From Herpetosiphonaceae bacterium (GTDB lineage Bacteria > Chloroflexota > Chloroflexia > Chloroflexales > Herpetosiphonaceae): a stretch of 35,186 nucleotides of DNA. Positions 1 through 35,186 of this stretch are shown one piece after another. A program made the translations under genes and the position numbers. How positions within the stretch are numbered: position 1 is the first letter of the stretch; every line of letters begins with the position of its first letter. The stretch lies in contig JABXJS010000196.1 of assembly GCA_013538855.1 (NCBI GenBank), positions 1 through 35,186 of the forward strand. The letters are read 5' to 3'. The notes below the pieces were generated by a model, which saw nothing but the letters and a program-made list of their open reading frames with translations, was not told the origin of the DNA and did no database searches.

Positions 1-59
1 ACGGTTCCTTTCTTGGTTGGCACCACAAAGGATACCGCACGATTCGGCCGCCACACCGT

Positions 60-524
60 TTACCCTGGCCCCAGGGAGTCCTGTGATCTACTGATTATGA
101 ATATATAAGTATACATCAATAAAAAATCATCCATTCCATACATATTATATACAATTAACCTATACAGAATATAACACATCAACAACTTCAATATAAATAC
201 ATAAAAATACATTACTATACAGTAAATTCTATACTCCAAACCACTATCTATCGTGGTAAATGTAGAATTCATCATTAAATTAAGCACATCAAATATTAAA
301 GCCAAACCAATAATTGGGGGGATAAAAAACCAAAAAGATTGGTTAATTGGATAATTATTTCCACTATCCAATGCATATAGTTCTACTAAAATGATTAAAT
401 CAAATGTCACCCAATTAAGTACGACATGCTCGCCTATAATTGGTAACTTATATTGTCGCGGCTGAAAATACATCTGCAGCGGGAGCAGCAGGCTTTCCCA
501 GACAAACGTGAGCATGGTGCGCAT
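60..524 (-). CDS. AT-rich polytopic membrane protein, unknown function
   Basis: I do not recognise the family. The 154-residue product has about four hydrophobic segments (roughly residues 35-52, 65-85, 98-125 and 135-146), so it is probably an integral membrane protein. The frame from about 90 to 455 is very AT-rich and uses ATA, TTA, TAT and AGA codons, unlike every neighbour. An open frame this long in such AT-rich DNA is unlikely by chance, because stop codons would be frequent, so I take it as coding. The first ~20 codons and last ~8 codons have the host's GC-rich composition. The start is ATG at 522-524 with an AGGAG site that overlaps the TAG stop of the upstream ATPase gene, which indicates translational coupling. 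It could be a membrane effector or partner of that ATPase; this is inference. Confidence 0.6.
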   Translation of the reverse strand: MRTMLTFVWESLLLPLQMYFQPRQYKLPIIGEHVVLNWVTFDLIILVELYALDSGNNYPINQSFWFFIPPIIGLALIFDVLNLMMNSTFTTIDSGLEYRIYCIVMYFYVFILKLLMCYILYRLIVYNMYGMDDFLLMYTYIFIISRSQDSLGPG

Positions 525-533
525 CGACGGCTC

Positions 534-1754
534 CTAGGGCAGCAGCACGAGGCTGAGGATGATTAGACAGGCGACGATCAGGGCGGCGGCCAGCGGCCAG
601 CGATGGCGCAACCACCACGGCGGCGGCTGAGCGAGCGCTGCGCCAGCGCGGCAGTTATCGGCCTTAAGCTGCTCACGGCGGGCGCGGACCCAGTCGGCGC
701 TGCGCTGCTCGGCGTGGGCGGCATAGGCGGCGGCCCCGGCGGCCTGAAGCAGGCACGGGTGGCCGCTGGCCCACGCGCGGGCCTCGGCGACCTGCTGCGG
801 CGTCAGCGGGTGCGGACTAGGCTGCGTCAGCAGCGCGTCGGCGGCGGCGGTGTCGAGCAGCGGCAGGCGGTAGGTCTGAAAGTAGCTGGCGAAGGTGGAG
901 GACTGGCGGCTGGGGTGGGCCGCCTCCAGCTCCGGCAGCGCAAGGCGCGAGGCCACGACCATGCTGAGTAGGTCGGCGGTCATCAGGGCGCGCAGGCCAT
1001 TGAAGAAGTGCGGGAAGGGAAAGCCGTGGGCGGCCTGCGGCTCCAGCAGGCACTCGAACTCATCGACGAGCAGCACCGGGCGGGCGACGGGGGCAAGCGT
1101 GCGCAGCAGCTGCTCCAGCTCCTCGTACTCCAGCGTTGGCTGGCGCGTGAGGCGGGCGTGCCAGTCGGCCCAGGCCGGTTCGGCGCGGCGCTCCAGCAGG
1201 GCGCGGGCGGCGCGATAGTAGAAGCGCGGCGCATCGGGGACGGCCTGGAGGTCAATCCAGACCAGCTGCACCGGCGGCGCGGGCTGCTGCGGCAGGTAGC
1301 GGGCGTAGTTGACGAGCACGTGGCGCAGCAGCGAGGTCTTGCCCATGCGCCGCTCGGCAACGACGTTGACCGGGCTATTGCTGACGAGGGCGCTGCCGAT
1401 GAGGCGCAGGGCCTCGGCGCGGCCAAAGATCGGGTCGCTGGGCGCGAGCGGCTTGCCGACCACGAAGGGCGCGCCAGCGCGCGGTCGCTCAACCACTGGC
1501 GCAGCATCCAGCGGCGACAGCAGGGCGGCGGGCGATGCCGTCGTTTGGTCTTGCTGGCGGCACTCCAGCTCGGCCTCGACAGCGGCTAGCTCAGCGCGCG
1601 CATGGAGCAACTCGTTGTGATCCTTGAGGCTTATGTCAAGACCATAGCTCGCCAGCTTCTGCTCAAGAAACAGCAGATTCTCTTGGAGTTGGGAGCGCAG
1701 CTTGTGGAGTTCGGCAACATCGAAGTGGCGCAGGTCACGCATCGTGGCTCGCAT
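534..1754 (-). CDS. STAND/AAA-like ATPase with C-terminal membrane anchor
   Basis: This 406-residue protein has a charged helical N-terminus (residues 5-70, possibly coiled coil or an adaptor-like domain) and a Pro/Ala linker. A P-loop ATPase core follows, of the type seen in STAND and archaeal-ATPase-like proteins. The Walker A stretch is AERRMGKTSL near 133-142, Walker B is PVLLVDEFE near 226-234, and a sensor-like SR pair lies near 269-270. It ends in a single transmembrane helix (about 383-405) with no domain after it, so the ATPase should sit on the cytoplasmic face of the membrane. The ATG start at 1752-1754 is preceded by GAGG. It forms a two-gene unit with the AT-rich membrane protein 9 bases downstream. 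Such NTPases often act as switches in defence or signalling, but no substrate can be read from the sequence. Confidence 0.75.
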   Translation of the reverse strand: MRATMRDLRHFDVAELHKLRSQLQENLLFLEQKLASYGLDISLKDHNELLHARAELAAVEAELECRQQDQTTASPAALLSPLDAAPVVERPRAGAPFVVGKPLAPSDPIFGRAEALRLIGSALVSNSPVNVVAERRMGKTSLLRHVLVNYARYLPQQPAPPVQLVWIDLQAVPDAPRFYYRAARALLERRAEPAWADWHARLTRQPTLEYEELEQLLRTLAPVARPVLLVDEFECLLEPQAAHGFPFPHFFNGLRALMTADLLSMVVASRLALPELEAAHPSRQSSTFASYFQTYRLPLLDTAAADALLTQPSPHPLTPQQVAEARAWASGHPCLLQAAGAAAYAAHAEQRSADWVRARREQLKADNCRAGAALAQPPPWWLRHRWPLAAALIVACLIILSLVLLP

Positions 1755-1948
1755 CGCCTCAGCTGAAGCGCTAGCAGAACGCTGGTACGGCGCGTGGCAG
1801 ACTCATACGCAGAGCGCTCGTAGCAGCGAGCGCCCTTGACAGCAGGGTATGCATCCACAGCTACAGCGCCTAAAAGCCACGCAAACCCGACGCTTGGGAT
1901 AGCGACCGGATCAAGCCAGCACCAGCTCTTTCAAAGAAGCGTGCGCTC

Positions 1949-1976
1949 ATTATAGCATGGCGGCCTAAACCTCCAA
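1949..1976 (-). promoter_or_regulatory. Promoter for the ATPase/membrane protein pair
   Basis: On the minus strand a perfect TATAAT (1949-1954) is preceded by TGC, giving an extended -10. A weak -35, TTGGAG, lies at 1971-1976 with 16-base spacing. Transcription would start near 1942 and leave a leader of about 190 bases before the ATPase start. Confidence 0.5.
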
Positions 1977-1981
1977 TGCCC

Positions 1982-3121
1982 TCAGAGCGGCACGTAGCTG
2001 TGCCACATGCCCGCCTGGGCGACGTGGGTGTTGAGCGCCTGGCCCAGCGGCGTGGGCGGGAAGGGCGCGGCGGGGTCGATCTCGCCGTTGACGCAGACGT
2101 GGATGGTTGGGAACAGACCAAACAGGCTGATCTGCTGGGCGTAGGCGAGCTGGAGGCCGGTCGACTCAAGCATTATGCTCAGCAGCAGCTCGGACTGATC
2201 GGTGAGGATGACGGCGCGGCCCTGCGGCTTGAGCAGGCGCTCGATCTCGGTCAGCAGGCCGCGGTATAGCTCGGCGAGCGCGGCAGGCTCCAGCACCTGG
2301 CGGCCCCAGGGCGGGTTGGTGATCACGGCGTCGAAGGATGCAGCGGGCAGCGCAAGGTGTGTCGCAGCGGCGCAGCTCAGGTGCAGCGCCGCCTCGGCCT
2401 GCTGGCGATTCTGCTCGGCACAGGCAACGACCGCTGGATCAACGTCGCTGGCCCAGACCTGCGCTGGCGGCACGAGCGCGGCGGCCTCCAGCGCGATCGT
2501 GCCAGCGCCGCAGCACGGATCAAGCACGGTGGCAGCGGGGGCGAGCGTCGCCAGCAGCGCCAGCGCATAGGCGACCGGCGGCTTGAGCGAGCCAGGCGTG
2601 TGGCAGACTTTGTAGGCGCGGCGATGCAGCGGCGTGGCCGCCAGCCGCAGGCCAACCAGCGCCTCAGCCCCCTCGACCAGCACGCGCAGATCGAGCGCCG
2701 CCGCGTGCGACTCGTCCGCCAGCTGCCAGCCACGCGCGGCCATGGCGCGGCGCACGCGCTCCTCGACCTCGTGGCGCGAGAAGCGCTGGCTAGCCACGCT
2801 GGCGGTCACATAGAGCGTCGGCTGGTCAGGCAGATCGCGCACCTGCGTGATGGTGGCGCAGGCGGTGGACAGATCGAGGGCGGCGGCGAACGCCTCCAGC
2901 TGATCGAGCGCCGCGCGGCCTGGCGCAAGCTCGGCACACTGGCCAAGCGCGACGTAGACATCATCGACGCTGCGCCAGCGCAGCAGCGTGGCCGGATGCA
3001 CAGCCGTTGTAAAATCGAGGCGGCGGCGGGCTAGCGCTGGCGCGCTCAGCGCAAACTGCGTCTGCGCATCGAGCAGCGCCAGCCGCTCCAGCCCCGCCGT
3101 CGTGCGGGCGAAGTACTCCAC
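1982..3121 (-). CDS. THUMP-domain N2-guanine RNA methyltransferase (TrmN/Trm14-like)
   Basis: The protein is predicted to transfer methyl from SAM to the N2 of a guanosine in tRNA (Trm14/TrmN type) or, less likely, rRNA (RlmL type). The N-terminal ~165 residues match the ferredoxin-like/THUMP RNA-binding layout. The C-terminal Rossmann methyltransferase has motif I VLDPCCGAGTIALEA, an acidic motif near ASDVDPAV, and the catalytic NPPW motif inside DAVITNPPWG, typical of exocyclic-amino methylation. Length (379 residues) fits single-domain TrmN better than the fused E. coli RlmKL. The start is GTG at 3119-3121, with AGGAG five bases upstream. It stands alone, 126 bases downstream of the large regulator. 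The exact target nucleotide cannot be told from sequence. Confidence 0.82.
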   Translation of the reverse strand: MEYFARTTAGLERLALLDAQTQFALSAPALARRRLDFTTAVHPATLLRWRSVDDVYVALGQCAELAPGRAALDQLEAFAAALDLSTACATITQVRDLPDQPTLYVTASVASQRFSRHEVEERVRRAMAARGWQLADESHAAALDLRVLVEGAEALVGLRLAATPLHRRAYKVCHTPGSLKPPVAYALALLATLAPAATVLDPCCGAGTIALEAAALVPPAQVWASDVDPAVVACAEQNRQQAEAALHLSCAAATHLALPAASFDAVITNPPWGRQVLEPAALAELYRGLLTEIERLLKPQGRAVILTDQSELLLSIMLESTGLQLAYAQQISLFGLFPTIHVCVNGEIDPAAPFPPTPLGQALNTHVAQAGMWHSYVPL

Positions 3122-3146
3122 AAAAGCTCCTTATCCATGCGCAGAG

Positions 3147-3173
3147 CCTGCGGCGCGGCCCCGCGCGCGCAGG
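3147..3173. other. GC-rich hairpin between regulator and methyltransferase
   Basis: The two arms CCTGCG and CGCAGG enclose further complementary GC tracts, so a stable stem can form. It lies between the stop of the regulator gene and the methyltransferase start. It lacks a U-run on the minus strand, so it is at most a weak or factor-dependent terminator. Confidence 0.35.
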
Positions 3174-3247
3174 TAAAATTTCGCTTGATCGGACAGCGCA
3201 GCGCTGGTGAAAGTGCTGGTGTCGCCTGGCCATGCGGCGGCAACTTG

Positions 3248-5749
3248 CTAGGTCTGAGGCGGCCCAGCGATCAGCGTGCTGAGCTGAGCGAGCATATCCT
3301 GAAGGTAGGTCAGCACATCGGTGGCCGCGCCAAACTGCCAGTGATCGAACAGAAACAGCGGATCAAGCTGCTCACGCAGGGCCTGGAGCAGCCCCATGCG
3401 CGCCTCGCGGTATGGCGTGGGCATCTGGATGCCGTGCAGGCTGACGATCTGGTCGGCGACACCGGCGACGACGGCGGCCTCGCCTAAGTCGTTGTGGCGC
3501 AGCAGCAGGTCGGCGAGGGTGGTCAGCGCCTCGGCGATACAGGCCCAGTCGTTGACGCGCAGGGCGGTCACGAGCGCCTCGTGCATCCATACGGCGGCCT
3601 GGGCCAGCTGGCCGCGCTTCACATGCACCTGGCCTAAGTTGTGCAGGGTGTTGGCGATGAACATGTGCGAGTCGAGCGAGCGCCACATATCGAGGCTCAG
3701 GCGCAGCCACTGCTCGGCGGATGTGAGCTGGTTTTGATACAGCGCCAGCTCGCCGAGGTTGTTGTAGGTGCTGGCCAGGCCGACCGTGTGCTGAATAAGC
3801 CGCCAGTACTTCAGGCTCTCCTGGTAGAACGCGACGGCCTCATCGAGGTGATTCTGGCGCGTGGCGACGATGCCCAGCGTATTCAGGGTGTTCGCGATCT
3901 GATACGGCTCATCGAGGTTGCGCCAGAAGGCCAGATTTTCACGCAGGAGGGATTCGACCTCGTCGTAGGAGCCTTGCTGTAGCCCCAGCAGGCTGAGATT
4001 GTAGCGCACGCTGGCGATGAAGCGCTCATCTTCAAGCTGCCACGCCAGCTGGAGCGCACGCTCATACTTGCTGCGGGCGCGCTCCAGCTGGCCCAGCGCA
4101 TAGAGCATCACGCCAGCCTCCTTGTAGAGGCGCATCAGCAGGCCCGGCTCGATGCGTGTCTGGCCGTCGAGAATCTGCTCCATAAACGCACGACCCTCGT
4201 GGTGATAGCCCTGAATGTACCAAAAGCGGCTCAGGGCTACCGCCAGCTCAGCGGCAGAGGTGAAGTGCTCTTGCTCAATCAGGAAGGTCAGCACCGTGCG
4301 CAGGTTGGCGTACTCGCGCTCTAGGCGCTGCTTCCAGTCCATCTGGGCCGGGCCGGTCAGCTCCTGCATGCCCTGCAGCGCCAGGCGCACAAAATAGTCG
4401 GCGTAGCGCAGCTTAAGCTCCAGCAGATGATCGGACTGGATGAGCATGCTCTGAGCGTACTGCCGCAGCGGTGTCAGCATGGCGAAGCGCCCATGAATAT
4501 CCTCCGAGGGCGACCACTGCATCAAATTTTTCTCCACCAAGCTCTGCAGCGTTGGCAGCACCGCCAGCGGCGAGACCATCTGCTCGGCCAAAATGATCGC
4601 CAGGCTCTCGGGGGTGCAGCCGCCGGCAAACACACTGGCGCTCAGAAACACCGTCTGCTGCTCGGGATTGAGCAGGCGAAAGCTCCACTCAAGGGCGCTC
4701 TCCATGCTCTGCTGGCGCTGCTGTGGCCCCAGCAGCGTCTGGCGCAGGCCCTTCAGGGTGTACTGAAGCTGGCTGTAGATCTGCGGCAGCGTCGTGTGGG
4801 CGGCCGAGGCGGCGGCCAGCTCCAGCGCCAGCGGCAGGCCCTCTAGCTGCTGGCAAATCTTGGCGATCATCGCGAGGTCGATTTTGGCGTGGGGGGAGCC
4901 GAGCAGCGGCTCTAGGCGCTGGACGAACAGGCTCACCGCCGGATTAGCGCTGAGGTCGGCGCTCAGATCGCTGGGGACAGGCAGCGGCGGCACCGAGTAC
5001 TCGTGCTCCAGCGAGAGGCGCAGCGGCTCGCGGCTGGTCGTCAGGCAGGTCAGGTGCGGCACGCGATAGAGCAGCTCGGCGATCTGCGGGGCGGCGGCCA
5101 TCACATGCTCGAAGTTATCCAGCACCAGCAGCAGCGCGTCGCGCTGAGCCAGGCCGTCGAGCACCGCCTGCAGTGGATCAGGGGCCGGGAAGGGCACCTG
5201 GAGCGCATAGCCGATCGTCTCCAGCACCAGCTGGTCGCTGGACAGCGCATCGAGCGGCACAAAAACCCACTCCTGGGCGCTGCGCGCCTGCACCTCGTGC
5301 AGCACCTGGAGGCTCAGGCGCGTTTTGCCAACGCCAGGCGGGCCGGTCAGCGTCACAAGCCGCACATCCGGCCGCAGCAGCAGCTCGGCCACGTGCTCGA
5401 CCTCGCGCTCACGGCCGACAAACGAGGTGAGCAGCTGCGGAAAGATCGTGGCCCGCGTGCGCGAGTCCAGCGCCAGCGCCGGGCCAGTCGGCAGCTTCGC
5501 CAGCGCGCGCGCCTGGTAGACAAGCTCTGTCTGCGCCTCGAGCGGCACATCAAACAGGGTAAAAAGCTCTTGCAGCAGCGCCAGGCTGGGGCGGCTCACA
5601 TCGGCCTCAAGCTGCTGCACCAGCGCCGCACTGATCTGCAGGCGCTGGGCTAGCTCGGCACCGCTCAGCCCTTGGCTGGTACGTTGCTGCTGAAGCCAGC
5701 GCCCAAAGCTCATACTCATTCCTGACGGAGATTGAAACGATTGTTGCAT
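3248..5749 (-). CDS. XRE-type HTH regulator with NB-ARC-like ATPase and TPR repeats
   Basis: This is a large signal-transduction ATPase of the kind common in Chloroflexota and actinobacteria. From the chosen start, an XRE helix-turn-helix covers about residues 15-70. An NB-ARC-like ATPase follows, with Walker A GPPGVGKTR (about 136-144), Walker B LLLVLDNFE (about 206-214), a TTSREPL sensor and a GLPLALELA motif. The C-terminal ~300 residues are TPR repeats (recurring LGxxxxxxGxxxxA patterns) ending near residue 780. Ligand binding to the TPRs probably gates ATP exchange and DNA binding. The frame is open from 5812, but the ATG at 5747-5749 has AGAGG five bases upstream, while the 5812 start has none. 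A later ATG at 5711-5713, just before the HTH, also has an AGGA site, so the start is uncertain. No target is evident. Confidence 0.85.
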   Translation of the reverse strand: MQQSFQSPSGMSMSFGRWLQQQRTSQGLSGAELAQRLQISAALVQQLEADVSRPSLALLQELFTLFDVPLEAQTELVYQARALAKLPTGPALALDSRTRATIFPQLLTSFVGREREVEHVAELLLRPDVRLVTLTGPPGVGKTRLSLQVLHEVQARSAQEWVFVPLDALSSDQLVLETIGYALQVPFPAPDPLQAVLDGLAQRDALLLVLDNFEHVMAAAPQIAELLYRVPHLTCLTTSREPLRLSLEHEYSVPPLPVPSDLSADLSANPAVSLFVQRLEPLLGSPHAKIDLAMIAKICQQLEGLPLALELAAASAAHTTLPQIYSQLQYTLKGLRQTLLGPQQRQQSMESALEWSFRLLNPEQQTVFLSASVFAGGCTPESLAIILAEQMVSPLAVLPTLQSLVEKNLMQWSPSEDIHGRFAMLTPLRQYAQSMLIQSDHLLELKLRYADYFVRLALQGMQELTGPAQMDWKQRLEREYANLRTVLTFLIEQEHFTSAAELAVALSRFWYIQGYHHEGRAFMEQILDGQTRIEPGLLMRLYKEAGVMLYALGQLERARSKYERALQLAWQLEDERFIASVRYNLSLLGLQQGSYDEVESLLRENLAFWRNLDEPYQIANTLNTLGIVATRQNHLDEAVAFYQESLKYWRLIQHTVGLASTYNNLGELALYQNQLTSAEQWLRLSLDMWRSLDSHMFIANTLHNLGQVHVKRGQLAQAAVWMHEALVTALRVNDWACIAEALTTLADLLLRHNDLGEAAVVAGVADQIVSLHGIQMPTPYREARMGLLQALREQLDPLFLFDHWQFGAATDVLTYLQDMLAQLSTLIAGPPQT

Positions 5750-5843
5750 AACGCCTCTGAAGCTGGAACGACCTGCGCTGCTGTCCGGCTGGTCTAGCAG
5801 GCATGCGGTCATGGTTCATGGGGCTGAAGATTCGCGTACTTTA

Positions 5844-5852
5844 ACCATAGCA
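5844..5852 (-). promoter_or_regulatory. Candidate extended -10 for the HTH-ATPase-TPR gene
   Basis: The minus strand reads TGCTATGGT here, close to the TGCTATAAT form seen before other genes in this window. It lies about 95 bases upstream of the chosen start. I see no convincing -35. Confidence 0.3.
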
Positions 5853-5864
5853 CAGGTCGGCGCA

Positions 5865-6313
5865 CGTAGGTCGGCGGCTGCATGCCCGACGGCACGCACG
5901 CTGCACGGGCCACGCGCCGCCCGCTGATGACGAACGCAGCTGGTTGCGCATACCTGCGCTGCAGGCCAACCACCACGGCAGAAGCGCCGCTCAGCTGTTG
6001 TTTCGACCATGCCCCGCCGCCAGACCCGCGCTCGGCGCTCGTAGGCCGACGGCTGCATGCCCAACGGCGCGCACGCTGCACGTTCCACGCGCCGCCCGCT
6101 GATGACGAACGCAGCTGGTTGCGCCCGCCTGCGCTGCTGGCCAACCACCAAAGCAGCAACGCCGCTCAGCTGTTGTTTCGACCATGCCCCGCCGCCAGAC
6201 CCGCGCTCGGCGCTCGTAGGCCGGCGGCTGCATGCCCGACGGCACGCACGCTGCACGGTCCACGCGCCGCCCGCTGATGGCGAACGCAGCTGGTTGCGCA
6301 TACCTGCGCTGCA
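5865..6313. repeat. Tandem repeat, 175-bp period, about 2.6 copies
   Basis: Copies run 5865-6039, 6040-6214 and 6215 to about 6313, each beginning CGTAGG and passing through near-identical blocks such as CGCCGCCCGCTGATG and CAGCTGTTGTTTCGACCATG. Both periods are exactly 175 bases. Since 175 is not a multiple of three, a reading frame would not be kept from copy to copy. The overlapping open frames on both strands are therefore shadows of GC-rich DNA. The array fills most of the ~595-base space between two minus-strand genes, and no gene is visible in it. Copies differ by scattered substitutions, so the duplication is not brand new. Confidence 0.9.
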
Positions 6314-6344
6314 TGTGCTCAAGACGTTGCCACAGCCAGCGGGC

Positions 6345-7706
6345 TTAGCGTCCACATGGCCCAGGCGCAGCAGGCGGGCAGGGCCAGCGGCGCTGATACC
6401 AGGGGCGATCAAGCAGCCGCTCGTCGATAACCTGGACATCAGGGCGCACGCCGAGGACGCTCTGCACATACCACAGCGGGAAGGTGATCTGATCATCCTG
6501 GCTGACAATCTGCCCAAACGGCGGGGCGGCGCTCAGGCGCTGACGCGCCAGCTCACGCTCGGCGGTCGCCGTCCCGAGCGAGCGCTGGCTGAGCTGGAGG
6601 GCGGGAGCCAGCACCAGCAGCAGCCCAACCACAGCGCCGATCCTCCACCTAAAGCCAGCGCCAAGCCAGCCCAGCGCCACCTCGAACCCAAGGCCCGCCC
6701 ACAGTGCCCCAAGCAGATGCAGCGGCAGCAGATAGACTGTGCTGTCGCTGCCGCCGTAGCTCACCGACCAGCCGACCACGCTGGCGGCGATCAGCGCGCT
6801 CAGGCCGCGCCAGCCCGGCAACGCCGCGCCCCACACCAGCCCGATCAGCGCCAGCGGAGCGCCGAGCAGCCCAAGGCTGCGCACCAGATCGACCAGCACA
6901 AACACCAGCCGCTGCGCCCGCTGCGCCCACGGCACCACGCCGACGAGATAGCGGTACTCGGCGGCGCTGATGTGCGCCAGCATGCCGGAGAGGCTTGTCC
7001 AGTCGCCCCAGCTGGCCCCCGGCCGCGCCTGGCCACGCCAGGGCAGCACAAGCACGACGCTTAGCCCCAGCAGCAGACCAGCGCCAAACAGTGCGACGGC
7101 GGCGCGCCAGCGCCAGGGCCGTGAGCACCAGGCCAGCCAAGCAGCTCCAGCAAGCCAGGCTAGCAGCGGAAGCTGCACCCAGATGCCCAGGCCCAGCACT
7201 AGGCCAAGCGCCAGCAGCGTGCGCCGCCGCCGGTAGCGCTGCCAGCGCGCAGTCAGCCACAGCAGCAGCGCCAGCATCAGCAGCGCCAGCGCGTACACCT
7301 CGACAATCAGCGCCTGCTCCCACACACGGCGGTCGAGCGCGAGTACAGCAGCGGCAAGCAGCCCAGACAGCTGCGGAAAGCGCAGCGACTGCTGACTAAG
7401 CAGCGGGGTCAGAAGCACAAGTATCGCTGCTGCGCTCGCCAGGGCCAGGGTGCTGAGCCAGCCGAGTCGCCAGGCAGGCTCGCCAGCAGGCAGCAGCAGC
7501 GCCACGCGCCCAAACAGCAGGTAGGTGGGGTAGCCTGGCGGATGCGGCACCGCGCCAGCCCAGACCGCCGTCGCCAGCTCGCCGCCGTCAGCGCCGCCGT
7601 AGGCGGTGGTCACCGTAGGGGCGATCTGTGGGCCATAGAAGCCGCAGATCGCCAGGGCTAGCAGCGCAGCGAGCCAGCCCTGGCGCAGCGGCGGACGCTC
7701 AGCCAA
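6345..7706 (-). CDS. DUF2723-family membrane glycosyltransferase-like protein
   Basis: This is a polytopic membrane protein (453 residues, about ten hydrophobic segments). Its N-terminal loop carries the hallmark of DUF2723/GT-C proteins: a GGADGGELATA stretch followed by HPPGYPTY (residues ~37-61), where the acidic residues would lie in the periplasmic active-site loop. The C-terminus carries QDDQITFPLWYVQ, then RPDVQVID and a WYQRRWP end, also typical of the family. It probably transfers a sugar from a lipid carrier to protein or glycan outside the cell; the substrate is unknown. The start is TTG at 7704-7706, inside the end of the upstream MBL gene (8-base overlap). No ATG or GTG is available nearby, so the two are translationally coupled. 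It is shorter than many DUF2723 proteins, which have extra C-terminal domains. Confidence 0.75.
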   Translation of the reverse strand: MAERPPLRQGWLAALLALAICGFYGPQIAPTVTTAYGGADGGELATAVWAGAVPHPPGYPTYLLFGRVALLLPAGEPAWRLGWLSTLALASAAAILVLLTPLLSQQSLRFPQLSGLLAAAVLALDRRVWEQALIVEVYALALLMLALLLWLTARWQRYRRRRTLLALGLVLGLGIWVQLPLLAWLAGAAWLAWCSRPWRWRAAVALFGAGLLLGLSVVLVLPWRGQARPGASWGDWTSLSGMLAHISAAEYRYLVGVVPWAQRAQRLVFVLVDLVRSLGLLGAPLALIGLVWGAALPGWRGLSALIAASVVGWSVSYGGSDSTVYLLPLHLLGALWAGLGFEVALGWLGAGFRWRIGAVVGLLLVLAPALQLSQRSLGTATAERELARQRLSAAPPFGQIVSQDDQITFPLWYVQSVLGVRPDVQVIDERLLDRPWYQRRWPCPPAAPGPCGR

Positions 7707-8610
7707 CGTAGCCGTGCTTCTCCAGGTAGCGGCGCATGCCGTGGATGCTCATCACCGTCGTCCCATGCAGAACGCGCTTAACACCAGCGTGGCGTGCATC
7801 CGCCGGAGCCATCACGCGCGCCAGAATATGCTCGACGGGCATCTCGCCGGTCTCCAGGCCAGAGCGCACATCGACCTCCAGCTTGCGCACCAGCTCCTCC
7901 ATCTGGTCAAGCACGCTGCGCGGATCGCCGGCGGCGTGGCCGAAGTGCGAGGGTAGCAGCGTCTGGATGGGCAGCTGGCGCAGGCGGTCGAAGGTCGCAT
8001 ACTGCTCGATCAGATCGAAGGTTGGCGGCGGCGTGACGGCACAGGCGACCTGATGTGTTGACATCACGATGCCGATAGCGTCACCGGCCCACAGCGTCTG
8101 CGACAGCGCATCCCAGAACGCCAGGTGGTCCGGCGAGTGGCCAGGCGTGGCGATCGCCTCGATCACAATATTCTGGCCCAAATCGAGACGCAGGTCTTCG
8201 GCGGGCTTGATGCGCTCGGCGGGGATGGGCACGATGGTGCCGTAGAGCGGCCACATCTCACCAACAGCGCGCTCGACGCTGCGCAAGAGGCGAGTCGGAT
8301 CGATCAGGTGCTCGGCAGTCATAGAGTTGATATAGACCGCCGCGTTGGGCAGGGCCTGGACCAGCGGGCCAGCACCGCCGACGTGATCCATATGAATATG
8401 CGTCAACAGAATGTGCTGGACCTCCTCGGGCGCGATGCCCAGCTGTTCCAGGCCAGCCAAGGTGGCCGGAGCCGTTGGCGACGTGCCGGTCTCGATGAGC
8501 GCGATCTGATCGCCACGCACCACATAGGTCGCGCCGAATCCATCGGTCTCCAGCAAGCCATTGTCGATCCAGGCGATATGCTCATTGATCTGAGCCACAG
8601 GTACAGTCAT
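7699..8610 (-). CDS. MBL-fold metallo-hydrolase
   Basis: This 303-residue metallo-beta-lactamase-fold hydrolase has a complete metal site. HIHMDH (H71, H73, D75, H76) is followed by the GHSPDH histidine, the aspartate of LWAGDAIG and the histidines of LLPSHFGH. The general shape resembles glyoxalase II-like and lactonase-like members, but the substrate cannot be assigned. The open frame extends to 8664, but ATG at 8608-8610 has a near-perfect AAGGAGG site about eight bases upstream, and the preceding 18 residues look non-protein-like. The C-terminal ~70 residues are helical, as in MBL proteins with a winged-helix tail. It heads a two-gene unit with the DUF2723 protein. Confidence 0.88.
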   Translation of the reverse strand: MTVPVAQINEHIAWIDNGLLETDGFGATYVVRGDQIALIETGTSPTAPATLAGLEQLGIAPEEVQHILLTHIHMDHVGGAGPLVQALPNAAVYINSMTAEHLIDPTRLLRSVERAVGEMWPLYGTIVPIPAERIKPAEDLRLDLGQNIVIEAIATPGHSPDHLAFWDALSQTLWAGDAIGIVMSTHQVACAVTPPPTFDLIEQYATFDRLRQLPIQTLLPSHFGHAAGDPRSVLDQMEELVRKLEVDVRSGLETGEMPVEHILARVMAPADARHAGVKRVLHGTTVMSIHGMRRYLEKHGYVG

Positions 8611-8662
8611 CGCTCTTGTCCTCCTTCCAGATACGGCCGCGGCCGTAGCGCCATGCTCCGGC

Positions 8663-8671
8663 ATGATACCA
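8663..8671 (-). promoter_or_regulatory. Candidate extended -10 for the MBL/DUF2723 unit
   Basis: The minus strand reads TGGTATCAT, a plausible extended -10. It is 53 bases upstream of the MBL start codon and downstream of the RicT terminator, which is where a promoter is needed. The -35 is poor. Confidence 0.35.
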
Positions 8672-8690
8672 AAGCCAGCGTGTACTGCAT

Positions 8691-8727
8691 AAAAAAGGCC
8701 CGCTATGGCCCATGGCGCTAGCGAGCC
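8691..8727 (-). terminator. Rho-independent terminator after the cyclase-RicT unit
   Basis: The minus-strand arms GGCTCGCTA and TAGCGGGCC form a nine-pair stem with one G-U pair (arms at 8719-8727 and 8697-8705). The stem is followed directly by six T residues. It lies just past the RicT stop codon. Confidence 0.85.
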
Positions 8728-8736
8728 GTCCTAACT

Positions 8737-10068
8737 TTAGCTATTGTTGGTGCGCCGACGCCGACGGCGCTTGCGGCTGCCAGTCGACTCAGCGGGCTTC
8801 TCTTTGGGCTGGCTGCGCTCGCCGGGCTTCTCTTTGGGTTGGCTGCGCTCGCCGGGCTTCTCTTTGGGCTGGCTGCGCTCGCCGGGCTTCTCTTTGGGCG
8901 GCGGAGCGCTCGTGCGCTGGTTCGGCGCGGCCTCGGGCTGCGCGCGCTGACCGCGCCGACGGCGGCGACCGGTTGGCTGCGGCTCATCGGGGTCCGGCGG
9001 ACGGCGGCGCGACGTCATCTGCTCGGGCACCTTCGGCAGCTGCTGGCGCGGCGGCTGCTGCGGCTCGCCCTCGGCGCGACGGCGGCGGCGCTGCTGGGTG
9101 CGGGGAGCATCGGGCTTGCCGTCGCCCTGCTTGCGCGCTGCATCGGCCTCTGGCGGGCGGGTGGAGCGCGTCAGATAGTCGCGGCTGGCGCGGGAGGGCA
9201 CATCGCGCTCGTAGGCCACGCGCGCGGCCTCGCCATCGTTGACGCGCTCGCGGGCGACCTGCAGCGACTGGCCGCGCACTGAGTTCAGCTGGGCGGCGTT
9301 GTAGTCCATATAGTTGCCCTCGACATCGACGGTGACGGTCTCGCGGATGGTGTTGACCGCGACGACCATGCCGGGGCCATCGGGCGTTTGCACATACTCG
9401 CCGCGTGTGGGCAGCTCGGCCTTAATCTCCAGATACTGCTCTTGCTCATAGGACAGGCAGCACAGCAAGCGCCCGCACACGCCAGAGATCTTCGACGGAT
9501 TGAGCGGCAGGTCCTGATCTTTGGCCATCTTGACCGAAACGCGGGCGAAGTCGGGTAGGAAGGTAGCACAGCACAGCGGGCGGCCGCAGGGGCCGATGCC
9601 GCCAAGCAGCTTGGCCTCATCGCGTGCGCCGACCTGGCGCAGCTCAATGCGGGCGCGGAAGATGCGGGCCAGCTCGCGCACCAGATAGCGAAAGTCGACG
9701 CGCTGCTGCGAGGTGAAGTAGATCGTCAAGCGCGAGCCGTCGAAGCTCCAGTCGGCGCGCACAAGGCGCATTGGCAGCTTATTGGCGGCGATGCGCTCGG
9801 CGCAGATCTCCAACACCTCAGCTTGGCGCGACTCAAACTGCTTGATGCGCACATAGTCTTCGTAGGTTGGCTGGCGCACCACGGGCTTCAGCTCAGCGAC
9901 AAGGTCATCGGACTCGACGGTGCGGACTGGCTCGACGACTTTGCCAAGCTCCAGGCCGCGCACCGTTTCAACGACGACAGCATCGCCAAGCTCCAGATGA
10001 TGCTCTTGCGGATCGAAGTGATAGATCTTGCCTGAGTCCTTAAACTTAACTCCAACAACCAGGGGCAT
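8737..10068 (-). CDS. ricT: PSP1/RicT (YaaT) family protein with long basic tail
   Basis: RicT proteins carry Fe-S clusters; in Bacillus they act with RicA and RicF to guide RNase Y maturation and influence phosphorelay and developmental pathways. The PSP1 core covers residues 1 to ~265. It has the two diagnostic cysteine groups GPCGRPLCC (C161, C166, C167) and GVCGRLLCC (C198, C203, C204). Beyond it lies a ~170-residue low-complexity tail rich in Arg, Pro, Gln and Lys. The tail includes four tandem PKEKPGERSQ units and an arginine-rich end, probably disordered and nucleic-acid binding. The family core alone is about 270-300 residues. The frame opens at a GTG at 10089, but ATG at 10066-10068 has AGGA six bases upstream and the family-typical start. 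It lies 44 bases downstream of the cyclase gene. Confidence 0.88.
   Translation of the reverse strand: MPLVVGVKFKDSGKIYHFDPQEHHLELGDAVVVETVRGLELGKVVEPVRTVESDDLVAELKPVVRQPTYEDYVRIKQFESRQAEVLEICAERIAANKLPMRLVRADWSFDGSRLTIYFTSQQRVDFRYLVRELARIFRARIELRQVGARDEAKLLGGIGPCGRPLCCATFLPDFARVSVKMAKDQDLPLNPSKISGVCGRLLCCLSYEQEQYLEIKAELPTRGEYVQTPDGPGMVVAVNTIRETVTVDVEGNYMDYNAAQLNSVRGQSLQVARERVNDGEAARVAYERDVPSRASRDYLTRSTRPPEADAARKQGDGKPDAPRTQQRRRRRAEGEPQQPPRQQLPKVPEQMTSRRRPPDPDEPQPTGRRRRRGQRAQPEAAPNQRTSAPPPKEKPGERSQPKEKPGERSQPKEKPGERSQPKEKPAESTGSRKRRRRRRTNNS
8791..8904. repeat. 30-bp minisatellite inside the RicT tail
   Basis: Four consecutive 30-base units (8791-8820, 8821-8850, 8851-8880 and a partial one from 8881), nearly identical, encode the ten-residue unit PKEKPGERSQ in frame. 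The period is a multiple of three, so unit gain or loss would change tail length without a frameshift. Confidence 0.9.
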
Positions 10069-10089
10069 GGGATATCCTATCTCCATCAC

Positions 10090-10105
10090 GCCGTCGAGCG
10101 ACGGC
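10090..10105. other. Perfect inverted repeat before ricT
   Basis: GCCGTC and GACGGC flank the four bases GAGC, forming a short GC-rich hairpin in the 44-base gap between the cyclase stop and ricT start. It has no U-run. It could tune ricT translation or mRNA stability, or be incidental. Confidence 0.4.
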
Positions 10106-10112
10106 GGAAATG

Positions 10113-11642
10113 TTATGTTGATTTGCGTCCAATGACGCGGAAGGCGCGCACTGTCTGGGCTTTACCTTTGAGCTGCAGCATGCCGACCTCTTGGAAGACA
10201 TAGGCATCGCCAAGCTGCTCAACGGTGGCCTCGCTGGTGTACACGCTGTTTGGCTCGGCCTTGCCCTCAAGGCGTGAGGCCGTGTTGACGGTATCGCCGT
10301 GGACGGTGTACTCAAGCCGCTCACGGGTGCCAACGAGGCCCGAGATGACGCGGCCAGAGTTCACGCCGATACGAATACGAAAATGTTTTGCCGGATCGAC
10401 CTTGGCCATCAGCCGCTCGTGCTGCTTGAGCATGCCCAGCGCCGTATCGATGGCGCGGCGCGCGTGGTCCTCATAGAAGACGGGCGCACCGAAGAGGGCC
10501 ATGATCCCATCGCCGATGAACTTATCGAGGGTGCCGCCGTGCTCGAAGATCACATCGGTCATCACGCTAAGGTACTCATTGAGCAGATTCTGCAGCTCAA
10601 GCGGTGGCAGGGTCTCGGTCATCGAGGTAAAGCCCTGGATATCGGAGAAGAGCACCGTGGCCTCCTGCTCGACCGGCTTCATGGGCAGGTCGCCGGTGTC
10701 GGCGATCTGCTGGGCCACTGTGCGGGCGACATCGGGGGAGAGGAAGCGTGAAAACTGCTGGCGCAGCGTCTCCTCCTTGCGCACCTGCTCGGTGAGGCGG
10801 GCGCGCTCGATGCCGAGGGCGGCCTGATAGGCGACCGCCGTGAGCAGCTCGCGATCGCGGATCGAGAAGCGCTCGAAGCCCGGGCTATCCAGGTGGATCA
10901 GGCCGAGCACGCCGAGACGCCCGACGAGCGGCACACACAGCACCGAGCGAATATTTTGGCTGATGATGCTCTCGTGTGAGCCGAAGTCGGCGCGGGCATC
11001 GGAGGTGAGCAGCGCCACGCCCTCGCGCAGCACCTGGCGCGCAATCGTTGAGCTGATCAAGAACGGCGTATCGCTTGGCGGCGCGCTCACGACCATGGGC
11101 ACCAGCTCGGCCCCGTCCTGGCGCGTCATCAGCAGAAAGCCGCGCTCGGCGGGCACGAGGCGCAGCACCTCCTCCATGATCGCATCGAGCAGCTCGCGCA
11201 GATCCAAGATCATATTGAGCCGTGAGCTAACCTGGTAGAAGTTCTGCAAAATATCGTTGGCGTCGAGGTTCAGCTCAGGCAAGCGGCCGGAGGAGACAGA
11301 GCGGCTTTGCGTGTGAAAGGGCACGCTTGGATCATCGCTAATGATGACGCTGGCGGCGGCGCGCTCGTCGAAGTCGAACGCAAACGGGCCAATGGCGATT
11401 GAGTCATTGTCGTGGAGCGAGGCTTCCTTGACGCGCAGGCCGTTGACAAACGTGCCATTGGAGCTATTCAGGTCGTGGATAATCACATCACGGCCTTTTA
11501 GCTCCACAAAGGCATGATTCCGCGACACATGTGGATGATTGAGGATGACATCATTGTTGCGTGAGCGACCCACTCGCAGGCCGTTCGGCCCAATGGGATA
11601 GCTGGCAACCTGACCTTCGATCGTTGATATCAAGCGCGCCAT
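10113..11642 (-). CDS. FHA-GAF-class III adenylate cyclase
   Basis: This 509-residue cytoplasmic signalling enzyme is predicted to make cAMP from ATP. The FHA domain (1-95) has GRS (25-27), SRNH (40-43) and NGTFVNG (62-68), the phosphothreonine-binding residues. A GAF sensor domain covers about 130-285, a short linker helix follows, and the class III cyclase domain spans about 325-500. Metal-binding aspartates are in LFSDIQGFT (D334) and FIGDG (D378). The base-recognition lysine of LDKFIGD (K374), the aspartate of HGDTVN (D450) and the transition-state arginine of ASRLE (R457) favour ATP over GTP. The ATG at 11640-11642 has a modest AGGT site. Downstream, ricT is probably co-transcribed. The FHA domain suggests control by a Ser/Thr kinase encoded elsewhere. 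Confidence 0.92.
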   Translation of the reverse strand: MARLISTIEGQVASYPIGPNGLRVGRSRNNDVILNHPHVSRNHAFVELKGRDVIIHDLNSSNGTFVNGLRVKEASLHDNDSIAIGPFAFDFDERAAASVIISDDPSVPFHTQSRSVSSGRLPELNLDANDILQNFYQVSSRLNMILDLRELLDAIMEEVLRLVPAERGFLLMTRQDGAELVPMVVSAPPSDTPFLISSTIARQVLREGVALLTSDARADFGSHESIISQNIRSVLCVPLVGRLGVLGLIHLDSPGFERFSIRDRELLTAVAYQAALGIERARLTEQVRKEETLRQQFSRFLSPDVARTVAQQIADTGDLPMKPVEQEATVLFSDIQGFTSMTETLPPLELQNLLNEYLSVMTDVIFEHGGTLDKFIGDGIMALFGAPVFYEDHARRAIDTALGMLKQHERLMAKVDPAKHFRIRIGVNSGRVISGLVGTRERLEYTVHGDTVNTASRLEGKAEPNSVYTSEATVEQLGDAYVFQEVGMLQLKGKAQTVRAFRVIGRKST

Positions 11643-11675
11643 ACAGCTACCTTTTGCTCAGATATTTTCAGGCTA

Positions 11676-11684
11676 AGTATAGCA
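11676..11684 (-). promoter_or_regulatory. Extended -10 promoter for the cyclase-ricT unit
   Basis: The minus strand reads TGCTATACT, an extended -10, about 34 bases upstream of the cyclase ATG. A recognisable -35 is missing, as is common with extended -10 promoters. Confidence 0.5.
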
Positions 11685-11727
11685 GATTGACGCAAGCATT
11701 TCTGGCTTTACAGCGCGACCGCGCGCC

Positions 11728-13080
11728 CTAGCCGACGAGGCGCAGCGAATGATCGTAGCCGGCAAAGCTGCCCAGCACCGCCTGCACAAGCTGGGCCATG
11801 GCTGGCAGGCTTGTGCGGGAGATCCACTCGTTCGGCCCGCGCAGCACCGCCCGCGGATGGACCAGGCCCAGCGGCAGCGCAGGAATATTCATGCCGGCGG
11901 TGAACAGGTGCAGCGGCTGCGTGAAGGGGGCCAGCGACGAGACCTGTGGCTCGCTGCCCCAGATCGCGCTGATGTGATCGGCGAGCAAGCTCAGGGCTGG
12001 CGAGGCCAGCGAGGTCACAGCAGGCGGGTACGCGCCATTGATCACGCGCATCTGCACGTCGGCAAAGCCGCGCTCGTCGAGATGCGCACGCAGCAGGCGG
12101 GCGATCTCGTTGGGGCGCTGCTCGGGCACCAGCGTAAAGTCGACCAGCGCCTCGGCCGCTGTCGGCAGCACGGGCACAGCGCCATGGCCGGCCTGCAGCA
12201 GCGAGAGGTTGCACGAGGGCGAGAACGCCTCGGCCCGCGCCAGCGTCGCCCCGCTCATGCCAAACAGAAAATCTTTGATGCCCCAGGCCTCTTTGCGCCC
12301 GGCCTCGTCGATGTCCAGCTTGCGCACCAGCGCGTTGGCCTCGCGGCCTGGCGGCATCACCGTATCGTAGAAGCCTTCGATCAGCACCTCTTCGCTATCG
12401 TTTTTGATTTGGCTGAGCGCCCAGATCAAGCGCCAGGCTGGGTTGGCGACGCTGGATGCCTGCTCGGCAGGCAGCGGCACCGCCGCCCCCGCGCTCTTGA
12501 GCGCAACCACCAAGCGCCCACGGACGCCAGCGTAGAGGATCGGGCGATCCTGCGCATCAATCTGGCCGTCGTAGCCCAGCACCAGGTCGGCCTGCAGATG
12601 GTCGGCCTGATCGGCAACGATATTCGCCAGATGCGGGCTGCCGAGCAGCGCATCGCCCTCGATTAAAAACGAGACATTCAGCGGGAGCTGGCCATTGGCA
12701 TCCATCAGCGCCTTGACGGCGGCGATGCGCGCGACGAGATTGGCCTTGTCGGCAGCGACGCCGCGCCCGTAGAGGCGATCATCGCGCTCGGCCACGGTGA
12801 AGGGGTCATGACGCCACTCGCGGCGTGATCCTGCGGGCGCAACATCGTAGTGGTCGTAGAACAGCACATGGCGCGGCGATGTTCCAGCGCAGTGAGCCAC
12901 CACAATCGGTGCACCCTCGGTCGGATGCACGCTGACCTGAAAGCCAGCGGCGCGCAGCAGATCGGCGATATGGTTGGCCGTGGCATCAAGAACGGCATCA
13001 TTGCCAGCCACGCTGGCGTGAGAAACGAGGGCGCGTAAATCTTCAAGCATTGGCTCAAGGGCCGGAGCATCAGCAACCAA
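11728..13080 (-). CDS. M20-family peptidase homologue, catalytic residues missing
   Basis: Fold and layout match M20 metallopeptidases/dipeptidases (450 residues: catalytic domain, inserted dimerisation domain about 190-330, catalytic domain again). H77 and D79 in DHYDVAP, D111 in GVAADKA and D171 in YDGQ fit metal-site positions. Three expected residues are absent. The segment normally read as EGxEExGS, which supplies the general base and a zinc ligand, is EGDALLGS here (A144, L145). The HxPNE histidine near the C-terminus is arginine (R414). I therefore expect loss or strong change of peptidase activity. The start is TTG at 13078-13080 with GAGGAGG about six bases upstream, a better site than the internal ATG ten codons later. 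It lies 66 bases downstream of the GT4 gene. A non-catalytic binding role is possible. Confidence 0.82.
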   Translation of the reverse strand: MVADAPALEPMLEDLRALVSHASVAGNDAVLDATANHIADLLRAAGFQVSVHPTEGAPIVVAHCAGTSPRHVLFYDHYDVAPAGSRREWRHDPFTVAERDDRLYGRGVAADKANLVARIAAVKALMDANGQLPLNVSFLIEGDALLGSPHLANIVADQADHLQADLVLGYDGQIDAQDRPILYAGVRGRLVVALKSAGAAVPLPAEQASSVANPAWRLIWALSQIKNDSEEVLIEGFYDTVMPPGREANALVRKLDIDEAGRKEAWGIKDFLFGMSGATLARAEAFSPSCNLSLLQAGHGAVPVLPTAAEALVDFTLVPEQRPNEIARLLRAHLDERGFADVQMRVINGAYPPAVTSLASPALSLLADHISAIWGSEPQVSSLAPFTQPLHLFTAGMNIPALPLGLVHPRAVLRGPNEWISRTSLPAMAQLVQAVLGSFAGYDHSLRLVG

Positions 13081-13120
13081 GCTGGGCCTCCTCAGACTGC
13101 GGGGCAGGGAACGTAGGTCT

Positions 13121-13126
13121 ATTATA
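13121..13126 (-). promoter_or_regulatory. Candidate -10 box for the M20-like gene
   Basis: A perfect TATAAT on the minus strand lies 41 bases upstream of the TTG start, in the 66-base gap after the GT4 gene. No clear -35 was found. Confidence 0.4.
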
Positions 13127-13146
13127 GCTTATTCTCATACCTGCAT

Positions 13147-14190
13147 TCACAGCACCAAGCTGTCGACCACCTGCGGCCAGCGAATATGGGCCACCGTCGC
13201 CGGGCCAGCAGCGCCGAGCCGCGCTGCGAAGCCCGCATCAGCCCACAGCGCATCGAGGCGCGCCGCCATAGCCCGTGGCTCAGGTGGAGCGACCAGACCA
13301 GTCACACCATCGCGCACGAAGTCGAGCACAGTGCCAGCATCAGCACACGTCAACACGGGGCGGGCCGCCTCCAGCGCCTCAATCGTGCTGAGGCCAAAGT
13401 CCTCATCGACTGGCGCATAGTAGACAGCGCGCGCCTCGGCGTAGAGATCGATCAGCGTAGCGTCATCCAGCCAGCCGCAGAAGCGGACGCGCTGCCCAAG
13501 GCCCAGCTGCTGGGCCAGCTGTTCGAGCTGCGCCCGCGCCGCACCGCTACCGCCGATGATCGCACGCACCGGCTGCTCGGTGAGCGCCAAGGCGCGCAGC
13601 AGCAGGTCAATACGCTTGGCGCTATCGAGGCGCGCCACGCTGAGAATATAGTCACCGTAGCGGCCAGCGCGCAAGCGCCCGCTGTAGACACTCGGCGGGT
13701 GCAGCGGCTGGCTAGACAGGCCATTGAAGCGGGCCAGCCGCTCGCTGACCTTGCGCGAGATCGTCCAGCGCCGCACCGCCTCGCCGAGCGCCTGACGATC
13801 TAGCCGCTGCAGCGCCGCGCCAAGCGCCGCGTCATCTGGCTCCGCGCCCCAGTCGCTCCAGCGCGTGCCGCGCAGATCGTAGAGCTGGCGATACTGGTGC
13901 ACCAGCCAGACAACTTTGCGCGGATGCGCCAGCGCATACGAGGGAAACTTCGTGCAGATCACCTGATCGACCGGCTGGCCCTCGACCGTCGTCAGGTCGA
14001 GCATGCGCCATGCCAGGGCGCTGCTGAGCAGCTCGCGATGCGGGGTGCGGGTAAACGGCAGGGCCACGATCTCCGCCTGATGGCCAGCTGTCCGTAGCGC
14101 CGCGCACAAGCCCTCGGCCAGCAGCTCAGCGCCGCCGCGGGCAAATGGCACCTGGGCCGTGCAGACTAAAATTCGTTTTGGTCGAGACAC
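13147..14190 (-). CDS. GT4-family glycosyltransferase
   Basis: This is a GT-B fold glycosyltransferase (347 residues) of the GT4 family, which transfers sugar from a nucleotide sugar on the cytoplasmic face of the membrane. The N-terminus has KRILVCTAQVPFARGGAE, the glycine-rich acceptor-side loop. The C-terminal half has GGSG, a GWLDD turn, and the family's EX7E-like nucleotide-sugar motif EDFGLSTIEALEA, followed by TGLVAPP. The frame is open from 14223, but GTG at 14188-14190 has GGGAGG about seven bases upstream and gives a normal N-terminus. It diverges from a GT-C-like membrane protein 110 bases away, which suggests a shared role in glycan or glycolipid synthesis. Donor and acceptor are unknown. 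Confidence 0.88.
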   Translation of the reverse strand: MSRPKRILVCTAQVPFARGGAELLAEGLCAALRTAGHQAEIVALPFTRTPHRELLSSALAWRMLDLTTVEGQPVDQVICTKFPSYALAHPRKVVWLVHQYRQLYDLRGTRWSDWGAEPDDAALGAALQRLDRQALGEAVRRWTISRKVSERLARFNGLSSQPLHPPSVYSGRLRAGRYGDYILSVARLDSAKRIDLLLRALALTEQPVRAIIGGSGAARAQLEQLAQQLGLGQRVRFCGWLDDATLIDLYAEARAVYYAPVDEDFGLSTIEALEAARPVLTCADAGTVLDFVRDGVTGLVAPPEPRAMAARLDALWADAGFAARLGAAGPATVAHIRWPQVVDSLVL

Positions 14191-14218
14191 CGAACACCTC
14201 CCACTGCGACGAGCGCCC

Positions 14219-14227
14219 ATCATAGCA
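14219..14227 (-). promoter_or_regulatory. Extended -10 promoter for the GT4 gene
   Basis: The minus strand reads TGCTATGAT, 28 bases upstream of the GTG start. It sits back to back with the plus-strand promoter at 14235-14263, so the two divergent promoters nearly touch. Confidence 0.45.
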
Positions 14228-14234
14228 CACTCGG

Positions 14235-14263
14235 TTGCCCGAACCTGCGACTCGCGCTACAAT
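14235..14263 (+). promoter_or_regulatory. Promoter for the GT-C-like membrane protein
   Basis: TTGCCC (14235-14240) and TACAAT (14258-14263) are separated by 17 bases, a good sigma-70 spacing. Transcription would start near 14270, about 30 bases before the ATG. Confidence 0.5.
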
Positions 14264-14300
14264 CGCCCGCGTCTGTGGACCTAGCACAAGGAGGAGCCTC

Positions 14301-15842
14301 ATGCGCCCAAATTGGAAATCGTCGCTCTGGTGGGCGGCGCTGATACTGGGGCTGATCGCGCTCTGGGTCACGCTGCAGCCGATCACCGAGGCTGACTTCT
14401 GGTGGCATATGCGCATCGGAGCCTGGATTCAAGCGCAGGGGCAGATCCCCACCCGCGGCCTATTTTCGGCAACGCAGGCCGACAGCGCATTTTTCTATCA
14501 GAGCTGGGGCAGCGAGTGGCTGTACGCCTGGCTCTATCAGCTTGGCGGGCTGGCGCTGATCCATCTGATGCGCGGCCTGCTCGTGATCGGCACCTACGGC
14601 CTGCTCGCCTGGCACACACAGCGCCGCACCAACAACGGGCGGGCCACCGCCGTCGGCGTGCTGCTTGCTGCCAGCATGGCCTTCACCAACTGGGCCGTGC
14701 GCCCGCAGATGTTCTCGATGCCGCTGTTTATGGGCATGCTGCTGGTGCTGACAGCGGTGGCCAGCGAGCGCTGGTCGCGGCGCTGGCTGCTCGTGGTTCC
14801 GCTGTTCGAGGTGCTGTGGGTCAATCTCCACGGCGCGTTTATTCTGGGGCCGGTGCTGGCCGGGGCAACCGCCGTAGGCGCGTGGCTTGATCGTCGGCGC
14901 GATCACGTTGAAGCGCCAACCTACCCAACGCTCAAGGCGCTGTGGTGGACGGTTGCCGGCACCACAGCGGCGCTGCTCGTCAACCCGCGCGGCGTTGGCG
15001 TCATCGGCTATGTGTGGAACTTGCTGACCAACCCAGGCAGCCAGGAGCTGATCAGCGAGTGGCGCTCGCCGCTCAGCAAGCTTGATCAGCCAACCAACCA
15101 GTTTTTTGTGCTGGTGCTGCTGATCTCGCTGATCATGATCGGCGTTATCTGGTCGAAGCTGCGCAGCGCCGATCTGCTGCTGTATGGCGGCTTCGCCCTG
15201 CTGGCGCTGACCGGCATTCGCTACACGATCTGGTTCGGCATGATCGCTGGTGCGCTAACCGCCGAGGCGATCATACGCCGCAACCGCCTCAAGCTCACCA
15301 AGCGCAGCGGAGAGCCAACCGGCTTGATTGCGGTGGTCGCCTGCGTGCTGCTGCTGCTGGTGCTGCTCGTGCAGGCACCGTGGCGCGGGCTGCTGCCGCT
15401 CTCTGGCAGCCTCACGCCGCGCAACACGCCGATCGCACGGGCCGATCTTGTGCATCCAGACACGCCGCTTGCCGCCGCCGAGTACCTGCTGGCGCATCCG
15501 CCAAGCGGCAATCTGCTCAACAGCGAGGTCGATGGCAGCTATCTGATCTGGCGCATCGGCGAGCAGATCCCGGTATTTGTGGACACGCGCATCGAGCTGT
15601 ACCCGCTGGAGCAGTGGAACGACTACCTTTGCATGGCCCATGGCGAAGACTGGCCACAGCTGTTCGAGCGCTACAACATCACCACGGCCCTGCTCAACAA
15701 CACCAAGCACGCACAGCTCATCGAGCAGCTTGATCAAGCAGCAAACTGGCAGGCGGCCTACAGCGACGACCGCTTTACCATCTTTGAGCGCAGCGGAGCA
15801 GCCAGCAACACCAGCCCGCCATGCACGCGCGCAGCCAACTAA
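14301..15842 (+). CDS. Polytopic GT-C-like membrane protein
   Basis: This is a 513-residue integral membrane protein with about ten transmembrane segments and a soluble C-terminal domain. The first periplasmic loop carries TEADFWWHMRIGAWI and later GSEWLYAWLY, a pattern found in a widespread uncharacterised group of GT-C-like proteins whose acidic residue resembles the catalytic acid of lipid-linked sugar transferases. The soluble tail has GSYLIWRIGEQIPVFVDTRIELY, also typical of that group. ATG at 14301 follows AGGAGGAG at ideal distance; the frame upstream to 14235 lies in the promoter. The following small membrane gene starts 13 bases after its stop, so they are probably co-transcribed. 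Substrate unknown. Confidence 0.75.
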   Translation: MRPNWKSSLWWAALILGLIALWVTLQPITEADFWWHMRIGAWIQAQGQIPTRGLFSATQADSAFFYQSWGSEWLYAWLYQLGGLALIHLMRGLLVIGTYGLLAWHTQRRTNNGRATAVGVLLAASMAFTNWAVRPQMFSMPLFMGMLLVLTAVASERWSRRWLLVVPLFEVLWVNLHGAFILGPVLAGATAVGAWLDRRRDHVEAPTYPTLKALWWTVAGTTAALLVNPRGVGVIGYVWNLLTNPGSQELISEWRSPLSKLDQPTNQFFVLVLLISLIMIGVIWSKLRSADLLLYGGFALLALTGIRYTIWFGMIAGALTAEAIIRRNRLKLTKRSGEPTGLIAVVACVLLLLVLLVQAPWRGLLPLSGSLTPRNTPIARADLVHPDTPLAAAEYLLAHPPSGNLLNSEVDGSYLIWRIGEQIPVFVDTRIELYPLEQWNDYLCMAHGEDWPQLFERYNITTALLNNTKHAQLIEQLDQAANWQAAYSDDRFTIFERSGAASNTSPPCTRAAN

Positions 15843-15855
15843 GCAAGGAGCAGCC

Positions 15856-16143
15856 ATGTCCTCACCACGTCCGAGCCAGTCCGCGCTGATGCACGACCCA
15901 CGCTACCGCCGCCTGCGCCGCCAGATCGCGCTGGCGCTGCTGCTTAGCCCAAGCATGTGTGTGCTGCCGCTGCTGGCCTGGGTTGCGCGCAACAGCCGCA
16001 TCGATTGGCTGATCTGGGGCGTTTGGGTGCTGATCAGTCTCGCGCTGATCGGCGTCATCGTGCGCGCCGTGCGCCACATCGAGGCGCTCAGTGCCAGCGA
16101 CAACGCGCAGGCCAACGGCGAGCAGCGCAGCAGCGGCGATTAA
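15856..16143 (+). CDS. Small two-helix membrane protein, unknown
   Basis: This 95-residue protein has two hydrophobic helices (about 25-45 and 51-68), a basic N-terminus rich in Arg, and a polar C-terminal tail. I do not recognise the family. ATG at 15856 follows AAGGAG by seven bases, and the upstream continuation of this frame overlaps the preceding gene, so I rejected it. It probably forms a two-gene transcript with the GT-C-like protein and may assist it in the membrane (inference from position). Confidence 0.7.
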   Translation: MSSPRPSQSALMHDPRYRRLRRQIALALLLSPSMCVLPLLAWVARNSRIDWLIWGVWVLISLALIGVIVRAVRHIEALSASDNAQANGEQRSSGD

Positions 16144-16212
16144 CCACCGCGCAGGCCATCCACAATCCGCCATCCATCCTTCGGCTCGAGCATTGCGTAG
16201 AAACCAGCAGAC

Positions 16213-16250
16213 GCCCCAGATCAGCCCAACATTGTAGTCGCTGGGGCTTT
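16213..16250 (+). terminator. Weak terminator-like hairpin
   Basis: GCCCCAG (16213-16219) and CTGGGGC (16241-16247) can form a seven-pair stem with a long 21-base loop, followed by TTTCTC. It lies between the small membrane gene and the peroxiredoxin-like gene. Confidence 0.4.
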
Positions 16251-16273
16251 CTCAGCCGACAAGGAGCGGATTG

Positions 16274-16849
16274 ATGAGCCACGTTTCGAATATAAAACTC
16301 CTCGATGAGCAGAATCACGAGGTTGCGCTCAACAGCCTGTGGCGCGACGGCCCGGTGGTCTTGTTCTTTATGCGTCAACTTGGGTGTGGCCTGTGCCGTC
16401 AGCAGCTGCTGCGGCTGAAAGACCACGCGGCGCAGTTTACGGCCCAGGGCTGCCGCGTCGCGGTTGTGATCATGGGCGATGGCACGATGGCGCAGGGCCT
16501 GCGCAGCCTATACAGCCTGCCCTTCCCCGTCTACGCTGACGCAGCGATGAGCGCCTATGGCGCGTTTGACATCGGCGAAGGCTCGCTGTGGGACGTGATC
16601 AACCCCAACGTCGTGGCGCGCCAGATCGGCACCGCGCTGAAGGGCATGCGCCCGATGTGGGGCGCTGGCTCGATCAAGCAGCTTGGCGGTATTGTGCTGC
16701 TCAACCAGCAGGGCAACATCCTCTATCACTACATCGCCAACCCGATCTACAAGTATCCGCCGTGGAGCGAGGTGCTCGGCGCGCTCGCGGCCAACACGAC
16801 CTATGCCACGATCGTGGGCAAGCCCGCCAGCCACGAGCACGCAGCTTAA
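16274..16849 (+). CDS. AhpC/TSA-type peroxiredoxin-like protein
   Basis: This 191-residue thioredoxin-fold protein belongs to the AhpC-TSA_2/peroxiredoxin-like-2 type. The strand GPVVLFFMRQLGCGLCRQQ carries a CxxC pair at the position of the peroxidatic cysteine (residues ~39 and 42). A long helical insert and a GGIVLLNQQGNILY strand close the fold. It is predicted to reduce peroxides or thiol substrates in the cytosol; no signal peptide is seen. ATG at 16274 has AGGAG seven bases upstream; a TTG one codon earlier is in frame but badly spaced. It is convergent with hppA, and the two share a terminator hairpin. Confidence 0.8.
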   Translation: MSHVSNIKLLDEQNHEVALNSLWRDGPVVLFFMRQLGCGLCRQQLLRLKDHAAQFTAQGCRVAVVIMGDGTMAQGLRSLYSLPFPVYADAAMSAYGAFDIGEGSLWDVINPNVVARQIGTALKGMRPMWGAGSIKQLGGIVLLNQQGNILYHYIANPIYKYPPWSEVLGALAANTTYATIVGKPASHEHAA

Positions 16850-16880
16850 GCTGCAAGCCACCCAGCTAAGCTAAAACGCG

Positions 16881-16910
16881 ACGGGCCACCTGAGTTTTCA
16901 GGTGGCCCGT
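16881..16910. terminator. Shared terminator hairpin between convergent genes
   Basis: A perfect 13-pair stem (arms 16881-16893 and 16898-16910, loop GTTT) lies between the stops of the peroxiredoxin-like gene and hppA. On the minus strand it is followed by CGCGTTTTAG, so it suits hppA best, but the stem could stop both transcripts. Confidence 0.8.
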
Positions 16911-16932
16911 GTTGATGTAGAGTTACGGTGAG

Positions 16933-19056
16933 TTAGAACCAGATCTTGATGATCAGCGGCACCAGCAAAAGCGCCACGATGTTGATAATCTTGATCATCG
17001 GGTTGATGGCCGGGCCAGCGGTGTCCTTGTAGGGATCGCCGACCGTGTCGCCGGTCACAGCCGCTTTGTGGGCCTCGGAGCCTTTGCCGCCGAAGAAGCC
17101 CAGCTCGATGTACTTCTTGGCGTTATCCCAGGCTGCGCCGCCGGTGGTCATCGAGAGCGCCACAAAGATACCGGTCACGATGGTGCCGACGAGCAGGCCG
17201 CCGAGCGCCTGCGGGCCAAGCAGCAGGCCAACAATCAGCGGAGCGACCACAGGCAGCAACGCTGGCAGGATCATCTCGCGCTGGGCCGCGCGGGTCACAA
17301 TGCGCACGCAGGCCGCGTAGTCCGGGCGCTGCTTGCCGGTCATGATGCCGGGGAACGCCTTGAACTGGCGACGCACCTCCTGCACCACAGCTGCGCCAGC
17401 CTTGCCGACGGCCTCCATGGCCTGTGCGCCGAAGAGATACGGCAGCGAGCCGCCGATCAGCAGGCCGATCAGCACACGTGGATTTGCCAGATCAAACTTG
17501 AGCAGGGGGTTGTCCGCGCCACCGCCCACACGGCTGATGAACTCCTCGCGGTAGGCCGCGAACAGCACCAGCGCCGCCAGCACCGCCGAGCCGATCGCGT
17601 AGCCCTTGGTGACGGCCTTGGTCGTGTTGCCGACAGCGTCGAGCGGGTCGGTCACATCGCGCACCTCAGCGGGCAGATGGGCCATCTCGGCAATGCCGCC
17701 TGCGTTATCGGTGATCGGGCCGTAGGCGTCGATGGCAACCACGATGCCGGCCATCGAGAGCATGCTCATCGCGGCCACGCCCACGCCGTACAGGCCAGCC
17801 CAGGAGTAGGCGGCCAGAATGGCGAGCACGATCACGATGATCGGAGCGAAGGTGGCCTTCATCGACACGCCCAGACCGGCGATGATATTGGTGCCGTGGC
17901 CGGTCTGCGAGGCGTCGGCGATGTGCTTGACCGGCCGCCAGTTGGTGCCGGTGTAGTACTCGGTGATCACCACCAGCGCGATGGTCACGAGGATGCCCAG
18001 CACCGCGCTGCCAAACAGCTGCATGACGGTTGGCACCACCGCATCGGCGGCGAGGCCAGCCGTTGCGCCAAGGTCGCCCATCAGGATGCTGGTGATTGGG
18101 AAGAAGGCAATCACCGACAGCAGCGCCGCCACAAACAGGCCCTGGTAGAGCGCGCCCATGATTGGGCCAGAGCCGACAGCCTTGTAGAAGCCGTCCATAC
18201 CCGAGCCACTGCGCGGCAGGCGCACCGCAAAGATGCCAACTAGCGAGGCCACAATCGAGACCGCGCCGATGGCCAGCGGGTAGAGCACAGCGTTGCTATT
18301 GTTGTTGAAGAGCAGCGCGCCCAGCAGCATCACGGCGCTGGAGGTCACCACATAGGTCTCGAACAGATCGGCGGCCATGCCGGCACAGTCACCGACGTTG
18401 TCGCCCACATTGTCGGCGATCACGCCAGGGTTGCGCGGATCGTCCTCGGGGATGCCGGCCTCGATCTTGCCGACCATGTCGGTGCCCACATCGGCACCCT
18501 TGGTGAAGATACCGCCGCCGAGACGGGCGAACACCGAGATCAGCGATGAGCCGAAGCTCAGGCCGATCAGCGCCAGCACCGCCTCGCTGATGCTCAGGCT
18601 GGCCACCTCGGTGAGCACCAGGTAGAACAGCGTGACCGACATCAGCGCCAGGCCCACCACCAGCATGCCGGTGATCGCGCCGCCCTGGAAGGCCACGCGC
18701 AGCGCCTTGGCCAAGCCGCCGCGGGCCGCCTCGGCGGTGCGAACGTTGGCGCGCACCGACACGTTCATGCCGATGTAGCCAGCCAGCGCCGAGGCCACCG
18801 CGCCGATCAGAAAGCCGATCGCCAGCCACAGCCCGTTTTCGCCAACAAAGAACAACAGCACGAACAGCGGCACGGCGACAATCGCCACCACACGGTACTG
18901 GCTGTTGAGGTAGGCCGAAGCGCCCTCTTGAATCGCCTGCGCAATGGTGCGCATCTCATCGTTGCCATCCGGCAAGCTCAAAATTCGCTGGGTTGTTAGG
19001 AGGCCATAGGCAATAGCCAAGACCGCCGCACCCAGCGCGACATATAACCACGTCAA
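16933..19056 (-). CDS. hppA: K+-independent H+-translocating membrane pyrophosphatase
   Basis: This integral membrane pump (707 residues, about 16 helices) hydrolyses cytosolic pyrophosphate and exports protons. Family signatures are intact: [14 protein letters not shown] with its acidic partner [27 protein letters not shown], and near the C-terminus DNAKKYIE and [18 protein letters not shown]. The helix reading [10 protein letters not shown] has lysine at the position where K+-dependent enzymes have alanine, so this should be the K+-independent proton-pumping class. The start is TTG at 19054-19056 with AGGAGG about seven bases upstream. It has its own promoter and a leader terminator (see those entries). 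It probably recovers energy from pyrophosphate released in biosynthesis, including aminoacylation by TyrRS and SAM synthesis. Confidence 0.95.
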
Positions 19057-19088
19057 GCTACACCCTCCTTATTTGGCACGCTTTTCAC

Positions 19089-19128
19089 AAAAATGCCCTC
19101 CCGACACAGTGAATCTCACTGCCGGAGG
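19089..19128 (-). terminator. Terminator in the hppA leader
   Basis: On the minus strand CCTCC pairs with GGAGG (19124-19128 with 19097-19101) and, inside, CAGTGA pairs with TCACTG. The stem is followed three bases later by five T residues (19089-19093). It lies downstream of the likely hppA promoter but upstream of its ribosome binding site, so it is either read-through control of the preceding operon or an attenuator of hppA. Confidence 0.6.
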
Positions 19129-19156
19129 CGCGTTAATTCTCGTTTAAGGGTGGCCT

Positions 19157-19186
19157 ATTCTAGCATAGTACCTGGAATTTTGTAAA
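19157..19186 (-). promoter_or_regulatory. hppA: Promoter for hppA
   Basis: The minus strand has TTTACA (19181-19186) and, 18 bases on, TAGAAT (19157-19162) preceded by TGC. It lies just after the stop of the BchI-like ATPase gene. Confidence 0.55.
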
Positions 19187-19202
19187 ATCTCGCACAATCT
19201 GT

Positions 19203-20294
19203 TTAGGCGCTTGGGGCTGGAGATTTTTTGCGCCGCGAGCGTGTGCGGCGCTGGCTGGATGCAGCCGCGAGCGCCGCTGCAATCAGCGCATCCTCGGCCT
19301 CAACTGCGGCGCTGACCTCGTCTAGATGTGTGCTGCTGCGCCAGCGCAAGGCCAGCGGAGCCACCGCCAGCACATCATCGGCGCTGGCCTCGGTGCGCTC
19401 ATCGGCGGCGGCGCGGGCGCGGGCGGCCTCGAGCAGCACGATCTCGGCGCGATGTGAGGGGATGTTCAGCGCGCTGATTGTGCGCAGCGCCAGCTCCTCG
19501 GCCTGCGGCGCAACCTTGACCTGTGGCAAGATCGCCCGCGCAACATCGACCTCAAGCTTGAGCGCAGCCGTCTCAGCGGCATAGCGCACACGAAACTCGT
19601 CGCGGTTCTGGCGAAAGGCCACGGCGCGGCGGTAGATCTCCAGGCGCTGCTCCACGGCCAGGTGCGGCGTGATCCACACACGCAGCCCAAGCCGATCGAG
19701 GATCTGCGGGCGCAGACGGCCCTCCTCCGGATTCATCGATCCGATCAGCACAAACTGCGACGGATACAGCCGCACCATCGCGCCCCGGCGGACGAAGGTG
19801 CGCCCCTGTGCCGCCGCATCCAGAATGAGATCGAGCAGCGCTGGTTCCAGCAGGTTGATCTCGTCGATGTACAGCACGTTGTTGTGCGCCCGCGCCAGGA
19901 TGCCCTGCTCCAGCAGCACGCGCTGCTGCTCGATGGCGACACGCTCGTTCAGCCCGCCGACGATATCTTCGAGGCGTGCGTTGAGCGGCAGCTCGATCAG
20001 GCGCATCAGGTCGGCGATCACCCGTGGCTCGCCGTGGGCCAGGCGCTCGCGGCACTCAGCGCATAGCTCCAGCGCATCGGCGACCTCGACCGGACAGTTG
20101 TTATCGCAGCGGGTGCGGATAACCGTCGGCATAATGTCGAGCAGGCCGCGCACAGCGGTGGTCTTGCCAACGCCGTAGGGGCCGCTCAGCAGCACACCGC
20201 CGATGGCCGGGTTGATCAGCGCCAACGTCAGCGCTGTCTTCATCTCGGGCTGGCCCACCACCGCCAGCAGCGGATAGACCGCTAGCTCGTTCAT
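19203..20294 (-). CDS. MoxR/BchI-type AAA+ ATPase (magnesium chelatase subunit I-like)
   Basis: This 363-residue AAA+ protein is like the I subunit of magnesium/cobalt chelatases. It has Walker A GPYGVGKTT (residues ~39-47), Walker B VLYIDEINLL, GSMNPEEGRLRPQ with sensor 1 and arginine-finger positions, and a helical C-terminal lid. Four cysteines (RCDNNCP and LCAEC, ~62-80) could bind a metal. Such ATPases drive metal insertion or protein remodelling with a VWA-domain partner, but no D-subunit or VWA gene and no other pigment gene lies in this window, so a pigment role is not supported here. ATG at 20292-20294 overlaps the TGA of the DUF503 gene (ATGA). It is the last gene of a five-gene run. 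Confidence 0.85.
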   Translation of the reverse strand: MNELAVYPLLAVVGQPEMKTALTLALINPAIGGVLLSGPYGVGKTTAVRGLLDIMPTVIRTRCDNNCPVEVADALELCAECRERLAHGEPRVIADLMRLIELPLNARLEDIVGGLNERVAIEQQRVLLEQGILARAHNNVLYIDEINLLEPALLDLILDAAAQGRTFVRRGAMVRLYPSQFVLIGSMNPEEGRLRPQILDRLGLRVWITPHLAVEQRLEIYRRAVAFRQNRDEFRVRYAAETAALKLEVDVARAILPQVKVAPQAEELALRTISALNIPSHRAEIVLLEAARARAAADERTEASADDVLAVAPLALRWRSSTHLDEVSAAVEAEDALIAAALAAASSQRRTRSRRKKSPAPSA

Positions 20295-20578
20295 AGCAGC
20301 TCGCTTGTCACATCCAAGATGACCACATCTGGGCGATTTTCTTCCACCCAGCGCACAATGGCGTTCAGCTGGCCTTCAACATAGCGCTGCTGCGATCCGA
20401 CACATGCCACGCCGATCACCGCGCGCTGCCAGATATCCTGCTCGGCAACCTCGGCGACAGCGGCGTTGAACTCGTTGCTCAGGCGGGCGATGATCGACTT
20501 GATCACCGCGCGCTTTTCCTTCAGCGAGTGGACGGTGGGCAGATGGAGTTCCAGGGCAAGCGAGCCAATAATCATCAT
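20291..20578 (-). CDS. DUF503 family protein
   Basis: This 95-residue protein matches the DUF503 (YlxP-like) fold: an N-terminal strand ending LALELHLPTVHSLKEKR, then KSIIARLSNEFNAAVAE, a central QRAVIGVACVG strand and a C-terminal helix. Function is not established; the family often lies near ribosome-maturation genes. The frame opens at 20635, but ATG at 20576-20578 begins one base after the TAA of the LON-domain gene and gives the family-typical N-terminus, so it is translationally coupled. Its own TGA overlaps the ATG of the next gene. Confidence 0.85.
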   Translation of the reverse strand: MMIIGSLALELHLPTVHSLKEKRAVIKSIIARLSNEFNAAVAEVAEQDIWQRAVIGVACVGSQQRYVEGQLNAIVRWVEENRPDVVILDVTSELL

Positions 20579-20579
20579 T

Positions 20580-21227
20580 TTAATTCCACGAAGTACTATC
20601 AAACGGCGGCTCCCGATCGAGCAGCGCCGGATCAATCGGCGGCAGCAGACTCAGCTCGTACTCGAGCGCGGCCTGGAGCTGCTGCAGGCGCTCGTCGACG
20701 CTCTGCTCCAGCCAGTGCTGCTTGAGCTGCAGCGATACCTGCATCAGATCGGCCAGGCCGTAGCTGAGGCCAAGCGGGTCGGTGGGCAGGTCGAAGGCGT
20801 CGGAGCGCATGCCCGTGGCGGCGACGATTGTGCGGCGGTACTGATCGCACTTGGCCAGCACCTGCTGCGCCAGCTCTGGATCGCCGACCTCGTCGTCGAG
20901 CAGCGAGACCATGCCCACGAGGTAGGGATCGGCGGTGAGCGGGTAGTTGATGCGGAAGCGCTGCTTGCCGGTCACGACGATGTACATGCGCCCGTCGTCG
21001 AGGCGGTAGGCACTCTCGATCTCGGCCAGTGTGCCGACGAGATGCGGCACCGCTGGGGTGGACGCATCGGCCTCCTCGCCCTCGCGAATGAGCACCACAC
21101 CGAACGGCTTGCGCTCCTCGATGCAGCGTCCGATCATCAGCCGGTAGCGCTGCTCGAAAATGTGCAGCGGCAGCTGCGCGCCAGGGAACAGCACAACATT
21201 CAGCGGAAACAAGGGCAATCTTTGCAT
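20580..21227 (-). CDS. LON N-terminal (substrate-binding) domain protein
   Basis: This 215-residue stand-alone version of the Lon protease substrate-recognition domain has no ATPase or protease part. The N-terminus RLPLFPLNVVLFPGAQLPLH is diagnostic, followed by IFEQRYR and KPFGVVLIREGEE, a beta-rich core (GRMYIVVTGKQRF) and a helical C-terminal half. Similar proteins resemble the bacterial cereblon-like/LAN group. It may select peptides or small ligands for another machine, possibly the ATPase two genes downstream (inference from operon position). ATG at 21225-21227 has a GGGGG stretch upstream as a modest binding site. Confidence 0.88.
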   Translation of the reverse strand: MQRLPLFPLNVVLFPGAQLPLHIFEQRYRLMIGRCIEERKPFGVVLIREGEEADASTPAVPHLVGTLAEIESAYRLDDGRMYIVVTGKQRFRINYPLTADPYLVGMVSLLDDEVGDPELAQQVLAKCDQYRRTIVAATGMRSDAFDLPTDPLGLSYGLADLMQVSLQLKQHWLEQSVDERLQQLQAALEYELSLLPPIDPALLDREPPFDSTSWN

Positions 21228-21274
21228 ATGGCCCCCAGACTAAGGATGGGGAAGCGTCAGCCCGGCGCGACGCA

Positions 21275-22036
21275 CTAGGCGGGCGGAAGCAGATGCGCCA
21301 CTAGCTCCTGCAGCGCTGCCTGCCACGCCTGCTGCGCCTGCGTATTGGGCAGCGCGCCAGCTGTCGCGTTGGCCAGCAGCACAAGCGCGCCCTGATCAAG
21401 ATCGGGGCGCGTGGCGAGCAGCGCATCGACGGCCTGCTGCAGCGGCTTGCTAGCGATGGCGGCGTTGGTGGCGAGCAGCGTGCGCCCGGCCGCCCCACCA
21501 ACGTTCACGCCCCCAATGATAAAGTCTGTGCCGCCGAGGTGCAGCTCCAGCGCGGCCTGCGTAGGCGTCTCCTGCTCATCGGCGACCATGGCCAGGGCCA
21601 GCCGTCGCCCGCCGCCGCTATCCAGCTCGTCGAGGGCGCGCGACACGCCGACGCGCAGCAGCTCCATCGGCAGCGCATCCTCTGGGCCAGCGGCCAAGAT
21701 GAGCACCTGCTCGGGCTTGATCACCGCCTCGTCGGCCAGCAGCTGGGCCAGCGCATCGTAGTCGGTAATCGCCTGCGCACCACGTGCGCCAGCGCAGCCT
21801 GACAGCAGCAAGAGCGCCCGCACATCCTCGGCGCTGCCGCGGCGCAGGCGGGCGGTGGACCATGCGCCGGCCGAGCCGGAGGCTGCGCCAAAGTAGCCAG
21901 CCGCCGTGCACGCGGTGCGCGCCACCACGAGCCCGAGATCACGATCACGGGTCGATTTCAAGCCGCTGTGAATACCAGTCACGCGCAGCTCGCCAGCGCT
22001 CGTCAAGGTTCCTTCAGGAGAAAGCGTGTGCGCCAT
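21275..22036 (-). CDS. Degenerate ArgJ-like protein (N-acetylglutamate synthase fold)
   Basis: It is recognisable as an ArgJ homologue from the order of segments: GIHSGLKSTRDRDLGLVVA, TACTAAGYF, RALLLLSGCAGARG, EQVLILAAGPEDALPMELL, then LGGTDFIIGGVNVGG and GALVLLANATAGA. Length is 253 residues against about 400 in ArgJ. The SGNANACTG-type segment is SGCAGARG, the STGVIG oxyanion segment is AAGPED, and the block with the autocleavage/nucleophilic threonine (normally APNMATML) is missing after VNVGG. It should therefore be unable to self-cleave or act as an acetyltransferase. ATG at 22034-22036 has GAGGAA upstream and begins 9 bases after the RlmI-like gene stops. A regulatory or new role is possible. 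Confidence 0.7.
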   Translation of the reverse strand: MAHTLSPEGTLTSAGELRVTGIHSGLKSTRDRDLGLVVARTACTAAGYFGAASGSAGAWSTARLRRGSAEDVRALLLLSGCAGARGAQAITDYDALAQLLADEAVIKPEQVLILAAGPEDALPMELLRVGVSRALDELDSGGGRRLALAMVADEQETPTQAALELHLGGTDFIIGGVNVGGAAGRTLLATNAAIASKPLQQAVDALLATRPDLDQGALVLLANATAGALPNTQAQQAWQAALQELVAHLLPPA

Positions 22037-22045
22037 AGCATTTCC

Positions 22046-23227
22046 TCACCAAACTCGACAGACCAGCCCTTTCAAGTAGGCTGATTCCGGAAAGGTTAAC
22101 AACACAGGGTGGTCGCTATCTTGGGTCAGTGTCTCGATAATCTGGGCGTCGCGCTCGGCATCCAGCGCCGCGCCAAAGATGACCTTCTGAAACAGGTCGG
22201 CGCTGATCAGGCCCGAGCATGAGAAGGTTGCCAGCACGCCGCCGGGCCGCAGCAGATGCAGCGCCTGCAGGTTGATATCTTTGTAGCCACGGGTGGCGCG
22301 GTCGATCTGGCGCTGTGAGTGGGCGAACTTTGGTGGGTCAAGCACGATCAGGTCGAACTGCCGCCCATCGGCGCGCAGCTGGCGCAGCACCTCGAAGGCG
22401 TCGCCCTCCTGTACCGTCAGCGGCGTGTCGAGCTGATTGCGCCGCAGATTGGCCCGCAGCGTCTGCAGCGCCACGCTGGAGCTATCGACCGCCAGCAGCG
22501 AGGCCGCGCCCTGCGCCGCCGCCGCCACCTCGAAGCCGCCAGTGTAGGTGAACACACCGAGCATCTCCGCGCCGCGCGCGTAGGCCGAAACCAGCCGCCG
22601 GTTGCGCCGCTGATCAAGGTACCAGCCGGTCTTCTGGCCGCCAGCGAGATCAAGGGTAAAGCGATAGCCGTTCTCTAAAATCTCTAGCTCGCTTGGCGGA
22701 GCCGCGCCCCACAGCACGCCCTCGGCGGACTGCAGGCCCTCGCGCGCACGAATCTCAACGTCGGAGCGCTCGTAGATGCCGCGCACATCGAGCAGCCGCG
22801 CCAGCGTTTCGACGATCAGGCTGCTCATGGCCGCCGCGCCCTGCGTCAGCAGCTGCACCGCCAGCCAGTCGCCGTAGCGATCAACGATCACGCCAGGCAG
22901 ACCATCGCTCTCGCTGAAGACCAGGCGGTAGGCGGTGGTGTTCGGGTCGTTGATCAGATCGGCGCGGGCGGCGATCGCCCGCTGTAGCCGCCGCTCGATC
23001 AACTCGGCGTCAATCGGCTCATCCTGCTGCCAAGTCCACAGGCGGGCGATGATCTGCGAGTGCGTGCTGACGGTGCCACGCGCCAGCCAGCCGCCATCGG
23101 AGCTGTACACATCAACAACGCCGCCGGGCGTGAGCGGCCCTGAGCGCCGCCCTACAGCCCCAGTAAAGACCCACGGATGCCGCTGGCGGACGGACTTGTC
23201 GCGTTCTGGTTTAAGTATTAAGCGCAT
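22046..23227 (-). CDS. RlmI-like 23S rRNA cytosine-C5 methyltransferase
   Basis: This 393-residue SAM-dependent methyltransferase has an N-terminal PUA domain (residues 1-75, beginning with the KPERDKSVRQRHPWVF pattern), a linker domain, and a Rossmann domain. Motif I is in GVFTYTGGF; further motifs are VDSSSVAL, EGDAFEVL, LDPPKFA, and the catalytic cysteine of ATFSCSGLI. Its family methylates C5 of a cytosine in 23S rRNA (C1962 in E. coli); the target here is inferred. The ATG at 23225-23227 has no ribosome binding site, but a promoter places the transcript start on or next to it, so the mRNA may be leaderless. It heads the run rlmI-like, argJ-like, LON, DUF503, BchI-like. Confidence 0.88.
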   Translation of the reverse strand: MRLILKPERDKSVRQRHPWVFTGAVGRRSGPLTPGGVVDVYSSDGGWLARGTVSTHSQIIARLWTWQQDEPIDAELIERRLQRAIAARADLINDPNTTAYRLVFSESDGLPGVIVDRYGDWLAVQLLTQGAAAMSSLIVETLARLLDVRGIYERSDVEIRAREGLQSAEGVLWGAAPPSELEILENGYRFTLDLAGGQKTGWYLDQRRNRRLVSAYARGAEMLGVFTYTGGFEVAAAAQGAASLLAVDSSSVALQTLRANLRRNQLDTPLTVQEGDAFEVLRQLRADGRQFDLIVLDPPKFAHSQRQIDRATRGYKDINLQALHLLRPGGVLATFSCSGLISADLFQKVIFGAALDAERDAQIIETLTQDSDHPVLLTFPESAYLKGLVCRVW

Positions 23228-23233
23228 AATTGT

Positions 23234-23262
23234 ATTATCTTTGATGATAGACCAGCGTGCAA
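23234..23262 (-). promoter_or_regulatory. Promoter giving a possibly leaderless rlmI-like mRNA
   Basis: The minus strand has TTGCAC (23257-23262), a 17-base spacer and GATAAT (23234-23239). Six bases separate the -10 from the ATG at 23227, so a start at the usual distance falls on the A of that ATG. Confidence 0.55.
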
Positions 23263-23271
23263 ACCGCTGGC

Positions 23272-23856
23272 TTAGCCTTCCAACAAGGCCACCAGGACGC
23301 GCGCCAGCACGTGGGCCTCCTCGCGCGTGATAGTGACCATATCAATCGACGGCACAACCAGCACCTGCTCGGTGGGGAAGACTTGTGCGTGCAGGCTGCT
23401 GATGTCGCCAGGTATCGTGTGCAGGTAGCGTGAGCAGATCAGGCGCGTCGGTATCTCACCAACAGGCACGATGATCCGCGGGTTGACCAGCGCGATCTCG
23501 CGCCAGAGGTAGGCCGCGCAGTTGGCGACCTCGGTGCGGTTGGGCCGCCGATCGGTGTGGGTCGCGCAGCGCACCATGTAGGTCAGATACGAGCCGACCA
23601 GCTTCGGCCGCTCGTGCTCTGGGTCCGAGGCTGTGCGCAGGCGCAGGGCGCGCAAGAGCACCTGGAGGCGCTGCCCGGCCACTGTGCGCGTCCAGGGCAC
23701 GCCAGTCTGATTGGCTCCGAGGCTGTCGGGAGCCTCGCCGATGAACATCACCTGCGCCTTGGGGTCGCCGTAGCCGTGCACAATCTGGTTGCGCTCGTAG
23801 ACGCGCTGCGGGCATTTGTAGCAGTCCTCGGCGATTGGGAAGGGGTGTTGATCCAT
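23272..23856 (-). CDS. Divergent family 4-type uracil-DNA glycosylase homologue
   Basis: The 194-residue protein keeps the Fe-S cysteines of family 4 UDGs: C12 and C15 (CYKC), C97 and C113, the last two flanking DRRPNRTE. Motif 1 is GEAPDSLGANQTG (40-52) instead of the usual GEAPG plus acidic residues. The C-terminal HPSP/HPAY motif that supplies the catalytic histidine reads VVPSID (167-172), so the histidine is missing. It should bind an Fe-S cluster and perhaps DNA, but glycosylase activity is doubtful. ATG at 23854-23856 has GAGG five bases upstream and fits the family start; the GTG seven codons earlier does not. An extended -10, TGGTATTCT, lies at 23984-23992 on the minus strand. Confidence 0.75.
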   Translation of the reverse strand: MDQHPFPIAEDCYKCPQRVYERNQIVHGYGDPKAQVMFIGEAPDSLGANQTGVPWTRTVAGQRLQVLLRALRLRTASDPEHERPKLVGSYLTYMVRCATHTDRRPNRTEVANCAAYLWREIALVNPRIIVPVGEIPTRLICSRYLHTIPGDISSLHAQVFPTEQVLVVPSIDMVTITREEAHVLARVLVALLEG

Positions 23857-24169
23857 GGAGTCCTCGACGGCGTTCACGCGCTGCGCCGAACAAGCCTGCC
23901 CACCTGCTGCCGCTTCAAGCGTGGCTTAAAGTGTGGCAAGTGCACATCCGCGCCCCACTGGCGCAAGGTCGGTCGGTAATTCGAGAATACCATAGATTGT
24001 CGTTTACAGCCACCATACCAGCGCGCCTCTGCTCGCACATGGTGGCGCACAGGAGCCTGGTTGCAGCCCATGCGCCACCAGCCGATTCAGGCGCTGTGCG
24101 CGCCGCTAGCTACGCCTGCTGCGGCCGATCAGCGCAGGCGACCGGCCGCAGCCCAGGTGCCGCAAGCCG
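23857..24169. other. Intergenic stretch between tyrS and the UDG-like gene
   Basis: No gene is visible. It contains a likely extended -10 for the UDG-like gene (TGGTATTCT, minus strand, 23984-23992) and a hairpin close to the tyrS stop at 24119-24151. The rest shows no structure I can support. Confidence 0.5.
24119..24151 (-). terminator. Terminator-like hairpin after tyrS
   Basis: CTGCGGCCG (24119-24127) and CGGCCGCAG (24143-24151) form a perfect nine-pair stem with a 15-base loop, about 20 bases past the tyrS stop. There is no U-run, so termination is uncertain. Confidence 0.4.
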
Positions 24170-25351
24170 CTACTCGCCCACCAGCCGCACAAACTTCCGG
24201 CGGCCGACCTGGAGCACCTGCTGGCCCTGTGGCGTGATCTCGACATCATAGCCGGCCAGCTTCTCACCGTCGAGGCGCACGCCGCCGCCGTCGATCAGGC
24301 GGCGCGCCTCGCCCTTGCTGCTGGCAAGCTTGGTCTGCACCATCAACTCGATGATATTGACCGGCGCGCTCAGCGGATGCTCGGGCATGTCCTCGGGCAG
24401 TGCACGCTGCTGGAACACGCGCACAAAGTTCTCCTCGGCGGCCTTGGCGGCGTCAGCGCCGTCGATCTGCGTGATGATCTCGCGTGCCAGGCGCATCTTG
24501 AGATCGCGGGGGTTGACCGTGCCGGCGGCCATCGCCTGCTCCAGCCCGCGCACCTCATCCAGCGGAACGTCGGTCCAGACCTCGTAGTAGAGCGGCAGCA
24601 CATCGTCGGCCATCGACATGATGCGGCCGTACTTGTCATCTGGCGACATCAAAATATCGACGGTGTTATCGAAGGTCTTGCTCATCTTGCGACCGTCGGT
24701 GCCGGCGATCAGCGGCACGAGCAGCACATCCTGCGGCGTCATGTCGATCTGCTCCATCAGCTGACGGCCGGCGAGGATATTGAACTTCTGGTCGGTGCCG
24801 CCGAACTCGACATCGGCCTTGATCGCCACCGAGTCGTAGGCTTGCAGGATGGGATACATCAGCTCCAGCAGCGTTAGCGGCTGACCAGTGTCGTAGCGCT
24901 TGCGGAAGGTCTCGTGGGACAACATTTGGGCCAGGGTGAAGCGGCCCATCAAGTTGAAGGCGTCCTCCAGCGAGAAGCCGCTGAACCACTCGCTCTGCCA
25001 GCGAATCTCTGTGCGCTCCTGGTCGACAATCTTAAAGAACTGATCCATAAACTCTTCGGCGTTGTCCTTGGTCTCCTGCGGCGTGAGACGCTGGCGGCTC
25101 TCATCGCGGCCGGTGGGATCGCCGATCTGCGCTGTCCAGTCGCCGACGATCAGCACGACGGTGTGGCCCAGCTCCTGAAACTGGCGCAGCTTGCGCAGGG
25201 CCACCGCGTGGCCGATGTGGATGGATGGTCGCGTGGGGTCGATGCCGAGCTTCAGGCGCAGCTTCTGGCCTGACTCAAGCTTGCGGCGCAGGTTATCGCC
25301 GACAATAATCTCGGCGACGCCGCGGTTTAACAACTCATCAAGTGCGATCAT
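24170..25351 (-). CDS. tyrS: Tyrosyl-tRNA synthetase
   Basis: This class I synthetase charges tRNA-Tyr with tyrosine using ATP. The HIGH signature is intact in PSIHIGHAVALRKL (HIGH at 45-48), KMSKT is in GTDGRKMSKTFDN (~230), and tyrosine/tRNA pocket residues lie around GGTDQKFNILAGRQ. A C-terminal S4 RNA-binding domain begins near residue 325 (SKGEARRLIDGGGVRLDG). The 393-residue length and these motifs fit the TyrZ-like bacterial type. The frame opens three codons upstream, but ATG at 25349-25351 has GGAG nine bases upstream, while the upper ATG abuts the same site. It is preceded by its own promoter and a leader with an intrinsic terminator. Confidence 0.96.
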   Translation of the reverse strand: MIALDELLNRGVAEIIVGDNLRRKLESGQKLRLKLGIDPTRPSIHIGHAVALRKLRQFQELGHTVVLIVGDWTAQIGDPTGRDESRQRLTPQETKDNAEEFMDQFFKIVDQERTEIRWQSEWFSGFSLEDAFNLMGRFTLAQMLSHETFRKRYDTGQPLTLLELMYPILQAYDSVAIKADVEFGGTDQKFNILAGRQLMEQIDMTPQDVLLVPLIAGTDGRKMSKTFDNTVDILMSPDDKYGRIMSMADDVLPLYYEVWTDVPLDEVRGLEQAMAAGTVNPRDLKMRLAREIITQIDGADAAKAAEENFVRVFQQRALPEDMPEHPLSAPVNIIELMVQTKLASSKGEARRLIDGGGVRLDGEKLAGYDVEITPQGQQVLQVGRRKFVRLVGE

Positions 25352-25446
25352 AACGCGCATCTCCTAGCAAAAAGCGCGGGACGATGCCCGCGCCTGCATG
25401 GTCTATCTATCTGTTTGGTGCTATCGAGCGTGTGGCTTGTTGGCAT
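25348..25446 (-). other. Candidate leader ORF (32 codons) ahead of tyrS
   Basis: An open frame begins with ATG at 25444-25446, one base after the predicted transcript start. It runs through the terminator hairpin, and its TGA overlaps the tyrS ATG (ATGA). It has no ribosome binding site and no tyrosine codons, and it uses AGA/AGG arginine codons. It could be a translated leader or chance. Confidence 0.2.
25369..25393 (-). terminator. Intrinsic terminator in the tyrS leader
   Basis: On the minus strand GCGCGGG pairs with CCCGCGC (25387-25393 and 25374-25380, six-base loop), followed at once by TTTTT (25369-25373). It stands between the likely tyrS promoter and the tyrS ribosome binding site, the position of an attenuator. 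It could also end the transcript of the STAS-domain gene upstream. Confidence 0.7.
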
Positions 25447-25453
25447 AGCGGCG

Positions 25454-25482
25454 ATATTAATCAGCCGCCGCGCATCTGTCAA
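25454..25482 (-). promoter_or_regulatory. tyrS: Promoter for tyrS
   Basis: A perfect TTGACA (25477-25482) and TAATAT (25454-25459) are separated by 17 bases on the minus strand. The predicted start is near 25447, giving a leader of about 95 bases. The promoter lies just past the stop of the STAS-domain gene. Confidence 0.6.
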
Positions 25483-25496
25483 GGCGTGCGCTGCGT

Positions 25497-27176
25497 TCAG
25501 CCCTGGTTGCGCCGCATCAGCAGCTCCAGTGCATACTGGATGCCGCTTTTCAGATCAGAGCGTGTATCGACGCTGCTGAGGTCAACATCGAGCATCAGCA
25601 GCGACTGGGCAATCTCCGGCCGCACGCCCACCAGCACCGAGTGCGTGCCTAGCAGCTGTGCGGCGCGCATCATCGTCAGCAGCGCCTCGGCCACCGCGCT
25701 ATCGATCAGTGGGACGCCGGTCACATCGATCAGCGCGATGCGCGCCCGATGCTCGTTGATGCCATCCATCAGGCTGCGGGCGAGCATGCCCGCCCGTGCG
25801 GCGTCGATCTCGCCGATCAGCGGCATGACGATAATGGCATCGTGCACCGCAACGACGGGCATCGACAGGCTGCGCACCGTCTCCTTGAGCTGCTCGCGCG
25901 CTGTCAGCGAATCCTGCAGCTCATCAAGGATGCGGTTGCGCTCGGTCAGGCTATGCTCTAGCTCGGCAGTGCGCTCGGCCACGCGCTGCTCCAGCTGCGC
26001 CTGATTCAGCCGCAGCTGCTCGGTCATGGTGTTGAACACACGCGAGAGCACGCCCAGCTCGTTGTGCGCGTGCACCGTGACCAGCTGGTCTAGCTCGCCC
26101 TCGGCGACGCGCCGCGCCCCGTCGGTCAGCGCGGCAATGGGCTTCGACAGATAGCTTGAGATCAGCAGCGCAAGCACGATCACCAGCGCCCCGATGCCAG
26201 CGGCAAAGCCCAGGCTATAGTTGGCGGCGCGCCGCGAGCCAGCGAAGGCCTCGGTGGCCTCGACCTCGGCAATCAGCCCGGCCTGTAGCTCGGGCACCCA
26301 GCGGTACACACCGAGCACCTGCTCCGGCGGCGACTGGTAGTTCATGTACACGCCCGAGCCGGCCTCGCCGCGCAGCGCCGCATCAATGCCCTGGCTGTGG
26401 TACGACTGATTGAGCGAGTAGCCCTCGAAGCGGCTTGGTGTCAGGAGATAGCTGCTCTCTAGGCTGACCAGATAGGTCTCGCCGCTTGCGCCCAGGCCCG
26501 AGCGCTCCAGCATCAGGTTTGCCAGCACCGTAAGATCGAGACGCCCGGCCAGCACGGCCACCACCTGATTAGAAGCGTCACGGATCGGCCGCGTCACCAC
26601 CATCGTCAGCTCGCCTGATCCAACGGCATAGTAGGGCGGTTGAATGAAACTGTCGGTGAGGCTCGCATCAAAGTAGGGCTGCGTGCGCACCACCTTGCCG
26701 ACCTGCACCGGCTCGGAGGAGGCGATGACCCGCCCTTCGGGAGTAAACAAAAATAGCTCGGTGAAGTTGAGGTTTGCGCCAGGGATGATGTCGTGCGCGC
26801 TGGCGACGCTGGTCAGCGCCGTGCTCACCAGCTGCTCAAGCTGCGGATCATCGGGGGTTTGTGTAAGATTGGCCAGCGATGCCTCAAACGGCCCGGTCGC
26901 CAGCACCTCGAGCACCAGCTGGCTGTCGCCAAGCCAGTGCTCGATCTGATTCGCCTTCAGCTGCGAGACCGACTGCAGCTGGTTGTACACATGATTGTAC
27001 GACTGGCGGCTGGTCAGCACGAGTGTCAGCAGCTCGACGCCGACCAGTGGCAGCAGGGCCACCAGCAGCAGCGTTAAGATCATACCCCAGCGAATCTGCT
27101 GCCAAATGGGCAGCGGCCCCAGCGGTTCACTCTCTGGGGCTGGATCGACAGCGGCGCTTGATTGGTTATTGGCCAT
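25497..27176 (-). CDS. Cache-HAMP-STAS membrane sensor (RsbR-like output)
   Basis: This 559-residue membrane sensor has TM1 at about 31-54, then an extracellular Cache-type double sensor domain (about 55-312). TM2 follows at 319-342, then a HAMP domain (343-395), a coiled coil (395-435) and a C-terminal STAS domain (437-550). The STAS domain resembles RsbR/RsbS-type antisigma antagonists: LIDVTGVPLIDSAVAEALL carries Thr486 at the phosphorylated position of stressosome proteins. There is no kinase or methyl-accepting region, so output is probably by partner switching with proteins encoded elsewhere. ATG at 27174-27176 overlaps the end of the substrate-binding lipoprotein gene by 11 bases, which implies coupled translation and a functional pair. 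Confidence 0.85.
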   Translation of the reverse strand: MANNQSSAAVDPAPESEPLGPLPIWQQIRWGMILTLLLVALLPLVGVELLTLVLTSRQSYNHVYNQLQSVSQLKANQIEHWLGDSQLVLEVLATGPFEASLANLTQTPDDPQLEQLVSTALTSVASAHDIIPGANLNFTELFLFTPEGRVIASSEPVQVGKVVRTQPYFDASLTDSFIQPPYYAVGSGELTMVVTRPIRDASNQVVAVLAGRLDLTVLANLMLERSGLGASGETYLVSLESSYLLTPSRFEGYSLNQSYHSQGIDAALRGEAGSGVYMNYQSPPEQVLGVYRWVPELQAGLIAEVEATEAFAGSRRAANYSLGFAAGIGALVIVLALLISSYLSKPIAALTDGARRVAEGELDQLVTVHAHNELGVLSRVFNTMTEQLRLNQAQLEQRVAERTAELEHSLTERNRILDELQDSLTAREQLKETVRSLSMPVVAVHDAIIVMPLIGEIDAARAGMLARSLMDGINEHRARIALIDVTGVPLIDSAVAEALLTMMRAAQLLGTHSVLVGVRPEIAQSLLMLDVDLSSVDTRSDLKSGIQYALELLMRRNQG

Positions 27177-28224
27177 ACACAGAGTTCAGAAACGTTAGCG
27201 TATACGCCTTGGCAACGTCTAACGGCTTATCGATCAACTTCTGGCTGAGCAGCACTTGCTCGGTGTTGTCCCAGATCTTAGCGTTCATCATGCCCGGCTG
27301 GCTGCCGGCTGGGCGAATCAGCGGCACCGATGCCAGCATACCCTCATCTTGGAGCGCTTGGATCGGCGGAGCCATGGTGGCACCGTAGGTTTCCACAACA
27401 TGCTTCGCTGCATCTTCAGGGTGATCGACGGCCCAGGTCAAGCCTTTGGTCAGCGCATTGATAAACGCCTGCACTGTCTCGGGATGCTCGGCAATCATCG
27501 ACTCGGTGGTAAAGATGACGTTGCTGTAGATATCGATGCTGTAGATATCGATGCCGTAGTCGCTCAGCAGCAGCACATTGACCGATGCATCGCGGGCGCG
27601 CGCCTGGGTTGCTTCGTGGGTGATAAATGCGTGCAGCACGTCAATTTTACCACTAAATAGATCATCAACGGACGACTGTGGCAGCACCGGCACCTCGGTG
27701 ATCGTCGCCGGATCAACCTGCTCGGACTCCAGCAGCGCGCGATAGCTGATATAGACCGTCGTGTCTGGCGGCGCGATGCCGATCGTCTTGCCTGCCAGAT
27801 CGGCCGGCTTGAGCACGTTGCTATCCTTCAGCGAGACCAGCGCGACTGGGCTGCGCTGATAGATCGCCGCGATGGCCACCAGCGGGCTGCCGGCCGCCCG
27901 CGCGCGCAGTAGCACATCCGCCCCGGCGATGCCAAACTCAGCGTTGCCACTTTGCACCTCAGTGACCGGATCGATATACGCGCCATCGGCGGTGATGCCA
28001 CCCTCTTTAATCGTGAGATCAAGCTTGTTCTGGCTAGCATAGCCCTGATTGAGCGCCTCGTATACACCAGCAAACTCGATGCTATGAAACCACGAGAGCT
28101 GAATCGAGGCGCTGGCCGGTGGCAGCTCCGGGGTAGCCGTAGGAGCAGCTGCGCCGCAGCCTGCCAGCACGAGACTAGCAAGCAGCCCAACAGTAAACAG
28201 TCGTGACCATACGCGATGAACCAT
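27166..28224 (-). CDS. NMT1/THI5-type substrate-binding lipoprotein
   Basis: This 352-residue extracytoplasmic binding protein belongs to the NMT1/ThiY/SsuA-like fold. The N-terminus has a lipoprotein signal peptide ending LVLAGC (lipobox cysteine near residue 23). A proline/alanine linker follows, then IQLSWFHSIEFAGVYEALNQG, the family's opening strand and helix, and the hinge motifs GNAEFGIAGADVLL and LAGKTIGI. Family members bind pyrimidine precursors, sulfonates or nitrate-like ligands; the ligand here is unknown. The frame is open from 28302, but ATG at 28222-28224 has AGAGGAG upstream and gives a proper signal peptide. No ABC permease or ATPase gene is nearby. It is followed, with overlap, by the Cache-HAMP-STAS sensor. 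Confidence 0.9.
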   Translation of the reverse strand: MVHRVWSRLFTVGLLASLVLAGCGAAAPTATPELPPASASIQLSWFHSIEFAGVYEALNQGYASQNKLDLTIKEGGITADGAYIDPVTEVQSGNAEFGIAGADVLLRARAAGSPLVAIAAIYQRSPVALVSLKDSNVLKPADLAGKTIGIAPPDTTVYISYRALLESEQVDPATITEVPVLPQSSVDDLFSGKIDVLHAFITHEATQARARDASVNVLLLSDYGIDIYSIDIYSNVIFTTESMIAEHPETVQAFINALTKGLTWAVDHPEDAAKHVVETYGATMAPPIQALQDEGMLASVPLIRPAGSQPGMMNAKIWDNTEQVLLSQKLIDKPLDVAKAYTLTFLNSVYGQ

Positions 28225-28269
28225 GTGCGCTCCTCTTTCAACATAACGAATTCTGGCCAAGCCTAACAG

Positions 28270-28282
28270 CAGCATAATGCTG
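28270..28282. promoter_or_regulatory. Palindrome upstream of the lipoprotein gene
   Basis: CAGCAT and ATGCTG flank a single A, a perfect 13-base palindrome about 46 bases upstream of the lipoprotein start. It could be an operator; nothing in the window identifies a regulator for it. Confidence 0.3.
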
Positions 28283-28494
28283 AACTGTGCGCTCAGCTCC
28301 ATAGTTCAAGCCAGCAACCCGTCTTCTCAGCAATGACAGCAACGACTCAAGCACGTGACGTTGCCACAGAGCACGCAGGTCCACGTGCAAGCCTGCGATG
28401 CTGATTGCGACCATATACCAACGCGCGTTCGAGCTGCCACACGGACAGGCACGTGCGGAACGTCGCCCCAAACGATGCCAGCCTGCACTGGCAC

Positions 28495-28700
28495 GACGGT
28501 GAACCGATATCGCTACCACCTGCTGGATACGCCGCTAGCGCGGCAGGGCTGGGGCGCAGCCCGAGGCCCCGGCCGGGTTCCAACGTTCACCTACATGACG
28601 GCGAACCGATATCGCTACCACATTCACGGTGGATACGCGCCATAGCGAGGCGGTTTGGGGCGCAGCCCCAAGCTCCCGGCAGGGTTCCTCACCTGCACCC
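28495..28700. repeat. Two tandem copies of a ~102-bp intergenic repeat
   Basis: Copies run from 28495 to 28596 and from 28597 to about 28700. Both start GACGG(T/C)GAACCGATATCGC and share a GGGGCGCAGCCC palindrome and a (C/G)GGGTTCC end. Length differences between copies and the lack of a conserved frame argue against coding. A related core occurs in the opposite orientation at about 32275-32320. Confidence 0.75.
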
Positions 28701-28798
28701 AAGATGTGGGATGTGCATGTCTAAACAATATGAGATAGGATGTACTGCTAGGTGCATTATTATAAAATAATTAAACAAATATTGAAATAGCCCAATAG

Positions 28799-28813
28799 CG
28801 GGATTATATCCCG
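28799..28813. promoter_or_regulatory. Inverted repeat upstream of the riboswitch promoter
   Basis: CGGGAT and ATCCCG flank TAT, 34 bases before the -35 of the methyl-cycle operon. It could be an operator or the remnant of a terminator. Confidence 0.3.
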
Positions 28814-28846
28814 GTACGAGGTTTAATGGTCATCTTGACCAGCTAT

Positions 28847-28875
28847 TTGTCACGGCTGAACGGGTATGCTATAAT
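28847..28875 (+). promoter_or_regulatory. Strong promoter of the methyl-cycle operon
   Basis: TTGTCA (28847-28852) and TATAAT (28870-28875) lie 17 bases apart, and the -10 is preceded by TGC. Transcription should start near 28882, about 22 bases before the riboswitch aptamer. Confidence 0.75.
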
Positions 28876-28903
28876 CGCTCTTCGGTATTAGGAAACAACA
28901 TGA

Positions 28904-29003
28904 GCTCATTGTGACGGGCGGAGGGACTGGCCCAACGAAGCCCGGCAACCCCACTCCGGTGGAAGGTGCCAAATCCTGCAGGTGTATCACCTGAAAAATG
29001 AGC
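28904..29003 (+). promoter_or_regulatory. SAM-I riboswitch aptamer
   Basis: The sequence has the conserved SAM-I (S-box) core: GGAGGGACTGGCCC, then GAAGCCCGGCAACC, then GGTGCCAAATCCTGCAG. P1 is closed by GCTCATT (28904-28910) and AATGAGC (28997-29003). SAM binding should stabilise P1 and let the terminator at 29015-29038 form. It controls mtnA and probably the whole run to metK, consistent with feedback by SAM. Confidence 0.95.
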
Positions 29004-29014
29004 CGTGACTCGGG

Positions 29015-29038
29015 CCTCTCGTTATGAGAGGTTTTTTT
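29015..29038 (+). terminator. Riboswitch expression-platform terminator
   Basis: CCTCTC (29015-29020) and GAGAGG (29026-29031) form a short stem followed by seven T residues (29032-29038), the standard off-switch of an S-box leader. The 3' arm also contains AGAGG, seven bases before an ATG at 29039. Confidence 0.88.
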
Positions 29039-29068
29039 ATGCAGCAGCGTAGTAGCGCAACTATGTGA
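29039..29068 (+). other. Candidate nine-codon ORF coupling the riboswitch to mtnA
   Basis: ATG at 29039 has an ideally placed AGAGG seven bases upstream, within the terminator arm. The frame runs nine codons to TGA at 29066-29068, which overlaps the mtnA ATG (TGATG). mtnA itself has no visible ribosome binding site, so it may be translated by re-initiation after this micro-ORF. Confidence 0.4.
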
Positions 29069-30138
29069 TGATAGACACAGCCTTACGTACAGTTTGGTGG
29101 GAAGATCAAGCCTGCCACTTAATTGATCAGACTCAGCTACCAACAGCATTCACCGTTGTGCGCTGTGAGCAGGTCGAAGCGGTCGCCCACGCCATTCGCT
29201 CAATGCAGGTCCGGGGTGCTCCGGCCATCGGGGTAACTGCCGCCTATGGCATGGCGCTCGCCGCACAGCAGAGCGACGCCAACACCAGCGTCGCCCTGCT
29301 AGCGGATCTGCGCCAAGCGCAAGCGCTGCTCAACGCAACGCGGCCCACCGCCATCAATCTGGCCTGGGCCACCGACCGCATGCTCACGCTCGCGCAGCAG
29401 CATGCCGCCAGCACACCTGCGGCCCTCCGCGATCTGCTGCTCGCAGAGGCCGAGCGCATCCGCGATGAAGACGAGGCGATGTGCCGTGCGATCGGCCGCC
29501 ATGGGGCCGCGCTGCTGCGCGAGCGCCACAACGTGCTCACCCACTGCAACGCTGGTGGGCTAGCGACGGCGGCCTATGGCACAGCGCTTGCGCCCATCCG
29601 CACCGCCTTCGCTGCTGGCACACCACTGCATGTCTATGTCGATGAGACACGCCCGTTCCTGCAAGGGGCGCGCCTGACCGCCTGGGAGCTACAGCAGGCC
29701 GGCATTCCGCTCACGCTGATCACCGACTCGATGGCTGGCCATTTTATGCAGCGCGGCCAGATCGACTGCATTATTGTTGGGGCTGACCGCATCGCCGCCA
29801 ATGGCGATGTGGCCAACAAGATCGGCACCTACACGCTGGCTGTGCTAGCCCAAGCGCACGCCATCCCGCTGTATGTGGCCGCGCCAACCTCAACAATCGA
29901 TCTCAACACCAGCGACGGCAGCGCCATCCCCATCGAGGAGCGCGCCGCCGCCGAGGTGACGCAGCTCGCTGGTCAGCAGCTGGCTCCAGCGGGCGTTATG
30001 GCGGCCCATCCGGCCTTTGATGTCACACCGCACCGCTTGATCAGCGCCATCATCACCGAGCAGGGCCTGGTGCAGCCGCCGTTCGCCAGCGGGCTGGCCC
30101 AGGCGGTGGCTCAGGCCGAGCAGGCACGCCAGCGATGA
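29068..30138 (+). CDS. mtnA: S-methyl-5-thioribose-1-phosphate isomerase
   Basis: MtnA converts methylthioribose-1-phosphate to methylthioribulose-1-phosphate in methionine salvage. The 356-residue product has the family signatures VRGAPAIGVTAAYG, THCNAGGLATAAYGTAL with the active-site cysteine, DETRPFLQGARLTAWEL, and GADRIAANGDVANKIGTYTLA with the catalytic aspartate. The SAM-I riboswitch directly upstream supports the role. The start is ATG at 29068 (a GTG one codon earlier is in frame); neither has a binding site, but the TGATG overlap with a micro-ORF suggests coupling. Its TGA overlaps the ATG of the next gene (ATGA). A downstream salvage kinase or dioxygenase is not seen here. Confidence 0.95.
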   Translation: MIDTALRTVWWEDQACHLIDQTQLPTAFTVVRCEQVEAVAHAIRSMQVRGAPAIGVTAAYGMALAAQQSDANTSVALLADLRQAQALLNATRPTAINLAWATDRMLTLAQQHAASTPAALRDLLLAEAERIRDEDEAMCRAIGRHGAALLRERHNVLTHCNAGGLATAAYGTALAPIRTAFAAGTPLHVYVDETRPFLQGARLTAWELQQAGIPLTLITDSMAGHFMQRGQIDCIIVGADRIAANGDVANKIGTYTLAVLAQAHAIPLYVAAPTSTIDLNTSDGSAIPIEERAAAEVTQLAGQQLAPAGVMAAHPAFDVTPHRLISAIITEQGLVQPPFASGLAQAVAQAEQARQR

Positions 30139-31148
30139 CCCTTCCGTTTGAGGCGAACTGCTATCCCATGGCCCCCTTTGACCTGCCCTATGCGCAGATC
30201 CAGGGCGCATGGGCCGCCCAGCGCCAAACAAACACGGTGGTCAAAACATGGCCCTTGCTGCCGCCAGAGCCGATCTGGCACCTAGCAGCCAGCGGCTTTC
30301 CTGGCCTCGCCGACGATGGCCTGACGGTTGTGCAGGCCGACTTTGAGCGCGAGCTTGAGCGCCACCAGCTGGCTTTTTTACAGTATGATTTGAGCTATAC
30401 TGCTGTGCCAAAGCTGCGGCAGGCCATCACCAAGCTGCACGAGCAGATCAGCGCTGCCACCCGTATGCAGGCGCTCATCATCGGCGTGTACGGCCCGGTT
30501 AGCCTCGGCCTCACGCTGGTCAACGAGCACCAAACGCCGCTGTGGCACGATCCGTTCATGCGCGAGGTGCTTGTCCAGCACCTGCACCTGCGCACCGCCT
30601 GGCTCGAACAGGCCTTTGGCGCGGTCGTCCCGGCCACCAGCATCTGTCTGCTAGAGCCATTCTGGGATAGCCTGCACAGCCCGTTTGTGACCACCGACGA
30701 GGCGGTCGGCATCCAGGCCCTGGCCGAGATCGGCCAGACGCTCCAGGCCACCTTGGGCCTGATGGCCACCGGCAGCGTCGACTGGCCAACAGTGCTCGCG
30801 ACCAATGTGCGCTTGATTATCTGTCAGCCCGAGCAGCGCAGTGCGCTCTTGGACTGTGGCACCTGTTTAAACGATTATTTTGAACGTGGCGGCATCGTCG
30901 CTTGGGCTATGCTTCCCACCACCGCCGCCACACTCGATCAGCTCGCCCTTGAGCCTCTTATGGACTCATGGGACACGCTGCTCAGGCAAGCGCTCGACAA
31001 CGATGTGTTGAACAGTCGCATGCTGAGCGGTTCGTTGCTCACCACCAATCCGGGCCTGCGCACGCAGACCACTGCAACCGCCGACCGTGTGCTCGGCGCG
31101 CTGGCAACGCTCTCTGAGCACATCCGGACGCGGTATAAGCTTTCGTAA
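30135..31148 (+). CDS. MetE/UROD-like protein lacking the metal-site residues
   Basis: The layout fits the uncharacterised UROD/MetE-like TIM-barrel family: GVYGPVSLGLTL (~117-127), LEPFWDSLHSPF (~173-184), a strand ending in SVDWPTVL, RGGIVAWAMLPT (~251-262) and SLLTTNPGL (~300-308). In the family as I remember it the metal-binding strand reads HCCxNTDW and a later loop has SCGL. Here these are MATGSVDW (210-217) and TTNPGL, so His and Cys ligands are absent. CGTC at 241-244 might replace them but lies elsewhere. At 337 residues it lacks the MetE N-terminal barrel. The start overlaps the mtnA stop (ATGA). Its operon suggests a role in methyl transfer or sensing, but canonical methionine synthase activity is unlikely. 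Confidence 0.72.
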   Translation: MTLPFEANCYPMAPFDLPYAQIQGAWAAQRQTNTVVKTWPLLPPEPIWHLAASGFPGLADDGLTVVQADFERELERHQLAFLQYDLSYTAVPKLRQAITKLHEQISAATRMQALIIGVYGPVSLGLTLVNEHQTPLWHDPFMREVLVQHLHLRTAWLEQAFGAVVPATSICLLEPFWDSLHSPFVTTDEAVGIQALAEIGQTLQATLGLMATGSVDWPTVLATNVRLIICQPEQRSALLDCGTCLNDYFERGGIVAWAMLPTTAATLDQLALEPLMDSWDTLLRQALDNDVLNSRMLSGSLLTTNPGLRTQTTATADRVLGALATLSEHIRTRYKLS

Positions 31149-31225
31149 CGGCGGATGACAGCGCTCATCCATTGGTTTTATTCCGGCGTCTCCAACGAGG
31201 CCCGGACTCAGAGCAGGAGACATCA

Positions 31226-32200
31226 GTGCGAATTGTAGTAACCGGGTCGATTGCCTATGATTACATCATGGTCTTTCCCGGCCAATTCAAAGACCACATC
31301 CTCGCCGATAAAGTTCACGTCCTCAGCGTGAGCTTCTTGGTCGATTCCATGAAGCGCATGCGCGGCGGCACTGGCCCCAATATCGCCTATAACCTCGCCT
31401 TGCTCGGCGAAACACCCTGCATCATGGGCACCGTCGGCCAGGACTTCGGCGAGTACCGCGCATGGCTGGAGCAGGCCGGCGTCGATACCAGCATGGTCAA
31501 GGTCATCGACAGCGATTTCACCGCGTCATGCTTTATCAATACCGACCTGTCAGACAATCAGATCACCGCCTTCTACCCAGGCGCGATGAGCCAGGCCCAT
31601 ACGCTCAAGCTCCATATCGATGGCATGCGCCCGGACTTCGTCGTGGTTGCCCCCAACGATCCAGCCGCCATGCAGCAGTACACCCGCGAGTGCCAGCAGC
31701 ACAACATCCCCTACATGTACGATCCCAGCATGCAGGCCCCGCGCATGAACGGCGAGGAGCTGCTGGAGGGCGCGCGCGGCGCAACTATGCTGATCGGCAA
31801 CGACTACGAGTTTGCTATGATGGCCGATAAAATCGGCTGCAGCGAGGATGAGCTGCACCGCCTTGTCCCACTCACCATCGTGACCAAGGGCGGCCAGGGC
31901 GCAAGCATCCACCTCAATGGCTCAACCATCGATGTGCCCGCCGCTAAAGCTGCTCAGGTTGTCGATCCCACTGGGGCCGGCGATGCGTTCCGCGCTGGCT
32001 TTGTGCGCGGCTACCTCGCGGGCCTGCCGCTGGAGATCACCGGCCGTATGGCCTGCCTTACCGCCTGCTATGCGATTGAGCAGCGCGGCACGCAGGAGCA
32101 CCACTACTCGCCCGCCGAGTTCATCGAGCGCTATGCCGAGAACTACGGCCCCTGCCCTGAGCTAGAGGTGCTGTTCCAAACCGTCGCCAGCCAGTCGTAG
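31226..32200 (+). CDS. PfkB-family kinase, probably adenosine kinase
   Basis: This 324-residue ribokinase-fold sugar/nucleoside kinase has the N-terminal glycine motif MRGGTGPNIAYNLALLG, and the C-terminal PfkB signature DPTGAGDAFRAGFVRGY supplies the catalytic aspartate and anion hole. TIVTKGGQGA precedes the ATP site. The frame is open from 31172, but GTG at 31226 has AGGAG six bases upstream and the product then begins RIVVTGSIAYD, normal for the family. It is followed by ahcY, whose reaction releases adenosine, so adenosine is the likely substrate; methylthioribose or another sugar is possible, given mtnA upstream. Leu and Ala codons ending in C are frequent, as in the two genes that follow. 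Confidence 0.82.
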   Translation: MRIVVTGSIAYDYIMVFPGQFKDHILADKVHVLSVSFLVDSMKRMRGGTGPNIAYNLALLGETPCIMGTVGQDFGEYRAWLEQAGVDTSMVKVIDSDFTASCFINTDLSDNQITAFYPGAMSQAHTLKLHIDGMRPDFVVVAPNDPAAMQQYTRECQQHNIPYMYDPSMQAPRMNGEELLEGARGATMLIGNDYEFAMMADKIGCSEDELHRLVPLTIVTKGGQGASIHLNGSTIDVPAAKAAQVVDPTGAGDAFRAGFVRGYLAGLPLEITGRMACLTACYAIEQRGTQEHHYSPAEFIERYAENYGPCPELEVLFQTVASQS

Positions 32201-32205
32201 CCGCT

Positions 32206-32234
32206 TTGTACGCGTAGATATAAACGTGTACGAT
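32206..32234 (+). promoter_or_regulatory. ahcY: Possible internal promoter before ahcY
   Basis: TTGTAC (32206-32211) and TACGAT (32229-32234) are 17 bases apart, directly after the kinase stop. Both boxes are imperfect. If real, ahcY and metK would also be transcribed independently of the riboswitch. Confidence 0.35.
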
Positions 32235-32243
32235 ACCGTTTAG

Positions 32244-33632
<1,389 letters not shown>

Positions 33633-33766
33633 ACCCCGCCCACTCTAGCTTGCGCTCATAGCTGAGATCGGCGGCGGGATCACCATGATCCCGCCGCTCC
33701 AACAGGACTTTAAATTGCTGCGTCGCTCGCTCATGCCGCAGCACGACACCATACAAGGAGCTTCCA

Positions 33767-34981
<1,215 letters not shown>

Positions 34982-35007
34982 CGCTTGATCATAGCCCACA
35001 CGCAACC

Positions 35008-35043
35008 ACGCGGCTGATTCTGACAAGTATGGATCAGCCGCGT
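35008..35043 (+). terminator. Terminator hairpin after metK
   Basis: ACGCGGCTGAT (35008-35018) and ATCAGCCGCGT (35033-35043) form a perfect 11-pair stem with a 14-base loop, followed by GTGCTTTA. It lies 27 bases past the metK stop. Beyond it, to the window end, I see nothing supportable. Confidence 0.7.
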
Positions 35044-35186
35044 GTGCTTTAGGCGTGCCATCGTCGCCATGTGTGTCGGCGGCAGTATGTTGTTTGAAAA
35101 AGCAGCGTCGGTGGTTATGCGCAGCGCCTCGGCCAGCACGCATCGGCTGCGTTGCTGACCTGATCCGGCCACTGCGATTGCCCAGC

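Follow-up and report, generated by a model that had tools for sequence, protein, structure and literature searches.

The window, that is, the whole stretch of 35,186 nucleotides of Herpetosiphonaceae DNA that was analyzed, carries on its minus strand a gene for a solute-binding lipoprotein (SBP) and a gene for a membrane sensor. Their features, in the order of transcription, are as follows:

28230..28234, minus strand: Shine-Dalgarno sequence AGGAG of the SBP gene, with a 5-nt spacer (sequence inspection).
27166..28224, minus strand: coding sequence of the NMT1/THI5-like SBP, 352 aa, lipobox Cys23 (PF09084, 4e-46).
28156..28224, minus strand: lipoprotein signal peptide and lipobox, residues 1-23 (lipobox LVLAGC, Cys invariant in alignments).
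27166..27176, minus strand: 11-bp overlap of the SBP 3' end and the sensor start, the sensor ATG lying inside the last SBP codons.
25497..27176, minus strand: coding sequence of the sensor, 559 aa, with the layout TM-dCache-TM-HAMP-coiled coil-STAS (Pfam, AF2, structure matches).
27015..27086, minus strand: transmembrane (TM) helix 1, about residues 31-54 (hydropathy; AF2 helix 28-93).
26229..26996, minus strand: extracytoplasmic dCache domain, residues 61-316 (Pfam 61-238; PF02743, dCache_1, 4.5e-20).
26145..26216, minus strand: TM helix 2, about residues 321-344 (hydropathy).
26010..26165, minus strand: HAMP domain, residues 338-389 (PF00672, 1.6e-13).
25866..26009, minus strand: signalling coiled coil, residues about 390-437 (unbroken AF2 helix 373-437, of low confidence at 427-438).
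25500..25859, minus strand: RsbR-type STAS domain, residues 440-559 (PF01740, 3.3e-14; RsbR match; structure match).
25698..25700, minus strand: Ser493 in VTGVPLIDS, aligned to RsbR Thr175 in Listeria numbering (alignment).
25602..25604, minus strand: Ser525 in RPEIAQS, aligned to RsbR Thr209 (alignment).

The NMT1/THI5 SBP fold of the lipoprotein was confirmed by Pfam and by structure matches, and its AlphaFold (AF2) model had a pLDDT of 92.5. The nearest solved folds in the structure comparison were 4nmy, a thiamin-bound SBP, and 3ix1, the FAMP-binding ThiY. The lipobox Cys was invariant across alignments of 7 and 23 sequences, and SWFHS was aligned at the DWxPN stretch of importer relatives. 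The AlphaFold model of the sensor was fair (pLDDT 80.9); Pfam, AF2, the structure match and hydropathy agree in placing a double PDC/dCache ectodomain between two TM segments. In a DALI-scale structure comparison, this domain resembled dCache structures such as DctB and PscC with Z about 19. LuxQ was not among the structural matches listed for the dCache domain, which is neutral for likeness to LuxQ. The same domain aligned to residues 353-593 of 5ere ("extracellular ligand binding receptor"), which may be an SBP-dCache fusion; 5ere as a natural fusion of this kind was set aside, a Peripla_BP_6 SBP sequence search having missed it. Neither HisKA nor HATPase was found by Pfam in the window sensor, the output of which is the STAS domain.

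Both open reading frames and their 11-base overlap are as the sequence-only reading had described them. No Shine-Dalgarno sequence was visible on inspection before the sensor ATG, whereas the SBP gene has a good one, which suggests that translation of the sensor may be coupled to that of the SBP. The absence of a transporter around the pair, also claimed in that reading, was borne out by Pfam for the ten nearest flanking genes tested, among which there was no ABC permease or ATPase. One group of these genes comprised a LON-substrate domain gene, ArgJ-like, methyltransferase, UDG and TyrRS-like genes, the other mtnA-like, PfkB, AdoHcyase and MetK genes, and one of the ten had no Pfam match at 1e-10. 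An rsbRST(X) operon was not present around the sensor, which has the TyrRS-like gene and a SAM-cycle cluster as its neighbours in the window. This cluster is divergent from the pair, includes a SAM-I riboswitch and extends from the mtnA-like gene to metK. A functional tie of the pair to the cluster was considered and dropped, because relatives do not share the gene neighbourhood of the pair; for instance, the pair at G003:C360 adjoins a SAICAR-synthetase-like gene.

No more than two NMT1 genes were found in the genome from which the window comes (6.3 Mb, 100% complete, a draft in 285 contigs), and each of them immediately precedes the gene for a dCache-HAMP sensor; the two sensors belong to one family. 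The other pair lies at G000:C215, and the input part of its sensor is 46% identical to that of the window sensor. When the sensors of 158 genomes of the class were ranked by an input-domain profile, the top ones were again paired (G003:C360, G003:C25, G001:C4, G024:C1203, G065:C47 and G021:C224), as were two weaker ones (G060:C954 and C464). When the sensor input profile was run against a collection comprising 84,980 species genomes, it revealed 39 related sensor loci, nearly all in Chloroflexota and one in a Spirochaetales record. Among the 19 closest of these (E-value of the profile match up to about 1e-124), the sensor gene was immediately preceded in 15 by a same-strand NMT1 lipoprotein gene, the gap between the two being -17 to 244 nt when longest-ORF starts are used. 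In the remaining four, an extra sensor gene was located between, and the lipoprotein gene was found two genes upstream; this lipoprotein was assigned by Pfam to ABC_sub_bind in L177 and to Peripla_BP_4 in the related L166, the single-gene Pfam assignments covering L177 and L166, and the finding of a lipoprotein gene at this place L170, L172 and L179 as well. Six Herpetosiphon-like genomes had SBPs of this clade, mostly without a sensor in the same operon.

The distance matrices of the SBPs and of the sensor inputs were correlated (r 0.74, 0 of 5000 label permutations), a signal to which shared descent contributes. In the two genomes with both paralogous pairs, C145/C360 and C215/C25 sorted alike in the two trees. 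Since the pair recurs and the phylogenies of SBP and sensor co-vary, it was concluded that, on comparative sequence evidence, the pairing is more than chance. The pair of NMT1 lipoprotein and Cache-HAMP sensor, which the sequence-only reading had put forward from the window, is found across Chloroflexota.

Outputs of the paired sensors were of several kinds. STAS outputs were found in the NMT1-paired loci of the window, G003:C360, G024:C1203 and G065:C47 and very probably in a fifth, G021, where the pair is divided over two contigs (C224 and C114). Histidine kinase outputs were found at C215, G003:C25, G001:C4 and G060:C954 and in several Anaerolineae; the C215 sensor has the output HisKA-HATPase-REC-REC, a hybrid histidine kinase, with a further receiver gene, and the reading frame of the G003:C25 sensor ends early near the contig end. 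GAF outputs were present at L168, L169, L185 and L187. More distant sensors had GGDEF or PP2C (SpoIIE) outputs together with other SBP families, the upstream SBP belonging to SBP_bac_1 (L186, L193), Bmp (L188, L070) or Peripla_BP_6 (L189); at L197, SBP_bac_5 was located upstream of a sensor with a GGDEF output, and at C143 of the window's own genome a Peripla_BP_6 lipoprotein was located upstream of a dCache-HAMP-PAS-SpoIIE receptor. The STAS members did not form one clade in either the SBP tree or the sensor-input tree, so that sensor outputs have probably changed more than once. In addition, the NMT1 domain was fused directly to PAS-GGDEF in two proteins (L071 and L147), and the NMT1 family thus serves as an apparent signal input within one chain. 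Judged from these trees and domain layouts, what is conserved is the input module of SBP and dCache, with STAS as one of several interchangeable outputs. The pair proposed from the window is real, but the idea of a single special pairing with a STAS sensor gave way to that of a conserved input.

It could be supposed that the SBP serves an ABC importer encoded elsewhere and that the sensor is merely co-transcribed with it to report on or control nutrient use. NMT1-type SBPs usually work with SsuABC/ThiXYZ-type importers, and SsuC/ThiX-type permeases are indeed encoded beside more distant NMT1 genes of these bacteria (L080, L081, L148-L151, L157 and L159-L161). However, a profile constructed from nine SsuC/ThiX-type permeases of Chloroflexota NMT1 transporter loci revealed no permease of this type in the window's own genome, in G003 or in G001, whereas in three other genomes, used as positive controls, it gave matches of 1e-108, 1e-96 and 1e-96. 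The best match to this profile in the own genome (8e-22) belonged to an OpuC system that is complete and includes an OpuAC SBP, and the weak matches there were in OpuC, Pot and Pst systems, each with its own SBPs. An orphan importer of the SsuC/ThiX type was rejected, since no such permease was found that could claim the SBP; a transporter elsewhere that uses this lipoprotein, which the sequence-only reading had named as its counter-case, was not encountered for this permease type in the draft of 285 contigs. The pair, moreover, stays together while outputs and neighbourhoods change, and the importer explanation is considered quite unlikely.

The STAS domain of the sensor aligned over its length to the Listeria stressosome RsbR (9e-27), and its nearest folds were those of stressosome RsbR/RsbS (Z 19.0 to 7b0u). 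The RsbR-like output proposed earlier was thereby upheld, with Ser493 and Ser525 at the two positions that correspond to the phospho-acceptors Thr175 and Thr209 of Listeria RsbR (PMC6614362). Kinase and phosphatase genes of partner switching, which had been anticipated elsewhere in the genome, were present as well. An RsbS was found at G000:C80 (5e-34 to solved RsbS), adjoining an RsbT-like HATPase kinase, and a second RsbT-like protein at C168 adjoined an RsbX-like PP2C; the RsbT-like assignments are those of Pfam and synteny, phmmer having given no solved RsbT-like match for these proteins. About 45 RsbR-like STAS matches were found in the same genome, along with several HATPase_c_2 proteins and 17 SpoIIE matches. 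The last two groups indicate that other partners exist, and the receptor might be real while its STAS domain controls one of these, such as an RsbW-type anti-sigma factor or a PP2C protein, instead of RsbS/RsbT; consistent with this, two STAS receptors paired with Bmp SBPs did not keep Ser/Thr at both phosphosites. Against it, the STAS domain of the window sensor is closer to RsbR than to the SpoIIAA/RsbV models, and all five NMT1-paired STAS receptors keep Ser/Thr at both RsbR phospho-acceptor positions (T175 and T209). Control of such another partner is therefore regarded as unlikely.

More generally, SBP genes were also found beside other membrane STAS receptors. A search of the own genome with a HAMP-STAS profile gave 12 HAMP-containing STAS receptors, six of which have an SBP gene adjoining on the same strand: NMT1 (the window), Bmp (C22 and C221), SBP_bac_1 (C193) and SBP_bac_6 (C149 and C81). 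The gene of a seventh, at C116, comes right after one for a branched-chain amino acid permease. In eight relatives, SBP genes (three Peripla_BP_4 and two Peripla_BP_6) adjoined 5 of the 34 HAMP-STAS receptors, and at L082 an NMT1 gene converges on a frame-broken dCache/HAMP-STAS gene. An SBP neighbour was thus present for 6/12 HAMP-STAS receptors versus 10/182 other ORFs in the own genome (Fisher 8e-5), and for 11/46 versus 13/404 in the own genome and the eight relatives together (Fisher 4e-6); the control ORFs were the other ORFs of the same fetched stretches, and these figures are indicative only, because the stretches are not a random sample and some of the seeds used to detect SBPs had been taken from these very loci. 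There is about an even chance that interchangeable SBP lipoproteins of the NMT1, Bmp/PnrA, Peripla_BP_4, Peripla_BP_6, SBP_bac_1 and SBP_bac_6 families each drive a membrane RsbR-type STAS receptor in Chloroflexota and so feed a set of specific extracellular ligands into partner-switching or stressosome-like hubs.

For the pair in the window, the explanation that we favour, and consider reasonably probable, is that the SBP and the sensor form one LuxPQ-like, SBP-dependent receptor that feeds RsbS/RsbT partner switching. The lipoprotein, anchored outside the membrane, would bind a small molecule, its nearest solved relatives being those that bind thiamin or a thiamin-pyrimidine precursor. By analogy with LuxP on LuxQ, it would dock on the dCache domain of the sensor depending on its own ligand state, and docking would be relayed through TM helix 2, the HAMP domain and the coiled coil to the C-terminal RsbR-type STAS domain. 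This domain would join the RsbS/RsbT partner-switching (stressosome-like) pool of the cell and would change RsbT binding or phosphorylation at Ser493/Ser525. We infer the SBP-dCache contact, its ligand dependence, the RsbT phosphorylation and the downstream effect.

Alternatively, the dCache domain may sense its own small ligand directly, and the adjacent SBP would then be a functionally separate lipoprotein. Many dCache domains bind ligands directly, and the structural matches here are ligand-bound chemoreceptor and kinase domains; on the other hand, the RxWY stretch of the dCache amino-acid motif reads RTQPYF in this sensor on informal inspection. An SBP gene precedes the sensor gene in nearly all close relatives, and SBPs of different families accompany the more distant ones, which also argues against direct sensing. 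It should be noted that, among known SBP-kinase couples, 10 of 11 are gene neighbours, and that the neighbourhood of an SBP gene and a sensor gene does not always mean a link, the sensor domains of AgtS and AruS having shown no binding to the SBPs of their neighbours (PMC11113362). This adjacency without binding speaks for direct sensing and against the receptor; direct sensing is nevertheless judged rather improbable.

Chemoreceptors, histidine kinases, c-di-GMP enzymes and Ser/Thr kinases are all known to be activated by SBPs (PMC9602780), and docking of an SBP on a dCache domain is an established mechanism, exemplified for double-PDC receptors by LuxPQ and HptSA (PMC8534201). Stressosome RsbR has been described with cytosolic sensory turrets, with Prli42 as the tether to the membrane in Listeria (PMC6614362), and defined signals are available for only a few RsbR proteins, namely, blue light for YtvA and oxygen for the globin types (PMC9237108, PMC4976288). 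In the openly searchable literature (subscription papers and preprints being outside this scope), no description of an SBP-driven STAS receptor was found, in line with the sequence-only reading, which knew of no system with this pairing; no paper was found there that treats a STAS domain, a solute-binding protein and partner switching together, or NMT1, a substrate-binding protein, a histidine kinase and thiamine together. As far as could be checked, the components are all of known kinds, and what is new is their combination and the fact that it recurs with several SBP families.

It has long been asked which signals stressosomes sense. With an RsbR-type STAS domain coupled to a ligand-binding protein that can be purified, a receptor of this kind would offer a direct route to natural ligands and would let the signal path from the outside to the STAS core be tested. 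The paralogous pairs, in which the input is shared but a histidine kinase forms the output, would serve as a built-in control. If the proposal is true, partner switching would join the outputs known to be SBP-driven, as a fifth type beyond the four named above. Recurrence with different capture proteins and outputs points to plug-and-play reporting of an outside molecule to stress-type switches.

Compared with known systems, the pair resembles LuxP-LuxQ, the AI-2 receptor of Vibrio, and HptA-HptS in combining an extracytoplasmic binding protein with a receptor that has a double PDC/dCache between two TM helices, and its SBP gene lies directly beside the receptor gene, as in the LuxPQ/HptSA-like class. 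In those systems, the binding protein and not the PDC carries the ligand; here, we infer SBP-dCache binding. LuxQ and HptS are histidine kinases, whereas the output of the window sensor is an RsbR-type STAS domain, the paralogue G000:C215 having the histidine kinase output, and the SBP, unlike LuxP and HptA, belongs to the NMT1/THI5 family. With the ThiY/THI5-type SBPs of ABC importers (3ix1, 4nmy), it shares the SBP fold and the NMT1 family PF09084, but it has no permease or ATPase nearby and no SsuC/ThiX-type permease was found in its genome, and SWFHS replaces DWxPN. SiaA/RsbU-type membrane PP2C receptors likewise provide a membrane input to a partner-switching pathway; their output, however, is a phosphatase, and SBP partners are, to our knowledge, not part of the description of SiaA. 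The likeness to RsbR of the stressosomes of B. subtilis and Listeria and of minimal rsbRSTX modules consists in the C-terminal STAS domain, which is closest to RsbR and has both phospho-acceptor positions, and in the presence of RsbS and RsbT/RsbX-like genes in the same genome. In contrast to RsbR, the window sensor is an integral membrane protein in which dCache and HAMP domains replace the cytosolic globin-like turret, and it has an extracellular SBP partner gene in place of an rsbRST operon. Thus, the window sensor does not belong to the LuxQ kinases and by definition matches RsbR only in part; by analogy with both, the receptor most likely resembles LuxPQ in its extracellular mode of action and RsbR in its intracellular one.

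A couple of a solute-binding protein (SBP) gene and a signaling gene with an output other than STAS lies in contig C143 of the source genome, and two further loci hold fusions of this kind:

L245 (C143), 3515-7200, minus strand: Peripla_BP_6 lipoprotein and dCache-HAMP-PAS-SpoIIE phosphatase
L071, 8152-10383, minus strand: NMT1 SBP domain fused to PAS-GGDEF in one protein
L147, 844-3012, minus strand: the same fusion

The lipoprotein gene of C143 lies immediately 5' of the phosphatase gene, and the output of this SBP pair is of the PP2C type. The fusions appear to be diguanylate cyclases driven by their SBP domain. In the Anaerolineae loci L166, L170, L172, L179 and L182, a Peripla_BP_4 lipoprotein, in part of them together with an NMT1 lipoprotein, was clustered with a 4HB-HAMP-GAF protein and a giant dCache protein (frame >2,370 aa).

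Membrane STAS receptors were located beside other genes as follows:

L268 (source genome, C149), 3689-6454: receptor, then Tat-type SBP_bac_6 lipoprotein
L270 (source genome, C81), 4048-6621: the same order; the two loci resemble each other
L266 (source genome, C116), 3335-5741: HAMP-STAS receptor with a branched-chain amino acid permease gene 10 nt upstream
L082, 5377-8445: two ORFs (dCache; HAMP-STAS) that overlap and look like a single sensor split by a frameshift; the gene of an NMT1 lipoprotein converges on them

In the window itself, a SAM-I riboswitch and a terminator-like hairpin precede a SAM-cycle cluster (mtnA-like, unassigned ORF 30135-31148, PfkB kinase, AdoHcyase and MetK):

10113-11642, minus strand: FHA-GAF-adenylate cyclase-like protein, judged by eye from its translation alone
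28903-29004, plus strand: SAM-I riboswitch (86.9 bits)
29012-29034: terminator-like hairpin, 3' of the riboswitch
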